Shown: positions 1-64,000 of the stretch, piece by piece
Layout of the letters: each line of letters opens with the position of its first letter
Position numbering within the stretch: the stretch's first letter is position 1
Source of the DNA: a bacterium
GTDB taxonomy: Bacteria; Desulfobacterota; Desulfocorpusculales; Desulfocorpusculum
Assembly: GCA_037481695.1 (NCBI GenBank)
Contig: JBBFLE010000001.1
Location: 564,989 to 628,988 of the forward strand
Direction of reading: 5' to 3'
DNA length: 64,000 nucleotides
Translations under genes and position numbers: made by a program
Notes under the pieces: generated by a model
Database searches by the model: none
What the model was told of the DNA's origin: nothing
Seen by the model: the letters and a program-made list of their open reading frames with translations, nothing else

Positions 1-1089
1 TTCCGTGCACTCCATGGCAAAGGCTATGCACACTCCCGTGGAGATGGTATCCAGGCCGTAGCGGTTGCAAAGTTCGTTGCCGTGGGCTATGGCCTCTAGG
101 TTGTCCACCCCGCAAAGAGAACCCAGGGAAGCCAGAGTCTCGTACTCTGGTCCCCCGTAGTCGGGGTCTGTGGCATACTTGCCCTCCACCTTGACCACCC
201 TCTTGCAATGAACCGCACAACTGTAGCAACCCTTGTTGCCTTGGAGGATGGTGCTGTTCATTGCTTCTGCCGAGATTTTTGGGGCCCCCTCAAAGATGCC
301 TGCCTGAAAATTCCTGGTAGGAAGAATTCCTGAATCATTGAGGGGCATCACGAATACTGGTGTCCCGAACTGTTTAAAATTCCTGGCCATGGGAGACTGG
401 GGAATCAGCTCAGCCACCTCTTTTCCTATGGCTTTTAGCCTATCTGCATCGGCAAACTGTAGCTTGCCGGTGCCACGCACTGCCACTGCCCTCAAGTTCT
501 TGGAGCCCATCACAGCCCCCATTCCAGTGCGGCCATTGGCGTGCTTGAGCTCATTGAGAACGCACGCATAACGCACTAGTTTCTCGCCTGCCGGTCCACA
601 CTGGGCCACCCTCACCCTGTCGTCTCCCAGCTCCTCCCGGATCAATCTTTGGACCTCTTTGGTGTCCTTGCCCCAGATGTGGGAAGCGTCCCTGAGCTGG
701 GCATTGCCATCTTTTATCCAGAGGTATACGGGTCTTGGGGATCTACCCTGAATCACGATACCGTCAAATCCCGCCAGCTTGAGCTCAGGCCCCCAAAATC
801 CCCCTGCCTCGGCCTCCCCAAAGGCTCCGGTAAGGGGCGAACGGGCTGCAACAGTATATCTGGGAACCCCTGCCACAGGAGCTCCTGACAAAACGCTGGA
901 GGTGAAAACCAGCAAATTCTCGGGTCCAAGAGGATCGGTCCCGGCCTTGAGCTCCCTGAGAAGATAGTAGAGAGCCATGGCCGATCCACCCATGTAAAGT
1001 CTGTAGACCCTCTCCTCAGGAGCTTCTTCCCAGATCTTTCCCGAAGTTAGATCCACCCTTAAAATCTTTCCATTGTATCCTTTGGGCAT
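1..1089 (-). CDS. aor: Aldehyde:ferredoxin oxidoreductase (AOR family), partial
   Basis: This is the N-terminal 363 codons; the reading frame stays open through base 1, so the C-terminus lies outside the window. AOR-family enzymes oxidise aldehydes to carboxylic acids with a tungsten or molybdenum bis-pterin cofactor and pass electrons to ferredoxin in the cytoplasm. The start MPKGYNGKILRVDL is typical of the family, and the ATG at 1089 follows an AGGAGG ribosome site. The [4Fe-4S] motif C-x2-C-x3-C lies at about residues 288-295 (GCYSCAVHC), with the pterin-binding N-terminal domain before it. It is the last gene seen in a long minus-strand catabolic run, after a gamma-carbonic-anhydrase-like gene and an acyl-CoA ligase. 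MoaA, encoded at 45.9 kb, makes the pterin precursor. The subfamily and the metal cannot be decided here. Confidence 0.93.
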   Translation of the reverse strand, partial: MPKGYNGKILRVDLTSGKIWEEAPEERVYRLYMGGSAMALYYLLRELKAGTDPLGPENLLVFTSSVLSGAPVAGVPRYTVAARSPLTGAFGEAEAGGFWGPELKLAGFDGIVIQGRSPRPVYLWIKDGNAQLRDASHIWGKDTKEVQRLIREELGDDRVRVAQCGPAGEKLVRYACVLNELKHANGRTGMGAVMGSKNLRAVAVRGTGKLQFADADRLKAIGKEVAELIPQSPMARNFKQFGTPVFVMPLNDSGILPTRNFQAGIFEGAPKISAEAMNSTILQGNKGCYSCAVHCKRVVKVEGKYATDPDYGGPEYETLASLGSLCGVDNLEAIAHGNELCNRYGLDTISTGVCIAFAMECTE

Positions 1090-1173
1090 GGCTTCCTCCT
1101 GTTGAGCCTGAGTATTGTTTCCCACAAAGAGGCCCTGAAGGGGATTCCCTTCGGTTCATCTGGGTCTTGCCTC

Positions 1174-1695
1174 TTACCTTCCAGAGGCATAGACCCGGCT
1201 CTTGGCAATTAGCTCCTGCACCTGATCCATTATGGTGGAGCGTTCCTGCTGCGTGGTCTGCCTCACCACCCTGGCAGGGACCCCCAGGACCAGGGAATTG
1301 GGTGGAATCACCATCCTTGGCGGAACCACTGCTCCAGCCCCCACAATGGAGCCGGTGGATACCACAGCTCCGTCCAGCACTATGGCGCCTATGCCCACAA
1401 GCGATCGTGGCTCTAGGACTGCCCCGTGCACCTTGGCTCCGTGGCTCACTATGGCCTCCCGGCCCACCACCACGGGGTATCCCTGGGGGGCTTCCACCAA
1501 GGCCAGGTCCAAGATGGCAGCCCTCTCCTGGACCACTATGGACTCGCTGTCGGCCCTGAGAACGGCCATGGGCCAAACACTGGCCCCCTTCTCCAATCGC
1601 ACCTCCCCCAAGATCCTGGCCGAGCAATCCACCCAGGCCTCCCCATCCACCACGGGCCACTTGTCCCCGTAAGAGCTTATCCAAGGCCTATCCAC
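1174..1695 (-). CDS. Gamma-carbonic anhydrase-like left-handed beta-helix protein
   Basis: A 173-aa protein of hexapeptide repeats (for example LVGIGAIVLDGAVV and IVGAGAVV) matching the gamma-carbonic anhydrase/YrdA/PaaY group, which form trimers with an active-site metal held by three histidines. Two of these are present in SHGAKVH. The position that normally reads VIHxxxGYP reads LVEAPQGYP here, so the first metal histidine is replaced by glutamate. Activity as a carbonic anhydrase is therefore uncertain; PaaY-like CoA thioesterase or structural roles are alternatives. The start is GTG at 1695, preceded by a GGAGGAGAGGG purine tract. It lies 30 bp after the acyl-CoA ligase and 84 bp before AOR, probably in the same transcript. 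Confidence 0.85.
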   Translation of the reverse strand: MDRPWISSYGDKWPVVDGEAWVDCSARILGEVRLEKGASVWPMAVLRADSESIVVQERAAILDLALVEAPQGYPVVVGREAIVSHGAKVHGAVLEPRSLVGIGAIVLDGAVVSTGSIVGAGAVVPPRMVIPPNSLVLGVPARVVRQTTQQERSTIMDQVQELIAKSRVYASGR

Positions 1696-1725
1696 TGACC
1701 CTCTCCTCCCGGCCCTTCACCGTTT

Positions 1726-3381
1726 TTAAATCCCTTGAGTTATACGTTTTCTTATTTCCCTCTTGTTTATCTTCCCCACGCTGGTCTTGGGAATCTCCTC
1801 CACAAAGTAGATCTTGTCCGGTATGGCCCACTTGGATATGGTGCCTTTTTCCACAAACCTACCCAGGAAGCTCTTCAAATCCTCCTCCAGACCTTCTGAG
1901 GCTACATGGGGTTTCAGCACTACGAGACCCACAGGCCTCTCCCCCCACTTCTCATGCGACTGGCCTATGACCGCCACCTCAGAGACCGCTGGGTGCTGGC
2001 TGATGAGGCTCTCCAGTTCCAGGGAGGAGATCCACTCCCCACCTGTCTTGATCACATCCTTGAGCCTGTCTGTAATTTTTACATAGCCCTCCTCGTCTTG
2101 AACAGCTATGTCTCCCGTATGTAACCAACCTCCCCTCCAGAGTTCCTCCGAGCGCTGGGGATCCTTGAGATATCCCTGAGTCAGCCAGGGCGCCCGCACT
2201 ACTATCTCACCGGCGCTCTTGCCGTCTCTGGGCTGGGGGTTACCCTGCTCATCGGCTATTTTTATCTCCACCAGGGGCAGAGGAATCCCTGTCTTGATCC
2301 TGAAATCCAGTTGGGCTTCCATGTCCCAGTTTCTCATGTGGGGCTTCAACAAGGCCGTGGTCAGCACAGGGCAGGTCTCGCTCATCCCATATCCGGCCCA
2401 GGCATTTGCTCCCATTTCAATGGCTTTCCTGGCAAGCCCCCTGGGAAAGGCGGCCCCCCCTATGACCACCTTCCAGCCCGAGAGATCCACCTTGGAAGCC
2501 ATGGGATGTTCCAAGAGCATATGCAAGATGGTTGGCACGCAGTGCGAATAGGTCACCCCTTCCTTTTCTATAAGCCTAAGGAGCATCTCCGGTTCATAAC
2601 GGCCGGGGTAAACCTGCTTGGCTCCTATCATGGTGGCCATGTAAGGAAAGCCCCAGGCATGCACGTGAAACATGGGGGTTATGGGCATGTACACATCTGC
2701 CCAGTGAAAGGGGGACTCCTGGGCCAGATTACCCAAAGAGGCCTGCCCCAGGGTGTGGAGGACCAGTTGACGATGGCTGTAGTAAACCCCTTTGGGATCG
2801 CCTGTGGTACCCGTGGTGTAAAAGACCGTGGCCTGGGCATCCTCTGGGAAGTCCGGGAAATCGTAAGATGGGGAAGCCTTCTCCAGGAGTTCTTCGTACT
2901 GCCCTGCAAAGGCAAGAGAGGTCTTGGGACTCTCGGGGCTGTCTGTGAGCAATACCAGGTTTTTCACGGTCTTGAGATCTGGGAAGATCCTCTCCAAGAC
3001 CTCGAGAAAGTCCCGATGTACCAACACCACCGAATCCTCGGCATGGTTCATGGTGTAGAGGATCTGCTCTGGACTCAAGCGTATATTCACCGTATGCAGA
3101 ATGGCTCCCATCATGGGAATGGCGAAAAAGCACTCCAGATACCGGTGGGAATCCCAGTCCAGGACTGCCACCGTATCCCCGGGCCCCACTCCCAGGCTGG
3201 CCAGGGCCGAGGCGAGCCGCTGGATTCTCTGGGCCAGATCAAGGTATGTATAACGCACCAGATCCCGGTAAACTATCTCCTGTCTGGGAGCATAAATGAG
3301 TCCGGACTTAAGCAACTGCTTTATGAGAAGTGGATAAGGATAAGCAGACGGAGTCTTGTGGATCAGCCTCACGGATTTCAT
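1726..3381 (-). CDS. AMP-forming acyl-CoA synthetase (fatty-acid-CoA ligase type)
   Basis: A 551-aa ANL-superfamily enzyme that activates a carboxylic acid with ATP and CoA through an acyl-adenylate. The phosphate-binding loop YTTGTTGDPKGV is near residue 190, the YGMSET motif near 333, and DRLKDVIKTGGEWIS near 430. The C-terminal catalytic lysine is in SVGKINKREIRKR. Length and the GGEWIS element fit the medium/long-chain fatty-acyl-CoA synthetase group (FadK/AlkK-like), but the substrate is not established. The ATG is preceded by TGAGGAGG. A 245-bp gap separates it from the upstream zinc alcohol dehydrogenase, so it may have its own promoter, although no convincing one was found. It is probably cotranscribed with the gamma-CA-like gene and AOR. 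Confidence 0.92.
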   Translation of the reverse strand: MKSVRLIHKTPSAYPYPLLIKQLLKSGLIYAPRQEIVYRDLVRYTYLDLAQRIQRLASALASLGVGPGDTVAVLDWDSHRYLECFFAIPMMGAILHTVNIRLSPEQILYTMNHAEDSVVLVHRDFLEVLERIFPDLKTVKNLVLLTDSPESPKTSLAFAGQYEELLEKASPSYDFPDFPEDAQATVFYTTGTTGDPKGVYYSHRQLVLHTLGQASLGNLAQESPFHWADVYMPITPMFHVHAWGFPYMATMIGAKQVYPGRYEPEMLLRLIEKEGVTYSHCVPTILHMLLEHPMASKVDLSGWKVVIGGAAFPRGLARKAIEMGANAWAGYGMSETCPVLTTALLKPHMRNWDMEAQLDFRIKTGIPLPLVEIKIADEQGNPQPRDGKSAGEIVVRAPWLTQGYLKDPQRSEELWRGGWLHTGDIAVQDEEGYVKITDRLKDVIKTGGEWISSLELESLISQHPAVSEVAVIGQSHEKWGERPVGLVVLKPHVASEGLEEDLKSFLGRFVEKGTISKWAIPDKIYFVEEIPKTSVGKINKREIRKRITQGI

Positions 3382-3626
3382 TTTTCACACCTCCTCAGAA
3401 CCACGATGTAACCGGGAACAAGAGCCGGCAAGGCACCATTTTGCCGCTCTTGATCCTGCATGTCCATGGTTTTGCCCCAGGGCTTTCCCCACGTGAAGAA
3501 GGAATCTTCTAGAGAGTCCATCTGGGTTTGGCTCCAAGGTGTGCATTCAAAGGCCCTCTAAAGAGCATTCCAGGTGGCAGCGGCCCGGATTGTTGCCCAG
3601 AGTTGGTTGTGGCTCAATGAACCGGG

Positions 3627-4655
3627 CTAGGGTTTTAAGAGGTACTTGAGCCCCTGGTGCGCCTGGAAGCGAGCGAAGGGCTCTTTCCATTCCTCAAGGG
3701 AGTAGATCCCCGATACAAGAGGAAGAAGACTCACCTCTTTTCTTTGGAGCAGATCTATGGCCTTTTCCCAGGATCTGTGGTTGTGGGCAAAGCAGCCCCT
3801 GAGCTCCACCTCTTTGTAAGTGATGCTATCCAGATCCAGGATTTCCTCTTTGCCCAACAGCCCCACCTGTACCACCTGCCCGCCCTTCTTTACCCATTGG
3901 ATGCAGCTGGAAAAAGAGGCGATGGAGCCTGAGCACTCGAAGGCCACATCCACTCCTGCCCCATGTGTCCACTGCCCTATTAGTTCCGAATTCTGTGCCC
4001 CTCCAGCCACAAGAACATGCCGGGCGCCCATGCCAAGGCCTAGATCCAGCCTCTCTCTGTCTTCGGAAGTACCCACCAGAATCACCTCAGCCCCCACGGC
4101 CCTGGCCACCTGAAGCACCAGAAGCCCTATGGGACCCGGCCCTGCCACCAGGGCCATCTGGCCGCAAAGCAGGGAGGACCTTTCCATTACCGCGTGAGTG
4201 GCGCAGGCCAGGGGCTCACAGAGAGCCCCTTCTTGGAAGTCTACATGATCAGGCAGCCTGTGTAGGGCAGAGGCCCTGGCAGTTACAAAAGGGGCAAATC
4301 CACCATCTCTTGCATATCCGAAGGCCAACCTCTCCTCGCACCTCTGGGTCTGGCCTTCCACGCAATGCACACAATTACCACAAAATCCAGAAGCGCTCTC
4401 CACGGTCACCCGGTCACCAGGCTTCCATCCCCTCACGCCGGAGCCCACCTCCACCACTTCACCGCAGAACTCATGGCCGAGGGTCACAGGAGGACGCACC
4501 TTGGGGAAAAGACCGTGGAGTATGTGAAGGTCAGTGCCGCACACCCCGGCCATGCACACTCTTATGAGAACCTCCCCTTGCTGGGGTCTGGGCTCCTTAG
4601 TATCTACCACATCTACGTTTCCCGGGCCCGGAGCCAGCTTTCTTAGGGCTCTCAT
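3627..4655 (-). CDS. Zinc-dependent medium-chain alcohol dehydrogenase
   Basis: A 342-aa MDR-family dehydrogenase. The reading frame extends further upstream, but the start is placed at 4655 (MRALRKLAPGPG), where its ATG overlaps the TGA of the upstream SDR as ATGA, indicating translational coupling. The catalytic zinc ligands are seen as VCGTD and GHE. The structural zinc site is C-x2-C-x2-C-x7-C (CGNCVHCVEGQTQRC). A Rossmann region around residues 165-195 (LVAGPGPIGLLVLQ) binds NAD(P). The closest types are the sorbitol, threonine and 2,3-butanediol dehydrogenases, and the substrate is unproven. Its neighbours (SDR, iron ADH, CoA ligase, AOR) imply oxidation of a secondary or primary alcohol in a common pathway. 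Confidence 0.9.
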   Translation of the reverse strand: MRALRKLAPGPGNVDVVDTKEPRPQQGEVLIRVCMAGVCGTDLHILHGLFPKVRPPVTLGHEFCGEVVEVGSGVRGWKPGDRVTVESASGFCGNCVHCVEGQTQRCEERLAFGYARDGGFAPFVTARASALHRLPDHVDFQEGALCEPLACATHAVMERSSLLCGQMALVAGPGPIGLLVLQVARAVGAEVILVGTSEDRERLDLGLGMGARHVLVAGGAQNSELIGQWTHGAGVDVAFECSGSIASFSSCIQWVKKGGQVVQVGLLGKEEILDLDSITYKEVELRGCFAHNHRSWEKAIDLLQRKEVSLLPLVSGIYSLEEWKEPFARFQAHQGLKYLLKP

Positions 4656-5428
4656 CCGGACATCCAGCCTCCGTCTACGAACATGACAGTGCCTGTCAGA
4701 TAATCCGATGCAGCCGAGCCCAGGAAAACCACTGCTCCTGCCAGATCCCATGGCTCCCCGGGCCTTCCCAGAGGGGTACGGGACCTGATCCATTCGGCTC
4801 TGACCGGATCCTGGAACACGGGTTCCGTAAGATCCGTCCTGAAATAGCCCGGGGCAATGGCATTTACTCGGATTCCGTGTGGGGCCAGCTCCACGGCCAG
4901 TGCCTTGGTGAGTGCGTATACTCCCCCTTTGCTGGCTCCATAAACGGAAATGTTGGATATCCCGATCTGGCTGGTCAGAGAGGCTATGTTTATGATCTTT
5001 CCCCCCTGGCCCCTCTCCAGCATGTGCCTCACCACTTTCTGGGTAAGGAAGTAGACCCCTTTTAGATTAACTGCCATGACCGCATCGTAGTCCTGGGGGG
5101 TGATCTGCAGGAAAGGCTTTCGAATGTTTATGCCGGCGTTGTTCACAAGAACGTGGATCGCTCCAAGCTCAGCCAGGCTTTTTTCCACCACCTGCTCCAG
5201 CTCCTTGGGGTTGGAGACATCCGCTTTAAAGACCAAGACCTTTTGTCCTGTCTCCTCCATTAAGGCTTTTTGGGCCTGCTCCAGTTGGGCTTGAGTGCGT
5301 CCCACCAGCACAAGATCCGATCCGGCCTGGGCCAGCCCCCTGGCCATGGCCAGCCCAAGACCCCTGTTTCCCCCGCTTACGAGTGTCACCTTTCCCGCCA
5401 GGGAAAAAAGCCTGGTCACATTTTCCAT
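4652..5428 (-). CDS. Short-chain dehydrogenase/reductase (SDR)
   Basis: A 258-aa classical SDR. The nucleotide-binding motif is SGGNRGLG at about residues 19-26, NNAGI follows at about 92-96, the catalytic serine is near residue 149 (IASLTS), and the Y-x3-K pair is in VYGASKGG. The C-terminal LTGTVMFVDGGW is characteristic. It resembles gluconate 5-dehydrogenase and 3-oxoacyl reductase members, which share no single substrate. Its stop overlaps the start of the zinc ADH and its start is 1 bp from the iron ADH stop, so the three dehydrogenases are tightly coupled. Confidence 0.9.
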   Translation of the reverse strand: MENVTRLFSLAGKVTLVSGGNRGLGLAMARGLAQAGSDLVLVGRTQAQLEQAQKALMEETGQKVLVFKADVSNPKELEQVVEKSLAELGAIHVLVNNAGINIRKPFLQITPQDYDAVMAVNLKGVYFLTQKVVRHMLERGQGGKIINIASLTSQIGISNISVYGASKGGVYALTKALAVELAPHGIRVNAIAPGYFRTDLTEPVFQDPVRAEWIRSRTPLGRPGEPWDLAGAVVFLGSAASDYLTGTVMFVDGGWMSG

Positions 5429-5429
5429 T

Positions 5430-6602
5430 TCAGTAAGCCTCCTGGAAAATGCTTCTTACGTCCTCCTCGGTCAGATCCCTAGGATTAGGAACAAAGAGCC
5501 GGGTCTGCTTCATGCCCCCTTCCACCAGTTTTGGAAGATCACTTTCTGCAATGCCATAGTCCCTCAAGTGGTACGGCACCTGGACCGACTCCAGCAGATC
5601 CTCCACTGCCTCCACAGCCATCTCCGCGGCCTCCAGGCAGCTCAGTCCCTGCACATCCCTTCCCAGCAGCGAGGCTATGCTGGCAAACTTCTCAGGATTA
5701 CCGGGCAGATTGAACCTCATGACATGTGGAAGCATTATGGCATTGGAACGACCGTGGGACATGTGATACTCGGTTCCCAGGGGATAGCACAGCCCATGCA
5801 CAGCTCCCAGGCCTCCACTGGCAAAAGCCATCCCGGCCACTGTGGCCGCCAGTGCCATATAGTATCTGGCTGTCAAGTTGGAACCCTTGGCCCAGGCCAT
5901 GGGCAGATACGTGCCTATCCATTGGATCGCCCTCTCGGCTAATATGTCCGAGAAAGGTGTGGCATTCATGGAAACATAAGTCTCTATGGCATGGACCAAA
6001 GCATCCAGGCCCGTGTCGGCCGTGACCTTTTGGGGCATGCTCATGGTGAGGAGGGGGTCTACTATGGCCACTTCGGCCAGCACATAAGGACTGTAAACCG
6101 CCTTCTTGGTGTTTTCGGCCTCATCGGTTATCACGAAAACCCTGGTCACCTCACTTCCGGTGCCAGAGGTGGTGGGAAGCAGGATCTTGGGCGCTCCCCT
6201 GTTCTTGAGAAGATCAAAGCCGCAAAAATCCAGTACGCTTCCCTGGTTGGTAGCCATCACCGAGATGCCCTTAGCCACATCCAGAGAACTCCCTCCCCCA
6301 ACGCCTATTACCATGTCGCAGCCTTGTTTCTTGAAGATTTCTGCCCCCTGATCCACCAGCCTGGCCGGAGGTTCCGGCTCAACCCTATCGAAGACCACGT
6401 AGGGTACAGAGGTCTCCTCCAGGCTCTTGAGCACCGGAGTCAAAAGACCGGCCTTTACCACACCCGGGTCTGTCACCACCAGAGGCTTCTTACCTCCCAG
6501 AACTGCCACTTCGGAAGCCACGGCCTTGGCAGCATTTAGGCCAAAGAGGATCTTATGAGGGGAGTAAAAAACATGCATTTTTTCCTGCACCAGCTCTGCC
6601 AT
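5430..6602 (-). CDS. Iron-containing (group III) alcohol dehydrogenase
   Basis: A 390-aa Fe-ADH-family protein. It has the GGGSSLD cofactor loop (GVGGGSSLDVAKG near residue 100), PTTSGTGSEVT near 143, and the metal-ligand histidine segments HAIETYVS, GAVHGLCYPLG and HGRSNAIMLPHVM. Family members interconvert alcohols and aldehydes or ketones with NAD(P). The ATG at 6602 follows AAGGAGG. It lies directly downstream of livM of importer A, with 52 bp between them, and 1 bp upstream of the SDR, so transporter and dehydrogenases appear to form one operon. The substrate cannot be assigned. Confidence 0.93.
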   Translation of the reverse strand: MAELVQEKMHVFYSPHKILFGLNAAKAVASEVAVLGGKKPLVVTDPGVVKAGLLTPVLKSLEETSVPYVVFDRVEPEPPARLVDQGAEIFKKQGCDMVIGVGGGSSLDVAKGISVMATNQGSVLDFCGFDLLKNRGAPKILLPTTSGTGSEVTRVFVITDEAENTKKAVYSPYVLAEVAIVDPLLTMSMPQKVTADTGLDALVHAIETYVSMNATPFSDILAERAIQWIGTYLPMAWAKGSNLTARYYMALAATVAGMAFASGGLGAVHGLCYPLGTEYHMSHGRSNAIMLPHVMRFNLPGNPEKFASIASLLGRDVQGLSCLEAAEMAVEAVEDLLESVQVPYHLRDYGIAESDLPKLVEGGMKQTRLFVPNPRDLTEEDVRSIFQEAY

Positions 6603-6654
6603 GGCACTACCTCCTTATTTTTTCCAGGAGCTTCACAGGTTTGGTCGCAATCCC

Positions 6655-7620
6655 TCAATTCTTGGCAGGAGTTTTCCTCCTGCGAAACCTTTCTTCCAGA
6701 CTTCCGTAGATGCCTTTGGGCAGAAAGATGATGAGGCTGACCAGGGCAATCCCGTAGGCTATCTGGGAAAGCCCGATGTACTTGGCCCCGTAGTTTACCC
6801 TTATGTATTCTTCCAGAAGCACTATTATGCCCGTTCCCACCGTAGGTCCCCAAAGGCTGAACATCCCGCCCAGTATGGCCTTGAAAGCAATGTCCAAAGA
6901 GGGGCCAACACCCGCCAGAGTATGAGGGTTCAGATAGGTCACGTATTGAGCGTAAAGCACCCCCCCCACCGCTGCCACAAAAGCGCTGATCATAGTGATT
7001 TTGAGCTTGTAACGGATGGTGGTGACCCCCAGGGTTGCCGCCGCCACCTCGTCCTCTCCTATGGCCCTCAGGGCCTTCTGCATCTTGGAGCGATCTATCC
7101 AACGCCACAAGAAGAGAGCTCCCACCAGGAAGGCCAAGGCCAGGTAATAGAAATGGGTCTTGTCCTCAAACTGCATGTAAAGCCAGGATGTGCCGACCCT
7201 CTTGAGGGTGAAGCCCAGGGAACCACCGGTATGATCTCTGAAGGCCACAAGCAAAAGCGAGACTATCTCTCCCAAAGCCAGGGTCAGAAGAGCAAAATAA
7301 TCGCCCATCACTCCGAAACGAAAGCACGCCCAACCTACCAGCAGAGCCAGCAAGGCAGCCAGGGCGCCGCCCAACAACATCCCGATCCAGGGAGAAAGAC
7401 CCTCAAGATTAAACATGAGTCCGGCCGTGTAGGCTCCTATTCCTATGAAGGCCCCATGGCCCAATGACACCAGGCCAAAGCGTCCCATGTATGACCATGC
7501 AGTGGCAATGAAAGCCCAGATGAATATCAAGGTGGCAATATGCAACACATAGGGAGAAACCTTGAGCAAAGGGAAAAGCAATACCCCCAAGAGTACCCCC
7601 GCTGTAACCCAGTGTCTCAA
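6655..7620 (-). CDS. livM: Liv-type ABC transporter permease LivM (importer A)
   Basis: A 321-aa inner-membrane permease of the branched-chain amino acid/HAAT family, with about eight to ten hydrophobic helices. It carries the conserved EAA-like region ALRAIGEDEVAAATLGV and the following FVAAVGGVLYA helix. The start is TTG at 7620, supported by AGGGAGG upstream. With LivH it would form the membrane channel for a ligand delivered by the binding protein encoded at 10.1-11.4 kb. Liv-type importers in catabolic clusters often carry aromatic or short organic acids rather than amino acids, and the enzyme neighbours make that plausible here. Confidence 0.93.
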   Translation of the reverse strand: MRHWVTAGVLLGVLLFPLLKVSPYVLHIATLIFIWAFIATAWSYMGRFGLVSLGHGAFIGIGAYTAGLMFNLEGLSPWIGMLLGGALAALLALLVGWACFRFGVMGDYFALLTLALGEIVSLLLVAFRDHTGGSLGFTLKRVGTSWLYMQFEDKTHFYYLALAFLVGALFLWRWIDRSKMQKALRAIGEDEVAAATLGVTTIRYKLKITMISAFVAAVGGVLYAQYVTYLNPHTLAGVGPSLDIAFKAILGGMFSLWGPTVGTGIIVLLEEYIRVNYGAKYIGLSQIAYGIALVSLIIFLPKGIYGSLEERFRRRKTPAKN

Positions 7621-7663
7621 CTGTGCGAACCTCCCTCTTTGAATCAGGTTGTGACCTTGGCCT

Positions 7664-8530
7664 CTACCTTGCCCCTCTGGTCCCCAGAAGCCCTTGGGGC
7701 CTCACCAGCACCACCAGAATAAATATGACCAAGGCCAAGATCTCGGCCAGCTCCGTGGAGGTGAATACCGCGGCCACCGACGTGACTATTCCTATTATGA
7801 AGGCCCCAAGGAATCCCCCGGCCAGATTGCCCATCCCTCCCAGGACCACAATGATGAAGGCCATCAGGGTGAAACTGCCTCCAAAATGAGGATGCACGGA
7901 ATAGATGGGAGAAAAAAAGGCTGCGATGAGCCCTGTTAGGGCTCCCCCTATGGTAAGGGTCAGAAGGTATATTCGACCTGGATTGATGCCCATGAGCCGC
8001 GCACACTCTGTGTCCTGGGCGATTGCTCTTATGGCCAGACCCACGTAGGTTCTCTGCAGGACAAAGTAAAGGATCCCCAGGACCGCCAGGGCTCCCAAAA
8101 AAGCCAAAAGATTGGAAGTCTTCAGGTAGATATTCCCCAAGCTAACCACTGGTAAATCCACACGTACACCTCTTAGATCAGCCCCCCACACAACATGGGC
8201 CAGATTCTCGAAGACTATTATCAGGCCCGCCAGTGCCAGCAGCTGATTGAGCCTCTCTGCCCCCAAAAGTGGCCTTATCACCAGTAGGTGGAGCAAGGCC
8301 CCCCATAGGGCCATGGCTCCCACAGCCACAGCAAATGCAGCCACAAGGGGCACCTCGTAGAGGCTCCTGAGGGTGTAAATGATGTACATTCCCAACATCA
8401 CGCACTGGCCGTAGGCCATATGGATCACCTTGACCACTCCGAAAATCAGATTCAGACCAAAGGCCAAAAGCGCCAGAACCCCGCCCAGCAAGATCCCATT
8501 GGCCAGAGCATTCAGAAAAAGTATCTCCAT
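7664..8530 (-). CDS. livH: Liv-type ABC transporter permease LivH (importer A)
   Basis: A 288-aa inner-membrane permease with the LivH hallmark FGLNLIFGVVKVIHMAYGQ near the N-terminus and the EAA-like segment AIRAIAQDTECARLMGI near residue 165. About eight hydrophobic helices are visible. It is complete, in contrast to the frameshifted LivH of importer B. It begins 3 bp after the livF stop codon and is followed by livM after 43 bp. Confidence 0.93.
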   Translation of the reverse strand: MEILFLNALANGILLGGVLALLAFGLNLIFGVVKVIHMAYGQCVMLGMYIIYTLRSLYEVPLVAAFAVAVGAMALWGALLHLLVIRPLLGAERLNQLLALAGLIIVFENLAHVVWGADLRGVRVDLPVVSLGNIYLKTSNLLAFLGALAVLGILYFVLQRTYVGLAIRAIAQDTECARLMGINPGRIYLLTLTIGGALTGLIAAFFSPIYSVHPHFGGSFTLMAFIIVVLGGMGNLAGGFLGAFIIGIVTSVAAVFTSTELAEILALVIFILVVLVRPQGLLGTRGAR

Positions 8531-8533
8531 TTC

Positions 8534-9238
8534 TCAAAGCCCCAAGTATGCCTGCTTTATGTAAGTCTCCTTCGAGAATTCCTCTCGGCTGCCCTGAAGC
8601 CTCACCCTGCCCGACTCCAGCAGATAGGCACGGTCCGAAAGCTCCAGAGCTTTTCTCACATTCTGCTCCACCATGAGAATGGAGTACCCCTGAGACCTTA
8701 TCCTGCCCACGAATTCGAAAAGCATACTCACCACCAGAGGGGCCAGGCCCGAGGAAGGCTCATCCAGCAGGATCAGTTTGGGCCCTGACATGAGGCTTCT
8801 GGCTATTGCCAACATCTGTCTTTCCCCCCCGCTCAAGGTGTCCGCCATTTGCATCCTGCGTTCAGCCAACCTGGGGAAAAGCCTGTAAATCTCCTCTAGA
8901 TTCTTTTGAACACCCGGCCTGGCCCTTTTTATGTACGAGCCTATCTTCAAGTTTTCCATCACGCTCAGATGAGGGAAGATTCTTCCGCCCTCTGGCACAT
9001 GGGCTATACCCATTTCCACTATCTTATGAGCCGGCAGGTTGTGAACAGCTTGGCCCAAGAAGCTTACCGCTCCCTTTCTGCAAGGCAAAAGACCGCTTAT
9101 GGCCCTCAAAAGTGTGCTCTTGCCAGCCCCATTGGGGCCCACTGTTATGACCGTTTCCTGCTCCCCCACCCGGAGACTCAAATCAAAAAGTGCCTGAAAC
9201 TCGCCATAGTAAACATCTATGCCCTGGACTTCTAACAT
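8534..9238 (-). CDS. livF: Liv-type ABC transporter ATPase LivF (importer A)
   Basis: A 234-aa ABC ATPase. Walker A is VGPNGAGKST near residue 34, the signature is TLSGGERQMLAIARSLM, and Walker B is LILLDEPSSGLAP. The length and the C-terminal ETYIKQAYLGL are typical of LivF. It would form a heterodimer with LivG on the cytoplasmic face of the LivHM channel. It is 25 bp from livG and 3 bp from livH. Confidence 0.94.
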   Translation of the reverse strand: MLEVQGIDVYYGEFQALFDLSLRVGEQETVITVGPNGAGKSTLLRAISGLLPCRKGAVSFLGQAVHNLPAHKIVEMGIAHVPEGGRIFPHLSVMENLKIGSYIKRARPGVQKNLEEIYRLFPRLAERRMQMADTLSGGERQMLAIARSLMSGPKLILLDEPSSGLAPLVVSMLFEFVGRIRSQGYSILMVEQNVRKALELSDRAYLLESGRVRLQGSREEFSKETYIKQAYLGL

Positions 9239-9263
9239 GAAAACCCGCTCTCTTCTTTGGGTA

Positions 9264-9992
9264 TCAGGCCCCTTCCTGCCCCAGATATGCCTCGATGACC
9301 CTCTTGTCTTGGGCCACCTCTTGAGGAGTCCCCTCGGCTATCACCTGGCCGTAATCCAAAACCGTTACCTTCTCCACCAGATTCATCAGGGCTCCCATTA
9401 TGTGTTCTATCCACAGGATGGTTATTCCCAGCTCCTTGTGGATTCGTCTCAGCACAGCAGAGGTCCTCTCTATCTCTTCTTGGTTCAGACCGCTCATGAC
9501 CTCATCGGCCAGAAAAAGACTGGGCCTTGTGGCAAGCACCCTGGCCATCTCCAGCCGCCTGAGATTCCCGGCGGTCAGTTCCCCTGGTCTGGCGCTCTGG
9601 TCAACCTCCAGCCCCACAAACTCCAGCCACTTGATTGCCTCCTGCCTGGCCTTCTGCTCAGAGATGTTCCCTTTGCCCTGCCCGAACAGGGCCCCGACCA
9701 TGACATTTTCCACCACGTCCATCTCTTTGAAAGGCCTTGGAATCTGGAAGGTACGGCCTATGCCAGCATGACAGATGCGATCTGGGGTCCAGTGCGTGAT
9801 GTCCTTGCCCCGGAATCTCACCTGCCCTTCTGAAGCCGGGTACACCCCTGAGATGACGTTGAAAAGGGTTGTTTTCCCCGAGCCATTGGGGCCGATGAGA
9901 CCATGGAACTCACCTTCCTCGATCTGGAGGCTTACCCTGCTTAGAGCCTGGAACCTGCCAAAGAATCTGCTTACGCGATCCACTACTATCAT
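9264..9992 (-). CDS. livG: Liv-type ABC transporter ATPase LivG (importer A)
   Basis: A 242-aa ABC ATPase. The frame is open further upstream, but MIVVDRVSRFFGRF at 9992 is the natural start and is preceded by a GGAG element. Walker A is GPNGSGKTT. The signature region reads LTAGNLRRLEMARVL, an unusual version of the LSxG motif in which the usual G-E-Q is G-N-L. Walker B is LFLADEVMSGL. It sits between the binding-protein gene and livF in importer A. Confidence 0.92.
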   Translation of the reverse strand: MIVVDRVSRFFGRFQALSRVSLQIEEGEFHGLIGPNGSGKTTLFNVISGVYPASEGQVRFRGKDITHWTPDRICHAGIGRTFQIPRPFKEMDVVENVMVGALFGQGKGNISEQKARQEAIKWLEFVGLEVDQSARPGELTAGNLRRLEMARVLATRPSLFLADEVMSGLNQEEIERTSAVLRRIHKELGITILWIEHIMGALMNLVEKVTVLDYGQVIAEGTPQEVAQDKRVIEAYLGQEGA

Positions 9993-10054
9993 GCGGCTCC
10001 ACTCACTCCAAATCAGGCTCCAGGCAGGAACCTGGAGCCTTTCTTGCGTTTTTC

Positions 10055-11353
10055 TTATTTGGCAGCCAGAGGATTCCCGGCTGGCATGGGAATCTTGGGC
10101 TCTGCAGTGGCCATGGCCGCAGGCCATACTACCTTCACATTCTGTTCAACCCACTGCATTACCACAGGATATGAGGAGAGATTCTGCCCAGCGTACTCAT
10201 GCTCCGGCGGGGCGAATTTCATCCCGTATCCGCAAGGGGATGCTCCCTCTGGGATTTCCAGCTCCAAGGCCGCTTTGCGAATGTTGTCAGGCGTGGGGGT
10301 GCCATACTTCTGAACTGCGTGATCCAGGGTCTTCAACAACATCCATGCATGCCCGAAACCCATGGTGGCATGTGCCGGTGGAGAGGGCTCATTGTGCTTT
10401 TGTGCATAACGTTTCAGAAACTCCTTGATCACAGGGCCTATGTCGCCGTGGAGCTTGGCTGGATCCAGATTCTGTGCAGGAGCAGTGTCAATGTTGTAAA
10501 GGTAGCTGACCAGTTCCTTACCCAACTGCTTCTCCAGGTTAGGGAAGTTGGCGTATCCAGCACCGTGGCCTATTATGGCCTTGGTGGTAAGCCCCAGCTC
10601 CCTGGCCTGCTTGGTGAAAAGAACTATGTCAGGGTAGTACCCGGTGTGGAGTATCACATCGGGCTTGGCGGCCTTCAATTTCAGGATCAAAGCCGACAGG
10701 TCATTGGCCTTGTGGTTATACCCTTCATGGTGTACCAGGTTCATACCGTATTTCTTGAGTGCCTCCACATTGGCGGCCTGCACGCTGGTGCCATAAGGTC
10801 CGTCCTCATAAATGACTGCCACCCTCAGCTGCTTGGGCTCCTGGTAGCCGAACCTGGAAAGATTGTCTTTTAGCATTTCCACCGAAGTTTTACCCCATTG
10901 AGAGCCCATGGGCTGAGGTCTGAAGACGTACTGCTGGTGCCTGCCTTTGACCACAGCGTCGGAAATGGCAATGGTGACCCACAATATGGTCTTGTTTTGC
11001 TCGCAGATGGGGGCCAGAGGAACTGCAATGGAGCTGGAGTAGACTCCAAGGATCACAGGCACCTTTTCCACATTTATGAGTCTTTCCGCCTCCCTTATGG
11101 CCACATCGGGATTGGACTGGGCATCGGAGACAACAGGCACAACCTCATACTTATTGCCCACTCCTCCTTTCTCATTCCACATCTCTATGGCAATGAGCGA
11201 ACCCCTGTGCCCGGCCTCGGCTCCTGCCAGGGCAAAAGAACCGGTAAGGGAATTGAGAAGTCCTATTTTTAGTTGCTCTTTGGCAATGGCATGTTGAGCA
11301 AGGCTTAAAGTCAACAAGCCCAGGACCATCAAGAAAACTGTAGCTTTCTTCAT
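10055..11353 (-). CDS. Liv-type periplasmic substrate-binding protein (importer A)
   Basis: A 432-aa periplasmic binding protein of the Leu/Ile/Val family. An N-terminal signal peptide (MKKATVFLMVLGLLTLSLAQHAIA) precedes the first beta strand LKIGLLNSLTGSFALAG. The two-lobe pattern with VPVILGVYSSSIAVPLAPI is typical. The ATG follows an AAAGGAGG site. It is the first gene of importer A, with a strong sigma-70-type promoter 110-150 bp upstream. The ligand is unknown; relatives bind amino acids, amides, aromatic acids or urea. Confidence 0.92.
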   Translation of the reverse strand: MKKATVFLMVLGLLTLSLAQHAIAKEQLKIGLLNSLTGSFALAGAEAGHRGSLIAIEMWNEKGGVGNKYEVVPVVSDAQSNPDVAIREAERLINVEKVPVILGVYSSSIAVPLAPICEQNKTILWVTIAISDAVVKGRHQQYVFRPQPMGSQWGKTSVEMLKDNLSRFGYQEPKQLRVAVIYEDGPYGTSVQAANVEALKKYGMNLVHHEGYNHKANDLSALILKLKAAKPDVILHTGYYPDIVLFTKQARELGLTTKAIIGHGAGYANFPNLEKQLGKELVSYLYNIDTAPAQNLDPAKLHGDIGPVIKEFLKRYAQKHNEPSPPAHATMGFGHAWMLLKTLDHAVQKYGTPTPDNIRKAALELEIPEGASPCGYGMKFAPPEHEYAGQNLSSYPVVMQWVEQNVKVVWPAAMATAEPKIPMPAGNPLAAK

Positions 11354-11470
11354 CTTACACCTCCTTTTTTATTAGCAAACTAAGACGACATAAACCAGTT
11401 AACTCCTCAGGCTTTCTACTTGAACCGTCTAGCCTATTGTGTTCATCTTGGAGCTCTGAAGCTTTCGCGG

Positions 11471-11499
11471 TCTATATCATCCAACTGTTTTTGTGTCAA
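11471..11499 (-). promoter_or_regulatory. Probable sigma-70 promoter for importer A operon
   Basis: On the minus strand a perfect -35 box TTGACA (11499-11494) is followed after exactly 17 bp by TATAGA (11476-11471). Transcription would start near 11464 and leave a leader of about 110 nt before the binding-protein gene at 11353. It lies in the 188-bp gap after the acyl-CoA ligase, so importer A can be expressed separately from the genes upstream. Confidence 0.6.
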
Positions 11500-11541
11500 G
11501 CCGCTTATGGACGTTTCTTGTTTTGTTTTCCTTCTGGAAAC

Positions 11542-13140
11542 TTAAAAGACACCCTTCTTGAGCAGCTCCTTTTGCACCTTTCCTCCGGGGTTTCTAGGAA
11601 GAGGCTCCTTGAGAATCTCAATAAACTTGGGCACCTTGTAGTCCGCCAGGTGACGGGAACAGAACTCTCGGATTTCTTCCTGGGTGGATTGCTCAGATTC
11701 CCGCAGCACCACAAAGGCCTTTACCTGCTCTCCAAAGACAGGATCCGGCATTCCCACCACGGCTGCCTCCAAGACCTTGGGAAAAGCGTAAAGCACGTTC
11801 TCCACCTCGATGGAATAGATGTTCTCGCCACCGCGGATGATCATGTCTTTCTTGCGATCCATGAGCCAGAGATATCCCTCCTCATCGACTCTGGCCATGT
11901 CCCCAGTGTGAAGCCAGCCTCCTTTAAAGGCCCTGGAGGTCTCCACGGGATCTTCCCAGTAGCCCATTGCTATTGCGGCCCCCTTGAGGAGAAGCTCCCC
12001 CACCTCCCCCACAGGCACCTCCTTTCCATCCTCATCCACGATTCTGGTCTCCGTGCAGGGGGTTGGAAAGCCCACTGAACCGGCCTTTCTCAGGGCATCT
12101 TGTGGGGGCAAGGCGTACTGCAGGGAGGTTCCCTCGGTGAGTCCACCAGCATTTATCAGTGAAGCCCAGGGAAAAGCCTCCTGAAGCCTTGAGATGAGCT
12201 CCGGGGGACACGGAGCACCTCCGTACACTATTGTCCGGAAGCTTCTGAGATCCCTGCCTGTAAAAGAGGGCGAATTCAGCATCAGCCAGTATATGGTGGG
12301 CACGGAAATGCTCAAGGTCACCCGCTCCCTCTCTATGATCTCCAGGGCCTGATCCGCCTTGAAGGATCTCATCAGAACCGTTGTGGAGCCCAGGTATAAG
12401 GATTTGCAAAGTTGTGTGTGAAGCCCCGTAACATGGAAAAGGGGAACCATGATCAGATCTACGTCCTGGCACGTGGAGGAGAAGACCCGGGCGCAGGCCT
12501 GGGCCGTGTTTACCACGTTTCGGTGAGAAATCATGACCCCTTTGGGAGTGCCAGTGGTACCCGAGGTGAAGATGATGCTGCAAAGGTCCCCTTCTTGCAG
12601 GTGATCCAGGCAAGGGGCTGGGGCATCTGGGCCCAGCAGCAGTTCCTCCAGGGACTCTGCCCCAAAAGCAGGATCTCCCTGTTTGAAGATCCTCACTAGT
12701 CCCTGAATTTTATCCAGGAATTCCTTCACCTCGGGCCAAGTATCCTCTCCTGAAACCAGGACCTTGGGCCTTGCCTTCATTATCTGGGGGAACAGCTCCC
12801 TAGCCTTGAGTCTTCCATTGAGGGGCACAAAGACCGCCCCCAGGGAGGTGACTGCCAGGTACAGGATCACGAACTCCGGGCAGTTGTTTAAAATCACCGC
12901 CAACCTGTCTCCTTTGCCAAGACCGCATCTCTGTGAAAGAAAGAAGCTGGCCCGGTTTACCATGGATTCCAGCTCCTGGTAAGTCCACCTCAGATCTCCA
13001 CAGATCAAGGCCTCTTTTTGCGGATTTCGAGCCACCGAGTCTTTGAACATGTGAGCAAGGCTGGCAGGCCTTTCCTCGTAAATGAGAAGCTCCACACCAT
13101 CTATGGACTCTCTTGTGACTCCCTCGCGGGACCAGGGCAT
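11542..13140 (-). CDS. AMP-forming acyl-CoA synthetase / ligase
   Basis: A 532-aa ANL-superfamily CoA ligase. The P-loop IIFTSGTTGTPKGV is near residue 190, a GGLTEG motif lies near 344, the hinge DRKKDMIIRGGENIYSIEVE near 425, and the C-terminal lysine in NPGGKVQK. The GGENI signature is common in long-chain-fatty-acid, 4-coumarate-type and benzoate-type ligases, so the acid activated remains open. It lies 92 bp downstream of an SDR and 188 bp upstream of importer A, suggesting that the imported acid is activated by this enzyme. Confidence 0.92.
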   Translation of the reverse strand: MPWSREGVTRESIDGVELLIYEERPASLAHMFKDSVARNPQKEALICGDLRWTYQELESMVNRASFFLSQRCGLGKGDRLAVILNNCPEFVILYLAVTSLGAVFVPLNGRLKARELFPQIMKARPKVLVSGEDTWPEVKEFLDKIQGLVRIFKQGDPAFGAESLEELLLGPDAPAPCLDHLQEGDLCSIIFTSGTTGTPKGVMISHRNVVNTAQACARVFSSTCQDVDLIMVPLFHVTGLHTQLCKSLYLGSTTVLMRSFKADQALEIIERERVTLSISVPTIYWLMLNSPSFTGRDLRSFRTIVYGGAPCPPELISRLQEAFPWASLINAGGLTEGTSLQYALPPQDALRKAGSVGFPTPCTETRIVDEDGKEVPVGEVGELLLKGAAIAMGYWEDPVETSRAFKGGWLHTGDMARVDEEGYLWLMDRKKDMIIRGGENIYSIEVENVLYAFPKVLEAAVVGMPDPVFGEQVKAFVVLRESEQSTQEEIREFCSRHLADYKVPKFIEILKEPLPRNPGGKVQKELLKKGVF

Positions 13141-13232
13141 TGCTGTTATCCTTTCAAACCTGCTTTTTCCTTAGGGCCCTGTGGCTCACAGGTGCTCTCC
13201 TGCCCCCTGGCCTTGAACCCAAGGACAAAGAT

Positions 13233-13979
13233 TTAGTCCATTAACTGTCCGCCGTTTATATCCAGGATCTCTCCGGTTATATAAGAAGCCTCCTCAGAGG
13301 CCAAGAAAAGCACTGCCCTTGCCACCTCCCAAGCATTGCCTACCCTTCCCATGGGTATTTGGGAAACATAGGAGCTCCAATCCCCCTTTGTGATCATTCG
13401 GGTCATGTCTGTTTCCACCACACCAGGGCACACACCATTTACTCTGACCCCGTAGGGGGCCAGCTCCTTGGCCAGGGATTTGGTCAGGCACATGACGGCT
13501 GCCTTGGAGGCTGAGTAATGAGCTCCCACAGCAATACCTCCCACCTTGCCAGCTATGGAACCCATGTTGATGATGCAACCCTTGCCCTGAGCCTTCATGG
13601 CGCCCATTACGGCCCTGGAGCAAAGAAAGACGCTCTTTAGGTTCACCTCCATGACTCTGTCCCAGTCTCTTTCGTCAATGGTCTCAATGGAACCCAGCAG
13701 GCAAATGCCAGCATTATTCACCAGAACATCTATACTCTTCCACCGGGAAAGAAGATCCTGGAAGGCCTCCTCTACCTGACCAGCCATGGACACATCCACC
13801 TGCCTTGAAAACGCCTCACCGCCCTCTGAAGAGATCTCTCGGGCTGCTTCCCCAGCCGCCTGCCCGTTTATGTCCCAAAGCGCTACCCTGGCCCCTTCCA
13901 AGGCAAAGGCCTTGGAGATGGCCCTTCCTATGCCCGCCCCGGCACCTGTGACTATGACCGTCTTGCCCTGGAACCTCAC
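13233..13979 (-). CDS. SDR oxidoreductase (FabG-like)
   Basis: A 248-aa classical SDR with TGAGAGIG (residues 11-18), NNAGI near 89-93, the catalytic serine in NMGSIAG, Y-x3-K in HYSASKAA, and the terminal ITGEILDINGGQ. The start is GTG at 13979, following GAGGGGG. The fold is that of 3-oxoacyl-ACP/CoA reductases, but many SDRs of this type oxidise beta-hydroxyacyl-CoA or diols. It lies between Liv importer B and the acyl-CoA ligase. Confidence 0.9.
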   Translation of the reverse strand: MRFQGKTVIVTGAGAGIGRAISKAFALEGARVALWDINGQAAGEAAREISSEGGEAFSRQVDVSMAGQVEEAFQDLLSRWKSIDVLVNNAGICLLGSIETIDERDWDRVMEVNLKSVFLCSRAVMGAMKAQGKGCIINMGSIAGKVGGIAVGAHYSASKAAVMCLTKSLAKELAPYGVRVNGVCPGVVETDMTRMITKGDWSSYVSQIPMGRVGNAWEVARAVLFLASEEASYITGEILDINGGQLMD

Positions 13980-14167
13980 TTAAGACCCCCTCTACATGGA
14001 CTATTCTCTGAATACATTTGAACACCTTCACATGCAAAAGAACCCGAGCCTTGAATCCAGCCTCAGGTTATTCTCGGGCATGCCACCTTTTGATCCCAAC
14101 TAGTCGGCCAAGATGACTTGCATTGTCCACCGCCCATGCTTGATTCGTGTCAAGAGCCGAAATTGGC

Positions 14168-14878
14168 TCAGCCAAGCTGGAAATAAACCTTTCGAACCTG
14201 CTCATCGTGCACGAGATCTTGGCTGGGGCCTTCAAGCCCGACTTTCCCATGCTCCATAATGTAGACCCTTTGTGTTAACTCAAGAGCCAAGGCAGCGTCC
14301 TGCTCCACCAGCATAACCATGATCCCCGATCTCCAGATTTCCAAAATCCTGTCGGCCAGATGCCCCTTGACCAAGGGGGACAGCCCTATGGAGGGCTCAT
14401 CCATCATCAACAGCCTGGGCCTGCCCATGAGGGAGCGACCTATGGCCACCATTTGTTGCTCCCCCCCGCTAAGGGTACCGGAGATTTGCCTCTTTCTTTC
14501 GGCTAGAACCGGGAACAGTTCGTAAACCCTCTCCATGTCCTTGCGAATGCCTTGTTTGTCCCTTCGCAAGAAGGCCCCCATCTGGAGATTCTCTTCCACA
14601 GTGAATTCCGGGAAGAGTTGCCTTCTCTCCGGGCAATGCACGACTCCCCGGGCAATTATCTCGTGAGGTTTCTTGTTTTGTATTGGATCCTGTTCCAGGA
14701 GTATCTCACCTTGTACAGGAACCATCCCGGACACTGCCCGCAAAAGTGTGCTCTTGCCAGCCCCATTGGGACCCACCACACCCACCATTTCCCCGGACTC
14801 AACGTGGAGGCTTAATCCTGCAAGCCCCACAGCCTTGCCGTAGTAAACTCTTATGTCCTTGACCTCCAGGAAATTCAC
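14168..14878 (-). CDS. livF: Liv-type ABC transporter ATPase LivF (importer B)
   Basis: A 236-aa ABC ATPase with Walker A VGPNGAGKST, signature TLSGGEQQMVAIGRSLM and Walker B LLMMDEPSIGLSP. The start is GTG at 14878, 1 bp after the livG stop. It is a paralogue of the importer A LivF. A short inverted repeat GAGCCAATTTCGGCTC overlaps and follows the stop codon but lacks a T tract. Confidence 0.93.
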   Translation of the reverse strand: MNFLEVKDIRVYYGKAVGLAGLSLHVESGEMVGVVGPNGAGKSTLLRAVSGMVPVQGEILLEQDPIQNKKPHEIIARGVVHCPERRQLFPEFTVEENLQMGAFLRRDKQGIRKDMERVYELFPVLAERKRQISGTLSGGEQQMVAIGRSLMGRPRLLMMDEPSIGLSPLVKGHLADRILEIWRSGIMVMLVEQDAALALELTQRVYIMEHGKVGLEGPSQDLVHDEQVRKVYFQLG

Positions 14879-14879
14879 C

Positions 14880-15611
14880 TTACGGCCTCCTCTGGCCTAA
14901 GTACGCAGAGATAACCCTCTGGTCTTCCATGACCTGCTGTGGAGTTCCCTCCGCCACTTTTTCCCCGAAAACCATGGCCACAACCCTTTGAGCGAGTTTT
15001 AAAAGATCCTTGAGCCTATGTTCGATTATGACCATGGTCTGACCCGAGCTGTGCATTTCTCTTATGGCTTGGGCGAGGATCTTTGCATCCTCAGCATCCA
15101 GCCCGGAGAAAGGCTCATCCAAGAGCAGCACCTCGGGCTCGGTGGCCATGGCTCGTGCAATGTCTAGGAGTCTGAGTTCCCCGAAGGCCAGACTCCCTGT
15201 TTTCTCCAAAGCCCTTTGTCCCAGACCCATACGATCTAGGTATTCCATGGCCCTATGCCAAGGCTTACCCTTGTGAGCTTTTCTTGCTCGTGCAGACAAC
15301 AGCGGCACCATTACGGTTTCCAGCACGCTCATGTCCTTAAAGAGCTCTACCAGTTGGAAGGTACGAGTCATTCCTCGATTGACTATCTGGTGGGGTTTGA
15401 GCCTGGTTATCTCGAATCCCTTCAAGATGACCTGACCTCTGTCCGGCTTCAAAAAGCCTGTCATGAGATTAAAAAGGGTTGTCTTACCCGCTCCATTGGG
15501 TCCTATGATGCCCACCAGTTCCCCTTCTACCACTTCCATATGGAAGTCCAGCAATGCCTGGAGTCCTCCGAAAGCCTTGCTCAATCCTTTCACCTCGAGG
15601 ATCTTGGACAT
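14880..15611 (-). CDS. livG: Liv-type ABC transporter ATPase LivG (importer B)
   Basis: A 243-aa ABC ATPase with Walker A IIGPNGAGKTT, signature region SLAFGELRLLDIARAM (typical of LivG rather than LSGGQ), and Walker B VLLLDEPFSGLDAED. The ATG at 15611 is preceded by AGGAGGG. A 137-bp gap separates it from livM and contains an imperfect inverted repeat (GGAATGC, 15-nt loop, GCATTCC). Confidence 0.93.
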   Translation of the reverse strand: MSKILEVKGLSKAFGGLQALLDFHMEVVEGELVGIIGPNGAGKTTLFNLMTGFLKPDRGQVILKGFEITRLKPHQIVNRGMTRTFQLVELFKDMSVLETVMVPLLSARARKAHKGKPWHRAMEYLDRMGLGQRALEKTGSLAFGELRLLDIARAMATEPEVLLLDEPFSGLDAEDAKILAQAIREMHSSGQTMVIIEHRLKDLLKLAQRVVAMVFGEKVAEGTPQQVMEDQRVISAYLGQRRP

Positions 15612-15748
15612 GTAGTCCTTTCCCTCCTGTTCACCCGCAAATCATCCGGAGGTGTGCTTGGGAATGCTTACCCCCCCATCAGGCATTCCATACAAGAGCG
15701 ATCGAAGGCTCCAAGCCTCTAATGCCCCGGTAGGTGTCCTTTTGGCCT

Positions 15749-16771
15749 TCAGTTTCTTGATTCCTTGCGCAGCATTTGCCCCAGACACAAGCCGGCTCGT
15801 AATATGAGATCCAGGAGCCCTTTGGGAGCAAAAAGAATTACCAATACCACCGCGCCGCTGTAAATTAGTAGACGAAGCTCTCCCATGAACCTGAGAGATT
15901 CGTTTATCAATGTGAGCAAATACGCTCCTATCACAGGCCCTATTATGGAACCCATTCCGCCCACCACCGCCATCATTAGCACCAGGGAAGAAAGAGAATC
16001 GTGTGCCATCTCAGGACCTACATGCATCTGGGCATGTCCATACATCGCACCTGCCAGCCCGGCTATGGATGCGCTTATCACAAAGGCCGTGATCTTGTAT
16101 TTGGTGGTATGGACCCCCGAGCCCTGGCTTGTGCTTTCATTCTGCCCTATGGAGCGAAGGGCCAACCCGAAAGAGGAACGGGACAGCAAATAAAGCCCCG
16201 TCACACTACCCAGCATAAGAAACCCTGACAAATAGTAGTTGCCCAGCGGAGTTGGAGTAAGCCAATCTAGGCCGGAAAGTCCCTCCTCACCCCCGAAGAT
16301 CTCGTGGCGAATCATTATCCACTTGTAGAGAAGCGCGGCAAAGCAGAAAGTCACTGCAGCGAAATAAGGTCCCCGAAGCCTCAGAGTAAAGGAGCCCACT
16401 ATTAACCCACAAAGCCCCGCCAGGAAAGCCCCTGCAGGAAGAGTCAACCAGGGGCCCAGCCCTAGGTGCTTGTTGAGAAGGGCTCCGGCGAAGCCAGCCC
16501 CGCCAACGAAGAAGGCGTGCCCGAAATTTACGTTTCCTGTAAAGCCCGTCAGGAGGTCCCAGCTGCAGGCCAGCATCACGTAGTAATGGCAAAGGAAAAG
16601 CAGCTCCAAGTGATAGATTTCATCCAGAGCCAAAGGGGCTAGCATCACCAAAAGACCGAAAGCCCCCAAACCGCCCAAACGCTTCATCATGAGGCCTCTG
16701 CCGAAGAGGAGCTCCACTTCTTCCAAGGGGGAGCTCCGCACAGTGCTTTGCTTCAAACGCATTGGATTCAT
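15749..16771 (-). CDS. livM: Liv-type ABC transporter permease LivM (importer B)
   Basis: A 340-aa inner-membrane permease. About 30 residues of cytoplasmic leader precede the first helix. The conserved segment ALRSIGQNESTSQGSGV is followed by FVISASIAGLAGAMYGH. It begins 27 bp after the end of the LivH reading frame. The predicted fold and conserved loops are intact, so the transporter would be complete but for the lesion in livH. Confidence 0.92.
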   Translation of the reverse strand: MNPMRLKQSTVRSSPLEEVELLFGRGLMMKRLGGLGAFGLLVMLAPLALDEIYHLELLFLCHYYVMLACSWDLLTGFTGNVNFGHAFFVGGAGFAGALLNKHLGLGPWLTLPAGAFLAGLCGLIVGSFTLRLRGPYFAAVTFCFAALLYKWIMIRHEIFGGEEGLSGLDWLTPTPLGNYYLSGFLMLGSVTGLYLLSRSSFGLALRSIGQNESTSQGSGVHTTKYKITAFVISASIAGLAGAMYGHAQMHVGPEMAHDSLSSLVLMMAVVGGMGSIIGPVIGAYLLTLINESLRFMGELRLLIYSGAVVLVILFAPKGLLDLILRAGLCLGQMLRKESRN

Positions 16772-16798
16772 CTCAGGTCGCCCCAGTTAAGCATCTAT

Positions 16799-17658
16799 TC
16801 ATCGAGTTCTTCTACCCATGAGTCCTCTAGGCCTCAAAACCAAAATCAAGACAATGGCCACCAAGTAGACCATGTCCGGGTAGTTGGCTGAGATCAGTCG
16901 GCTGACCATGGTTTCGAAATAACCCAGAAGCATAGCGGAAAGGATGGCCCCTTCTACGCTACCCAGGCCTCCAATGATGACTACGGCAAAAGCCTTGAAC
17001 AATGGAAAAGCCCACATGCCTGGTGTTGCCTCTAGGATGGGGGCAATCAAGACCCCGGCTGTGCCTGCCAAGGCGGCCGAGATCCCCATGGTAAGTAGAT
17101 ACACCTTCTCAGGCTGTATGCCCATAAGCACTGCAGCATCCAAGTTTTGGGCCACAGCGGAGATGGACTTGCCAGTCCTGGTGGCTTTTATGAAAACCCA
17201 AAGTGTCGCAACAGAAATCCAGGACACTACCATGGTAAGAAGCTTTTGGTAAGTCACCCGGACGTTTCCTAAAAGCAGTTCCCCTGCCAGGAAATCTTTA
17301 ACCGCTTTTCCATGGGGCCCAAAAAAACGTACATTATCTCTTGGAACAGAAGCGCCAGGGCCAGGGTCATAAGAAGTACGTAAGCATGGTTTTGCCTCAT
17401 GGGCTTGATGAAAACCCTGTCCACGAGCATGCCTGCCAGTGCAGTCCCTACCACTGCCAAAGCCGCCGAAATAGCCACCGGAATCCCCAGCAAGCTCATG
17501 AAAGTGTAGCCCAGATAAGCACCCACCATGTAGAAAGCCCCGTGGGCCAGATTGATGATTCCCGCCACCCCGAATATCAGAGTGAAGCCCACGGAGATAA
17601 GGGTGTATAGGGAACCCCATAGGGTTCCCAAGACCAGGATGTCCAAGAAGGTGCTCAT
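16799..17658 (-). pseudogene. livH: LivH permease of importer B with a -1 frameshift in an A7/T7 run
   Basis: The N-terminal part starts at 17658 (MSTFLDILVLGTLWG, after GGGGGAG) and contains VGFTLIFGVAGIINLAHGA, the LivH signature. It stays in frame to a run of seven A on the plus strand (17321-17327). The C-terminal part continues in another frame from FFGPHGKAVKDFLAG to LRPRGLMGRRTR at 16799. Adding one base to the run restores a continuous protein of about 286 residues, the normal LivH size, with matching homology on both sides. Possible causes are a sequencing or assembly error, a recent inactivating mutation or polymerase slippage on the homopolymer. The neighbouring genes look intact, which slightly favours error or slippage. 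Confidence 0.85.
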
Positions 17659-17730
17659 ATCTCCCCCAAGGAGGATCCAAATGCCTGGATCGCTCAACAC
17701 TCCCGGAACAAAGGAAGGGCCCTCCCGTTT

Positions 17731-18960
17731 TTACTTTTTCCACCAGGTAGGAGGAACGAACTCTCCGGTCTTGAACTCCTCTGGCCAGACCACCACCTGC
17801 TTGCCTCCTTCCTGCCACTGGACCATAGGCATGACGTAGCGGCCCTCCAGAAGGTCGTGAGTCTCTCTGTCGAAGCCTATCTCTGGGTGGAGGACACCCT
17901 TGTAGGAAATCTTCTCCAAGCCCTCGATGATATCTTTGGACTTGAGGGATTTGTTTTGCTTTATTACTTCTGCGAGCATGTATACTCCGTCGTAGGTAAA
18001 GCCGGTGGTGTACACTGGGTTGGTGCCGAAGAGTTTCACATACTTGTCCCACATGGGAATCGTCTTTTCGGTAAGGGGGGCTCTGGCTATGAAATTGTAT
18101 GTGATCTCACCCAAGCATTTCCCCCCTGTCATTTCCCAGAATTTGGAGTCCATGCCTTGCACATCGCAAAGCCCCATGGGGGCAGACTGACTGTCCTGCC
18201 AAGCCTTGACCAAGGGAATGCTGGCCGCATGGCTTACTATCTGGGCAATCCATTGGGCCCCCTTTCCCTTGATAGCCGCAAAAGTGGGAGAAAAATCCTT
18301 CACATCCACATCGAACATCTCGTAGAACACCACCTCGATGCCTGCATCTTCCAAGTCTTTCTTTAGGGCTGGGGCGTAATTGTGGACCCACTTGGCGTTT
18401 TCAGCAAGGATGGCTATCTTCTTGTATCCCAGTTTCCTGTGCACAAACTCCACCAGGAATTTAGCCGCCCATTTCTGCTGCCTTATGTCAGAGTTAATCA
18501 TGTTTCGGAAAAAGTATTTGTATTTGTTGTAGTCATTCTTAACGTTGTTGGTCAGATCAATGGAAGCAGTTCCTGTGGCCATAAAGACTATTTGGTACTG
18601 GGGGAGGTAGGGCTGAATGGCCAAGGCAACCCCGCTTGAGTAGCATCCTATGAGCACGTCTACCTTGTCTTCCAAGACAAGTTTCTTCATGGCGGTTATG
18701 CCTTTTTCGGGCTTTCCCTCGGTATCCCCTATAAAGAGTTCCAGTTTCTTTCCATGGACCCCCCCAGCTTGGTTGATCTCCTCAACAGCCATCTTGGCTG
18801 CGTTGTGGATGCCTTGGCCCTGGGGCAGCTGCACGGGGCCCAGGGAGCCTATTCTTATTGTGTTTGCCTTGTCGAAGTCCCTGTTGGCCGACCAAGATGC
18901 TTCTACGGTGAAAGCCATCAACAGGGAAATTGCCAGAATGAGGAAAACCTTCGCTCTCAT
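17731..18960 (-). CDS. Liv-type periplasmic substrate-binding protein (importer B)
   Basis: A periplasmic binding protein of about 409 residues. The start MRAKVFLILAISLLMAFTVEA at 18960 gives a clean signal peptide and follows AAGGGGGTAAGG; the longer upstream frame adds an unlikely leader. The mature part opens with TIRIGSLGPVQLPQGQGIHNAAKMAVEEIN and contains VDVLIGCYSSGVALAIQPYL. It is only distantly similar to the importer A binding protein, so the two systems probably take different ligands. It heads importer B, downstream of the hydrolase and dehydrogenase-complex genes. Confidence 0.91.
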   Translation of the reverse strand: MRAKVFLILAISLLMAFTVEASWSANRDFDKANTIRIGSLGPVQLPQGQGIHNAAKMAVEEINQAGGVHGKKLELFIGDTEGKPEKGITAMKKLVLEDKVDVLIGCYSSGVALAIQPYLPQYQIVFMATGTASIDLTNNVKNDYNKYKYFFRNMINSDIRQQKWAAKFLVEFVHRKLGYKKIAILAENAKWVHNYAPALKKDLEDAGIEVVFYEMFDVDVKDFSPTFAAIKGKGAQWIAQIVSHAASIPLVKAWQDSQSAPMGLCDVQGMDSKFWEMTGGKCLGEITYNFIARAPLTEKTIPMWDKYVKLFGTNPVYTTGFTYDGVYMLAEVIKQNKSLKSKDIIEGLEKISYKGVLHPEIGFDRETHDLLEGRYVMPMVQWQEGGKQVVVWPEEFKTGEFVPPTWWKK

Positions 18961-19057
18961 GGCCTTACCCCCTTTTTGGTGGATGAGAAGTTGGGAAGCC
19001 AAAAATTTTCCTGCGCTCTGTTCGCCTAGGTCAGGGTTGGTCCATCACCCCCTTTCC

Positions 19058-19882
19058 TCAAAACTCCCTGGGTGGGTTGGCACTTAGGCCCTGATCGGGG
19101 AGTTTCTCCAACAACCATCGGTTTATGCCCAGGGCCACATCCAGGGCTACGGGCTCAAGCATCATGTCATGACCCGCCTCAGGCACGAAAAGGCTTTCGC
19201 AGCCGTAGAAATCCGCTATCCTCTGAAAGGGATGGACCACGGTTTGGTCGTATTGGGCTCCAACCACCAGAATGGGGCAATTGATCTTTTGTCTCTGGAT
19301 CCTTATCCTACCCAGGCTGTAATCGTTCATGGCCGAGGGGGACTCGGGGACCAACCTGCTGTAAAACTCCTTGAATTCCTTATCCCCGATTCTGTGAAAC
19401 CAGACTTCTTTGGCTTCCTTGGGGCTCAGCATAAAGGGCCTGTCCGTGGGAAGAGCTTCCCTCGTAGGTCCCAATTGGCCTGGCCCCACAGAGGCCACCA
19501 GCACCAAGGCCTTAAGCCCCACTCTTTCCGAAACCATCTGTGCTATGATGCCTCCCATGCTGTGGCCTATGAGGATGGCAGGCCGATCAATCCACTTCAA
19601 CACCTGCAACACATCCTGCACGTAGTTCTCCAAGCTGAGCTTCAGATACTCCCTCTGGGGCACGGTAAAGGAACCTTCGTGGTTGCGCAAAGACATGGAA
19701 AAGCAGTTCCACCCAAAGCCTGCAAAGAATTCAAGCCAGCTCTCAAAGGCCCACCATCCGTGTGAGACCCCGTGAACCATCAGTATGGGAATGGAAATGG
19801 AGGTGGGAAGGGGAGGCCTTACTTCTCTGACAAAAAGACCCCCTACCAGGTGATCCTCCTCAGGTATCAACAACCTTGTCAT
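19058..19882 (-). CDS. Alpha/beta hydrolase
   Basis: A 274-aa alpha/beta-hydrolase-fold protein. The nucleophile elbow is IGHSMGG near residue 107, an acidic-residue region is VGAQYDQTV near 222, and the catalytic histidine is in EAGHDMM near 249. The oxyanion-side motif VHGVSHGWW is near residue 34. It is possibly an esterase, thioesterase or C-C hydrolase. It lies between the VOC gene and importer B. There is no signal peptide, so it is expected in the cytoplasm. Confidence 0.86.
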   Translation of the reverse strand: MTRLLIPEEDHLVGGLFVREVRPPLPTSISIPILMVHGVSHGWWAFESWLEFFAGFGWNCFSMSLRNHEGSFTVPQREYLKLSLENYVQDVLQVLKWIDRPAILIGHSMGGIIAQMVSERVGLKALVLVASVGPGQLGPTREALPTDRPFMLSPKEAKEVWFHRIGDKEFKEFYSRLVPESPSAMNDYSLGRIRIQRQKINCPILVVGAQYDQTVVHPFQRIADFYGCESLFVPEAGHDMMLEPVALDVALGINRWLLEKLPDQGLSANPPREF

Positions 19883-20022
19883 GATCTGAAACCCCGGCCT
19901 TTTGTTTCTTATAAAGCCCCATATTTGGGAGCTCTAAATGTTCCGTGGCCCCAAGTTCTTTCTGAGCCCAGAACCCCGGCCGCGTCTCTCACATGAAGTT
20001 CTGGCCTTGGCAGCTGGTGCAA

Positions 20023-20460
20023 TTAGCTCTCCCTGTACTCCACCAGCTCCACCACTATCCCGTCCGGGTCCCTCATGTATGCAGCTGTGACTCCCTCACG
20101 AACCTTCTGGGGTTCGCTATGGAATCTCACTCCGGCCTCTTTGAGCCTGCTGTACAGTTCCTGGATTCCTTCCACCTGAAAGGCCACATGAGTGATTCCC
20201 TTGTCGCAAACAGGCCTGTCAGGGGGATGGGGCACACCCACGGGCGAATGATACTGAAAAAGCTCGATACGACCTCCCCACCCCTGGAGCATGGCGTAAG
20301 ATACATCCACTTCCTTAAGGCCCACTACCTTCTCCAGCGCCTCTCCCCTCTTGTGGTCAATGCGCCAAAGCAGATCCATGCCAAGCAGATCCCGATAAAA
20401 GCAAATGGATCGATCAAGATCCATGACGCTGATTCCAGTGTGGTGGATTCCAAGGATCAT
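20023..20460 (-). CDS. VOC-family (glyoxalase/dioxygenase fold) metalloprotein
   Basis: A 145-aa protein with two beta-alpha-beta-beta-beta modules. Likely metal ligands are the histidine in GIHHTGISV, the glutamate in RIELFQY, the histidine in ITHVAFQV and the glutamate in GIVVELVEY. The family includes glyoxalase I, methylmalonyl-CoA epimerase and extradiol dioxygenases. The start at 20460 overlaps the stop of the lipoyl-E3 gene as ATGA, so it is translationally coupled to the dehydrogenase complex. An epimerase or lyase role in the same pathway is an inference. Confidence 0.87.
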   Translation of the reverse strand: MILGIHHTGISVMDLDRSICFYRDLLGMDLLWRIDHKRGEALEKVVGLKEVDVSYAMLQGWGGRIELFQYHSPVGVPHPPDRPVCDKGITHVAFQVEGIQELYSRLKEAGVRFHSEPQKVREGVTAAYMRDPDGIVVELVEYRES

Positions 20461-22196
20461 GGTTTGTGCACTCCTGCCATGTGTAGGGGCCTTCCAGTCC
20501 AAGCCATGGCAGCTTCGGTTATGGCTTCCGAAAGAGTCGGGTGGGGTTTTATGAGATCCCCCAGCTCTTCCACGGTGGCCTCTAGCCTCATTGCCACTAA
20601 ACACTCTCCCAAGAGCTCGGTGGCATTGGCCCCCAAGATGCATACCCCCAGGATCTGGCCCAGTTCCTCCTCGGCTATGATCTTCACCAACCCCTCGGGC
20701 TCTCCCATGGCCAGGGCCTTGCCATTGTGACCAAATGGAAACCTTTGCACCTTGACCCCATAGCCTTGTTCTCTGGCTTGGGCCTCTGTGAGTCCCACCC
20801 ATGCAACCTCAGGGGACGTGTACACGCACCGGGGAACCCGGGAGTAATCCAATTGTCTGGATCCGCCCAGGATGTTCTCTACTGCCACCGATGCCTCGGC
20901 AAATGCCGCATGAGCCAGCATGGTCCCACCTATCACATCGCCTGCGGCGTAAAGCCATGGCACAGAGCTTCGCATGGTGCTATCCACCCTTATGAAAGGG
21001 CCATCCATGTCCAGGCCCAGGCGCTCAACCCCAATGCCCTCGGTGTTGGGCTGCCTTCCCACTGCCACGAGCACCTGGTCTGCCCCAATGTTCATGGATT
21101 CCCCATTTAGAACAAACCCTATCTCCACCTCCTGGCCATGGGCCTTGACCTCTTTTAGCTGGACTTGGGTGAGCACCCTTATTCCTTGCTCTTCCAAGGC
21201 CCTTTCCAGGATTCTCCCCATTTCCTCGTCCACCTGGGCCAAGAGCCTAGGCAGTACCTCCAGGATTGTGACCTGTGCCCCAAGCCCTTTCATGATGGCT
21301 GCCCACTCAAGCCCTATGGCACCACCTCCGATGACTACCAGCCGCTCGGGAACAACTTTCATTGCCGCAAGATGGTCACTAAAGAGGATCCTCTCTCCGT
21401 CCACCTCAACCTTGGCAAGACCCCTCGGCCTGGAGCCTGTGGCTATTATGATGTGTCCGGCACCATATATTTCTTCCTGGCCATTGGCCTTGACCCGCAA
21501 GGTCCGGGTGTCCAACAACTCACCGGCTCCACTGACCACTGTCACCCCGAGGCTCTGTACCAGGCTCTCAAGCCCCTTGTGCAGCCGTGCCACCACCTGA
21601 TCTTTTCTGGCCACCATACGGGAGAGATCCAGCCCAACCCCGTGTCCACCTACCAGGAGCTGCGAATCCCTGACCCTTCTTAAAAGCTCCACATCCCAAA
21701 GAAAAGACTTGGTGGGAATGCATCCCCTGTGCAGACATGTGCCACCGAGGCTCTCCTTCTCCACCAGCACAACTTGAGCTCCCCTCTGGGCAGCTCTTAT
21801 GGCGGCCGCGTATCCTGCTGGTCCTCCGCCCAGCACAGCCAGCTCCCAGGAAACTGCACTTCTAGGGCTTGGAGCCCCTGCCTTTTTTTCAACAGGCTCC
21901 TGAACCAACCTCTCTGGTCCCAGGCTTTCTTTTCCAAGATCCGGCAAAACCTCCTCTGTCTCCTCCAGGATCACCCCTACTACCGTGAGAAGGGGGACTT
22001 CCACACCCTCTGGCACCAGTACACGAGCCAGAATGCCCGTGGCCGGAGATTCCACCTCTGTCACTACCTTTTCAGTCTCCACCTCAAAGAGGATTTCCCC
22101 CTTTTTTACCTTCTGCCCCTCTGCTTTGTGCCATTTGAGGATCCGGCCTCTTTCCACGGTGATTCCCAACATTGGGAGGACCACTTCCACTGGCAT
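20457..22196 (-). CDS. Dihydrolipoyl dehydrogenase (E3) with N-terminal lipoyl domain
   Basis: A 579-aa flavoprotein. Residues 1-80 form a lipoyl domain with the target lysine in VETEKVVTEV. A linker leads to the E3 part: the FAD motif LGGGPAGYAAA, the redox-active pair GGTCLHRGC, the NAD motif VIGGGAIGLEWAA near 280, and the C-terminal HPTLSEAITEAA with the catalytic histidine and glutamate. E3 reoxidises dihydrolipoyl groups with NAD. Lipoyl-E3 fusions are known in acetoin and pyruvate dehydrogenase systems. Here the fusion matters because the neighbouring E2 has no lipoyl domain. It starts 9 bp after the E2 stop. Confidence 0.94.
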   Translation of the reverse strand: MPVEVVLPMLGITVERGRILKWHKAEGQKVKKGEILFEVETEKVVTEVESPATGILARVLVPEGVEVPLLTVVGVILEETEEVLPDLGKESLGPERLVQEPVEKKAGAPSPRSAVSWELAVLGGGPAGYAAAIRAAQRGAQVVLVEKESLGGTCLHRGCIPTKSFLWDVELLRRVRDSQLLVGGHGVGLDLSRMVARKDQVVARLHKGLESLVQSLGVTVVSGAGELLDTRTLRVKANGQEEIYGAGHIIIATGSRPRGLAKVEVDGERILFSDHLAAMKVVPERLVVIGGGAIGLEWAAIMKGLGAQVTILEVLPRLLAQVDEEMGRILERALEEQGIRVLTQVQLKEVKAHGQEVEIGFVLNGESMNIGADQVLVAVGRQPNTEGIGVERLGLDMDGPFIRVDSTMRSSVPWLYAAGDVIGGTMLAHAAFAEASVAVENILGGSRQLDYSRVPRCVYTSPEVAWVGLTEAQAREQGYGVKVQRFPFGHNGKALAMGEPEGLVKIIAEEELGQILGVCILGANATELLGECLVAMRLEATVEELGDLIKPHPTLSEAITEAAMAWTGRPLHMAGVHKP

Positions 22197-22205
22197 GACA
22201 GGCTC

Positions 22206-23219
22206 CTATCCCAGGTGCATCAAGGATGCTGCTGGCCTCTCCAGCCGGGCCTTGAGAGATTGAAGGAACTGCGCCCCCATGGCCCCATCAACTATCCTAT
22301 GGTCCGCTGAAAGTCCCATCCGGGCCACCTTGCGCCAGGCCACATTCCCTTGGCGCGAGAAGGGCTCCTCCCGGGTGCTCCCCACTGTCAACAACCCACT
22401 CTGGGGTGGATTCAGCACTGCTGTGAAAAACACAACCTGGTAGCTGGCAAGGCTGGAGATGGTGAAGCTGCCCCTTTCCATCTCCTCCAGCTTCAGTCTG
22501 CCGGCCCTGGCCCTCTCCACAAGATCAGAACGAATCCTGGCGATTTGGCCCAGACCCAGCCGGTCCGCCCTGGGAATGGCTGGCACCACCAGCCCATTGG
22601 GCAATGCCACGGCCAAGCCCACGTTGATCTCAGGCGCCACCAGGATCTCATCCTCCTTGAGGGTGGCATTGAGCATCGGGAATTCCCTGAGGGTAAGGGC
22701 AGTGGCCTTGATGATCAGATCATTGATGGATAACTTGACTCCCTCCTTCTCCAGGACCAAGGGCAGTAGCTCTTCCCTGAGTTCTTCCAGCCGATCCATC
22801 TCCACTTCGCAAAAAAGGTGGATGTGAGGTGCTGTCTGGGCGCTTTGGGTCATGCGGCGGGAAATGGCCTTTCTCATGGGATCCAGGGGTATGGCCCTGG
22901 GCTGTGGCAAGGCCTCCTCGGCCAGGCTTCTTTGCCCTGCCAGCTCCCTGGCGGCCCTTATCACATCCTCCAGCATGATCCTGTCTGTAGAGCCTTTCCG
23001 GGCCAGGCTCTCCAAAGAAATCCCCAGAAGCTCTGCCAGCTTTTTTGCTACAGGTGAAATCCTCCGCGAGCCCAAAGAACTCTTGGAAGCCTCACCAGGG
23101 AGGTCTTTCAATAGCACTGTCCCCCCTGGGCCCGAACCCTTCAGTTGGGCCAGGTCCACTCCCTGTGCCTTGGCTTTCCACCTGGCTGCCGGCACGGCTG
23201 GCACTATGGGTCCCTGCAT
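22206..23219 (-). CDS. E2 dihydrolipoamide acyltransferase lacking a lipoyl domain
   Basis: A 337-aa 2-oxo-acid/acetoin dehydrogenase E2. It begins directly with a peripheral-subunit-binding domain (PAARWKAKAQGVDLAQLKGSG), followed by a second one (RISPVAKKLAELLGISLESL). The acyltransferase domain covers about residues 110-337 and has the active-site HRIVDG near the C-terminus. No lipoyl domain is present. The only lipoyl domain encoded here is at the N-terminus of E3. The start at 23219 has GGGAGG upstream, and the sequence just above it encodes the end of E1beta, so nothing has been lost by mis-annotation. It would form the E2 core with E1alpha/beta and lipoyl-E3 bound to it. Confidence 0.92.
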   Translation of the reverse strand: MQGPIVPAVPAARWKAKAQGVDLAQLKGSGPGGTVLLKDLPGEASKSSLGSRRISPVAKKLAELLGISLESLARKGSTDRIMLEDVIRAARELAGQRSLAEEALPQPRAIPLDPMRKAISRRMTQSAQTAPHIHLFCEVEMDRLEELREELLPLVLEKEGVKLSINDLIIKATALTLREFPMLNATLKEDEILVAPEINVGLAVALPNGLVVPAIPRADRLGLGQIARIRSDLVERARAGRLKLEEMERGSFTISSLASYQVVFFTAVLNPPQSGLLTVGSTREEPFSRQGNVAWRKVARMGLSADHRIVDGAMGAQFLQSLKARLERPAASLMHLG

Positions 23220-23237
23220 ATGGAACCTCCCAAGGAC

Positions 23238-24218
23238 TTATAGATACGCTCTGAGCCTCTCCACCGCGTCCCTGATGTCCTCTTCATCCGGTATGTAAAT
23301 CTGCTCCAAAGGAGGACTGAAGGGGACCGGTGTGTCAGGGGAACCCACCCTCAAAATGGGAGCCTGCAGATACTCCACTGCCTGTTCAGCCACCAAGGCT
23401 GCTATTTCAGCATGAATACCGCAGGTGACAGGCCCCTCGTCCGCCACTATGAGCCTTCCGGTCTTTTTCACCGAATCCAGAATGGTCTCCTGGTCCAGAG
23501 GGCGCAGTGTGCGGGGATCTATGACCTCCAGTTCCACGCCTTGCCTGGCCAACTCCTCGGCCACTCTGAGCGTTCGGTTTACCATCTCATGGGTGGCCAC
23601 CACGGTTATGTGCCTTCCCTTTCTTTTCAGCTCGGCCCGACCAAAGGGAATGGTATAAAACTCCTCGGGCACAGGCCCTTTGGTGGCATAGAGTTTCTTG
23701 TGTTCCACGAAGATCACGGGATTATCATCTTGGATGGCGGTTGTGAGCAGACCCTTGGCGTCATAGGGTGAAGACGGGGTGACCACCATGAGCCCAGGAA
23801 TATGCACAAAAAAGGCGTGAAAGCTCTGAGAATGCTGCGCAGCTGCACCACGGCCCGCTCCGATATTGGTCCTCAATACCATGGGCACCTTGCCCCGGCC
23901 ACCGAACATATAGTGAATTTTTGCCATCTGGTTGACGATCATGTCCATGCATACGGTGGTGAAATCTATGAACATTATCTCCACCACAGGCCTCATGCCT
24001 GTCATGGCCGCCCCTACCGCTGCCCCTACAAATCCAGCTTCTGATATGGGCGTATCCATGACCCTCTGCGGCCCGAACCTATCCAGGAGCCCAGCGGTGA
24101 CCTGGAATATGCCCCCGTATTTACCTATGTCCTCCCCCATGAGAAATACCCTCTCATCTCGTTCCATGTTCTGCAAAAGCGCCTCGTTTATGGCTTGGGC
24201 ATAGGTGAGCTCCCTCAT
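23238..24218 (-). CDS. 2-oxo-acid/acetoin dehydrogenase E1 beta subunit
   Basis: A protein of about 326 residues. The start MRELTYAQAINEALLQ at 24218 has AAGGAG upstream; an ATG 33 bp earlier lacks a ribosome site. It shows the transketolase-type pyrimidine-binding domain (MGEDIGKYGGIFQVTAGL, AGFVGAAVGAAMTGMRPV) and the C-terminal swivelling domain. With E1alpha it forms the thiamine-diphosphate decarboxylase or acetoin-cleaving component. It resembles AcoB and PdhB types equally. Confidence 0.93.
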   Translation of the reverse strand: MRELTYAQAINEALLQNMERDERVFLMGEDIGKYGGIFQVTAGLLDRFGPQRVMDTPISEAGFVGAAVGAAMTGMRPVVEIMFIDFTTVCMDMIVNQMAKIHYMFGGRGKVPMVLRTNIGAGRGAAAQHSQSFHAFFVHIPGLMVVTPSSPYDAKGLLTTAIQDDNPVIFVEHKKLYATKGPVPEEFYTIPFGRAELKRKGRHITVVATHEMVNRTLRVAEELARQGVELEVIDPRTLRPLDQETILDSVKKTGRLIVADEGPVTCGIHAEIAALVAEQAVEYLQAPILRVGSPDTPVPFSPPLEQIYIPDEEDIRDAVERLRAYL

Positions 24219-24291
24219 GGGCTTCTCCTTAACCGCCTGAGGCCTTTCCATTGGGGGGAGGGCCTCAGGATCTTGAAACTCTAACCTAGGC

Positions 24292-24314
24292 CCTGCCCAA
24301 AAAATTTGGGCAGG
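24292..24314 (-). other. Strong intercistronic hairpin between E1alpha and E1beta genes
   Basis: A perfect 10-bp inverted repeat CCTGCCC-AAA with a 3-nt loop, located between the E1alpha stop (24357) and the E1beta start (24218). No T-tract follows on the coding strand, so it is not a standard intrinsic terminator. It may stabilise or mark a processing site in the mRNA. Confidence 0.6.
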
Positions 24315-24356
24315 ACAGGGGCTCTTTTGAGCATAAAGCTGCTGGTTTCCATAGCC

Positions 24357-25325
24357 TTAAGAGTATACGTCCTCATAAAGGTCTTGAGGTTGGGGGAAAG
24401 GGCTTTCCTGGGCATACTGTACGGCCGAGTCTATCTCCCCCCTTGTGCTCTCCCAGATCTCTTGAAGCCTTTTCCTGGTGGCGATTCTTTTGCCCAAAAG
24501 GGTCTGCTCCAACCTTTTTATGGGGCACCTTTCCATCCATTGCTGCACTTCTTCCATGCTTCTGTACCTGCGACCCTGGTTGGGATCCCCCTCGTGGTGT
24601 CCCCTCCACCTGTAGGTCTTGCACTCCAGAAGCGTGGGGCCTTCACCAGCCCTGGCTCTGCGAATGGCCTTTCCGGCCTCCTGGAAAACGGCCACCACGT
24701 CGTTGCCGTCCACCGTCACTCCGGGCATGGAGTATGCAATAGACCTTACCGATATATCCTCTATGAGCTGATGCTGTTTTTGGGAGACCGAGATGCCATA
24801 AAGATTGTTCTCGCAAACAAATACCACCGGGAGCCGATTCACCGAGGCCAGGTTCAAGCCCTCGTGGAAGACCCCGTTGTTGCTGGAGCCGTCCCCGAAA
24901 AAACAAACGGTCACCTGGTCCGTTCCCCTCATCTTGCTTGAGAGGGCTGCACCCACGGCAATGGGAATCCCTCCCCCTGCAATGCCATTGGCCCCCAGCA
25001 CACCTATCTCCACGTCCGCTATGTGCATGGAGCCGCCCTTGCCTTTGCAATAGCCGGTCTTCTTTCCGAAAAGCTCGGCCATCATGTATTTGAGCTGCGC
25101 GCCCTTGGCTATTACATGACCATGACCTCTGTGGGTGCTGGTGATGTAGTCCCGAGGCTCCAGTTGTGCGCATACCCCGGCCGCAACAGCCTCTTGGCCC
25201 ACGTACAGGTGGGCCAGTCCTGGCACCACACCCCTGGCATAAAGATCTTGTATCCTCTCTTCGAAAAGCCTTATTTTCACCATGGTGGTGTAAAGAAAGA
25301 GCAATTGCTCACGGGAAAGTTCCAT
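24357..25325 (-). CDS. 2-oxo-acid/acetoin dehydrogenase E1 alpha subunit
   Basis: A 322-aa thiamine-diphosphate enzyme subunit. The start is taken at 25325 (MELSREQLLFLYTTMV), after AAGGGGG. The ThDP motif runs from GDGSSNNG near residue 150 to ENNLYG. Further typical stretches are GRGHGHVIAKGA-like HRGHGH and ARAGEGPTLLECKTYRWRGH. It is closest in character to acetoin dehydrogenase AcoA. Together with the AcoR-type regulator upstream and the lipoyl-E3, this favours an acetoin or branched 2-oxo acid substrate. It is the first gene behind the sigma-54 promoter. Confidence 0.93.
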   Translation of the reverse strand: MELSREQLLFLYTTMVKIRLFEERIQDLYARGVVPGLAHLYVGQEAVAAGVCAQLEPRDYITSTHRGHGHVIAKGAQLKYMMAELFGKKTGYCKGKGGSMHIADVEIGVLGANGIAGGGIPIAVGAALSSKMRGTDQVTVCFFGDGSSNNGVFHEGLNLASVNRLPVVFVCENNLYGISVSQKQHQLIEDISVRSIAYSMPGVTVDGNDVVAVFQEAGKAIRRARAGEGPTLLECKTYRWRGHHEGDPNQGRRYRSMEEVQQWMERCPIKRLEQTLLGKRIATRKRLQEIWESTRGEIDSAVQYAQESPFPQPQDLYEDVYS

Positions 25326-25351
25326 GGCGACCCCCTTGTTTCTCTGGGATG

Positions 25352-25378
25352 TGTGGCTTGAAAGCAAGGCTCATGCCT
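25352..25378 (-). promoter_or_regulatory. Sigma-54 (-24/-12) promoter of the dehydrogenase-complex operon
   Basis: On the minus strand the sequence AAGGCATGAGCCTTGCTTT places GG (25377-25376) and GC (25365-25364) in exact -24/-12 register and matches consensus TGGCACG-N4-TTGC at most positions. Transcription would begin near 25352, 27 nt before the E1alpha start. The adjacent upstream gene encodes a sigma-54 activator, which makes the assignment strong although unproven. Confidence 0.75.
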
Positions 25379-25458
25379 TGCCAGGTTGAGCCAGGAAAAT
25401 ACCCCATTGGGACTTGCCCCAAGAAAAACGCCTTTCAAAAAACTTCTTGAGGGTCGAC

Positions 25459-25480
25459 TGTGAAAAAAAGTCTTTTCACA
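25459..25480. promoter_or_regulatory. Candidate enhancer dyad (TGTGAAAA-N6-TTTTCACA)
   Basis: A perfect 8-bp inverted repeat with a 6-bp spacer. It lies about 107-128 bp upstream of the inferred sigma-54 transcription start, the usual distance for an upstream activator site. The half-site spacing is wrong for CRP. It is a candidate binding site for the Fis-type helix-turn-helix of the regulator encoded just upstream. Confidence 0.5.
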
Positions 25481-25514
25481 CCCGATGAAAAGCCCGCCCT
25501 GTCACAAGCATCTT

Positions 25515-25539
25515 CTTGGAATAATTGGCCTATTCCAAG
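25515..25539. promoter_or_regulatory. Second dyad in the same intergenic region (CTTGGAATA-N7-TATTCCAAG)
   Basis: A perfect 9-bp inverted repeat with a 7-bp spacer, about 165-190 bp upstream of the predicted sigma-54 start. It has no T-tract on either side, so a terminator is unlikely. It differs in sequence from the dyad at 25459 and could bind a different regulator or be a second activator site. Confidence 0.35.
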
Positions 25540-25712
25540 GCTTATTTTGATCTTTTGTCTTGGCTTTTGTTAGGATCCAGAAAGCGGCTCTTAGCAAATG
25601 CCCGGACTCTGGAGGCCCTTGCCCCATGGGTTAGCGTCTTGGGAATAAATGGACTCAGAAGCTGCTGGTGGGAAAGATAAGTGTTTCATTTTAGGACAGA
25701 TGTAACAATTTG

Positions 25713-27689
25713 CTACAGTGCATAAGATTTCTTTTTGTTCATGCCCATCTGTTTCATGCGGCGGTGGAGGGTGCTTCGGGATACCCCTAGTCTGCGGGCG
25801 CATTGGGAGATGTTTCCATCACATCTGGCCAGGGTCCTGGCTATTATCTGCTCCTCCCACTCCTGCAGGGGCCTTTCGGGTTTCTCCTCCCAGAGATCTT
25901 TCTCCCGTTTCATCAGAAGCTGTCTTGGGAGATGTTTCACTTGGATGAGATCTCCCTCGCAAAGGATGGAGGCCCTCTCCAGGCAGTTCTCCAGCTCTCT
26001 TACGTTGCCGGGCCAGCTGTATGCCGCCATCACCCCCATGGCTTCCCTGGAGATCCGGATGGCGGATCTCTGAAGTTGAGTCGAGATCCTACCCAGGATG
26101 TGTTCCACCAGGACAGGCAGATCCTCTTTTCTTTCTCTGAGGGGTGGGATGAAGATTTCCACCACGTTGAGTCTGAAGTAAAGATCCTCACGAAAGTTTC
26201 TATTCTGCACCTCCTCCATGAGATCCGTATTGGCTGCAGCAATTATCCTTACATCCACCCTTCGGGGCCGCTCATCCCCGAGTCTCATGACTTCCCCTTC
26301 CTGGAGCACTCTCAGGAGCTTGGCCTGCATCTCTAGAGGCATGGAGCTTATCTCGTCCAAGAAAAGGGTACCTCCGTCGGCCAGCTCGAACTTGCCTATC
26401 TGCCCACCCTTCCTGGCTCCTGTGAAGGCCCCCTCCCTGTACCCGAATAGTTCCGCTTCTATGAGTTCCCTGGGCACTGCCGCACAGCTTACGGCCACAA
26501 AGGGACCAGCTTTCCTAGGGCTTTCATTGTGTATTGCCTGGGCAAAGAGCTCCTTGCCTGTTCCGCTTTCCCCCACCAGAAGTACCCTGGAGCCTGTCTT
26601 GGCTGCTATCTTGCCCAGTTCTATCTGGCGCTTCAACTTGGGATCCTCTCCCTTTATGTCCTCGAAAGTAAAGCGGGCCTGGTTTCCTCCGAAACGCTGT
26701 ATGAGCTCGTTTACCCTGCGCCTTTCGGTAAGGATGAGGATCTTGCCCAGGATCCGGCCTTGGGTCTCCACGGGCCTGACCGAAACCACAAAAAGACCCG
26801 CTTTGCCGGGAAGATTCAGGCTCAGCTCCAAATCCTTTAAATCGCTCTCCGAAAGTATCTTTTCCCAGAAACTCTGTTCCATTCCCGCAGCTTCCCCGAA
26901 GCTCTTCCCAAGAAGCTGTCTTGCCGAGATTCCCAGCATCCTCTGGGCCACGCGGTTCATGTGGGTGACCCGGCCCTTCTCACCTATGGCCACGATCCCC
27001 TCTGAGACCGAATCCAGGAGCGTCTCCAGATAGGAGCTCAATCCAGCCTTCTCCCTGGCCAGTTGCTCTTCCCTGAGCTGCTTTTCCATGGCCTTGGCTG
27101 CAGAGACCGCCATGCCCAGGGTGTGTTGATGAATGCCTTTGGATCGGCCCGAGAGGGTAACGCTTCCCAGCAGCTCTCTCTCAGGAGAGAATACGGGGCA
27201 GGAAGAGCAGGTCCAGGGGTGATGGTTTACGTTGTAGTGTTGATAACCTGTTATCTGCACAGGACGCCGCAACAGCAAAGAGAGCCCTATGGCATTGGTG
27301 CCCACCTCGTCCTCGCTTCTTTTGCAGCCTGGTAGGTAATTGTTGGCCCTGGCCATCTCCATTATCTCCTCGTCCCCTGAGACCTCCAGAACATATCCAT
27401 CCTTGTCCGCCAGGGTGATGATGAAGCCCGAGCCTCTGACAGAGCTGCTCAAGACCTCTAGGAAGGGCTTGGCCGCCCCCAGCAAGATCCCGTTTTCCTG
27501 CCTCCTTTGAAGAAGCTCTTGGGAGGAAAGCTTTACTGGTTTCGGCCTGGCGTATGGGTCCAGGCCATAGTGAAATTTGCAGCGCTTCCAGGACTCCACT
27601 ATGTCCCGCCTGAGGGAGCCCCTGGACACGCGGCCACTGCTCACAAAACTCCTCCAGAACTCCTCATAGGGATCCTGTTTGACTCTCAT
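25713..27689 (-). CDS. Sigma-54-dependent transcriptional activator (AcoR-like)
   Basis: A protein of about 658 residues. The start is placed at 27689 (MRVKQDPYEEFWRSF), which has AGGGAGG upstream. Order of parts: an N-terminal DIVESWKRC segment typical of AcoR regulators, a GAF-type sensor region (about 40-190), a PAS domain (about 225-330), an AAA+ domain with Walker A GESGTGKE and the sigma-54 contact loop GAFTGA, and a C-terminal Fis-type helix-turn-helix (GNISQCARRLGVSRSTLHRR). There is no receiver domain, so a small-molecule ligand is expected to control it. It probably activates the operon starting at 25352. Confidence 0.94.
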   Translation of the reverse strand: MRVKQDPYEEFWRSFVSSGRVSRGSLRRDIVESWKRCKFHYGLDPYARPKPVKLSSQELLQRRQENGILLGAAKPFLEVLSSSVRGSGFIITLADKDGYVLEVSGDEEIMEMARANNYLPGCKRSEDEVGTNAIGLSLLLRRPVQITGYQHYNVNHHPWTCSSCPVFSPERELLGSVTLSGRSKGIHQHTLGMAVSAAKAMEKQLREEQLAREKAGLSSYLETLLDSVSEGIVAIGEKGRVTHMNRVAQRMLGISARQLLGKSFGEAAGMEQSFWEKILSESDLKDLELSLNLPGKAGLFVVSVRPVETQGRILGKILILTERRRVNELIQRFGGNQARFTFEDIKGEDPKLKRQIELGKIAAKTGSRVLLVGESGTGKELFAQAIHNESPRKAGPFVAVSCAAVPRELIEAELFGYREGAFTGARKGGQIGKFELADGGTLFLDEISSMPLEMQAKLLRVLQEGEVMRLGDERPRRVDVRIIAAANTDLMEEVQNRNFREDLYFRLNVVEIFIPPLRERKEDLPVLVEHILGRISTQLQRSAIRISREAMGVMAAYSWPGNVRELENCLERASILCEGDLIQVKHLPRQLLMKREKDLWEEKPERPLQEWEEQIIARTLARCDGNISQCARRLGVSRSTLHRRMKQMGMNKKKSYAL

Positions 27690-27814
27690 ACCATGGCCTC
27701 CCTTGCCATTGCTCAGGAGTTGGAGCCCTTCTGTGCCCAAGACCAGCCCTGGATCTAAGAGGCTTGCAAGCATAAAATTACCCTTGGCAATGGAATCACA
27801 CAAGGGGGCGGACA

Positions 27815-28816
27815 ATGGAAATCAAATTCAGGAAAGAGGATGTGGTATTTCACAGGGAGCAGTACTTGGAACATCTGGCCAGCATGAGGCCCAAAGACTA
27901 CCAACCCCTTCTGGGCAAGAAAACCGTGGCCAAAGGCCCCTGGGAACACAGGCTTGCCAATCCCTATATGAGGGCAGCAAAGGCGCTGGTTTCCTTTGTG
28001 ACCTGCGGTGAAAACATAAAATCAGACATATCCAGGGCCCTGGAACTCTTGGGCGGTCTGGAGCTGTGCATCAAGCCCTATGACCGGATCTTGTTGAAGC
28101 CCAACTTCAACAGCGACGACCCTCCTCCCGGCTCCACCTGCCTGGAGTTTCTCACTGCAGTCATAGAGCTCTTAAGAGAGCATGGATGCACAAAGATCAC
28201 CGTTGGTGAAAGCGCCGGAAGACCATGGGTGCCTACCCAGAAGGTCTTTCAAAAAACCGGCCTGTCCCAAAAAATGGCCGAGCTGGGGATTCCCCTTTTG
28301 GATTTTGATGGCTCCTCGTACCAGGATGTACCCCTGCAGACCAGCTTTTGGGACCATGTGGCCTACCCCTTAGAACTTCAGGAGTTTGACAAGATAGTTT
28401 ATCTGCCCACCATGAAGACTCATTTTACAGCAGGCTTTTCCATGAGTCTCAAGCTGACCGTAGGCCTGGTACATCTTTTCGACAGGATGATTCTTCACGC
28501 CGACAACAACATGTTTGTCTCCCAGAGGGCCGCCCAGTTGAACATTCCCGTGAAACCGGACCTCATCATCATGGACGGCCGGGTGTCATTCGTCAGTGGA
28601 GGGCCGGCCATAGGACTCGCAGTGCACCCGGGTGTCATCCTGGCATCTGGGGATCCTGTGGCCATAGACGTCCAAGGGGTTCGCCTCCTGCAAAACTATG
28701 CTGCTGTGAACCACCTGGGGGGAGATCCCTGGCATCTGCCACAGATCAAGGCCGCCACAGAACTGGGCCTGGGGGTCTCAAGCGACTCCCAAATGCTATT
28801 GGTGAGGGCTAGCTGA
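27815..28816 (+). CDS. DUF362-domain protein
   Basis: A 333-aa protein of the DUF362 family, recognisable from IKPYDRILLKPNFN, the GCTKITVGESAG segment, FDKIVYLPTMKTHFTAGFSMSLK and IIMDGRVSFVSGGPA. Some family members carry ferredoxin domains; this one has no CxxC clusters. The biochemical function is unknown. It is divergent from the sigma-54 regulator, with 125 bp between start codons. The ATG follows AAGGGGGCGG. Confidence 0.85.
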   Translation: MEIKFRKEDVVFHREQYLEHLASMRPKDYQPLLGKKTVAKGPWEHRLANPYMRAAKALVSFVTCGENIKSDISRALELLGGLELCIKPYDRILLKPNFNSDDPPPGSTCLEFLTAVIELLREHGCTKITVGESAGRPWVPTQKVFQKTGLSQKMAELGIPLLDFDGSSYQDVPLQTSFWDHVAYPLELQEFDKIVYLPTMKTHFTAGFSMSLKLTVGLVHLFDRMILHADNNMFVSQRAAQLNIPVKPDLIIMDGRVSFVSGGPAIGLAVHPGVILASGDPVAIDVQGVRLLQNYAAVNHLGGDPWHLPQIKAATELGLGVSSDSQMLLVRAS

Positions 28817-28965
28817 AGCCAAGAGCTTGACCATTCACAAGAGCTGGATCGGCTTTCCCATCCATTGAGCCACCGAGGCTGCAAGAGCTGATCTGTTGCC
28901 CTCAGACCCCATTTCCCATCTGTGGCTATGGCAGGTCTTGAATAAGAATGGGCACATCTTTGTGC

Positions 28966-28971
28966 TAGAAT
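28966..28971 (+). promoter_or_regulatory. Possible extended -10 promoter before cysS
   Basis: TGTGC-TAGAAT carries a TG extension and a good -10 hexamer, about 65 bp before the cysS start at 29037. No properly spaced -35 box is evident, which fits an extended -10 promoter but leaves the call tentative. Confidence 0.35.
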
Positions 28972-29036
28972 GAAGACTCAAGGGAAAGAAAGCCCCGGGT
29001 AAGCCCCCAAGAATCATGGGTAGGGGTGAGATCTTC

Positions 29037-31202
29037 ATGTTTCTTTTCAACACCCTCACCAGGCAAAAGGAAGAGTTCAGACCCCTTGAGCCAGCTCGGG
29101 TCACCCTGTACAGTTGCGGCCCCACGGTGTACAGGGATGTGCACCTGGGTAATCTCAGGACCTTTCTGCTGGCAGACTGGTTGAAACGCACCCTGATCTT
29201 TTTGGGCTACAAGGTTTTCCACGTCAAGAACATAACCGACGTGGGTCACATGCGACAGGAACTTCTGGAAAGAGGCGAGGACAAGCTCATAGCAGCAGCC
29301 CGAAAGGCAGGCATGAGCTCGAGGCAGATAGCAGATCATTATACCAAAGCCTTCATGGAGGACGAGGCCAGGCTTAACATTCTTCCAGCCGATCTTTTCC
29401 CCAGGGCCACAGATCATATTCAGGAGTGCATCACTCTCATAGAAAGGCTCTTGGAAAAAGGCCACGCCTACGTTGTGGGAGGGAATGTTTACTTCGATGT
29501 GGCCAGCTTTGAAGCCTACGGAAAACTCTCGGGAAATCTCATCCAGGGACTGATGGAGGCCGTGAGAGTCGAGGCGGATCCTTACAAAAGGAATCCCAGG
29601 GATTTCACCCTCTGGAAGGCTGCAGAGCCTGGCAGGGAGATGAAGTGGCCGAGCCCCTGGGGAGAGGGATTCCCCGGCTGGCACATAGAGTGCTCGGCCA
29701 TGTCTCTCAAGTACCTGGGGGAACGCTTTGACATCCATTCAGGCGGCGTAGACAACATCTTCCCACATCACGAGGACGAACTGGCACAATCCGAGGCCGC
29801 AGCAGGGCATAAGGTGGTCAATTACTGGGTGCACGGCCAGCATCTTTTGGCAGACGGGCTGAAGATGGCCAAGAGCGCAGGCAATGATTACACCATCAGG
29901 GATGTGGAGCGCTTGGGCTTTGACCCCTTGGCCTTTCGCTACCTTTGCCTTACCGTGCACTACCGAAGCCGGCTCAACTTCACTTTTTCAGCCTTAAGAT
30001 CAGCTCAACGAGGCCTCTCCCACATACGAAGACACGCCGAGGATAAGGCCTGGCAGGAGGCCGAGCTGCCTTGCCAAGGCCCTGGGCTCAAGTGGCTCGA
30101 GGCTTTCATTGATGCCATCAAAGACGATCTGGCCATGCCCAGGGCGCTGGCCGTGGTTTGGGCCATGCTCCACGATAAGAAGCTCACAGAAGCTCTCAGG
30201 GCACGCTTGCTGATCCACATGGACAAGGTCTTGGGGCTGGGCCTGGAGAGCTGGCCCCAGCTTGCCACAGCTGTGCCCCCCGAGGGCCTGGGGCAGGTGG
30301 AGCTGAGGGATAGGTTGAGGTCAGCCGATTTGTTTGAGGAAGCCGACAGAATCCGCCAAGGTCTCCAAATGCAAGGCTTTGAGATAAGGGACCTGCCGGG
30401 GAAGACCTTGTTGTTGAGGAGATCCCGTGCCGAATGGAAAGGTCTGCCCAGGGAGATCTCATCTTCCCGAGAGGTAAGAAGCCTCCTTGAGGAGCCTGAT
30501 CAATACGATTTCACGGTCTCCCTGGTGGCCTGGAACAACTCCGGAGAAATCCTGCGCTGTTACAAAGCCCTGAGGCAACACTGTCTGGGACACAGAATCC
30601 AGATCATCGTTGTGGAAGGGGGTTCTTCTGATGAGAGCCGGGAGGCCATCCTGAGGGCTCTGAGTTCTGATCCCGATGCAGCAGTGTGGCTGGCGGATCA
30701 TCGTCTGGGGGAGGCTGCCTCCAGAAATGTGGCTTTACGTCAAGCCTTGGGCCGAATAGTGGTGCTTATGGACCCCAGTCTGGAACCCCTGGGAGATGTC
30801 ATGAGCCCCTTGGAGCGCACCCTCCAAAACCCAGAGGTGGGGCTCACTGGTGCAGCAGGCCTGGTCACAAGGGATTGCCAGAAGTTCCATGATTCTCCAG
30901 GTCCTGAGGTCCACGCCATCACTCTTTACTGCATGGCCTTTCCCAGGCGGTTGGTGGCTCTGGCGGGCTGGATGGACGAAAGGTTTCGGTTCTACAGACA
31001 CCTGGATCTGGATTACTCTTTCCGAATAAGACAGCTTGGATTCAAAGCTATCATCACCCCTGAGCTGCCTGTTAGATTTCATACCCACACCATCTGGGAG
31101 AGCATGGATCCCCAAGAAAGGTATCGTAGAAGTAGAGCCAATTTCTACCTGTTTTACAGAAAATGGCATCACCACACCCAGCTTTTCTCCCCTACCTCTT
31201 GA
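29037..31202 (+). CDS. cysS: Cysteinyl-tRNA synthetase fused to a GT2-type glycosyltransferase domain
   Basis: A 721-aa protein. Residues 1 to about 465 are a complete class I Cys[10 protein letters not shown] with the zinc cysteine, the HIGH-type motif HLGN near residue 34, zinc residues in WHIECSAMS and FPHHEDE, the KMSKS-type loop KMAKSAGN near 275, and the anticodon-binding region. From about residue 488 a glycosyltransferase-2 fold begins ([57 protein letters not shown]). The join is in one frame with no stop. The start at 29037 has GGGGTGAG upstream, whereas the ATG at 29016 has none. CysRS charges tRNA-Cys in the cytoplasm; the role of the transferase part is unknown. Confidence 0.9.
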
Positions 31203-31536
31203 GCCGAAGGGGGCAGATAAGACTTGGGATGATCTCTATGTTTGCCAGGCTGCCCTTCACAGTCCCCTTGCTCAAGCCGGCTCCATGATCCCAGATTGGG
31301 ATCTTCTTGGTGACATCACGTGGCCCTTGGGCTCTGGGCTTTGAATTTTTGGGGAAGCTCCTCAACCAAGCATAAATGAATGCCATCCCCGCTGGTGCAG
31401 AGCCTCTGGCAGCGGTTTCTCTGTGGGGGTGACTGGAGATCTGGTGGATCATGCTGGAGCGATTCGGATGGATGGGACCAAGAGTCTACTTCCTGGATCC
31501 ATTTTTTTGCTTAGTAGGTTTTGGCTTTGAAGTTAC
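31203..31536. other. Intergenic region after cysS
   Basis: No convincing gene. It contains a 7-bp hairpin GATCCCA-GAT-TGGGATC at 31287-31303 followed by TTCTTGG, which could be a weak terminator for cysS. An 86-codon minus-strand frame here has no recognisable features. Confidence 0.4.
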
Positions 31537-31565
31537 TTGCAGTGAAACGGCCAGCCGTTCATAAT
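31537..31565 (+). promoter_or_regulatory. Sigma-70 promoter for the ECF sigma gene, with an internal dyad
   Basis: A -35 box TTGCAG (31537-31542) and -10 box CATAAT (31560-31565) are separated by 17 bp, giving a start near 31572, 26 nt before the ATG. The spacer contains the inverted repeat AACGG-CCAG-CCGTT (31546-31559), placed where a repressor would block polymerase. Confidence 0.5.
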
Positions 31566-31597
31566 TTAGAAAAGAGCTTCGGGGGGATCCAGAATTC

Positions 31598-32467
31598 ATG
31601 GATCAGACACAAGCACTTGGCAAGATGCGCCTGGGTGACCAAGGGGTGTATGAGCAGGTGATGGAGGAGATGCTCCCTGGCCTTTACAGACTGGCTTACG
31701 GCATAACCCAGGATGCCATGGAGGCCCAGGATGCGGTTCAAGACGCCTTGCTGTCCATGGTTAGGAGACTCGAGGATTTTCAGGAACGTTCCTCCCTCTC
31801 CACCTGGCTTTACCGCATCACGGTGAATGCCAGTCTGGACAGGGTGCGTGGCAGGCGGCGAAGGGGCGAGACCATACCCATAGAGGAGTTTTTACCTGCT
31901 TTCACCGAGGAGGGAAGGTATGCTGAAGAAGTCGTGGACTGGTCCCAGGCTCCTTTGGACAGACTCCTGAGTTCCGAAGCCCATGAGAGGATCCAGCAGG
32001 CCATCGCCTCATTGCCAGAGGAACAGAGGGTTGTGCTGGTCATGAAGGATATGGAGGAGTTCCCTTTATCGGAAATAGCCCGAACCCTGGATCTGAGTGT
32101 TGCTGCGGTCAAGTCAAGGCTTCACAGGGCCCGTCTGGCCCTGCGGGGAGTTCTTTCATCTTATTTTCGTGAAAGGCAGGTGCCAGTGGCCAGGGGAAAG
32201 AGAAGAGACAAGAAGCACAAACATACCTGCCAGCAGCTCGTTGAGCTCTTGTGCGACTACCTCGAGGGGGATCTACCGCAGGAGGAAAAAGAGGAGCTGG
32301 ATCTCCACATGAGAGAATGTGAGCCCTGTATGGCCTTTCTCAACACGTACAGGACAACTTCTCAGATTTGCAAAAGCCTCAGGCCAGAAGACATACCAAG
32401 GGAGATGAGAGAGCGGCTGGAAGCTTTCCTAAAGAAAGCCACCTCACGATCCAAAGCAGGCAGCTGA
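31598..32467 (+). CDS. ECF-type sigma factor fused to a C-terminal zinc-finger anti-sigma-like domain
   Basis: A 289-aa protein. Sigma region 2 spans about residues 20-90 (LYRLAYGITQDAMEAQDAVQD) and region 4 about 130-190 (LPEEQRVVLVMKDMEEFPLSEIA, then a helix-turn-helix with AAVKSRLHRAR). Residues of about 205-260 form a zf-HC2-type domain with C-x(n)-H-x3-C-x2-C, seen as HTCQQLVELLCDYLEG and HMRECEPC. In most bacteria this zinc-binding module sits on a separate anti-sigma protein. It is a soluble protein with no membrane segment. The ATG at 31598 follows GGGGGG. The stimulus and regulon are unknown. Confidence 0.88.
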   Translation: MDQTQALGKMRLGDQGVYEQVMEEMLPGLYRLAYGITQDAMEAQDAVQDALLSMVRRLEDFQERSSLSTWLYRITVNASLDRVRGRRRRGETIPIEEFLPAFTEEGRYAEEVVDWSQAPLDRLLSSEAHERIQQAIASLPEEQRVVLVMKDMEEFPLSEIARTLDLSVAAVKSRLHRARLALRGVLSSYFRERQVPVARGKRRDKKHKHTCQQLVELLCDYLEGDLPQEEKEELDLHMRECEPCMAFLNTYRTTSQICKSLRPEDIPREMRERLEAFLKKATSRSKAGS

Positions 32468-32468
32468 T

Positions 32469-32645
32469 TCAGTGGATCCTGATTTGGCGGCGCACTTTTT
32501 TTTGAAGCATCAATCTAAGCACGATCATAAATAACCCCAGGGCCATGGCCACGGCTGTGGCCAAAGCCAGATCCGTTCTTCTCAAGGACAAAGATAGGTA
32601 AAAGGCCACTGCAGACAAAGCACTGAGCACCACCCAGATCCCCAT
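32469..32645 (-). CDS. Small two-helix membrane protein (58 aa)
   Basis: A 58-codon frame beginning MGIWVVLSALSAVAF, preceded by AGGGGG at proper spacing. Two hydrophobic segments (about residues 3-20 and 25-46) are joined by the charged turn RRTD, and the C-terminus is basic (QKKVRRQIRIH). It is convergent with the sigma-factor gene, the two stop codons being 2 bp apart. No family is recognised; the composition, topology and ribosome site argue that it is real. Confidence 0.6.
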   Translation of the reverse strand: MGIWVVLSALSAVAFYLSLSLRRTDLALATAVAMALGLFMIVLRLMLQKKVRRQIRIH

Positions 32646-32861
32646 TCCTGCCCCCTGATATCTAAAATGTCAACACCCCGTTGAATCGCATTGTTCAGCA
32701 TTGATGGGCAATGCGGTACCAACTTCATCATGGCCGAAAAGGCTCAAGGCTAAACCCTTGTCAACCCCCTTCTTGGGGCCGGCCATGGCCAAATCTTCAA
32801 ATGTCCCCATGCACCTAAGGACTCATCCCCCAACTCCAGAACTCTTGGTCCATTCCCTTGG

Positions 32862-33701
32862 TTAGCCCTTTCCTATGAAACCCTCCACGGCCCCCATGTA
32901 TTGCTCCATTCCGACCCAGAGAAGATCATTGTGTCCTGCCTTTGGAATCACCACCATCTCTTTGCGTTCGGCCTTGCAAGCATCAAAGAGGGCAAGGCCG
33001 TCCTTCAGGGGAATTATCTGATCCCACTCCCCGTGAATTATCAAAGTGGGAAGCTTCACCCGGGCTATTCCACTCAGGTTGAAATGCCTCCACTGCTGAG
33101 GAATCTCCAATGCACCTGTGGGAAACCCTATCCTGTAGAGCAAGCCCAATGTGTCTGCAAAGCCGCTTTCCACCACCAGGCCGCTCAGCACATCCGTTCT
33201 TTGTCCAGCCACATGGATGGCCGGACAGCTCCCCAAAGAACGCCCCATGACCCATCTGGCAGAGCCAAAACCCCTGGAGGACAGCCACTCGCAAATGGGA
33301 TCCATGAGATCCATGGCGTCTTGAAGCATGTTGCTGAGAGTGGGAATGCCGGTGCTTCTGCCGTAGCCCCTGTAATCCACCACCATCAGATTCAAATGGC
33401 GCTGAAGGTAAAGGCCTGCTATTTCATCATAATCACTGGCTATCTCTCCGTTGCCGTGGAAGAAGATCAAGTTGGGAAATTCCCTGGCTCCAGCATAAAA
33501 CCTGGCTCCTATTTGGATCTCTGGGGAAACCTGGAACAGCACATCCTGGACCCCTGGGCTCTGGCAAGGCCCGGAGAGATCCCTTCTGGGATGAAATATA
33601 AAAGAGAGCACCAATGGATCTTCAAGGGGATCCCTCTGCCCGTTTGTTGCATCCTGCTTGGGAAAAACTTCTTTTTTTGAGAAGAACTCCTTTATGCCCA
33701 T
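32862..33701 (-). CDS. Alpha/beta hydrolase
   Basis: A protein of about 279 residues. The start is uncertain: MGIKEFFSKKE at 33701 is used, and an ATG at 33752 would add 17 residues; neither has a strong ribosome site. The oxyanion-side motif FFHGNGEIASDY, YRGYGRSTG, the nucleophile elbow MGRSLGS, the acid in HGEWDQIIP and the histidine in AGHNDLLW are all present, so the catalytic triad is complete. It resembles cytoplasmic serine hydrolases of the YfhR/BEM46 type. The substrate is unknown. Confidence 0.83.
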   Translation of the reverse strand: MGIKEFFSKKEVFPKQDATNGQRDPLEDPLVLSFIFHPRRDLSGPCQSPGVQDVLFQVSPEIQIGARFYAGAREFPNLIFFHGNGEIASDYDEIAGLYLQRHLNLMVVDYRGYGRSTGIPTLSNMLQDAMDLMDPICEWLSSRGFGSARWVMGRSLGSCPAIHVAGQRTDVLSGLVVESGFADTLGLLYRIGFPTGALEIPQQWRHFNLSGIARVKLPTLIIHGEWDQIIPLKDGLALFDACKAERKEMVVIPKAGHNDLLWVGMEQYMGAVEGFIGKG

Positions 33702-34074
33702 GAGCTGCAATTTAACACAAACCAGATCACCTAGCCATACCTGCCATGTCATTTACTCATCAATTTTTTTGGAGAGTAAATCCCGTTTGGGCGCTGTGGG
33801 GAAGCAAATTCAACAAAAATCACCTTTTCATGCTTCTGCGCCGCCCAGATGAAAGGAAGAAAACCGCTCCTTCTTGATGGGGCTCATGGACTTGGGCATA
33901 TGATGGAATAAGCTTGCCTCTTTTTTGGTTCTCCATGATGGTGACTAAGCCTTGGTGAATCATGCACTCTGGAGTATTATTATCTTCGAAGAGGAACTGC
34001 AGGCTGATATCACTGATTAAGGGCCGGATTTGGGAAACTCTTTTACGAACCGGCCCATGGAGGTCTGGGCAGAG
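33702..34074. other. Intergenic region upstream of greA
   Basis: Divergent non-coding region. Its one notable element is the 17-mer AGCCTTGGTGAATCATG at 33948-33964, which recurs exactly at 39690-39706 in another intergenic region. No confident promoter pair was found. Confidence 0.35.
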
Positions 34075-34545
34075 ATGGAAAACGTGCCGATCACCAAGGC
34101 GGGCTATGATCAACTTTACCAGGAGCTGGAGAGGCTTAGAACAGTGGAGCTTCAAAAGAACGCCGGGCAGATTCAGAAAGCCAGGGAATTTGGAGATATT
34201 TCGGAAAATTCCGAGTATTCAGCCGCCAAGGAACAGCAGGCCTTTTTAAACGGCAGGATAATGAAGCTCCAGGAAATGCTCTCCAAGGTGACCATTGTTC
34301 CCACAGACAACCTTCCCAAAGATCGGGTGGTCTTCGGCAGCAAGGTGAAGGTGCAGGAGCTGGATACTGGGAAGGTTGGGGTCTACCAGCTGGTGGGCCC
34401 CTATGAGTCTGCTCCGGAAAAGGGGCTCCTTTCGGTAACATCTCCCATAGGCAAGGCTCTCATCGGCAAAGAGCCGGGAGAGGTGGTGGAGCTTAAGACA
34501 CCAGGGGGGTTAAAGGAGCTGGAGATCCTGGAGATCCTGCCCTGA
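34075..34545 (+). CDS. greA: Transcription elongation factor GreA
   Basis: A 156-aa protein with the N-terminal coiled coil carrying the acidic tip (AREFGDISENSEYSAAKE, with Asp and Glu as in E. coli GreA) and the C-terminal FKBP-like domain (SPIGKALIGKEPGEVVELKTPGG). GreA binds the RNA polymerase secondary channel and stimulates cleavage of backtracked RNA. The start at 34075 gives normal GreA length and has GGAGG 11 bp upstream; the frame continues upstream without resemblance to GreA. Confidence 0.95.
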   Translation: MENVPITKAGYDQLYQELERLRTVELQKNAGQIQKAREFGDISENSEYSAAKEQQAFLNGRIMKLQEMLSKVTIVPTDNLPKDRVVFGSKVKVQELDTGKVGVYQLVGPYESAPEKGLLSVTSPIGKALIGKEPGEVVELKTPGGLKELEILEILP

Positions 34546-34647
34546 GGAACAAATGGTTTTTTGGCAGGCCATCATTGGGCTCAGCCAACCTCTACATTGT
34601 CTTTTGCGGCAGTCTCTTTGGCATGTGATTGGCGTAAAAAGATTTCC

Positions 34648-34675
34648 GGCTCCTCACAAGAATTTGTGGGTTAAC
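34648..34675. repeat. Candidate terminal inverted repeat of ISL3-type element
   Basis: The sequence beginning GGCTCCTCACAAGAATTTGTG lies just beyond the transposase fragment's stop and resembles ISL3-family ends (GGCTCTTCAC type). No partner repeat was found on the other side, consistent with a truncated element. Confidence 0.4.
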
Positions 34676-35028
34676 TGTGGCATAGGGAGCTTGCCCAAGC
34701 CGTGGTAGAGAGCGAGTTTAAAAGTTTCTGCCGTACGATAACCAAAGGCTCTGTGGCTGATGGCCTTGGCCTTGTTATTGAGGGCTTCTACTGCACCGTT
34801 GTCGATTCGAACCTTGAAGTAGCTGAGGATATTTTCCTGATGGCGGCGTAGCATCCAAGCAAAATTCCTCATAGGCTGTAACCTGGAATGAGTGGCCCAC
34901 CAGAACCACTGCTGAAGGAATCTGTTGGCCCATGCAGGATGGAGGTAATTCCAAAACCTCCGAAATGCCTCCTTGAGCAAATACGCCCGATTAATCTTCA
35001 GATTAAGCCTTTCCAACTCAGTAAACTA
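34654..35028 (-). pseudogene. C-terminal fragment of an ISL3-family transposase
   Basis: About 124 codons encode the end of a DDE transposase: RAYLLKEAFRRFW, WWATHSRLQPMR and the highly characteristic NGAVEALNNKAKAISHRAFGYRTAETF with the catalytic glutamate. The N-terminal two-thirds, including the DD residues, are missing. The fragment ends exactly where the IS200-type hairpin begins at 35029, so the insertion of that element, or a later deletion, removed the rest. Confidence 0.82.
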
Positions 35029-35647
35029 CCCCCGACCTTGTCGGGGGCTTTCTTCGGGCCAGCGACTCCTGACAATGTCATTCGCCGCTGTCCCTCCAAA
35101 GCCGAAGCTGTTCCACTCTCATCTGGTCTTCTTGCTTGGCTTTCACATACATCCTGATCACCTCCCTGTCGATCCCAACAGTGCTCACGAAATACCCCCT
35201 CGTCCAAATATGCATCCCCCAGTACTTCTTCCGTAACTCGGGAAACTCTCTCTCCTTATATACTCCGAACTCTTGCCCTTCAACACCTTCATCACCTGGG
35301 CCGGCGAATACTTCGGAGGAACCGACAAATACATCTGGACGTGATCCGATGCGATGGCCCCCTCAATAATGTCCACGTCCAACCACTCGCACAACTCTAT
35401 CAAGATCTCCTTCAGCCGTGCTTTGATTTCCCCAACCAATACCTTATACCGATACTTCGGTACCCACACAAAGTGATATTCGCACCGATACGTAGCATCC
35501 GACGACTTCCGAAAACCCTCCATCCCCTGACCTCCTCAAAATCGAACAGGAGGTCACTCTGCCACAGCCTGTGGCTCACCAACATCGTTGGCTCGCAGAA
35601 GGTGTGGGGCCTCCGCCCCCACATCCCACCGCTGACATTGTCAGCGG
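35029..35647 (-). mobile_element. Degenerate IS200/IS605-type element
   Basis: A single tnpA gene is flanked by stem-loops rather than by terminal inverted repeats, as in this family. The right-end hairpin CCCCCGAC-CTT-GTCGGGGG is at 35029-35047 and the left-end hairpin CCGCTGAC-ATT-GTCAGCGG at 35629-35647, both with 8-bp stems and 3-nt loops. The 5' region of tnpA (35524-35628) holds several more small hairpins, a known translation-blocking feature of IS200 leaders. Exact ends are not defined. Confidence 0.75.
35078..35523 (-). pseudogene. tnpA: IS200/IS605 TnpA (Y1 transposase), frameshifted and mutated
   Basis: The first part starts MEGFRKSSDATYRCEYHFVWVPKYRY, typical of TnpA. A CT dinucleotide run at 35246-35254 (GAGAGAGAG on the coding strand) carries two extra bases. 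Removing them joins the frame to FPELRKKYWGMHIWTRGYF and onward to the stop at 35078. The metal-binding HUH motif reads HVQ (CAG instead of CAC or CAT), so the second catalytic histidine is also lost. The tyrosine is retained in VIRMYVKAKQE. Two independent lesions mean the element cannot move on its own. Confidence 0.85.
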
Positions 35648-36334
35648 GTTAGACCTAGACTTAGCATCAAGCTTTGCATGCGTTGACGAGTAATGTTCCG
35701 AAGGAGTTCCAATTGAGGCGGAAGGCAATTAACTAGAAAGCTATGACAAGAGAAAGTATGCCCTGTGATCAATCTAAAAGCACGGAGGGTGAGAGTGTGA
35801 AAAAGGCTATTTCGGCTGTGGCCCAAGTTTACAGAGCATGAGAAGTTAATTGGTGTATCATTCCGTCAGCCCATTTTAGGGTAAATTGTGGTCACTACAT
35901 CTCAAGTTCGCACTATCTTGGTCCTGACGGGTTTGGCCGGCAGATTCAAGGCCCGGTACCTTTCCAGGTGGAAGGGTTCCGGGCCCGCGGCCTGCCGGAT
36001 GGTAATGCGGTCTCCTTGATCATTGGTCATGGTTACGGTGACCCGCATCTGGATGGCCACGAGATGAAAGGCCAGGATAGTTTACTGCCCTCGTGTATCC
36101 ACTAAAGAATTGGTAAACTTGGGCTAGAGTGGAATAACACTGGATGTCAAACGCTTCGGGAAGAGTGCGAAAAGCCTAAAGTAGCACCACTCTAACTCCC
36201 AACAGCTCCGTTCTAAGAAGTTGTACAATCTCGCAACCATGTCTTGGGCTTCCCTATTATAACTCCAGGGCATGTTCTCAACTCCCCAGAAAAAGGACCT
36301 TTCAGAAAGGCCTCCCTTGGACGGTTCTCTTGTC
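35648..36334. other. Decayed region beyond the IS elements
   Basis: No intact gene. The first 250 bp are noticeably richer in A and T than the neighbourhood and have no recognisable coding content. One coding remnant is listed separately (35902-36081). The rest, up to the PII-like gene, shows no homology I can name. Confidence 0.4.
35902..36081 (-). pseudogene. Short decayed coding remnant, possibly transposase C-terminus
   Basis: Sixty codons without a start encode RVTVTMTNDQGDRITIRQ and HLERYRALNLPAKPVRTK. The pattern of a beta-strand pair followed by a leucine-rich LNLPxK end is like the tail of IS4/IS1634-type transposases, but the match is weak. Its location among other IS debris supports the idea. 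The frame is closed by a stop immediately upstream. Confidence 0.3.
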
Positions 36335-37444
36335 TTAGCTATAGGTATATGCCTTAGGGGCCCTGCGAATCCATATCTCACCGCTTGCTTCTTCCTGGAA
36401 AAGGCCGCTTTCCTCCAAGGCTGAGACCACCTTGTCCAACATGCTCTCGGCTATACAGATGTCGCACACTTCCCGTGCTGAGGACATGCCCTTTACTCTT
36501 GTGCCTTGGTCAAAAATCTGCTTCATCCTGCTGATGGTCGCGCCTCCTGCTCCAACTTTCATGGCTGATTTAACGAGGTCTTTTCCAGTTCCTTCATTGC
36601 ACACCACGGACAAATCCAGAAGATCCAAGAGAAAATAATCCGCTGTTACCCCAACCAACTCCTTGTGGGAACGTCTTCGCCATACCATATCCCCCTTCAA
36701 CTCATCCAGTGCCGCAATTATCTGCTCCACGCTGGCCACATGTCTTGTGGGACCGCATGTAATTCTGGTATCCACCACCCCCTTGCTTATGGGATACAGG
36801 TAGATGAAACCCTTTCCGGGGCGGTCCAGTTGTCCGGTGCGAATCATCATCCTCATCAGAGTATCTGCGTCATAAGAGCTTGCTGCAATGTGGATGATTT
36901 CTTTTTGGCCGGGTATGGCTATGCGGAGAAGCCCCAGTCTGTCACGAATCCCCATTCCTTGCCCAAAGGAAATGGCCGGCACGCTAACCCCCATATCCAG
37001 GGCTATGCGTGCCACCTCGTTGGCCTGGCCTCTTTGCACCACACAGCATATTCCCACCAGCGAAGACTGCTTTATTGCTGGATTTTCACCTGGGGGAGGG
37101 AACTGAACATCCAGGGCCCATTTGTGCCTGCCCAGCACCTCCACCTGCTCGCCGTACACAGTCCCTCGACCGGGTACCATCAACTCACACCGCTTGACCA
37201 CGTAATCCAAGGCAGCCTCTTGCTGCTGAGGCGCCACCAAGAATTGAACCATCTCCCCGGGCTCTTCCACCAGGCGGAAGCGCTGAAGCAGGTCCAAACC
37301 CCTCCTGCTCTCGTGCAAAGTGAGGATACGAACTGGAGTCATACCGTAATCCTTCAGACCAACTCGGTCTAATTGCGAGAGGAGGGCTGGGGTCAATCCC
37401 TTCTTCAGAATACAAGTAATCAAAAAAGCTCTTATTTTCTCCAC
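36335..37444 (-). CDS. Protein with three tandem PII-like domains
   Basis: A 369-aa soluble protein. Three segments of about 100 residues have the ferredoxin-like pattern of PII/GlnB-type regulators: residues 1-108 (ending GRGTVYGEQVEVLG), 128-235 (SSLVGICCVVQRGQANEV, GMGIRDRLGLLRIAIPGQKEII, PGKGFIYLYPI) and 255-369 (YFLLDLLDLSVVCNEGTGKDLVKSAMKVGAGGATI). It ends 15 bp before the start region of the DUF1538 gene, which lies upstream on the same strand. PII-like proteins beside DUF1538 membrane proteins recur in bacteria, suggesting that it senses a nucleotide and gates that putative transporter. The ligand is not known. Confidence 0.78.
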   Translation of the reverse strand: MEKIRAFLITCILKKGLTPALLSQLDRVGLKDYGMTPVRILTLHESRRGLDLLQRFRLVEEPGEMVQFLVAPQQQEAALDYVVKRCELMVPGRGTVYGEQVEVLGRHKWALDVQFPPPGENPAIKQSSLVGICCVVQRGQANEVARIALDMGVSVPAISFGQGMGIRDRLGLLRIAIPGQKEIIHIAASSYDADTLMRMMIRTGQLDRPGKGFIYLYPISKGVVDTRITCGPTRHVASVEQIIAALDELKGDMVWRRRSHKELVGVTADYFLLDLLDLSVVCNEGTGKDLVKSAMKVGAGGATISRMKQIFDQGTRVKGMSSAREVCDICIAESMLDKVVSALEESGLFQEEASGEIWIRRAPKAYTYS

Positions 37445-37459
37445 AACTCTAAGCCCTCT

Positions 37460-39601
37460 TCACTGCAAAGTCTTCTCAACGATGATCTTGTCTGTTCGTC
37501 CCAGCCGAAGCCCAACGGTCAGCACCGTGAGAATTGGCCCCACCGAGGCCATGGCCAAGATGCCAAAGCCCTCCACCACCTCCACCTGGGTTCCCAAGCC
37601 CAGGCCCATGGCCAAGACCAGAGGAACGGTAACAGGACCCGTGGTAACCCCCGCACTGTCCCATGCGATGTTAACCATTTCTTCGGTGGAGCACCTTGTG
37701 AGGATCAATGCCAGTAGGTAAAGAGGAGCTAGTAACCAAAACAACGGAATGCCCAATACTATCTTTAGAACTCCCAGGCACATGCCCATTCCAACCCCAA
37801 GGGCCACCGCATGAATGAGCGTGTTTTTTCTGAAAGTGCCCACCGTGATTTCTTCTACAGCCAGGCCAAGGGCATTGAGGGCTGGCTCCGCCAAAGTGGC
37901 TCCGTAGCCCATGATCAAGGCAAAGAGGATTATGAGAAGTATCCCCTGCCAACCCTTCTCCTTGCCCAGAATAGGGCCTCTTACAGGCACATGAGTATAT
38001 GTTTTCCTCTGGGCATCGATCCTGCTGTCATCCACAGTGACCGCCTCTATTCGGCCATTTGTTTTCCAGTAAAAAAACTTGTGCTCTTTGCCGTGTTCAT
38101 CCAGAGCTGTTTGAATATTCTTCTCATCGAAATTCTCTATTATCACCGTTTTCTCAGGCAACGAGATGCTCTTGAAGGACACAGGCAATCTATCCCCCAC
38201 CTGATTCCCCAGCCTTGTAAGCCCGGTTTCCATCCCCATGTTAAAGAGCGTCATTCCCACCAGGGCCAAGAAGATCCCCAGCAGGATCTCGTCGGACTGA
38301 GGCAATCTTTCACGCAGTACCAGCAAGAGAACCAAGAGTAAGAACCCCACAAGGGGAATAACTGCCTGCGATGAAATCAAAATGTTCTTGTAGATCAACT
38401 GACCGATTCGACCCCTTTGTCCAGAGATCTCCTCCTGGCTTCGGTTCAACAACTCGGGCTTCACCTCTGAGATCCAGCCCCGTTGTTGGCCTGATGCCTT
38501 TCTAAGAATCCAGTGATGGAAGGCGCCTATTTCTTCCCCAAAAACTCTTCTCATCCTACCCTCATCCAAACAAAGCGACTTGATGAAAGCCGCCATCTCT
38601 TCCCTGTTATCATTCCAAAATAAGGATTGATCCTTGTCGCTTCCGTTTTCCATGACGTACCTAACAAGTTGATCTTCATCCCGAAAAAGAGGAAGGATCT
38701 TGGCACGGTTTGCGTGATTGAAGAAATCCTCTCTGCTCATGGGTTCTGGAGCCACTTGGGCCAGGCCGATGCCCAAGACCAGAACACTCACCACCGGGAA
38801 CAGGGATGCCAGGGTCACCACACCAAACCCTGAGTTCTCTAGGCTCTCTCGGCCCACCACGCGACAAACACCTATCCCCAGTGCCAGGATCAAAGGCACT
38901 GTGACAGGTCCTGTGGTTACCGCTCCGCAATCCCAGGAAAGACCGGACATGGAGACCAGTTTGGGATCCAGGTAGGCCCATCCCGTGACAGCCAGAAGGC
39001 ATGTCACAAGCAGGTAGATGAAAGGCTTGAGAGACCAACCATAGAGGTAGCGCAACATTCCCAGCAGGACCGAAACACCCACTCCTAGTCCCACTGCCCA
39101 AACCAGATAGTGGGAATATTTGTTCAGGGCCAAAAAGAGCACAGGAGCCTCCCAAGGCTTCACACCAAGCCCTGCATTCTTCAGGATTCCTATGGCCGGC
39201 TCGGCGAAGGTGGCTCCAACACCCAGGACAAGGGCCACAAACAACACGGTCCCAAGGTTGCTTTTCTCCGGAAGCCTCAGACCAATTATTTCACCAAGAG
39301 GCATGATGCCCAGCACCAGACCCTCCATGAAAAAAGCCAAACCTACCACTATTACCACCACACCGAGGGCTATGCTCCAGGCATCCAGGATTTCCATCCC
39401 CAAGATGAGGGTCTGGAATAGAACTAGATAGGAAATGATGACAGCCACGGACTTTACCTGCTCGAGCAGCTTGCTCTTGACATACTGTGCCAGGATCTCA
39501 AAGCGCTGCCCAAAGGTTATTTGCCTACTTGCCGTATTGGCGGATGATTCTCTTTCAGACACAGTAGTTCCGTCCTTGGATTTGCCTCTTTCCACAGACA
39601 C
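37460..39601 (-). CDS. Membrane protein with two DUF1538 repeats (putative transporter)
   Basis: A polytopic protein of about 713 residues with an uncertain start (GTG at 39601 or a nearby GTG). The hallmark VTTGPVTVPL occurs twice, near residues 232 and 658, each followed by a long hydrophobic block. Each half also has GATFAEPA or GATLAEPA, so the protein is an internal duplication with the two halves separated by a soluble segment of about 150 residues (from about 288) and a further region with VIIENFDEKNIQ and KTNGRIEAVTVDDSRID. DUF1538 proteins are unassigned transporters. It lies immediately upstream of the PII-like gene. Confidence 0.85.
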   Translation of the reverse strand: MSVERGKSKDGTTVSERESSANTASRQITFGQRFEILAQYVKSKLLEQVKSVAVIISYLVLFQTLILGMEILDAWSIALGVVVIVVGLAFFMEGLVLGIMPLGEIIGLRLPEKSNLGTVLFVALVLGVGATFAEPAIGILKNAGLGVKPWEAPVLFLALNKYSHYLVWAVGLGVGVSVLLGMLRYLYGWSLKPFIYLLVTCLLAVTGWAYLDPKLVSMSGLSWDCGAVTTGPVTVPLILALGIGVCRVVGRESLENSGFGVVTLASLFPVVSVLVLGIGLAQVAPEPMSREDFFNHANRAKILPLFRDEDQLVRYVMENGSDKDQSLFWNDNREEMAAFIKSLCLDEGRMRRVFGEEIGAFHHWILRKASGQQRGWISEVKPELLNRSQEEISGQRGRIGQLIYKNILISSQAVIPLVGFLLLVLLLVLRERLPQSDEILLGIFLALVGMTLFNMGMETGLTRLGNQVGDRLPVSFKSISLPEKTVIIENFDEKNIQTALDEHGKEHKFFYWKTNGRIEAVTVDDSRIDAQRKTYTHVPVRGPILGKEKGWQGILLIILFALIMGYGATLAEPALNALGLAVEEITVGTFRKNTLIHAVALGVGMGMCLGVLKIVLGIPLFWLLAPLYLLALILTRCSTEEMVNIAWDSAGVTTGPVTVPLVLAMGLGLGTQVEVVEGFGILAMASVGPILTVLTVGLRLGRTDKIIVEKTLQ

Positions 39602-40185
39602 TGCTTCAGGCCCAGCCTCCTCGGGCCATCTTAGGATCTTTTTTCTTGGAATGGAACAGACTCCTCGTCTTTACCAAACTGCATCATGGAGCCTTGGTGA
39701 ATCATGTACGCCAAGTCCAGCAGATCAGAGGATCAACTTCTTTTCTTGCACACACTGATTCTTCTCCTTGGGTCCGGGTCCTTGCTGGGACTTGGAAATG
39801 ACCAAATGTAACCGGGAGCTTGGGCACATGGCCCTGAGTTCTCGGGATTTGGCCATTGATTTGGACTAAGGGCAATAGATACAGAGTTTCCTGGCCTTGG
39901 TCAAGCACCTGGAGGCTCGGTGCCAGTCACCTAAAGAGTCCCCAATCGGTTCAGAGCCTGGGAAAAATCACCATTCGTAGCCCAGTCATTGCTCCATAAG
40001 GGGATCTTGGGCAGCCCATGTTGCCCCAATAAAGGATTTGTGCTAGGTTTGCCATGGTCCGGCCCAACAGAAAGATTTCTTTGAAGTTCATGGATTTCCC
40101 TAAGCCAAGAGCCGTGAGGCCAACAGATGTCTTTCTTGCCAGGTTTGACACATTGATTGCCTGGACAGGCCAAGGGGGGTGAGGG
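39602..40185. other. Intergenic region between divergent DUF1538 and RDD genes
   Basis: About 580 bp with no convincing gene. It includes the second copy of the 17-mer AGCCTTGGTGAATCATG (39690-39706). A TTGACA at about 40144 has no -10 partner. Control regions of both flanking genes must lie here. Confidence 0.4.
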
Positions 40186-41745
40186 ATGGGCAATTACAGA
40201 GAAGAAGATGATAAGGGCTCAAATCTCAGAAGTGAAGGAGTTGATGAGTTAAAGAACTCTTCCTCCATGGGGCCTGCGCCATGTTCCCAGGAATCCCACG
40301 AGAGGCCATTGGCAAGGACAGGCGAGTTACACAATTCCTGGGATCTGGTCACAGCCAGACTTGGGGACCGGTTCATAGCCCTCATGCTGGATACGGTCTT
40401 GCTCTTGTCCCTGGCAGCCCTGGTTGGGATGTATGCGGCCTCCAGGCTGGGGGGAATAACAGATCATGGCTTTTCCTTGGAAGGCAAGCCTGCTCTGGTG
40501 GCACTGGCCGCCATGTTGGTGCTGGGCTTCGCTTATCATTGGCTCATGGAGGGACTGACCGGTGCCACCTTGGGCAAGGCACTCATGGGCCTGCGTGTGA
40601 TGGGGCCCACGGGCAGGCCCTGCGGGCTTAAGGCCTCCCTGGTAAGGAATCTGCTGAGGGTCCTGGACGGGCTAGGGCTGTATTTGGTGGGTTTAGTAGT
40701 TGCAATCTTCTCCAAGAAACGTAAGAGATTGGGAGACCACCTGGGCAAGACAGTAGTGGTGGAGTTTCCTATTTCCGGTCTTCTTAAGGCCTCAACCTTC
40801 CTTTTATGGATTCTGGGCACAGCAGCAGGAATCTGGTTTTCTTACAGCATCCACTCACAGGCTTCCCTGGCCAAATCAGAGCTGCAGGGCCCAGGGCCCC
40901 ACTTTGCGGAAGGTTCAAGGGAATCTGTGGGAATTAAAGCAGAGCCTCTTCAGGGTGCAAGTCTGGCGCAGACTTCCCAGGCTCTCTCGGTGGTAAATCT
41001 GGAACTTTTTGGAGAAGACCACAAGACTCAGAAGCGTGATGGTCCCTTTGAGCCTGGCAAGAAGCTCACGGCCAAGTTTCAGGTAGTAGGCTTCACCACG
41101 GACCCCAAGGGTGAGGCCAGGCTTTTTTTTGATGTGGTGGCATTGGATCCTGAGGGGCTTGCTCTGTACGAAAACTGGAGGCCCACCTTTCAGGGTTCTC
41201 CAGGCTCACCAGAGGGAGCCATCCCGGCCAACATGGAGTTGGATATCCCGGTTTATGCTCCATCGGGGCTTTACAAGCTGGTCATAAAAGTCAGGGATGA
41301 TATCAAAAAGAACGAAACCCAAGTTGTGAAGGAATTTTCGGTCAGGTCTCCCCTCTGGGCTTTACCCAGGGGCCTGGAGGTGCGGGACTTCACCTTTTCA
41401 GGCAGCGAGAATGGCCCGCCCCTTCCCAAAGCCCAGATTCAGGGGGGCAAGAGGCTCTATATGGCCTTTAAGGTAGCCGGATTGCAGTTTCGAGATGACC
41501 GACCGGCTCTGTCCATTGATATGCAGGTATTGGATCCCGAGGGGGAGTTGCTCCTTAATCAACCTGGCATAGTGGAACTCAGGGATCCAGTGCGGTACCA
41601 TCCTGCCACCTTCTTTGCCAGAATAACTTCTTGGTTGGATTTCCCGGATGAAACCCCCAGGGGTGTTTACACGGTTCGATATCTCCTGCATGACGGAAAC
41701 TCCGGGGCCAGCCTAACGCACGAGGCCAAAATAGAAGTGAAATGA
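40186..41745 (+). CDS. RDD-family membrane protein with C-terminal tandem beta-sandwich repeats
   Basis: A 519-aa protein. After a polar 55-residue leader comes an RDD domain (about 57-195) with three helices and the signature ARLGDRFIALMLD, then GLTGATLGKALMGLRVM and KKRKRLGDHLGKTVVV. A fourth helix lies near 205-225. Residues of about 250-375 and 385-519 form two related beta-rich domains (FEPGKKLTAKFQVVGF with LDPEGLALYEN, and IQGGKRLYMAFKVAGL with LDPEGELLLNQ), probably on the outer face of the membrane. The ATG follows GGGGGGTGAGGG. Function unknown; RDD proteins are suspected of ion or small-molecule transport. Confidence 0.8.
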   Translation: MGNYREEDDKGSNLRSEGVDELKNSSSMGPAPCSQESHERPLARTGELHNSWDLVTARLGDRFIALMLDTVLLLSLAALVGMYAASRLGGITDHGFSLEGKPALVALAAMLVLGFAYHWLMEGLTGATLGKALMGLRVMGPTGRPCGLKASLVRNLLRVLDGLGLYLVGLVVAIFSKKRKRLGDHLGKTVVVEFPISGLLKASTFLLWILGTAAGIWFSYSIHSQASLAKSELQGPGPHFAEGSRESVGIKAEPLQGASLAQTSQALSVVNLELFGEDHKTQKRDGPFEPGKKLTAKFQVVGFTTDPKGEARLFFDVVALDPEGLALYENWRPTFQGSPGSPEGAIPANMELDIPVYAPSGLYKLVIKVRDDIKKNETQVVKEFSVRSPLWALPRGLEVRDFTFSGSENGPPLPKAQIQGGKRLYMAFKVAGLQFRDDRPALSIDMQVLDPEGELLLNQPGIVELRDPVRYHPATFFARITSWLDFPDETPRGVYTVRYLLHDGNSGASLTHEAKIEVK

Positions 41746-42082
41746 CTGAGCACTCCACCAGGTTTTTCAGGCTCTGGGTTGTTTGGCGATTTCTGGCAGC
41801 AAAGATCCGCAGACAACCTAAAAAGATCGAGAGGCTCGGAGCGCTCCTTGTTCCCCTACCTGGGATTGTTCCTCAAGGCCCGTGACCCTGGGCTAGGGCC
41901 CCGAGCCCATGGGTACATTTGGCCTTCTTGGGTTCTGAACCCGGGGGGCCCCCTTTAGGGAAGACAAAGAGCCTTTGAGTGTGTATCCGTTGGTCTTGGG
42001 ATGAGATGAGGTTGCCTCCAGTTACTTGCTGATTTTGCATCAAAGGGCTTAGGTTCGAGGCTGTGTTAGGGTTGTGAGGGAA
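41746..42082. other. Intergenic region upstream of uppP
   Basis: No gene seen. It contains GC-rich inverted repeats (for example GGGC-TAGGGCCCC-GAGCCC near 41890) that may end the RDD transcript, although there is no T tract. Confidence 0.35.
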
Positions 42083-43042
42083 ATGAAAAAGTTCCTAAGG
42101 ATCTGGGCTTGGGCTGTGTTCTTTTTTCTATTCATCGTCCAGGCCCATGGCGTGATCAATCTGAGCTCTCAAAGACCCATGCATGACTCGGGCATGACAT
42201 TTATGCAGGCCTTGGTCCTGGGTGTAGTGGAAGGCCTCACCGAGTACCTGCCTGTGAGTTCCACCGGACACCTGCTTCTTGCCCAAAGGGTCATGGGAAT
42301 CAGCGGCGAGAAGGACTTTCGAGCTGGGAATCCCCTCAGAAAAGAAGCCTCTGATGCCTATGCAGTCTGCATACAGGGGGGGGCCATCCTTGCGGTCTTG
42401 CTCTTGTACTGGGGGAGGATCAGCTCTATGGCCACCGGTCTCCTGGGCAAGCATACCCAAGGACTCAACCTGGCCCTTAAACTGGGCTTGGCCTTCCTGC
42501 CCGCAGCAGTGGTGGGACTTCTTTTTGAAGGTGTCATAAAAAGATACCTCTTTGGAGCATGGCCCATCGTGGTAGCATGGTTTGCAGGTGGAGTCCTGAT
42601 CCTTTGGTTCTCGAGGCGCAATGTAGCAGGCGCGGAGCTGGGACGAGGGCTGGAAGATCTTGGTTGGAAAGGGGCTGTCCTCATAGGGCTCATACAGTGC
42701 ACGGCCATGTGGCCGGGGGTGAGCAGGAGTCTTGCTACCATTTTGGGAGGACTGGTGGTGGGACTCTCCCTTGGAGCGGCCGTGGAGTTCAGTTTCCTTC
42801 TGGGCATGCTCACCCTTGGAGCAGCCACCATCTATGACATGCTATCCCATGGAAGACTAATGCTGCAGTTTTTCCAGCCTGTTTCCATGGCCGGTGGGTT
42901 TTTGGCTGCTTTTTTCTCGGCTGTGGTGGCCGTGAGGTGGATGGTAGGATATCTGCAGAAACATGGGCTTCAGATCTTCGGTTATTACAGGATGGTCTTG
43001 GCTGTGGCTGTATCCATCCTGCTTCTTTTGGGGGTATTTTAG
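42083..43042 (+). CDS. uppP: Undecaprenyl-diphosphatase UppP/BacA
   Basis: A 319-aa polytopic membrane enzyme that dephosphorylates undecaprenyl pyrophosphate for recycling in cell-wall synthesis. Both family motifs are intact: VVEGLTEYLPVSSTGHL and PGVSRSLATI. It is about 45 residues longer than usual at the N-terminus, where MKKFLRIWAWAVFFFLFIVQAHG looks like a signal sequence or extra helix before the normal start region. Another start, GTG at 42074, is possible. Confidence 0.93.
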   Translation: MKKFLRIWAWAVFFFLFIVQAHGVINLSSQRPMHDSGMTFMQALVLGVVEGLTEYLPVSSTGHLLLAQRVMGISGEKDFRAGNPLRKEASDAYAVCIQGGAILAVLLLYWGRISSMATGLLGKHTQGLNLALKLGLAFLPAAVVGLLFEGVIKRYLFGAWPIVVAWFAGGVLILWFSRRNVAGAELGRGLEDLGWKGAVLIGLIQCTAMWPGVSRSLATILGGLVVGLSLGAAVEFSFLLGMLTLGAATIYDMLSHGRLMLQFFQPVSMAGGFLAAFFSAVVAVRWMVGYLQKHGLQIFGYYRMVLAVAVSILLLLGVF

Positions 43043-43112
43043 CATCTGGTGGTATATCTCGGGTGGCCGCGGGAGTAATCCGGGGGTTCTTAGACAAGCA
43101 AGGGGGTGCTTC

Positions 43113-43451
43113 TTGAAAAAAATCAATCCGCTTAGGCTTGTCACGTTATTGCTTCTGGGCTTGAGCTTATCTTGCAGCAGCACTCCGGCTCCCTCCACTT
43201 CGGCTGGATTGGATGATGATCTCATCACAGCGGAGGTGCTTGAGAGGATTAGCCTGGAGCCCTCCTTGAGAAGTGCCTTCATCAATGTTCAGACCAGCCA
43301 AGGCATAGTTACCCTAAGAGGCATGGTGGAAGATGGCATAGACCGCAGCCTGGCCGAATCCCTGGCCTCCAAGGTGGAGGGAGTAAAGGCAGTGAGAAAC
43401 CTCTTGGAGACAAAAAGACAGGGCCGCCATCCCTTTTTCAGAAGATGGTAA
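43113..43451 (+). CDS. BON-domain lipoprotein
   Basis: A 112-aa protein starting with TTG at 43113 after AGGGGG. The leader LKKINPLRLVTLLLLGLSLSC ends in a lipobox-like sequence, so Cys21 is probably lipidated. Residues 35-100 are a BON domain (DLITAEVLERISLEPSLRSAFINV, TLRGMVEDGID, VEGVKAVRNLLE). BON domains associate with membranes or phospholipid in the periplasm (OsmY type). It lies 70 bp downstream of uppP. Confidence 0.82.
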   Translation: MKKINPLRLVTLLLLGLSLSCSSTPAPSTSAGLDDDLITAEVLERISLEPSLRSAFINVQTSQGIVTLRGMVEDGIDRSLAESLASKVEGVKAVRNLLETKRQGRHPFFRRW

Positions 43452-43767
43452 GGGGTATCTGGGAACCCATCTGTCTCCCATCTGTCTTGACTAACCCAGA
43501 CTATTCCCAGATATGGATGGCATTGGAGGCTGCAAGCCAACCCCCAAACCACCCAATTTTGTCCCAGAGCGGGCAAGGATCGGATGGGAAAAACAGCCCG
43601 CACTTGAGCACAAATAAGTTCGTCACAGAATCTGGTTAGGTTACATTAGCCAGTATGGCTCGCCAATTCTCCATAAGGGTTTGGAGATCCCCTTTTTGAG
43701 AAATGGTGGATCTGGCCCTTGACAAGCCGGATTACTCGCCCATTGCTTGATCTTGGTGGCCATGAAA
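43452..43767. other. Intergenic region between convergent genes
   Basis: A 316-bp gap between the BON lipoprotein and the HD hydrolase, whose stop codons face each other. No gene, tRNA or clear terminator was seen. Confidence 0.35.
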
Positions 43768-44349
43768 TCATGGCTCTCCCTCTAGCCCTATAGCCTTGGC
43801 CACCTCTCGCATGCCCTGAATGACCTCTTCTGTGAGCTGCCACACATCCATTCCCAGCATGGCTGCCCCCTTCTCTATGACCGCGCGATTTACCCCAGCA
43901 GCAAAGGCCTTGTCCTTCCATTTCTTTTTGACTGACTTGACTTCCAGATCCATCACGCTGCGAGAGGGTCTCACCAGCGCCACTGCTGTTATGAGGCCAG
44001 TGAGCTCGTCCACAGCATAGAGAACCTTCTCCATTTCTTCCCTGGGTTCCACATCGCTGCAAAGACCCCATCCATGGGAGACTATGGCCCTGATGTATTC
44101 TTGAGGCCATCCTCTTTCCTCTAGAATCTGCGGGGTCTTCTTGCAATGCTCCTGAGGATACTTCTCATAATCTAGATCGTGCACCAGCCCTATTACTGCC
44201 CATTTCTCCTCGTCTTCACCACGTCTTCGGGCCATATACCTCATCACGCCCTCAACACAAAGCGCATGTTTGATAAGACTTTCATTTCCATTGAATTCCA
44301 AAAGTAAGTTCCAGGCCTCTTCCCTGGTGGGTCTGTGCTCCGGGCTCAT
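43768..44349 (-). CDS. HD-domain hydrolase
   Basis: A 193-aa protein. The start at 44349 (MSPEHRPTREEAW) has GGGAGGAAG upstream. Metal-binding residues of the HD fold are present: IKHALCVE, the HD pair in GLVHDLDYEKYP, VSHGWG, and the aspartate in YAVDELTGLI. Family members hydrolyse nucleotides or other phosphate esters. The substrate is unknown. It is cytoplasmic. Confidence 0.86.
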   Translation of the reverse strand: MSPEHRPTREEAWNLLLEFNGNESLIKHALCVEGVMRYMARRRGEDEEKWAVIGLVHDLDYEKYPQEHCKKTPQILEERGWPQEYIRAIVSHGWGLCSDVEPREEMEKVLYAVDELTGLITAVALVRPSRSVMDLEVKSVKKKWKDKAFAAGVNRAVIEKGAAMLGMDVWQLTEEVIQGMREVAKAIGLEGEP

Positions 44350-44600
44350 TGCTCTTCCTCCCACGCATAAATGAAGCTAAACCATGATACATCAGGAATC
44401 TTAAAAGGCCCTCTTACTTTGGTCTCAGGACCCCCGAAACCCCATTTAGTCCCTATCTTTTCCCAAAAAAAATCGCTTTCCAGACACGAGTCTCTCAAAC
44501 CCAAGGCTTTCCTGACCCATGGCTGTTTGGAGTCTTTTCTAAAGCAAGAAGCGCAAGTCAAGCTTCTCCTTGGGACTTATACGGTTCATACAGTGTAGGC

Positions 44601-44614
44601 AGACTGGCCAGTCT
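44601..44614. repeat. 14-bp perfect palindrome
   Basis: AGACTGGCCAGTCT, just past the end of the 137-aa gene. It could be an operator for the HD hydrolase gene or part of a terminator, but no T-tract is present on the minus strand. The 294-bp gap around it holds no other feature. Confidence 0.35.
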
Positions 44615-44643
44615 TATTTGGTCTTGAGAGAAATTTTCTGGGT

Positions 44644-45057
44644 TCAACTCCCCCGGGATTCCTCTTCATCCAGAGTAAATTCCAGATTCCTTTCTTCCTC
44701 TGGAAGCACCACCTCGGCCTCCAGGTCCAGCTCCAAGGTGTCCTCTTCGGGGGAGATGGGTTTGGCCGCATCCCGCACATAAACCTCCACCCTCTGGTCC
44801 CTGCACAAGGCAAAGGTGTGCCCCACCGATACCTGTCCTTTCCCTTCGGCCACACCATCGGGAGTCTTTAGCCGAAGCAACCCGTAGCCCAGATCGCGCC
44901 AAACGGTTATTCCGTCGGCGTCGTGCAGTTTTACCCAAAGCTTTGGCTTGCCTTTGGCCACCCAAAGCTCGTCCGGAAATCTCTTCAGGGCTGAATCCAC
45001 ATTATCGAAAAAAAACTCGTCAGCCATCTTTTCTTGATCCTGGAGCACACGGCTCAT
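44644..45057 (-). CDS. Conserved-looking protein of unknown function (137 aa)
   Basis: A 137-aa acidic protein that I do not recognise. Its ATG at 45057 overlaps the TGA of the ACT-domain gene (ATGA), which supports its reality. An alternative start is MADEFFFDNVDSAL, ten residues in. The middle is beta-rich (LWVKLHDADGITVWRDLGYGLLRL, GHTFALCRDQRVEVYV) and the C-terminal 35 residues are mostly Glu, Asp and Leu. There is no signal peptide or membrane segment. Confidence 0.62.
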   Translation of the reverse strand: MSRVLQDQEKMADEFFFDNVDSALKRFPDELWVAKGKPKLWVKLHDADGITVWRDLGYGLLRLKTPDGVAEGKGQVSVGHTFALCRDQRVEVYVRDAAKPISPEEDTLELDLEAEVVLPEEERNLEFTLDEEESRGS

Positions 45058-45554
45058 TCGGCTTGGAACAAACTGGCCGCGCGTTCCAGGTCTTCCTCCT
45101 TCACATGCACTATGAACAGTGAACTGGCCGAGCCGCTCAGCACAGAACCATACACGTAGTCTATGTTGATACCCTCCCGTGCAAAGGCAGCGGCAGTTTC
45201 CCCCAGGCTTCCTGGCCGGTTTTCCAGAATGATAACCAACACCGGCGTAGTCTCCACAGGGTAACCGGCCTCTTCCAGGACCCTCACGGCCTGTTGGCTT
45301 TGATTCCTTTCCACCACAAAACGGATCACCGAGTAGTCTTCAGAATCCCGGATTATGGATCCGTAACTGGCTGCAGTGGCAATGCGCCGGCCTGTTAGCT
45401 CCCTGGCCTTGAGCAATCCCCGCACGTAATCCTCAGCGTTCTGGATGCTCATGCCCAGTATGTTTATGTCCTTTTCCCTAAGAAGTTGACAAAGCCCGGC
45501 CAGCTGGCCTGGGGCGTTCTTGAGAAAAGCAACTATCTGTGTCTCGCGGTACAT
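45054..45554 (-). CDS. Tandem ACT-domain protein
   Basis: A 166-aa protein with two ACT domains: residues 1-60 (VAFLKNAPGQLAGLCQLLREKDINILGMSI) and about 100-166 (VLVIILENRPGSLGETAAAFAREGINIDYVYG). ACT domains bind amino acids and often regulate enzymes. Stand-alone tandem ACT proteins sometimes bind aromatic or branched-chain amino acids. It is upstream of, and overlaps, the unknown 137-aa gene. Confidence 0.87.
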   Translation of the reverse strand: MYRETQIVAFLKNAPGQLAGLCQLLREKDINILGMSIQNAEDYVRGLLKARELTGRRIATAASYGSIIRDSEDYSVIRFVVERNQSQQAVRVLEEAGYPVETTPVLVIILENRPGSLGETAAAFAREGINIDYVYGSVLSGSASSLFIVHVKEEDLERAASLFQAE

Positions 45555-45908
45555 TCCATGCCTCCGGTGGAAGAAAAAGATATTGATGGATAATATATTA
45601 ACCAGAGATATTGAGCAAGGCCGAGTATCGGAGCTTTGGCTCTCTAAAGGCCAAGTAAATGCTGAAAAACTCTGTCAGGGGCAGCAACTTTGCCCATCAA
45701 GATGGATATTGCCGGGAAATTCCAACCAAACCTCCTTTCTTGGCCTGGGCCTGGTCTTTGGGGTTCATCACACGGGGCCGAATCAGGGAAATCACGGTGA
45801 ATTGAGCGGTCAAGAATATCCAAATCAGGAGCTACCTCCTCCATGGGGTGAGTCGTATTGACACATGGGCCCAAGGGGGTTTTAGTATGTTGCAGGATTG
45901 GAGTGAGC
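45555..45908. other. Divergent control region between the ACT gene and moaA
   Basis: A 354-bp gap with no gene. On the minus strand TTGCTC-N17-TATTAT near 45590-45620 could serve the ACT gene. On the plus strand TTGACA at 45858-45863 is followed at 17-19 bp by T-rich TTTAGTAT, a weak match for a moaA promoter. Confidence 0.4.
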
Positions 45909-46901
45909 ATGCTGATTGATCCTTTTCAGAGGGTAATAGATTATCTTCGTATTTCGGTGACGGACAGGTGCAATCTGCGGTGCCTTTACTGCATGCCGCA
46001 GGATGGGATAGAACCGCTACCTCACCAAGAGATTCTGACCTACGAGGAGATCCTGAGGGTGGCCCGGGTGGCCGTTGGGCTGGGCATCAGCAAAGTGCGT
46101 CTTACCGGTGGGGAGCCGCTGGTGCGCAGGGATCTGGAGCGCCTTGTAAGCAAGTTGGCTGGCATAGATGGCATAAGAGATCTGAGTATGACCACCAATG
46201 GTGTGCTCCTGGAACAAAGAGCCAGGTCTTTGCGAGATGCGGGCCTGAAACGTATAAACATCAGTCTGGATTCACTGAATCCTGAGCGATATAGGGCCAT
46301 AACCCGAGGCGGGGACTTGGGAAAGGTCTGGGCGGGCATACTGGCTGCCCTGGAAGCCGGCATGCACCCTGTTAAGATAAACGTGGTGGCCATGGATGAG
46401 CACAACGGAGACGAGATTCTCTCTTTCGCCAGGCTCAGCATAAGCTGGCCCATAGAGGTTCGTTTCATAGAGCGTATGCCCTTGGGTACCCAGGGCCGTT
46501 GCCAGAGTGACGGTTTTCTCTCAGCAGAGTCCATCCTGAGAAGATTGGAAGAGGCCTTCTTCTTGGAACCACTTGAGATGAGAACTGGCAATGGTCCTGC
46601 TCAGCTCTATCGCATTGAAAAAGGCCTTGGAACCATAGGCATCATCGCCCCCATGACCAGGCATTTCTGTAGCTCCTGCAATCGACTAAGACTCACCCCT
46701 GATGGCCGACTGCGGGTCTGCCTCTTCTCAGACCATGAGGTGGATATCAAGGGGCTGCTGCGATCTGGAGCATCCGACAGAATGCTCATGGAAAGAATTC
46801 AGGAGGCCATCTCCAGGAAGCCATCCCAGGGAAGCCCAGGCCCTCAGGCAGACCTTCGCGTAAAAAAGTGTGTAAGGCCCATGAGCCGAATAGGAGGTTG
46901 A
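45909..46901 (+). CDS. moaA: GTP 3',8-cyclase MoaA
   Basis: A 330-aa radical SAM enzyme that starts molybdopterin (molybdenum/tungsten pterin) synthesis by converting GTP to 3',8-cyclo-7,8-dihydro-GTP. The N-terminal cluster motif is C-x3-C-x2-C (CNLRCLYC), followed by TGGEPLVRRD. The C-terminal cluster residues are in HFCSSCNRLRL and RVCLF, and the conserved terminal Gly-Gly is the last two residues. The start at 45909 has GGAGTG upstream. Its product is needed for the AOR encoded at the left edge of the window. Confidence 0.95.
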   Translation: MLIDPFQRVIDYLRISVTDRCNLRCLYCMPQDGIEPLPHQEILTYEEILRVARVAVGLGISKVRLTGGEPLVRRDLERLVSKLAGIDGIRDLSMTTNGVLLEQRARSLRDAGLKRINISLDSLNPERYRAITRGGDLGKVWAGILAALEAGMHPVKINVVAMDEHNGDEILSFARLSISWPIEVRFIERMPLGTQGRCQSDGFLSAESILRRLEEAFFLEPLEMRTGNGPAQLYRIEKGLGTIGIIAPMTRHFCSSCNRLRLTPDGRLRVCLFSDHEVDIKGLLRSGASDRMLMERIQEAISRKPSQGSPGPQADLRVKKCVRPMSRIGG

Positions 46902-47001
46902 TGGGGCCAGGAGTCTGTTGATCCCACAGGTTCAGACCCATGAACCGAAGGCATTTGCGTCCCGCATGGCGGGTATGTAGCCGAACCAGGAGGGTGAAAG
47001 A

Positions 47002-50000
47002 ATGCTTTTGCTGGCTGACCTGCACATTCATTCCCCATATTCCCGAGCCACCTCCAGGGAATTAAGGCTGGAGACCCTGCATGTTTGGGCGCAGAAAAAG
47101 GGACTGGGCCTTGTGGGCACAGGTGACTTTACGCATCCTGCCTGGTTCAGGGAAATCCTGGAAAAGTTGGAGCCAGCAGAAGAAGGTTTTTGGCGTCTGA
47201 AACCTGAGCTGGCCGCTTCGGTGGAAGCAGAAGTGCCTCAGAGCTGCAGGTCTGAGGTGCGTTTTGTGCTACAAGGAGAAATAAGCACCATCTACAAGAA
47301 GGCTGGGCGCACCAGGAAGGTTCACCACCTGATCCTCATGCCTGACAGGATCTCAGCAGAGAAACTCATCTTGAGTTTGGAAAGAGTGGGCAATTTGAGA
47401 TCCGACGGCAGGCCCATCTTGGGTCTGGACTCCAGGGATCTCCTGGAGCTTGTATTGAATGCCTCTGAACAGAGCATCCTGATACCGGCCCACATTTGGA
47501 CTCCTTGGTTTTCGGTCTTTGGATCCAAGTCCGGCTTCGATGATCTGAACCAGTGCTATGGCGACCTCACAAGATACATAACAGCGCTGGAGACCGGGCT
47601 ATCTTCGGATCCAGCCATGAATTGGAGATGTTCCCAACTGGACTCCTATCGCCTGGTTTCCAATTCAGACGCACACTCTCCATCCCGTTTGGGGCGGGAA
47701 GCAAACCGATTGGACATTCCCATGTGTTTCTCAGGCCTCAAGAAAGCCCTCAGCACAGGGGAGGGACTCTTGGGAACATTGGAGTTTTTCCCTGAGGAAG
47801 GCAAGTACCATCTGGATGGACACAGGGAATGCGGAGTTCGAATGGAGGTCAGGGACACACTGTCCCATAATTTCCTATGCCCCTCCTGTGGGAAACCGTT
47901 GACCGTGGGAGTTCTTCACAGGGTGGAGGAGCTGGCCGATAGAGAACCAGGGACTCGCCCCGAGGGATCAAAGCCCTTTGAGCGTTTGCTGCCCCTGGAG
48001 GAAGTGCTGGGAGAACTTTTGGGCTGCAGCAGCTCGAGCCGTAAGGTGAAGGAGCTGTACAGCAAGATCCTTTCTCGCTGGGGACCGGAGATCCCCTTTT
48101 TGAGCCAGATGTCCCTGGAGGTATTGAGGGGAACATCCCTGGCCCCTCTGGCAGAAGCCTTAGACAGGATGCGAAGGGGAGAGGTGATTCTGGAAGCCGG
48201 GTTCGACGGACAGTATGGAGTGGTTCGTCTTTTCAGGCCCGGAGAAAGGAGCTCGCTGGGCGGGCAAATGAGCCTCTTGGGAGACTGGGACCGCTTTACT
48301 GATCCACCAGCGCCCCGTTATACTCCCGGGGTTAAAGAAGCAGCTCACCCATCTGTTCTTACCCCTGGGGAGACCAAAAGGCTCGAATCTCACCCACTGG
48401 ATTTGCATCAGCAGAAAGTTGTTCTCAGTTCTGAAAAGGCAATCCTGGTCATCGCAGGCCCTGGCACGGGTAAGACCAGGGCACTGACACAGAGGTTGGC
48501 TTTTTTGATAAAAAATGGTCAGGCCAAGCCTGAAGAAGTTCTGGCAATAACTTTCACACAAAAGGCTGCCCTGGAGATGCTAGAACGCTTGAGCGTACTT
48601 TTGGAGACCAACCACCTGGAGTCTGGCTTGAGTGTGAAGACCCTCCATGCTTATGGGCTTGGGCTCATAAAGAATTACTGGGACCGCATGCGCGGTGGAA
48701 CAGGTCCGATACTGGCAGACGAGCTCATGAGGAAGGATATCTTGAAAAGGGTCTTTGATTTGGGGCAGATCCAAGGCCATCCTAAATCTTACACCAGAGT
48801 TCTGGAGAGCATATCCCGTTACAAGCAGGGTCTTCTGGAACAGGAGCATGAAAGGAAGATGCTGGGAGAGCTGGTCAGGGCTTACGACCAAGAGCTGAGC
48901 CGCCAGGGAGCAGTGGATTACGAGGATCTGCTCTTGTTGCCCCTTGAGCTTTTAAGAAGAGATGAGGAGGTAAAGCGTCAGGTCACAGCAAGAATCCGGC
49001 ATCTGTTTGTGGACGAATTCCAGGACATGAATCCCATACAACTGGAGCTTCTGGGGGAGCTCATGGGCCCGCAAACCAAAGTTACCCTCATAGGAGACCC
49101 TGACCAGTCCATTTACGGATTCCGTGGAGCCAGGCCAGCCCAACTCCTGGAGTTAAAAACTCTGGTCCCTGAGGCAAAGGTCATGCTCTTGGAATTGAAT
49201 TACAGATCAACGGCCACCATTGTAGAGGCAGCCTCTGGGGTGATTTCCCATAATCCGGCTCTTTTCCCCCGAAGCATGAGGCCTTCTCGTGAAGCAGGGC
49301 CTCCTATCCAGATATGCCTTTTTGATTCCCCTGTGGCGGAGGCCATATTCGTGGCCCAGGAGATAGACAGGTTGCTGGGAGGGACAAGCCACTGGGCCAT
49401 GTTAAGGCAAAGCCCCCTGCCGCAACCGCAAGTACATCCTTTGGGCTTTGGCGATATAGCAGTTCTTTGCAGGCTCCACAGCATGCTTGCCCCCCTAGGG
49501 GAAGCCCTTGCCCGGCAGGGTATTCCATGTGAAAAAGTAGAGAGGGCCAGGGAGGAATCCCCCATGGGGCTAGGCATCCTCCTGGGAAAAATCCGTCAGA
49601 TGTTGGGCGGCCTTCCAGAAAGCTCTCCCGAAAAATGGAACCCCGAGGCTTGTTCCTCTTGCACTGGGATGATGGACTCTGGGAAAAAAGCCGGGGAGGT
49701 GATAAACCTGCTCCTCCAGGAGCTCTCAGAAAAGGAGCCGGCCATTAGGATTTATGCGGCCCGGCAGGAAAGCCAGTTCCAAAGGTTCCTTGAGTCAGCT
49801 GCCACCTGGCCTGGAGATGTGAGGGAATTCCTGGATTACTGGGTCCTCCTTTGGGAAGAGGACCATCCTCAGCCTGCTACAGACAAAGTTTCCCTGATGA
49901 CAGCCCATGCGGCCAAGGGTCTGGAGTTTCAGGTGGTCTTTGTGGTAGGGTGCGACGAGGATGTATTTCCCTTGAGGCAGCAAGGGACACTTGCCTACCT

Positions 50001-50217
50001 GGAAGAGGAGAGGAGACTCTTCTATGTTGCCATGACCAGAGCCAAAGAACTGCTTTATCTCACCACAGCAAAGAGTCGAGAGCTTCCGGGAGGGATAAAG
50101 GGTAAGGGACCTTCACGATTCCTCGAGGAGATTCCCAAAGACAAGCTCAGCAGGAGACAACCCACCTTTGGCCCCAGCCCGAATCCCGTGCAACTGAGCC
50201 TCTTCACAAACAGGTAA
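47002..50217 (+). CDS. EndoQ-like PHP endonuclease fused to UvrD/PcrA-type helicase
   Basis: A 1071-aa protein. Residues 1-425 resemble the TIGR00375/endonuclease Q family: PHP metal motifs LADLHIHSPYSRATS, GTGDFTHP, IPAHIWTPWF and SNSDAHSPSRLGREAN, then a zinc knuckle CPSCGKPLTVGVLHRVEELA near residue 293. Residues of about 465-1071 are a superfamily 1A helicase: IAGPGTGKTRAL near 486, DEFQDMNP near 670, GDPDQSIYGFRGA, LNYRST, TAHAAKGLEFQ and EERRLFYVAMTRAKE. EndoQ cuts 5' of deaminated bases and abasic sites, so a coupled nick-and-unwind repair enzyme is a reasonable inference. The ATG follows AGGAGGG. Confidence 0.9.
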   Translation: MLLLADLHIHSPYSRATSRELRLETLHVWAQKKGLGLVGTGDFTHPAWFREILEKLEPAEEGFWRLKPELAASVEAEVPQSCRSEVRFVLQGEISTIYKKAGRTRKVHHLILMPDRISAEKLILSLERVGNLRSDGRPILGLDSRDLLELVLNASEQSILIPAHIWTPWFSVFGSKSGFDDLNQCYGDLTRYITALETGLSSDPAMNWRCSQLDSYRLVSNSDAHSPSRLGREANRLDIPMCFSGLKKALSTGEGLLGTLEFFPEEGKYHLDGHRECGVRMEVRDTLSHNFLCPSCGKPLTVGVLHRVEELADREPGTRPEGSKPFERLLPLEEVLGELLGCSSSSRKVKELYSKILSRWGPEIPFLSQMSLEVLRGTSLAPLAEALDRMRRGEVILEAGFDGQYGVVRLFRPGERSSLGGQMSLLGDWDRFTDPPAPRYTPGVKEAAHPSVLTPGETKRLESHPLDLHQQKVVLSSEKAILVIAGPGTGKTRALTQRLAFLIKNGQAKPEEVLAITFTQKAALEMLERLSVLLETNHLESGLSVKTLHAYGLGLIKNYWDRMRGGTGPILADELMRKDILKRVFDLGQIQGHPKSYTRVLESISRYKQGLLEQEHERKMLGELVRAYDQELSRQGAVDYEDLLLLPLELLRRDEEVKRQVTARIRHLFVDEFQDMNPIQLELLGELMGPQTKVTLIGDPDQSIYGFRGARPAQLLELKTLVPEAKVMLLELNYRSTATIVEAASGVISHNPALFPRSMRPSREAGPPIQICLFDSPVAEAIFVAQEIDRLLGGTSHWAMLRQSPLPQPQVHPLGFGDIAVLCRLHSMLAPLGEALARQGIPCEKVERAREESPMGLGILLGKIRQMLGGLPESSPEKWNPEACSSCTGMMDSGKKAGEVINLLLQELSEKEPAIRIYAARQESQFQRFLESAATWPGDVREFLDYWVLLWEEDHPQPATDKVSLMTAHAAKGLEFQVVFVVGCDEDVFPLRQQGTLAYLEEERRLFYVAMTRAKELLYLTTAKSRELPGGIKGKGPSRFLEEIPKDKLSRRQPTFGPSPNPVQLSLFTNR

Positions 50218-50448
50218 TTGATAAAGCTATCTTCATGGAGTTTCAAGAAACTCTCTGGAAGCAGGCTCTTGTGGCTTGAATCTCCCCTTGCCTTGCCCTG
50301 GCCAGATTAAATCTGCCCTCACCATTGAGCAGGATTTCCAAATTTGGCTATTGACAATGCCAAGAAGGTCCCTGGCCTGCATTGTTCAAGACAATCTTGA
50401 CCGCACCGTCCAGGAATTTGGGAAACAGACCAAGGCCAGGCTCGGTTC

Positions 50449-51018
50449 TTAGCCTTTTGATATTATGCGCTCTATGTACTGGCCTGTTCTGGTGTCCACC
50501 TTGAGCAGATCACCCTCCTGTACAAAGAGGGGCACCTGAAGCACTGCTCCTGTTTCCAGTTTTGCCGGCTTGGTGGCACCGCTTGCCGTATCCCCTCGCA
50601 CCCCGGGCTCTGTTTCCACTACCTTTAACTCCACGAAGTTGGGAAGCTCCACCGCTATGGGTTGTCCTCGGTAAAAAAGCACCTTGACCTGGATCTGCTC
50701 TTGAAGGTACAGACGACTTTCTCCCAACTGCTCGGAGGACATGAAGAACTGCTCGTAGCTGTTGGTATCCATGAAACAGTGCTGGCCGCCTTCTTGGTAT
50801 AGAAACTGCATTTCTCTCTCTTGAAGATCAGGCCTTCCCACTTTGTCACCCGAACGAAAGGTTTCATCTCTTACAAGCCCGGTGAGAAGACTCTTGAGTC
50901 TGGTCCTTACAAATGCACCTCCCTTGCCAGGCTTCACGTGTTGAAAATCCACGATGATAAATGGTTCCCCCTGGAATTCTATCTTAAGCCCTTTTCGGAA
51001 CTCTGCGGTGGAATACAT
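50449..51018 (-). CDS. efp: Elongation factor P
   Basis: A 189-aa translation factor that rescues ribosomes stalled at polyproline. The start is MYSTAEFRKGLKIEFQG at 51018, after GGGAGA. The modifiable tip is KPGKGGAF, a lysine-type EF-P. Domain 2 and domain 3 motifs (VKVLFYRGQPIAVELPNFVELKV, KVDTRTGQYIERI) are complete. It is the last gene of the minus-strand signalling run, and its upstream leader overlaps the end of the 190-aa TPR-like gene. Confidence 0.95.
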   Translation of the reverse strand: MYSTAEFRKGLKIEFQGEPFIIVDFQHVKPGKGGAFVRTRLKSLLTGLVRDETFRSGDKVGRPDLQEREMQFLYQEGGQHCFMDTNSYEQFFMSSEQLGESRLYLQEQIQVKVLFYRGQPIAVELPNFVELKVVETEPGVRGDTASGATKPAKLETGAVLQVPLFVQEGDLLKVDTRTGQYIERIISKG

Positions 51019-51073
51019 GCTCTGGTCTCCCTCAAAAAGCTCTTTGGTGAACTTAAAGCCCAGGGCTTGTTGA

Positions 51074-51646
51074 TCAGCCTCCTGGGTTTGCTTCCTCAAC
51101 CTCTCCTTGTCTGCTGGCCATCCTGGCGTTCCTTATCCTGTGGACCATTTCCTGCAGGGACCTAAGCAGCTGACCTTGTCCGGGGGTTTGATCCCCTTGC
51201 GGGAATCGCTCCAGGTATTCCCTCAGCGTCACCTGATCTTGAGGATTCCTACTAAGCAATGTCTTATAGAGCCTCTGAGCCTCTTCCCTGTGACCCTGTC
51301 GATAGTAAAGATCAGCCAGTGTCCTGGACACCACCGGAGGCCTGGGGGGAGGTGATTTCTCCTGTCCACCCAGTCCCTGTGCTGCCTGAACCCATGTTCT
51401 TATCAGTGCATGGATCTTTGCCTGGCCCTGCGGGTCCCATCTGGCAGCTAGCTCCAACAGCTTTACCAGGGCCTTGGGCCTGGCCAGAAAGGGTAGCAGC
51501 AAATCCTTTAGCGCCTTGTAGCACTCCTCACTTGCCTGTGCCTCGGCCTCGGAAATAGCCCTTTGCAGGGCTGCTTCCCAAGAGCCCTTTTCCTTTTCGG
51601 CTTCAGTTACCTGGGCTGAAAACGGCTGCCCGATGGCCATCTCCAT
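51074..51646 (-). CDS. TPR-like helical protein
   Basis: A 190-aa protein with helical pairs and one clear tetratricopeptide unit (TLADLYYRQGHREEAQRLYKTLLSRNPQDQ near residues 108-136). Its ATG overlaps the TAA of the larger TPR gene (TAATG), implying coupled translation and a shared function. No signal peptide is seen. I do not recognise a specific family. Confidence 0.75.
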   Translation of the reverse strand: MEMAIGQPFSAQVTEAEKEKGSWEAALQRAISEAEAQASEECYKALKDLLLPFLARPKALVKLLELAARWDPQGQAKIHALIRTWVQAAQGLGGQEKSPPPRPPVVSRTLADLYYRQGHREEAQRLYKTLLSRNPQDQVTLREYLERFPQGDQTPGQGQLLRSLQEMVHRIRNARMASRQGEVEEANPGG

Positions 51647-53079
51647 TACTGACTAAGGATCTTGACCCTCTCTTCTATGTCCCGGAAGCCCTGCTCCTGC
51701 TCTTGGATCTTTCTATAAAGGATCAGGGCTTCCTTTCTTTTTCCCTGCTGTTCCAGGGTTCGAGCCAACTCATATCCGGCTTCCAGCAATTGTGCCTTGG
51801 TGGCGCCCTTACACTGGATGGCCTTGCGCAAGTAATCTATGGCTTCTGCCATTTCCCCCTTCTGCCTGTAACATAAACCCATCTCTCTGTAAGAAAAGAA
51901 AGCCATTTTGGGATGGGACGAGGCTGTTCCAAGCTCCGAGATGGCCTCATCCAGAAGACCCAACTCCTTGAAGGAAAGCCCCAGATCGTAATGGGCTTTG
52001 GCATCTTTGAGGCTTAAGGACACTTGAGGCTGGGGCTCTGAGAGCTGCCGCTGCTCAGCTTCCACCTGCTGGAGTTTTTTCAAATCCCCTGCAGCCTGGG
52101 GGTGACCCAACTTGGCCTTCTCCTGCTGGATTCTTTGGAGCCCATCTTGGGCCTCCCAACATCCCGGATCCACCCTTAAGAGCTCCAGGTAGATCTCCTC
52201 TGCTTCCTCCAAGAGCCCCTGTTCCTCATAGATCTTTGCCTCTTGGATCCTAATGGAGAATTCCTCCAAAGAGATCTCTGCCTTTTCGGCCCGGGCCTGA
52301 GAGCTTTGTTCCGGAGTCCCCACGGGCTCTTGCTGGATCTCCACCATCATTTCCCCCTGGGGGCTCTGTTGTTGCCAAGGGCTCTCTGGCCCTTCTGGAG
52401 TCGTTGGCAGGAGATCTTCCGTGGCCGTGAGTTCCCCTACCCTTTCCTTCAGGATGGCCAGTTCCCTTTGCCTTCCCTGGGAAACAAGGGACTCCTCAAG
52501 AGCCTTGGCCACTTCACACAGCTGCTGCTGCAGATGAGCCCTGGATGCCATGTCCGAGCCTTCCCGAGCTTCCTCGCTCAGCCTCACCAGCTCTTCGAAG
52601 GCCTGATTCAGGAAACCTTCGCTTCTCAAGAGCTCGATGTACTTGAGGCGGACTTCCAAGCTTGCGGGAGCCAGTTCCCCCATGCGCCTCAGGGCTCCCA
52701 GAATCTCGTGGCTCTTGCCTTTGGATTTGTAGTAGTGGATTGCTTTCTTGTACTGGGCCAGTGCATCTCCCAGTAGTCCGTTGGAAAGATAAAGCTCCGC
52801 CAGCTTGAGCAAGATCTCGGGGGATTCCTCCATCCTGAGGATGCGCCTGTATGTGGCTATGGCCCTCAGGTAAAAGCCAGCCTCGGCATGGCACTCTGCG
52901 GCCTTCACAAAAGCCTCTCGGGCCTCCTTCTTCTTACCCTTTTCCAGGAGCAGCTCTGCCAGCCTTTGGTGCAGACGTGGGTCATCAGGTCGCTCGGCGA
53001 TCTTGGCTCGAAGGGCCTCGATCTCTTGATCTTCTCCCTTCTTGGAACCCAATAATGACCAGAGTTTCTTCTTGTCCAA
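51646..53079 (-). CDS. Tetratricopeptide-repeat protein
   Basis: A 477-aa cytoplasmic protein with about eight to ten TPR units in two blocks (about 30-215 and 280-477), for example PRLHQRLAELLLEKGKKKEA, ILLKLAELYLSNGLLGDALA and FFSYREMGLCYRQKGEMAEA. The middle is Glu/Gln-rich. The only in-frame start is TTG at 53079. It follows the CheW-domain gene after 74 bp and probably acts as a scaffold in the same system. TPR proteins accompany MglA and type IV pilus signalling in other deltaproteobacteria, which is suggestive only. Confidence 0.85.
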   Translation of the reverse strand: MDKKKLWSLLGSKKGEDQEIEALRAKIAERPDDPRLHQRLAELLLEKGKKKEAREAFVKAAECHAEAGFYLRAIATYRRILRMEESPEILLKLAELYLSNGLLGDALAQYKKAIHYYKSKGKSHEILGALRRMGELAPASLEVRLKYIELLRSEGFLNQAFEELVRLSEEAREGSDMASRAHLQQQLCEVAKALEESLVSQGRQRELAILKERVGELTATEDLLPTTPEGPESPWQQQSPQGEMMVEIQQEPVGTPEQSSQARAEKAEISLEEFSIRIQEAKIYEEQGLLEEAEEIYLELLRVDPGCWEAQDGLQRIQQEKAKLGHPQAAGDLKKLQQVEAEQRQLSEPQPQVSLSLKDAKAHYDLGLSFKELGLLDEAISELGTASSHPKMAFFSYREMGLCYRQKGEMAEAIDYLRKAIQCKGATKAQLLEAGYELARTLEQQGKRKEALILYRKIQEQEQGFRDIEERVKILSQ

Positions 53080-53153
53080 ATCCCTGAATCTCCGATCCCG
53101 GGAAAAGCTTGACCCTTCTCAAGAAGGGCTCCTTTTTGCAAAAAAGCATTGTC

Positions 53154-54452
53154 TCACAAAGACTCGATATCTATAACCAGAGCATTTTTCTCCACACTCA
53201 CCAGCCCCTTGAAAAGTGGCCTTTGGTTTTCATCCACTGGTCTCACCAATATCTCCTGACGTGCCAGCACCTGATCCACCAACAAGCCCACCTCACCGCT
53301 TGCTGAGTGTACTAGTATTATCCTTTTTTCCTCCTTGGGGAAGGTGTAAAGGGCTCTTCCCAGTCCCAGTTTTTTCCAAAGGGAAACCAATGGAACGCTC
53401 TTGTCCCGCAAGGTAACCTCGCTCAATTGTACCACCTGAGAAACGGATCTGGAGGGAACCCTGAATACCCCCTCCACAGAAGACATGGGAATGCCAAAGA
53501 CCCTGTTGGATACTGAGACAAAAAGAACCTCTTCCACCTCGCCTTCCGGAGCCTGTGGCTCAGGAGCTTTGGGCACAAGGTCCAGGGACCAAAGAGTCTG
53601 AACCTGTTCTTTCAAAGAACTCAGAACCACTTCCAGGGAACTTGCCATATGGCTCAGACGGGCTGCCATGGCCTCAAAGGCCGACTTCATACCAAAAGGA
53701 TCTTCTGATGAAAGCTCCTTCAACACCTCTTGCAGCTTCTCTCCGCAATCGGATAGGGCCACCTTCACCACATCGATCTTATCTGAGGGTTCCAGTTTCT
53801 CCTCGGGAGTTTCCTCTTCAGTTTGCCCAAAAACGGCCTGCTGCTGGCTGTTTACCATCGAAACCTGGGCAGGTTCCAACTCTGCCTCCAACACTATCTG
53901 TTCCTCCTTTTCCTCCTCTTCCTCAAACACTTCTTCTACCGTGCGGTCCAAATCCTTCATCAAGAGCTCCTCCCCCCCTGCAGCCTCCAGGGTTATGGTT
54001 GGTGCTTCTTCCACCTCCCCCACCAGAAAGCTCTCCACTCTGGGTCGCAGGGACTGGAGCAAGGGTTGCGGATCTCCAAAGGGGTCTTCCACAACCTTGA
54101 AAAGAGAATCCTTCAAGTCCGTGAGAAGCTGAATGTCTTCCTGATTCACATCATCGGCTTCACCCCTGATCTTCTTGGTGGTCTCCCACATCCATCCCAA
54201 GAGAGTTCCCAAGGCACCCTCTGGAAATCTGGACTGCAGATTTTCCAACTCCTCGCAGATCTTAGAGAGAGTGCCCTCCTCTATCTCCCACTCCAGAGTC
54301 AGGAAGAGTTCCTTGAGCCGCTTCCATGGGTCTTGCTCTACTTGAGCCGAGACAAGCTCTTCATCCATCTCCACGAACAGACTGTCCACCTTGGCCTCTA
54401 TCTCTTTTTCCAGATCCGTGAGTTCCTTCTCCAAAATATCGTCCCGAGCCAT
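53154..54452 (-). CDS. CheW-domain protein with a long acidic N-terminal region
   Basis: A 432-aa protein. Residues of about 305-432 form a CheW/CheA-P5-like domain (EVLFVSVSNRVFGIPMSSVEGVFRV, VPLVSLWKKLGLG, VGLLVDQVLARQEILVRPV). The preceding 300 residues are largely helical and acidic (a run EEEEEKEEQ near 180) and contain no HPt or kinase domain that I can see. The ATG follows AAGGAGGG. No CheA or chemoreceptor is encoded in the window, so its partner is unknown; coupling to the MglA-like GTPase just upstream is an inference. Confidence 0.85.
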   Translation of the reverse strand: MARDDILEKELTDLEKEIEAKVDSLFVEMDEELVSAQVEQDPWKRLKELFLTLEWEIEEGTLSKICEELENLQSRFPEGALGTLLGWMWETTKKIRGEADDVNQEDIQLLTDLKDSLFKVVEDPFGDPQPLLQSLRPRVESFLVGEVEEAPTITLEAAGGEELLMKDLDRTVEEVFEEEEEKEEQIVLEAELEPAQVSMVNSQQQAVFGQTEEETPEEKLEPSDKIDVVKVALSDCGEKLQEVLKELSSEDPFGMKSAFEAMAARLSHMASSLEVVLSSLKEQVQTLWSLDLVPKAPEPQAPEGEVEEVLFVSVSNRVFGIPMSSVEGVFRVPSRSVSQVVQLSEVTLRDKSVPLVSLWKKLGLGRALYTFPKEEKRIILVHSASGEVGLLVDQVLARQEILVRPVDENQRPLFKGLVSVEKNALVIDIESL

Positions 54453-54467
54453 GGCATATACCCTCCT

Positions 54468-55100
54468 TCAGGCGTTGGAGGTCATTTTCCTCCCTGAAAG
54501 TACCCTTTTGCTCACATCCTTGGCCACCAACTTACTTATTTCCCTAAGGGTCTCAAACACCCCGAAGCCATCCACCGCGCTGGCAGGAAAGGAAGGCACC
54601 TTCAGGGTGGAGTTAAGATCTTTCTCCATGACCTCTAGGGGCAGTATGGGCACGCTGCCGCCTTGAAGATCCCTCTTGTTATATTGCATGACCAGTGGAA
54701 TATCACGAATGTCTATGCCTTCATCCCGGAGATTATCTATGAGATTCTGCAGACTCTCTATGTTCTTCTCCCTGCGGACCTTGAGAGAGTCTGCCACGAA
54801 GACCACCCCGTCTACCCCCTTTAAGACCAGCTTTCTGGTGGCGTTGTAGTGGACCTGGCCCGGCACAGTGTAAAGCTGGATTCTTATGCTAAAGCCACCC
54901 ACTTTCCCCAAGTCCAAGGGAAGAAAATCAAAAAACAGGGTCTTATCCCCTTTTGTGTCTATGCTTATCATCTTTCCCCGAACCTGAGAGCGGATCTTAG
55001 AGTAGATATACTTCAGATTGGTAGTCTTACCACAGCGCCCAGGTCCGTAATAGACTATCTTGCATTGGATTTCTCGGCCGGCGAAGTTGATGAACGACAT
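54468..55100 (-). CDS. mglA: MglA-like small Ras-family GTPase
   Basis: A 210-aa GTPase. The P-loop is GPGRCGKTTN near residues 19-28, the switch II region has TVPGQ (the MglA form of DTAGQ), and the base-recognition motif is QYNKRDL. MglA sets cell polarity and directs type IV pili or gliding machinery in Myxococcus. Here it follows a roadblock protein (MglB type), with 18 bp between them, and lies beside pilMNOPQ. It is about 15 residues longer than MglA at the C-terminus. Confidence 0.93.
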   Translation of the reverse strand: MSFINFAGREIQCKIVYYGPGRCGKTTNLKYIYSKIRSQVRGKMISIDTKGDKTLFFDFLPLDLGKVGGFSIRIQLYTVPGQVHYNATRKLVLKGVDGVVFVADSLKVRREKNIESLQNLIDNLRDEGIDIRDIPLVMQYNKRDLQGGSVPILPLEVMEKDLNSTLKVPSFPASAVDGFGVFETLREISKLVAKDVSKRVLSGRKMTSNA

Positions 55101-55118
55101 GCCCCTCCTTCCTGAACA

Positions 55119-55520
55119 TCATCGCCCCAGAATCCTTTTGAGGATTCGGGTCAGCTCCTGTATGGCCCTCTCCACATGAAGCCGTACCAAGCCCAAAGAG
55201 GCCTTGTTATCGAACAGTGTGACAAGAAGAAATTCTTCACCCACCGAAGAAAAGTGTATGTTCTCCTCCTTGCCTTTGTGGAAAAGCAAGGAGAAGTCGT
55301 TCTCACCCAGCAGGCGGGCTATGGCGGCCGTGGCTCCAAAATTGGCTGCCGTGAGGGCTGCCAGGGCCACCGAGTCCTCTTCAGCCTTGTCTCCCCAACA
55401 GGAGATCAGTTGCCCAGAGCGATCTATGAGCAGAACGGAATGAGCGCCTGATCTTTCCAGGACCCTCTTTAAACAAGCCTGAATCTGATCCAAATCCTCC
55501 TGGACAAGCACAAGATCCAT
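55119..55520 (-). CDS. mglB: Roadblock/LC7-domain protein (MglB-like)
   Basis: A 133-aa roadblock protein (LERSGAHSVLLIDRSGQLISCWG, ALAALTAANFGATAAIARLLGE). MglB-type proteins are GTPase-activating or positioning partners of MglA. Gene order MglB-MglA is the canonical pair. The start has GGGGAGA upstream. Confidence 0.9.
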   Translation of the reverse strand: MDLVLVQEDLDQIQACLKRVLERSGAHSVLLIDRSGQLISCWGDKAEEDSVALAALTAANFGATAAIARLLGENDFSLLFHKGKEENIHFSSVGEEFLLVTLFDNKASLGLVRLHVERAIQELTRILKRILGR

Positions 55521-55691
55521 GACATTCTCTCCCCGCCCGAGGAGCGCTCCCTCAGCTCATCAATGTGGAACCATAACAGAGCAAATCATAAACATCAAGA
55601 TCCTAATGATTTCACCCTTCTTTTTTCCCCATGGTGTGCACATGCCCTCGAATCCAGGCCCGATATTTCTTTAGCCTCCATGATTCAACAT

Positions 55692-57044
55692 TCAGTCCCC
55701 CAGTATCTCTCCCACCTTTCGGCATTTCTCCCTGGACTCCACGTGAACGACCCCGATATTGGCATCTGGCCTTGCCAAAACACAAAGAACAGCCTTGGAA
55801 TCTATCATATAAAGATGCATTGTCCCCTGGTTGCCGCGCAGGTACATCTCCTCCAGGTCACCCCTTGCCATGGCCCTTGCCGCCTTAACCCCCACCTTTA
55901 AAACCGAGGCTGCCAGGGCTCCCAGGTGCTCCTCTTTGGTCCTGCCCTGGGTTACATGGGCCCCCAGTACCAAGCCTTCGGGCGTAACCACTGCTGCTGC
56001 CTGAATCTCCTCGCTTTCCCTCTGCCAGTCCACCAAAAGCCGCTGAATCATGGCTGCCTTTTCCCTTGTAGAGCGAGGGCGGGAAAACGAGGGCTCAGGT
56101 ATGACCTCCTTGGGAATACTGCGGGCCACAGACCCGGCCTTCAAAGAAGAACCTTTTTGATCACCTGCCTGTATGGGCACTGTACTCTGGGTATCCTCTT
56201 CCCTCATCTTGGGCTGACCGGTTTCATAGTCTATGTCTGGAGCATCAAAGTTTTCTTCGGCTTCTTCGCCTGAGTCCTTTAGTTCATCTTGCGGCGAGAA
56301 CCCGCTTCCAGTGTCAGCCAGATCCCTTGCATCCACCTGATCTGAAATGCCTTTGTCCACCTCGTCTTTTTGCCTCATGGCCTCTATCAGAAGTTCCTGC
56401 CAGGGTCTGGATATGCTCCTCCTGGGAGCCTCAGCACCGCTTAGGGTGGTGAAATCCCCCCCCTCCCAGCCCAGCATCATAAAGAGAGCCTCCTCACCCA
56501 CCTGGGAGCCGCAACTGGCATGCACTATTTCCCCGTCTTGGAAGTATATGACCCCTTCCATTTCATCCTTGGAAACAGACAGTGCTGTCTTCATACGGCC
56601 AAGGCAGTTAAGCTGGATGATGTCGGTGAGTTGCAGATCCGCTACTCTGCCTACAAAACCCTTCTTGCTGACCTTGATGGCGTCCAGAATCAAATTACGA
56701 AGTTCCTCTATCTTGAAGGGCTTCTCCAGGTAGTGTAGACACCCTCTTTGGTTGGCCTCTTTCTGGACCTCGGGGTTCCCATAGGCAGTCATAACGATGA
56801 CCTTGGTGTCCGGGTGTTTTGCCCGGATCTCCTCCAGAAGGTCCAAGCCGGACATACCGGGCATGCGGATGTCTGTTACCACCAGGTCTATGGGCATGCT
56901 CTTCATCAGCTCCAAAGCCTTGGTGCAATCGTTGGCCACCAGCACCTCGTAGCGCTTGCGGTCCTTGGAAAGCGTCTTGGACATGATCCAGGTGAGGATC
57001 TCCTCATCATCCACTATCAAGACCTTCTTGGGTCCTTCCTGCAT
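55692..57044 (-). CDS. Response regulator with DUF4388 (PATAN) and C-terminal roadblock domain
   Basis: A 450-aa cytoplasmic protein. The receiver domain (1-122) has the acidic pair in VDDEE, the phosphorylated aspartate in VVTDIRMPGMSG and the lysine in LEKPFK. Residues of about 132-225 match DUF4388/PATAN (FVGRVADLQLTDIIQLNCLGRMKTALSV, GVIYFQDGEIVHASCG). A long linker leads to a roadblock-type domain (about 335-450: EIQAAAVVTPEGLVLGAHVTQG, MHLYMIDSKAVLCVLARPDANIG). The C-terminal domain could contact the MglA/MglB pair directly, linking phosphorelay to GTPase. It probably receives phosphate from the kinase gene just upstream. Confidence 0.88.
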   Translation of the reverse strand: MQEGPKKVLIVDDEEILTWIMSKTLSKDRKRYEVLVANDCTKALELMKSMPIDLVVTDIRMPGMSGLDLLEEIRAKHPDTKVIVMTAYGNPEVQKEANQRGCLHYLEKPFKIEELRNLILDAIKVSKKGFVGRVADLQLTDIIQLNCLGRMKTALSVSKDEMEGVIYFQDGEIVHASCGSQVGEEALFMMLGWEGGDFTTLSGAEAPRRSISRPWQELLIEAMRQKDEVDKGISDQVDARDLADTGSGFSPQDELKDSGEEAEENFDAPDIDYETGQPKMREEDTQSTVPIQAGDQKGSSLKAGSVARSIPKEVIPEPSFSRPRSTREKAAMIQRLLVDWQRESEEIQAAAVVTPEGLVLGAHVTQGRTKEEHLGALAASVLKVGVKAARAMARGDLEEMYLRGNQGTMHLYMIDSKAVLCVLARPDANIGVVHVESREKCRKVGEILGD

Positions 57045-57185
57045 TTCTGACCTCCTGGCTGGTAACTCCCCCTTGTGCCTTCTGATTCAAGCAAATTCCT
57101 TGCCAGAATAGATTCTTGCCTGCATGCCTCAGGAGGCCAAGGCTACCAAGTTGCCCGCCTCTGCATATGATCCGGTCTTGTAGAG

Positions 57186-58388
57186 CTACTCCGTCTCCAC
57201 CGGAAGATGCACGAAGAAGGTTGTGCCTCTTCCAGGTTCGCTCTGGACCCTTATGCGCCCTTTGTGGCGTTGTATTATCCTATAAGTGATGGAAAGGCCC
57301 AACCCCAGGCCCTTTGCCTTAGTTGTAAAAAAGGGATCAAAGATACGCGACTGGTGCTCTGGGGAAATGCCCTTGCCCGTGTCTGTCACCGTCAGGACCA
57401 TCTCCCTTCGTCCGGCTGCAATAGCCTGGTCTGTGTGAATCCGCAGAGTTCCACCTTGCTCCATGGCCTGCATGGCATTCATGCACAGATTGAAGAGCAC
57501 CTGTTTGATTTGCCCTTCATCCACATAGATCTGGGGGAGTTCTTGAGCATGGGTGTTCTCCACACGGATCCCCCTGTTCTCCAGATCCTTTCTGAGCAAG
57601 AACAGCACTTCCTCCACGAGCTTGGGAAGCCAGCAGGGGGCCAGTTGGGGCTGCTGGGGCTTGGCAAAGGAGAAGAAAGACTTGAGAAGCCCGTTTAACC
57701 TGTCGATCTCGGAGATTATCCTTCCTACGTATTCGCGCCAGGTGGGATTATGAGCCACCTCTTCTTCCAAGGCCTGCGCAGTTATACGGATTCCTGCCAA
57801 AGGATTTCTGATTTCGTGGGCGATGCCCATGGCGATCTCTCCAAGGGAAATCAACCTGTCCATGCGCAGGAGTTCCTCTTGCATCTCCTTGATTTCGGTG
57901 AGATCTCTGAAATGAATGATCTTGCCTATTTCCTTGCCTGATTCATTCAGGTGAGGGGATATGGTGAACCCCACCGGGATCTCCACGCCGTCTTTACGTG
58001 TTATGTTGATCTCCCTGTGAGAGAGGACTTGCTGCTTTGCTGCCCTACCCTTCAGTAGATCCTTGTACTGCTTGGAAGCCATGGCAGTGCCCAGAGGCTT
58101 TCCCATTACTTCTTCAGCACTGTACTGCAAGATCCTTTCGGCTCCACGGTTCATGTAAGTTATATTACCGTTTTGATCAACGGAAATCAGGCCGCTGGTG
58201 AGGCTCTGCAGGACGCTTTGGGTGAAGTTCCTTATGGAGAGCAACTCCTCGGTTACGCGCTCCAGTGCCTTTTGTCTCTCTTCCAGTTCCTGGGTCACCT
58301 GAACCAGAAGGCTTTCCAGTTCCCTGAGCTTGCGTTGCTCCTCTGCCAGGGGCAAGAGCATATCTCTTTTTTCTTTCTTGACAGACAT
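57186..58388 (-). CDS. Soluble PAS-domain sensor histidine kinase
   Basis: A protein of about 400 residues (start ATG 58388; a TTG two codons earlier is possible). Order: a coiled coil (10-60), PAS (about 62-175, TSGLISVDQNGNITYMNRGAE), a HisKA domain with the phosphorylated histidine in GIAHEIRNPLAGIR, and an HATPase domain with N-box NLCMNAMQAM and G-boxes DTGKGISPEHQSRIFDPFF and GLGLGLSI. It has no membrane segment, so the signal is internal. It is the natural partner for the response regulator 141 bp downstream. Confidence 0.93.
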   Translation of the reverse strand: MSVKKEKRDMLLPLAEEQRKLRELESLLVQVTQELEERQKALERVTEELLSIRNFTQSVLQSLTSGLISVDQNGNITYMNRGAERILQYSAEEVMGKPLGTAMASKQYKDLLKGRAAKQQVLSHREINITRKDGVEIPVGFTISPHLNESGKEIGKIIHFRDLTEIKEMQEELLRMDRLISLGEIAMGIAHEIRNPLAGIRITAQALEEEVAHNPTWREYVGRIISEIDRLNGLLKSFFSFAKPQQPQLAPCWLPKLVEEVLFLLRKDLENRGIRVENTHAQELPQIYVDEGQIKQVLFNLCMNAMQAMEQGGTLRIHTDQAIAAGRREMVLTVTDTGKGISPEHQSRIFDPFFTTKAKGLGLGLSITYRIIQRHKGRIRVQSEPGRGTTFFVHLPVETE

Positions 58389-58581
58389 TTCCAAACCCGC
58401 CGCACCCGCCAGCTCTGATCTCTCCCCGGCAGATGAGGTCCCGGCTCATTCATTGGTATCCAGGTTAAGACCAAAGACAAAGCCATTTTGGTTTGTCAAT
58501 GGCCAAACCCTTTGCCCGGCATCACTCAGAGCATGCCATGGCTTTGGAATGAGGGGTCTTGATCATCTTTGTCCTCTGGGC

Positions 58582-58617
58582 AAAAAAACAAATGCACCCG
58601 GTGGAAACACGGGTGCA
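58582..58617 (-). terminator. Rho-independent terminator of the pil operon
   Basis: On the minus strand the stem TGCACCCG/CGGGTGCA with a 9-nt loop is followed by TTTGTTTTTTTG. It lies about 30 bp after the pilQ stop. The remaining gap to the kinase gene (58395-58581) has a consensus TTGACA but no matching -10 box. Confidence 0.85.
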
Positions 58618-58646
58618 GGATCCTATCTCTTGGATGTGCACTTCCT

Positions 58647-61193
58647 TCACGTCTGCTGGACCACAAAGGGTGTCACAAAAATCAGCAGTTCCGTCTGATC
58701 CGTTCTCCTTTGCTTTCTCTCGAAAAGCCAGCTCAAGCCGGGCACGTCCTTGAGCCAGGGCACCCCATCCTCGGATGTGGCCCTGGTCTCCTCCAGGACC
58801 CCCCCTATTACCACTGTTTCTCCGTCTCTCACCAGTACTTCTGTGGTGCCTTGCCGTTTGACGATTTCCGGGTTACCAGTTATGGGATTGGCATTGGCAC
58901 GATCCGGGAAGTCGTCTGTGACATCCAGCTTGAGCCTCACTCTGCCATCCGGAGAGATATGCGGGGTCACGGTGGTTTTCAAGGAAGCCTCTTTATAAAC
59001 CACGCTTACGTTCCCCTCGGGATTGACCTGGGTGAAGGGTATCTCCCTGCCTTGTTTTATGGTTGCCTCCACATTATCCAGAGTCATGACCTTGGGCCTC
59101 GAGACGATTTTTGTAAGGCCCTCCCTCTCGGCTGCCGACAGACGCAGATCCAGGTTGATCAGGTCCCCGGCCAACCTACCTATTTGCAACCCTATACCAG
59201 GAGGTCCCGGAAGGATGGTGGCAGGCAGGTTGACCATCCACCCCGAAAGGGGAAAGAAATCATGGCCCGTGCCTCCCCTAAAGGCTCCTGAGCGCCAGGC
59301 TGAAGGGGCCGTAGGAGGTGTTCCTGTTGTGGAAGTGGCAGAGGAGATGCCCCATGCCCATTCATTCTTTCTGTCGAACTCGGCAAACTGGGTTCCCCAC
59401 TGCACACCTAGCTCCCTGGCGAAGTTCTTGCTCGCCTTCACTATCCTGGCCTCTATGAGCACTTGAGGGGTGGGCTTGTCCACCATCTCCTTGTACTGTT
59501 TTATGCGCTCTATGGTTTCAGGGTAATCGGTGACCGTCACGGTATTGGTCCTTTCGTCCACCACGGCCTTGCCTTCCCTCTCGATGCCCCTCTCTTTTTT
59601 GGTCAGGACGTCTTTTATCTGGGACTGGAAATCCTTGGCCTTGGTGTAATTGAGCACCAAGAACTCGGTCACAAAGGGCCTAAGTTTTCGCTGTCTTTCC
59701 TGGGCCTCTATCTCCGCCTCCTGGATTCGTTTCTCAGCTTCTATCTTGGCCTGGATCCGTTCCTGACGAAGTCTTTTCCTCTCTTTTTCTTCATCTGTGA
59801 GGTCCTTCAGAGGCGCCACTCTAAGAACATTGCCCTGGCGCACCATCCCCAGCTTCTGGGTGGAGAGGATGAGATCCAGGGCCTGGTCCCAAGGCACATT
59901 CTTGAGACGCATGGTGAGTTTTCCCTTGACCTTGTCACTGACTATGATGTTGAGATTGCTCACCTCTGCCAAGAGACGAAACACATTGTCCAGATCTATG
60001 TCTTGGAGATCCAGATCCAGTCTCTGGCCAGTGTAAACCTTACCAGGCTCCATGCCCGTGCTTATCTTGAAATCCTCTTCCTCCTCTTCTTCTATCTTAA
60101 GCGCGGGCAATGGCGTCTTGGCAGGGCTCTTGGCAGCCACCTGGGCAAGGGAAAAAGCCTCTTGGCCCCTTGCTTCGGAAACCCTTGTGATCTGAGGCAG
60201 GCCAAAATGGCCCGGAGTTCCAGAGTCTCCTCGGGCAGGCTCCCTGGGTCCCAAATAGGGCCAGGCGGGACGGGCAGTGTCTCTTGGCACCTCGGTTTCC
60301 ACTATGGGGGTCGACTTTTTATCAGGTAAAGACACAACCAGGTTCCCAGGGGCCTTGTTCTGGCTTCTTTCTTCGGGCTCCGGCAGTGATTTGACCGAAA
60401 TGGCAGGGTCAAAAGTCAAACTGCTTGTGTTGGATTTTGTTTTTTCCCAAACACTCTGCTCAGCTGGCTCAGAGGCCTTGGGATCCCACACCTTGGCAAA
60501 AAGCGCCTGGAGATCCTCTTGGCTGGGCTGTAAGAGGCCTTGGCTGCCCTCCTGGCTCAGGAGCCGCTGCTTCTGGGATCCAAGCTCCGGAACCTCAAGG
60601 GGCTTGACTTCGCCGACATTCCAGGACTCCGTCGGGGGCAGACCCTGAATCCTGGCCTCTTCCGTTGCAGGGGGCTCAGGCTGATTCATGGGGCTCAGCT
60701 TGGCCAGTTCCCCCACTCGAAGCACCAGGTTGGAACCTTCTAGCTGTACGCTGTAAAGAGGCGGCTGTGGAGCGCTCGTGTCAGCCATATCCATTACGAG
60801 GCGCATCCTATCTTGGTGGCGTCCGATCCTGACCCGGGCCACCTCCTTGGTGGGTGGGAGTTTCTTGGTGTCCACTTTGTATTTTTGAACTCCCCACAGG
60901 TCCAGAACCAGCCTGAGGGGTTCCCTAAGGACTGAAACCTTGTATTTTTTAAACTCCCCATCTCCTATGACCACCACCTTGGTTCCCAAGCTCTCAGGGT
61001 TGAGCATGACGTCCAGGATTGAATGAGCAGGGGCCAAGCCTTGAGAGGCATGCTGTGAGTTCTCCCCAAGCTCTTCCTGAGGCCCTTGGGTAGCGGCCCA
61101 GGTAATCACCCCTTGCCCCAATGCTCCAAGGAGGAAGGCTGCCATGGCCAACCCCAGGCCCCTCCAGAATCCTGCTACATGCATATGACCCAT
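58647..61193 (-). CDS. pilQ: Type IV pilus secretin PilQ
   Basis: A protein of about 848 residues forming the outer-membrane pore for the pilus. It has an N-terminal signal sequence; an AMIN domain (about 55-155, VVIGDGEFKKYKVSVLREPLRLVLDL) that binds peptidoglycan; a low-complexity linker; the secretin N0/STN domain (DLQDIDLDNVFRLLAEVSNLNIIVSDKVKG); an N1 domain; and the secretin domain with VPWLKDVPGLSWLFERK near the C-terminus. The start is ambiguous between GTG 61196 and ATG 61193, both overlapping the pilP stop. It is the last gene of pilMNOPQ, followed by a terminator. Confidence 0.95.
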   Translation of the reverse strand: MGHMHVAGFWRGLGLAMAAFLLGALGQGVITWAATQGPQEELGENSQHASQGLAPAHSILDVMLNPESLGTKVVVIGDGEFKKYKVSVLREPLRLVLDLWGVQKYKVDTKKLPPTKEVARVRIGRHQDRMRLVMDMADTSAPQPPLYSVQLEGSNLVLRVGELAKLSPMNQPEPPATEEARIQGLPPTESWNVGEVKPLEVPELGSQKQRLLSQEGSQGLLQPSQEDLQALFAKVWDPKASEPAEQSVWEKTKSNTSSLTFDPAISVKSLPEPEERSQNKAPGNLVVSLPDKKSTPIVETEVPRDTARPAWPYLGPREPARGDSGTPGHFGLPQITRVSEARGQEAFSLAQVAAKSPAKTPLPALKIEEEEEEDFKISTGMEPGKVYTGQRLDLDLQDIDLDNVFRLLAEVSNLNIIVSDKVKGKLTMRLKNVPWDQALDLILSTQKLGMVRQGNVLRVAPLKDLTDEEKERKRLRQERIQAKIEAEKRIQEAEIEAQERQRKLRPFVTEFLVLNYTKAKDFQSQIKDVLTKKERGIEREGKAVVDERTNTVTVTDYPETIERIKQYKEMVDKPTPQVLIEARIVKASKNFARELGVQWGTQFAEFDRKNEWAWGISSATSTTGTPPTAPSAWRSGAFRGGTGHDFFPLSGWMVNLPATILPGPPGIGLQIGRLAGDLINLDLRLSAAEREGLTKIVSRPKVMTLDNVEATIKQGREIPFTQVNPEGNVSVVYKEASLKTTVTPHISPDGRVRLKLDVTDDFPDRANANPITGNPEIVKRQGTTEVLVRDGETVVIGGVLEETRATSEDGVPWLKDVPGLSWLFERKQRRTDQTELLIFVTPFVVQQT

Positions 61194-61837
61194 CACCGTC
61201 CCCCTCCCTGCGGCTTTTTGAACCCTAGGATCACTCTGCGTGTCTGTTTGTTGCCCAATAGATCAACGAAGGGTTCTTCTACCACCACCCCCTCAGTGGG
61301 GATTATTTCCGTAACCTTGCCGCATTTCCTTCCCATGTGAATGCCTGGACGAATCAGGTAACCTTTGCCAGTTCTATCCTGCACCATGGCCACCCGGTCT
61401 GCCCCCTGCCCCACCACCGCCACCAAGACAAACTGACTCACTTCCTGTTGGGTGAGGGGGCCCTCTGGAACTTCCTCGCATTCTCCAGTGGGAGCTGCGG
61501 CCTTGGCCTCCTCGTGGAAGGGTCTGAAAGGATCAGGGCGGTCGCCTGCTTCGTACTTGTATTGGACCTCTGCCTTCACCTGCTCCGAGGAGGAATCAGA
61601 GGTGACCTCCTCAGCCTTTTGGGACTCCGCAGCCTTTGTGGCCTCCTGAGGCCCGGCCTTTTTTTCCTGGGCAGGCTTGGGAGGTGCTGGAGGCTTGGGG
61701 GTCTCTTCAGGCTTCTGGATCTTCTTTTGCACCACGCTCCCTGGGGGCTTGGGAGGTTCAGCCTCCTGCCCACATCCACCCAGGAGCAGCCCGAGACTCA
61801 CCGGAATCACTGCCAGAATCGTTAGGCGGGCTATCAC
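61193..61837 (-). CDS. pilP: Type IV pilus assembly lipoprotein PilP
   Basis: A 214-aa inner-membrane lipoprotein. The start is GTG at 61837 with AGGAGGG upstream; the longer upstream frame overlaps pilO and is not credible. The signal ends with the lipobox LLGGC, followed by a Pro/Lys/Glu-rich spacer and a beta-rich C-terminal domain (VVGQGADRVAMVQDRTGKGYLIRPG) that contacts PilQ. Its TGA overlaps the pilQ start. Confidence 0.92.
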   Translation of the reverse strand: MIARLTILAVIPVSLGLLLGGCGQEAEPPKPPGSVVQKKIQKPEETPKPPAPPKPAQEKKAGPQEATKAAESQKAEEVTSDSSSEQVKAEVQYKYEAGDRPDPFRPFHEEAKAAAPTGECEEVPEGPLTQQEVSQFVLVAVVGQGADRVAMVQDRTGKGYLIRPGIHMGRKCGKVTEIIPTEGVVVEEPFVDLLGNKQTRRVILGFKKPQGGGR

Positions 61838-61850
61838 CCCTTCCCTCCTG

Positions 61851-62513
61851 TCAGTCCACTGCACCTTTACCTCCCTTGGGAGCTGCCTTGGCGGGAGGTG
61901 GTGGCGTAGAAGGTTTCTTGCCAGGCTCCACCTTCTTGGGCGGAGGCTCGCTTTCATATTTGTAAGTGGTGGCCTGTAGAGTAGCCAATATGGTGCCCCC
62001 GCCAGGCTCCCCTTTGTACTGGCCCATCTTGAGCTTGGAGACATGAACTATGCGATCCAATTCCCCCACCTTTGAGAGGAACTGCATGATCTGATGGAAT
62101 CCGCCACGCACCTGAATCTCCACTGGGATCTCCGAGTAATACTCCTTTCTGACAGGCTTGCCCTGCTTGAACAGCACGAACTCTAGGCCGTGGAGACGCC
62201 CGGTCTCATTTACGCTGCTTAACAGATCCGGGATCTCCTTCTCCTCGGGGAGCCTGGAGCTTAGCACCCTGAGCTCGGCCTCCAGGGCCTTGATCTGTTT
62301 TTCCAGGTCCAGCTTGGCCTCTTTGGCTTTCTGCTGCTCCTGGATCTGTTTCTGAAGCTTATCCAGTTGGGATCTCAAAGAAGAGATCTCTTCATCGTTG
62401 GGAAGGAAAAAAAGCATGTACCAGGCCAGACCCAGCACAATCATCACCCCTGCCAGAATAAGGGCTTTTTTCCAAACTGGAAGTTTGATGAGGACTTCCT
62501 TGTTGATGGGCAT
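61851..62513 (-). CDS. pilO: Type IV pilus inner-membrane protein PilO
   Basis: A 220-aa protein with one membrane helix (ALILAGVMIVLGLAWYMLFF, residues 16-35), a coiled coil (45-95), and a ferredoxin-like periplasmic domain (YYSEIPVEIQVRGGFHQIMQFLSKVGELDRIVHV). The C-terminal tail is Pro/Lys-rich. It pairs with PilN in the alignment complex. pilP starts 13 bp after its stop. Confidence 0.94.
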   Translation of the reverse strand: MPINKEVLIKLPVWKKALILAGVMIVLGLAWYMLFFLPNDEEISSLRSQLDKLQKQIQEQQKAKEAKLDLEKQIKALEAELRVLSSRLPEEKEIPDLLSSVNETGRLHGLEFVLFKQGKPVRKEYYSEIPVEIQVRGGFHQIMQFLSKVGELDRIVHVSKLKMGQYKGEPGGGTILATLQATTYKYESEPPPKKVEPGKKPSTPPPPAKAAPKGGKGAVD

Positions 62514-62557
62514 CTGCGTCCTCTCCTATGTTCTGGAATGCTGCCCTAGAGCCATCA

Positions 62558-63214
62558 TCAGCTCTTCTTGCCTCCAGGAGCCTTGGGGGGCTGTGGTTGT
62601 GCTTTGCCCCCTGGTGGCTCGGGTTTGCTCGCCTGTGGCGGTTTCTCCTGGGCTACCTGGACATCCATATGGAATTCCTGGTAGGCTCCAACATCCTTCT
62701 GGACCACCTTGGCCTTGGTGAAATCCAGGTCAACCGAAGGAAAGGTCTTCTTGGAGGCCTGGAGACCCTTCATGAACTTGGCCACCACCTCGTTGTCGGT
62801 AGCCACACCTGTTATGCTCAAGCTGAAATTATCCCATGGTGCCCCGGAACTCTTCTGTTCCAGGCTGACGAAGTAGAGCTCCTTGGGTTTCTCGTTGATC
62901 AATTGATCCAGAGCTTTCACCACACCCTGGCGGTTTCGGTTCAGGTCAGCAATGGCAGCTTTTCTGTTTTCCAGAGCCTGCTTTTTCTTCTTGAATTGTT
63001 CCAGGTCACCCACTTCTTTTTTCAATGCAGCCAGTTTCTGCTCAGCCTGAGCCTTTTGATCCCTCAGGCGACTAAGCTGGCTGTACTGGTCATAGAGTAT
63101 GTACCCGATGGCAGCCAAAAAGATAAAGAGGAGCACAGCTCCCATGGTGATCTGTCTTCGGACGTTTTCCTCTTTGGCCTTCTGCCTTACGGGTAGCAGG
63201 TTGATTCTGATCAT
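62558..63214 (-). CDS. pilN: Type IV pilus inner-membrane protein PilN
   Basis: A 218-aa protein. The start MIRINLLPVRQK at 63214 carries the conserved INLLP motif that docks in cytoplasmic PilM. The membrane helix is at about residues 25-43, then a coiled coil and a ferredoxin-like domain. The ATG overlaps the pilM stop codon as ATGA. A Pro/Lys-rich tail ends the protein. The longer open frame upstream lies within pilM and is not used. Confidence 0.94.
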   Translation of the reverse strand: MIRINLLPVRQKAKEENVRRQITMGAVLLFIFLAAIGYILYDQYSQLSRLRDQKAQAEQKLAALKKEVGDLEQFKKKKQALENRKAAIADLNRNRQGVVKALDQLINEKPKELYFVSLEQKSSGAPWDNFSLSITGVATDNEVVAKFMKGLQASKKTFPSVDLDFTKAKVVQKDVGAYQEFHMDVQVAQEKPPQASKPEPPGGKAQPQPPKAPGGKKS

Positions 63215-64000
63215 TTGTCCCCCGCCCTCCTCATGGCCAACCCCACACCCACAGCTGCTATGGGCCCCACGGAGCTCAAATACGACTCTTCGAACTCCTT
63301 GGGAGAAAATGAGATCCTCTCGAAAGGATTGATGATAAAAGTCTCGATCCCCAGCTTCTCTTTGATGTGATCCAGCAGGCCAGGAGTCTTGGAAGCCCCC
63401 CCGCATAGGCCCAGCTTTTGAACATGTTCTTCGGGGAAATTGGCATAGAAGAAATCCAAAGAACGCTGGATCTCACCGGCAAAAAGCTCGCAGGCGTTCT
63501 TGAGAATGCGATCAAAGTTCTTATACTGCTGCCAGTTCTCCGGGCCACCAAGTTTTACTGCTTCGGCCTCTTCATATCTCAGATTGTATTGTTTTTGAAT
63601 TTCCTCTGTGATCTGCTTTCCTCCCATGGAAACATCCCTGGTCAAAAGAGATATGGGGCCTTTGACGATGTTGAAATTCATGGTGCTGGCTCCGATATTG
63701 ATCAGTCCCAGCACCTCGTTTTCCTCCAGTCCGAAGAGGTTCTCGTACATGGTTTCTACGGCAAAGGAGTCCACATCGATCACCTGGGGGTCCAGGCCTG
63801 TCTCTTTCATCAGGTTTTCGTAGTCGTTTATGATCTCTTTCTTGGCGGCCACCAAGAGCACATCCATCTGATCTGGATTGTCTCTATTCTGGCCCAGGAC
63901 CTGGAAATCCACATTCACATCTTCGATGTCAAAGGGGATGTACTGGGCTGCCTCCCATTGTATGGAATCCAGAAGCTCTTCCTCTGACATGAAGCCCACG
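63211..64000 (-). CDS. pilM: Type IV pilus assembly ATPase-like protein PilM, partial
   Basis: The C-terminal 262 or so residues of an actin-fold protein; the frame is open to the right edge, and about 90 residues are missing. The family marks are LGLINIGASTMNFNIVKG, the SMGGKQITEEIQ segment, and LGLCGGASKTPGLLDHI with the second phosphate-binding loop. PilM binds nucleotide and the PilN tail, linking the pilus base to the cytoplasm. Confidence 0.94.
   Translation of the reverse strand, partial: VGFMSEEELLDSIQWEAAQYIPFDIEDVNVDFQVLGQNRDNPDQMDVLLVAAKKEIINDYENLMKETGLDPQVIDVDSFAVETMYENLFGLEENEVLGLINIGASTMNFNIVKGPISLLTRDVSMGGKQITEEIQKQYNLRYEEAEAVKLGGPENWQQYKNFDRILKNACELFAGEIQRSLDFFYANFPEEHVQKLGLCGGASKTPGLLDHIKEKLGIETFIINPFERISFSPKEFEESYLSSVGPIAAVGVGLAMRRAGDK

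Follow-up and report, generated by a model that had tools for sequence, protein, structure and literature searches.

An EndoQ-family nuclease fused to a UvrD-type helicase in diverse bacteria, with candidate motifs for binding the sliding clamp

The window analysed here, a stretch of 64,000 nucleotides from a Desulfocorpusculum genome, contains a gene that joins an EndoQ-family nuclease to a UvrD-type helicase. The gene is a single ORF, uninterrupted from its ATG at 47002 to its stop at 50217, and lies between a moaA-like gene (45858-46901), from which it is separated by 100 bp, and a convergent EF-P-like gene on the minus strand (50449-51099). The initial annotation, made from the sequence alone, had described an EndoQ family member in one chain with a complete superfamily 1 helicase, and this is borne out by the ORF, by homology, and by an AlphaFold model and its Foldseek matches. 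Chance or misassembly as the source of the fusion is ruled out by independent fused homologues. The features of the locus, all on the plus strand, are as follows.

46988..46994, plus strand: Shine-Dalgarno-like AGGAGGG, by its sequence a good site for ribosome binding, 7 nt ahead of the ATG
47002..50217, plus strand: EndoQ-UvrD fusion gene, single ORF of 1071 aa
47002..48231, plus strand: EndoQ domain (residues 1-410), from the PfuEndoQ match and residue map
47821..47889, plus strand: zinc site, H274-C277...C293-C296 (C249, C252, C268 and C271 in PfuEndoQ)
48232..48396, plus strand: linker (residues 411-465)
48265..48279, plus strand: internal clamp-like motif QMSLL (residues 422-426)
48397..50160, plus strand: UvrD/Rep/PcrA-type SF1A helicase (residues 466-1053)
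48454..48477, plus strand: Walker A, AGPGTGKT (residues 485-492)
49012..49026, plus strand: Walker B, DEFQD (residues 671-675)
50191..50205, plus strand: C-terminal beta-clamp motif QLSLF (residues 1064-1068)

Residues 3-410 of the fusion protein align with residues 3-382 of PfuEndoQ (PDB 5zb8, 7k30-7k33), which is near full length (E=1.2e-54), with 37% identity over 373 aligned residues. According to the residue mapping, all metal ligands of PfuEndoQ are identical in the fusion protein, whose PHP metal site consists of D6, H8, H10, D42, E93, H108, H164, D223 and H225. Three of these, E93, H108 and H164, correspond to the essential E76, H84 and H139 of PfuEndoQ (reviewed in PMC8307549). The steric gate of PfuEndoQ, formed by H139, G169 and S171 and reported to exclude thymine and adenine (PMC8307549), is likewise identical, as H164, G199 and S201. 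Among 44 fused homologues, D6, H10, D42, E93, H108, H164, E197, G199, S201, D223 and H225 are invariant (44/44), and H8 is kept in 43. A four-ligand zinc site with CPxCG is also retained, as HC3 rather than the C4 of PfuEndoQ, and 43 of the 44 have His in place of the first zinc Cys. The CPSCGK zinc knuckle named in the initial annotation is present, but its CPSC pair is not the whole site, which is H274, C277, C293 and C296. Absence of the EndoQ pocket residues had been named as an observation that would refute the proposal; pocket and metal residues are both present, so the proposal survives this test. Judged by alignment and predicted structure, the EndoQ nuclease of the fusion protein is intact.

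The fusion protein does not reach the cut-off of the NCBIfam model TIGR00375 (156-161 bits vs 326.6), a cut-off that is an annotation threshold and not a biochemical criterion. The other bacterial EndoQ forms tested, stand-alone forms included, also fall below it (133-193 bits), which indicates that this bacterial branch lies outside the model's reach. Compared with the archaeal enzymes (PfuEndoQ, PF1551; TkoEndoQ, TK0887), the fusion protein shares the whole fold, the metal ligands, the steric-gate residues and a clamp-docking motif after the domain; it differs in its 37% identity, its HC3 zinc site, its attached helicase and its bacterial beta-clamp type motif where the archaeal proteins have a PIP box. 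Bacterial stand-alone EndoQs, such as those of Bacillus pumilus and B. subtilis and the forms of 404-570 aa from the window's phylum, have the same domain, and a Q[LM]xLF-like motif closes most of those sampled at the equivalent position, but they lack the helicase, and in the tree most stand-alones of that phylum fall outside the fused clade. EndoQ cuts 5' of dI, dU and AP sites (PMC4357722), and a bacterial EndoQ is reported as active in work cited in PMC6202378 and PMC8307549.

The second half, residues 466-1053, matches PcrA, Rep and UvrD (E about 1e-64), and both PF00580 (E=5.9e-62) and PF13361 score over cut-off. The complete set of SF1A helicase motifs is found, with Q470, K491, D671/E672, Q702, R708, R735 and R1013 present in all 44 fused homologues. 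This retention of catalytic residues in both halves shows that both engines are under selection, and motifs and model agree in showing a helicase motor that is intact. None of the equivalog models is reached (pcrA, 331 bits vs a cut-off of 911; rep, 312 vs 951; uvrD, 272 vs 1144), which places the fusion helicase in a separate subfamily. In keeping with the family, it has all SF1A motifs and a matching fold; it differs from UvrD, PcrA and Rep in being compact, with less sequence separating motifs IV and V, and from UvrD and PcrA in that its end carries a clamp motif where they usually have a C-terminal extension. In a FastTree phylogeny with long branches, housekeeping UvrD sequences, including the genome's own, are separated from the fused and split helicases across one branch. 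The helicase half is the less conserved of the two, at roughly 26-40% identity to the window's protein vs 50-65% for the EndoQ half. The same genome encodes an AddA/RecB-like protein with an SF1-type helicase match (G000:C8:43764-45140) and a weak UvrD-like match of the SF1 type (C17:15539-15724).

An AlphaFold model of the fusion protein, computed with the 44 fused homologues as input, has a mean pLDDT of 85 and consists of two well-folded bodies and a loose C-terminal tail. In Foldseek searches the EndoQ body matches PfuEndoQ at a target TM of 0.88-0.90, and the helicase body matches UvrD, PcrA and Rep at a target TM of up to 0.77. Residues 425-460 of the linker fall below pLDDT 50 and are probably disordered. 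Pfam detects the helicase half alone, so routine annotation of such genes probably reads 'UvrD-helicase domain-containing protein'.

The fusion protein ends in ...NPVQLSLFTNR, in which QLSLF is a textbook bacterial sliding-clamp motif that did not figure in the initial annotation. Such a C-terminal motif is found in 70 of the 77 complete fused proteins vs 7 of 576 control ORFs (Fisher p about 3e-77, a value that overstates independence because the rows are related), and in none of 15 housekeeping UvrD-type proteins. Where the helicase is encoded as a split gene, four of five proteins also end this way (QLKLF, QMTLF, QLSLF and QLKLF), and the fifth ends in QKYLF. A second candidate, QMSLL, lies in the linker and occupies the place of the C-terminal QLxLF of stand-alone EndoQs, 20 of 28 of which have a clamp motif where the EndoQ domain ends, by a loose pattern. 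The linker copy is present in 46 of 86 fused proteins, which rules out the double motif as a universal trait. Archaeal EndoQ binds PCNA via a C-terminal PIP box and is stimulated by it, and the discoverers of EndoQ had already pointed out beta-clamp motifs in the C-termini of its bacterial homologues (PMC4858679); in the texts accessible to us, we found no mention of the motif recurring where the helicase ends. By its sequence, then, the fusion protein has one canonical and one probable clamp-binding motif, and its tethering to the clamp is likely.

An EndoQ domain was identified in 40 of 59 related genomes, fused in about 20 (one of them frameshifted), encoded as a separate gene in 17, and cut by contig ends in 3. 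A survey of named genomes returned at least 587 relatives. The best 80 loci from this survey include 68 fusions, a share biased upwards because the 80 were picked by similarity to the window's EndoQ domain, and many are from MAGs. At least 12 named phyla of bacteria have the fusion, and its members come from Thermodesulfobacteriota, Myxococcota, Actinomycetota, Chloroflexota, Planctomycetota, Gemmatimonadota, Bacillota, Binatota, Elusimicrobiota, Melainabacteria, Fibrobacterota, Pseudomonadota MAGs and KSB1. The description of EndoQ as known mainly from archaea and some bacteria understated its spread in bacteria. At five loci (L076, L111, L121, L124 and L136) the halves are adjacent genes in the same order. 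When the tree is rooted on PfuEndoQ, every one of the 87 fused rows falls in one clade (SH-aLRT 98), which also takes in 5 split and 9 single forms, while 14 stand-alone EndoQ forms of the window's phylum lie outside it; the outgroup branch is very long and the root is tentative. With the fused rows in one supported clade together with split and single forms, the simplest reading of the sequences is one old fusion followed by some splits or losses. Clades of the tree mostly follow phyla. No EndoQ was found in the phages, plasmids and viral contigs searched, and a mobile or viral origin was rejected.

Across the loci compared, no conserved operon partner was found, except for a dnaN-gyrB neighbourhood in one order. 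At seven Desulfobacterales loci (L062, L107, L114, L116, L118, L119 and L131) the fusion gene is divergent beside dnaN, gyrB also adjoins in six of the seven, and two small conserved genes of no assigned function lie in between in most. Separately, L089 and L115 (the latter from Gastranaerophilales) share a conserved small ORF 34 bp from the fusion start on the same strand, which also occurs near the fusion in L102.

The initial annotation had proposed a self-contained alternative-excision pathway. This is not supported: the EndoQ and helicase halves come with no attached 5'-flap nuclease or exonuclease, no polymerase and no ligase, and the genome keeps UDG (C12:36348), EndoV (C22:37749), Nfo and Xth. 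A survey for loss of UDG or EndoV alongside the fusion, which had been suggested at the same time, likewise gave no sign of replacement: across the 59 relatives there is no anticorrelation of EndoQ with either enzyme (among genomes with completeness of 90% or more, Fisher p is 0.55 for EndoV and 0.24 for UDG), and complementary loss is ruled out by these tests and by the presence of both enzymes in the window's own genome. Such coexistence agrees with the redundancy of repair described for Methanosarcina (PMC6202378).

We consider it probable that the fusion is a beta-clamp-tethered, nick-and-unwind repair enzyme for deaminated bases. The protein would ride on the sliding clamp, where the EndoQ half would flip out a deaminated base (uracil or hypoxanthine) or an abasic site and cut just 5' of the lesion, with a 3'-OH and a 5'-phosphate at the cut in the damaged strand. 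The helicase half, with a 3' to 5' polarity taken from the UvrD/PcrA/Rep family, would then load at the nick on the intact strand and travel away from the 3'-OH, so that the damaged strand would be peeled off as a 5' flap or gap. A clamp-bound polymerase could extend the 3'-OH, and a separate flap nuclease or exonuclease, together with a ligase, would complete the repair, with the fusion protein acting beside UDG and EndoV and not in their place. All steps beyond the integrity of the two domains we infer from the EndoQ homology, the conserved catalytic residues, the folds, the clamp motifs and the retention of the link across phyla. UvrD acts with the same geometry after MutH incision 5' of a mismatch. 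Both the fusion and UvrD following MutL/MutH or UvrABC incision would use a 3'-5' helicase from a nick near the lesion, the difference being that in those systems the nickase is a separate protein, whereas in the fusion nickase and motor are in one chain. According to PMC4357722, nicking by EndoQ produces a 3'-OH and a 5'-phosphate and puts the lesion at the 5' end of the downstream piece. This is exactly the piece that a 3'-5' helicase on the intact strand would displace, and the 3'-OH would stay behind for synthesis. The discoverers of EndoQ drew two ways of completing the repair, namely strand displacement with Fen1, or a second cut by EndoV and then removal by a helicase (PMC4357722); the fusion would supply the helicase in cis. 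Several points count against this reading: other organisms have stand-alone EndoQs that function with no helicase joined to them, conservation is lower in the helicase half, the linker clamp motif is absent in about half of the fused proteins, and the bacterial clade is far from PfuEndoQ.

Other readings keep the two domains and assign them different work. The bacterial EndoQ clade is joined to PfuEndoQ by a very long branch, and this distance and the score under the TIGR00375 cut-off suggest that the substrate range may differ. The PHP half could be an EndoQ-fold nuclease that acts chiefly on something else, such as AP sites, a different base lesion, or branched or mismatched DNA; the helicase would serve that substrate, and deaminated bases would be a minor target. 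The change of the zinc site from C4 to HC3 is consistent with this, as is a host already equipped with UDG, EndoV, Nfo and Xth. A shift of substrate nevertheless seems somewhat unlikely, given that the fusion protein shares with PfuEndoQ the known steric-gate residues (PMC8307549) and all metal ligands, with almost no variation across the 44 homologues.

An enzyme centred on its helicase is likewise conceivable, a replication-linked clamp translocase that would scan single-stranded or newly made DNA while its EndoQ half marked strands containing uracil or inosine (from misincorporated dUMP or dIMP) for removal. Clamp motifs, proximity to dnaN at the seven Desulfobacterales loci and the cutting by EndoQ of U and Hx in ssDNA as well (PMC11354406) all fit such a role, but the dnaN neighbourhood is confined to one lineage, with the gene on the opposite strand, and there are no other conserved neighbours; we regard this as unlikely. 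Far less probable is a role in defence, instead of housekeeping repair, against phages whose DNA contains uracil or is deaminated. Defence has been proposed as a role of Bacillus EndoQ, in work cited in PMC8307549, and in PADLOC the helicase half matches the GajB and DRT helicase models, but these matches are limited to the shared helicase core. A known defence system is ruled out, since the generic core alone matches. The lack of EndoQ in the phages, plasmids and viral contigs searched, the lack of recognised defence neighbours and clades that mostly follow phyla also speak against defence.

The joining of EndoQ to a helicase is real and conserved, and apparently undescribed: no description was found in the openly accessible literature, and an earlier mention outside it is possible. 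The 2015 EndoQ paper includes drawings of the domains of Desulfovibrio homologues. Whether the nick-and-unwind protein amounts to a pan-bacterial, undescribed repair enzyme in which one polypeptide recognises the lesion, cuts, removes the strand and docks on the clamp (through two clamp motifs) is finely balanced, and we lean slightly to the doubtful side. If it does, it would correspond, in one protein and for deaminated bases, to the early stages of mismatch or nucleotide excision repair. The EndoQ literature has yet to settle how the lesion is taken out once the nick is made, and the conserved helicase link and clamp motifs offer a concrete, testable answer: nick, peel and resynthesise on the clamp. 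The picture of EndoQ also shifts, from an archaeal speciality to a domain common in bacteria and mostly fused among the named loci sampled.

Elsewhere in the window, a single ORF of 728 aa at 29016-31202 (plus strand) presents an odd fusion of a cysteinyl-tRNA synthetase catalytic domain (PF01406) with a family 2 glycosyltransferase (PF00535). On the minus strand, 37460-39601 encodes a 713-aa membrane-like protein with two DUF1538 (PF07556) stretches, and just downstream of it, on the same strand, lies a gene of 369 aa without assigned function (36335-37444).
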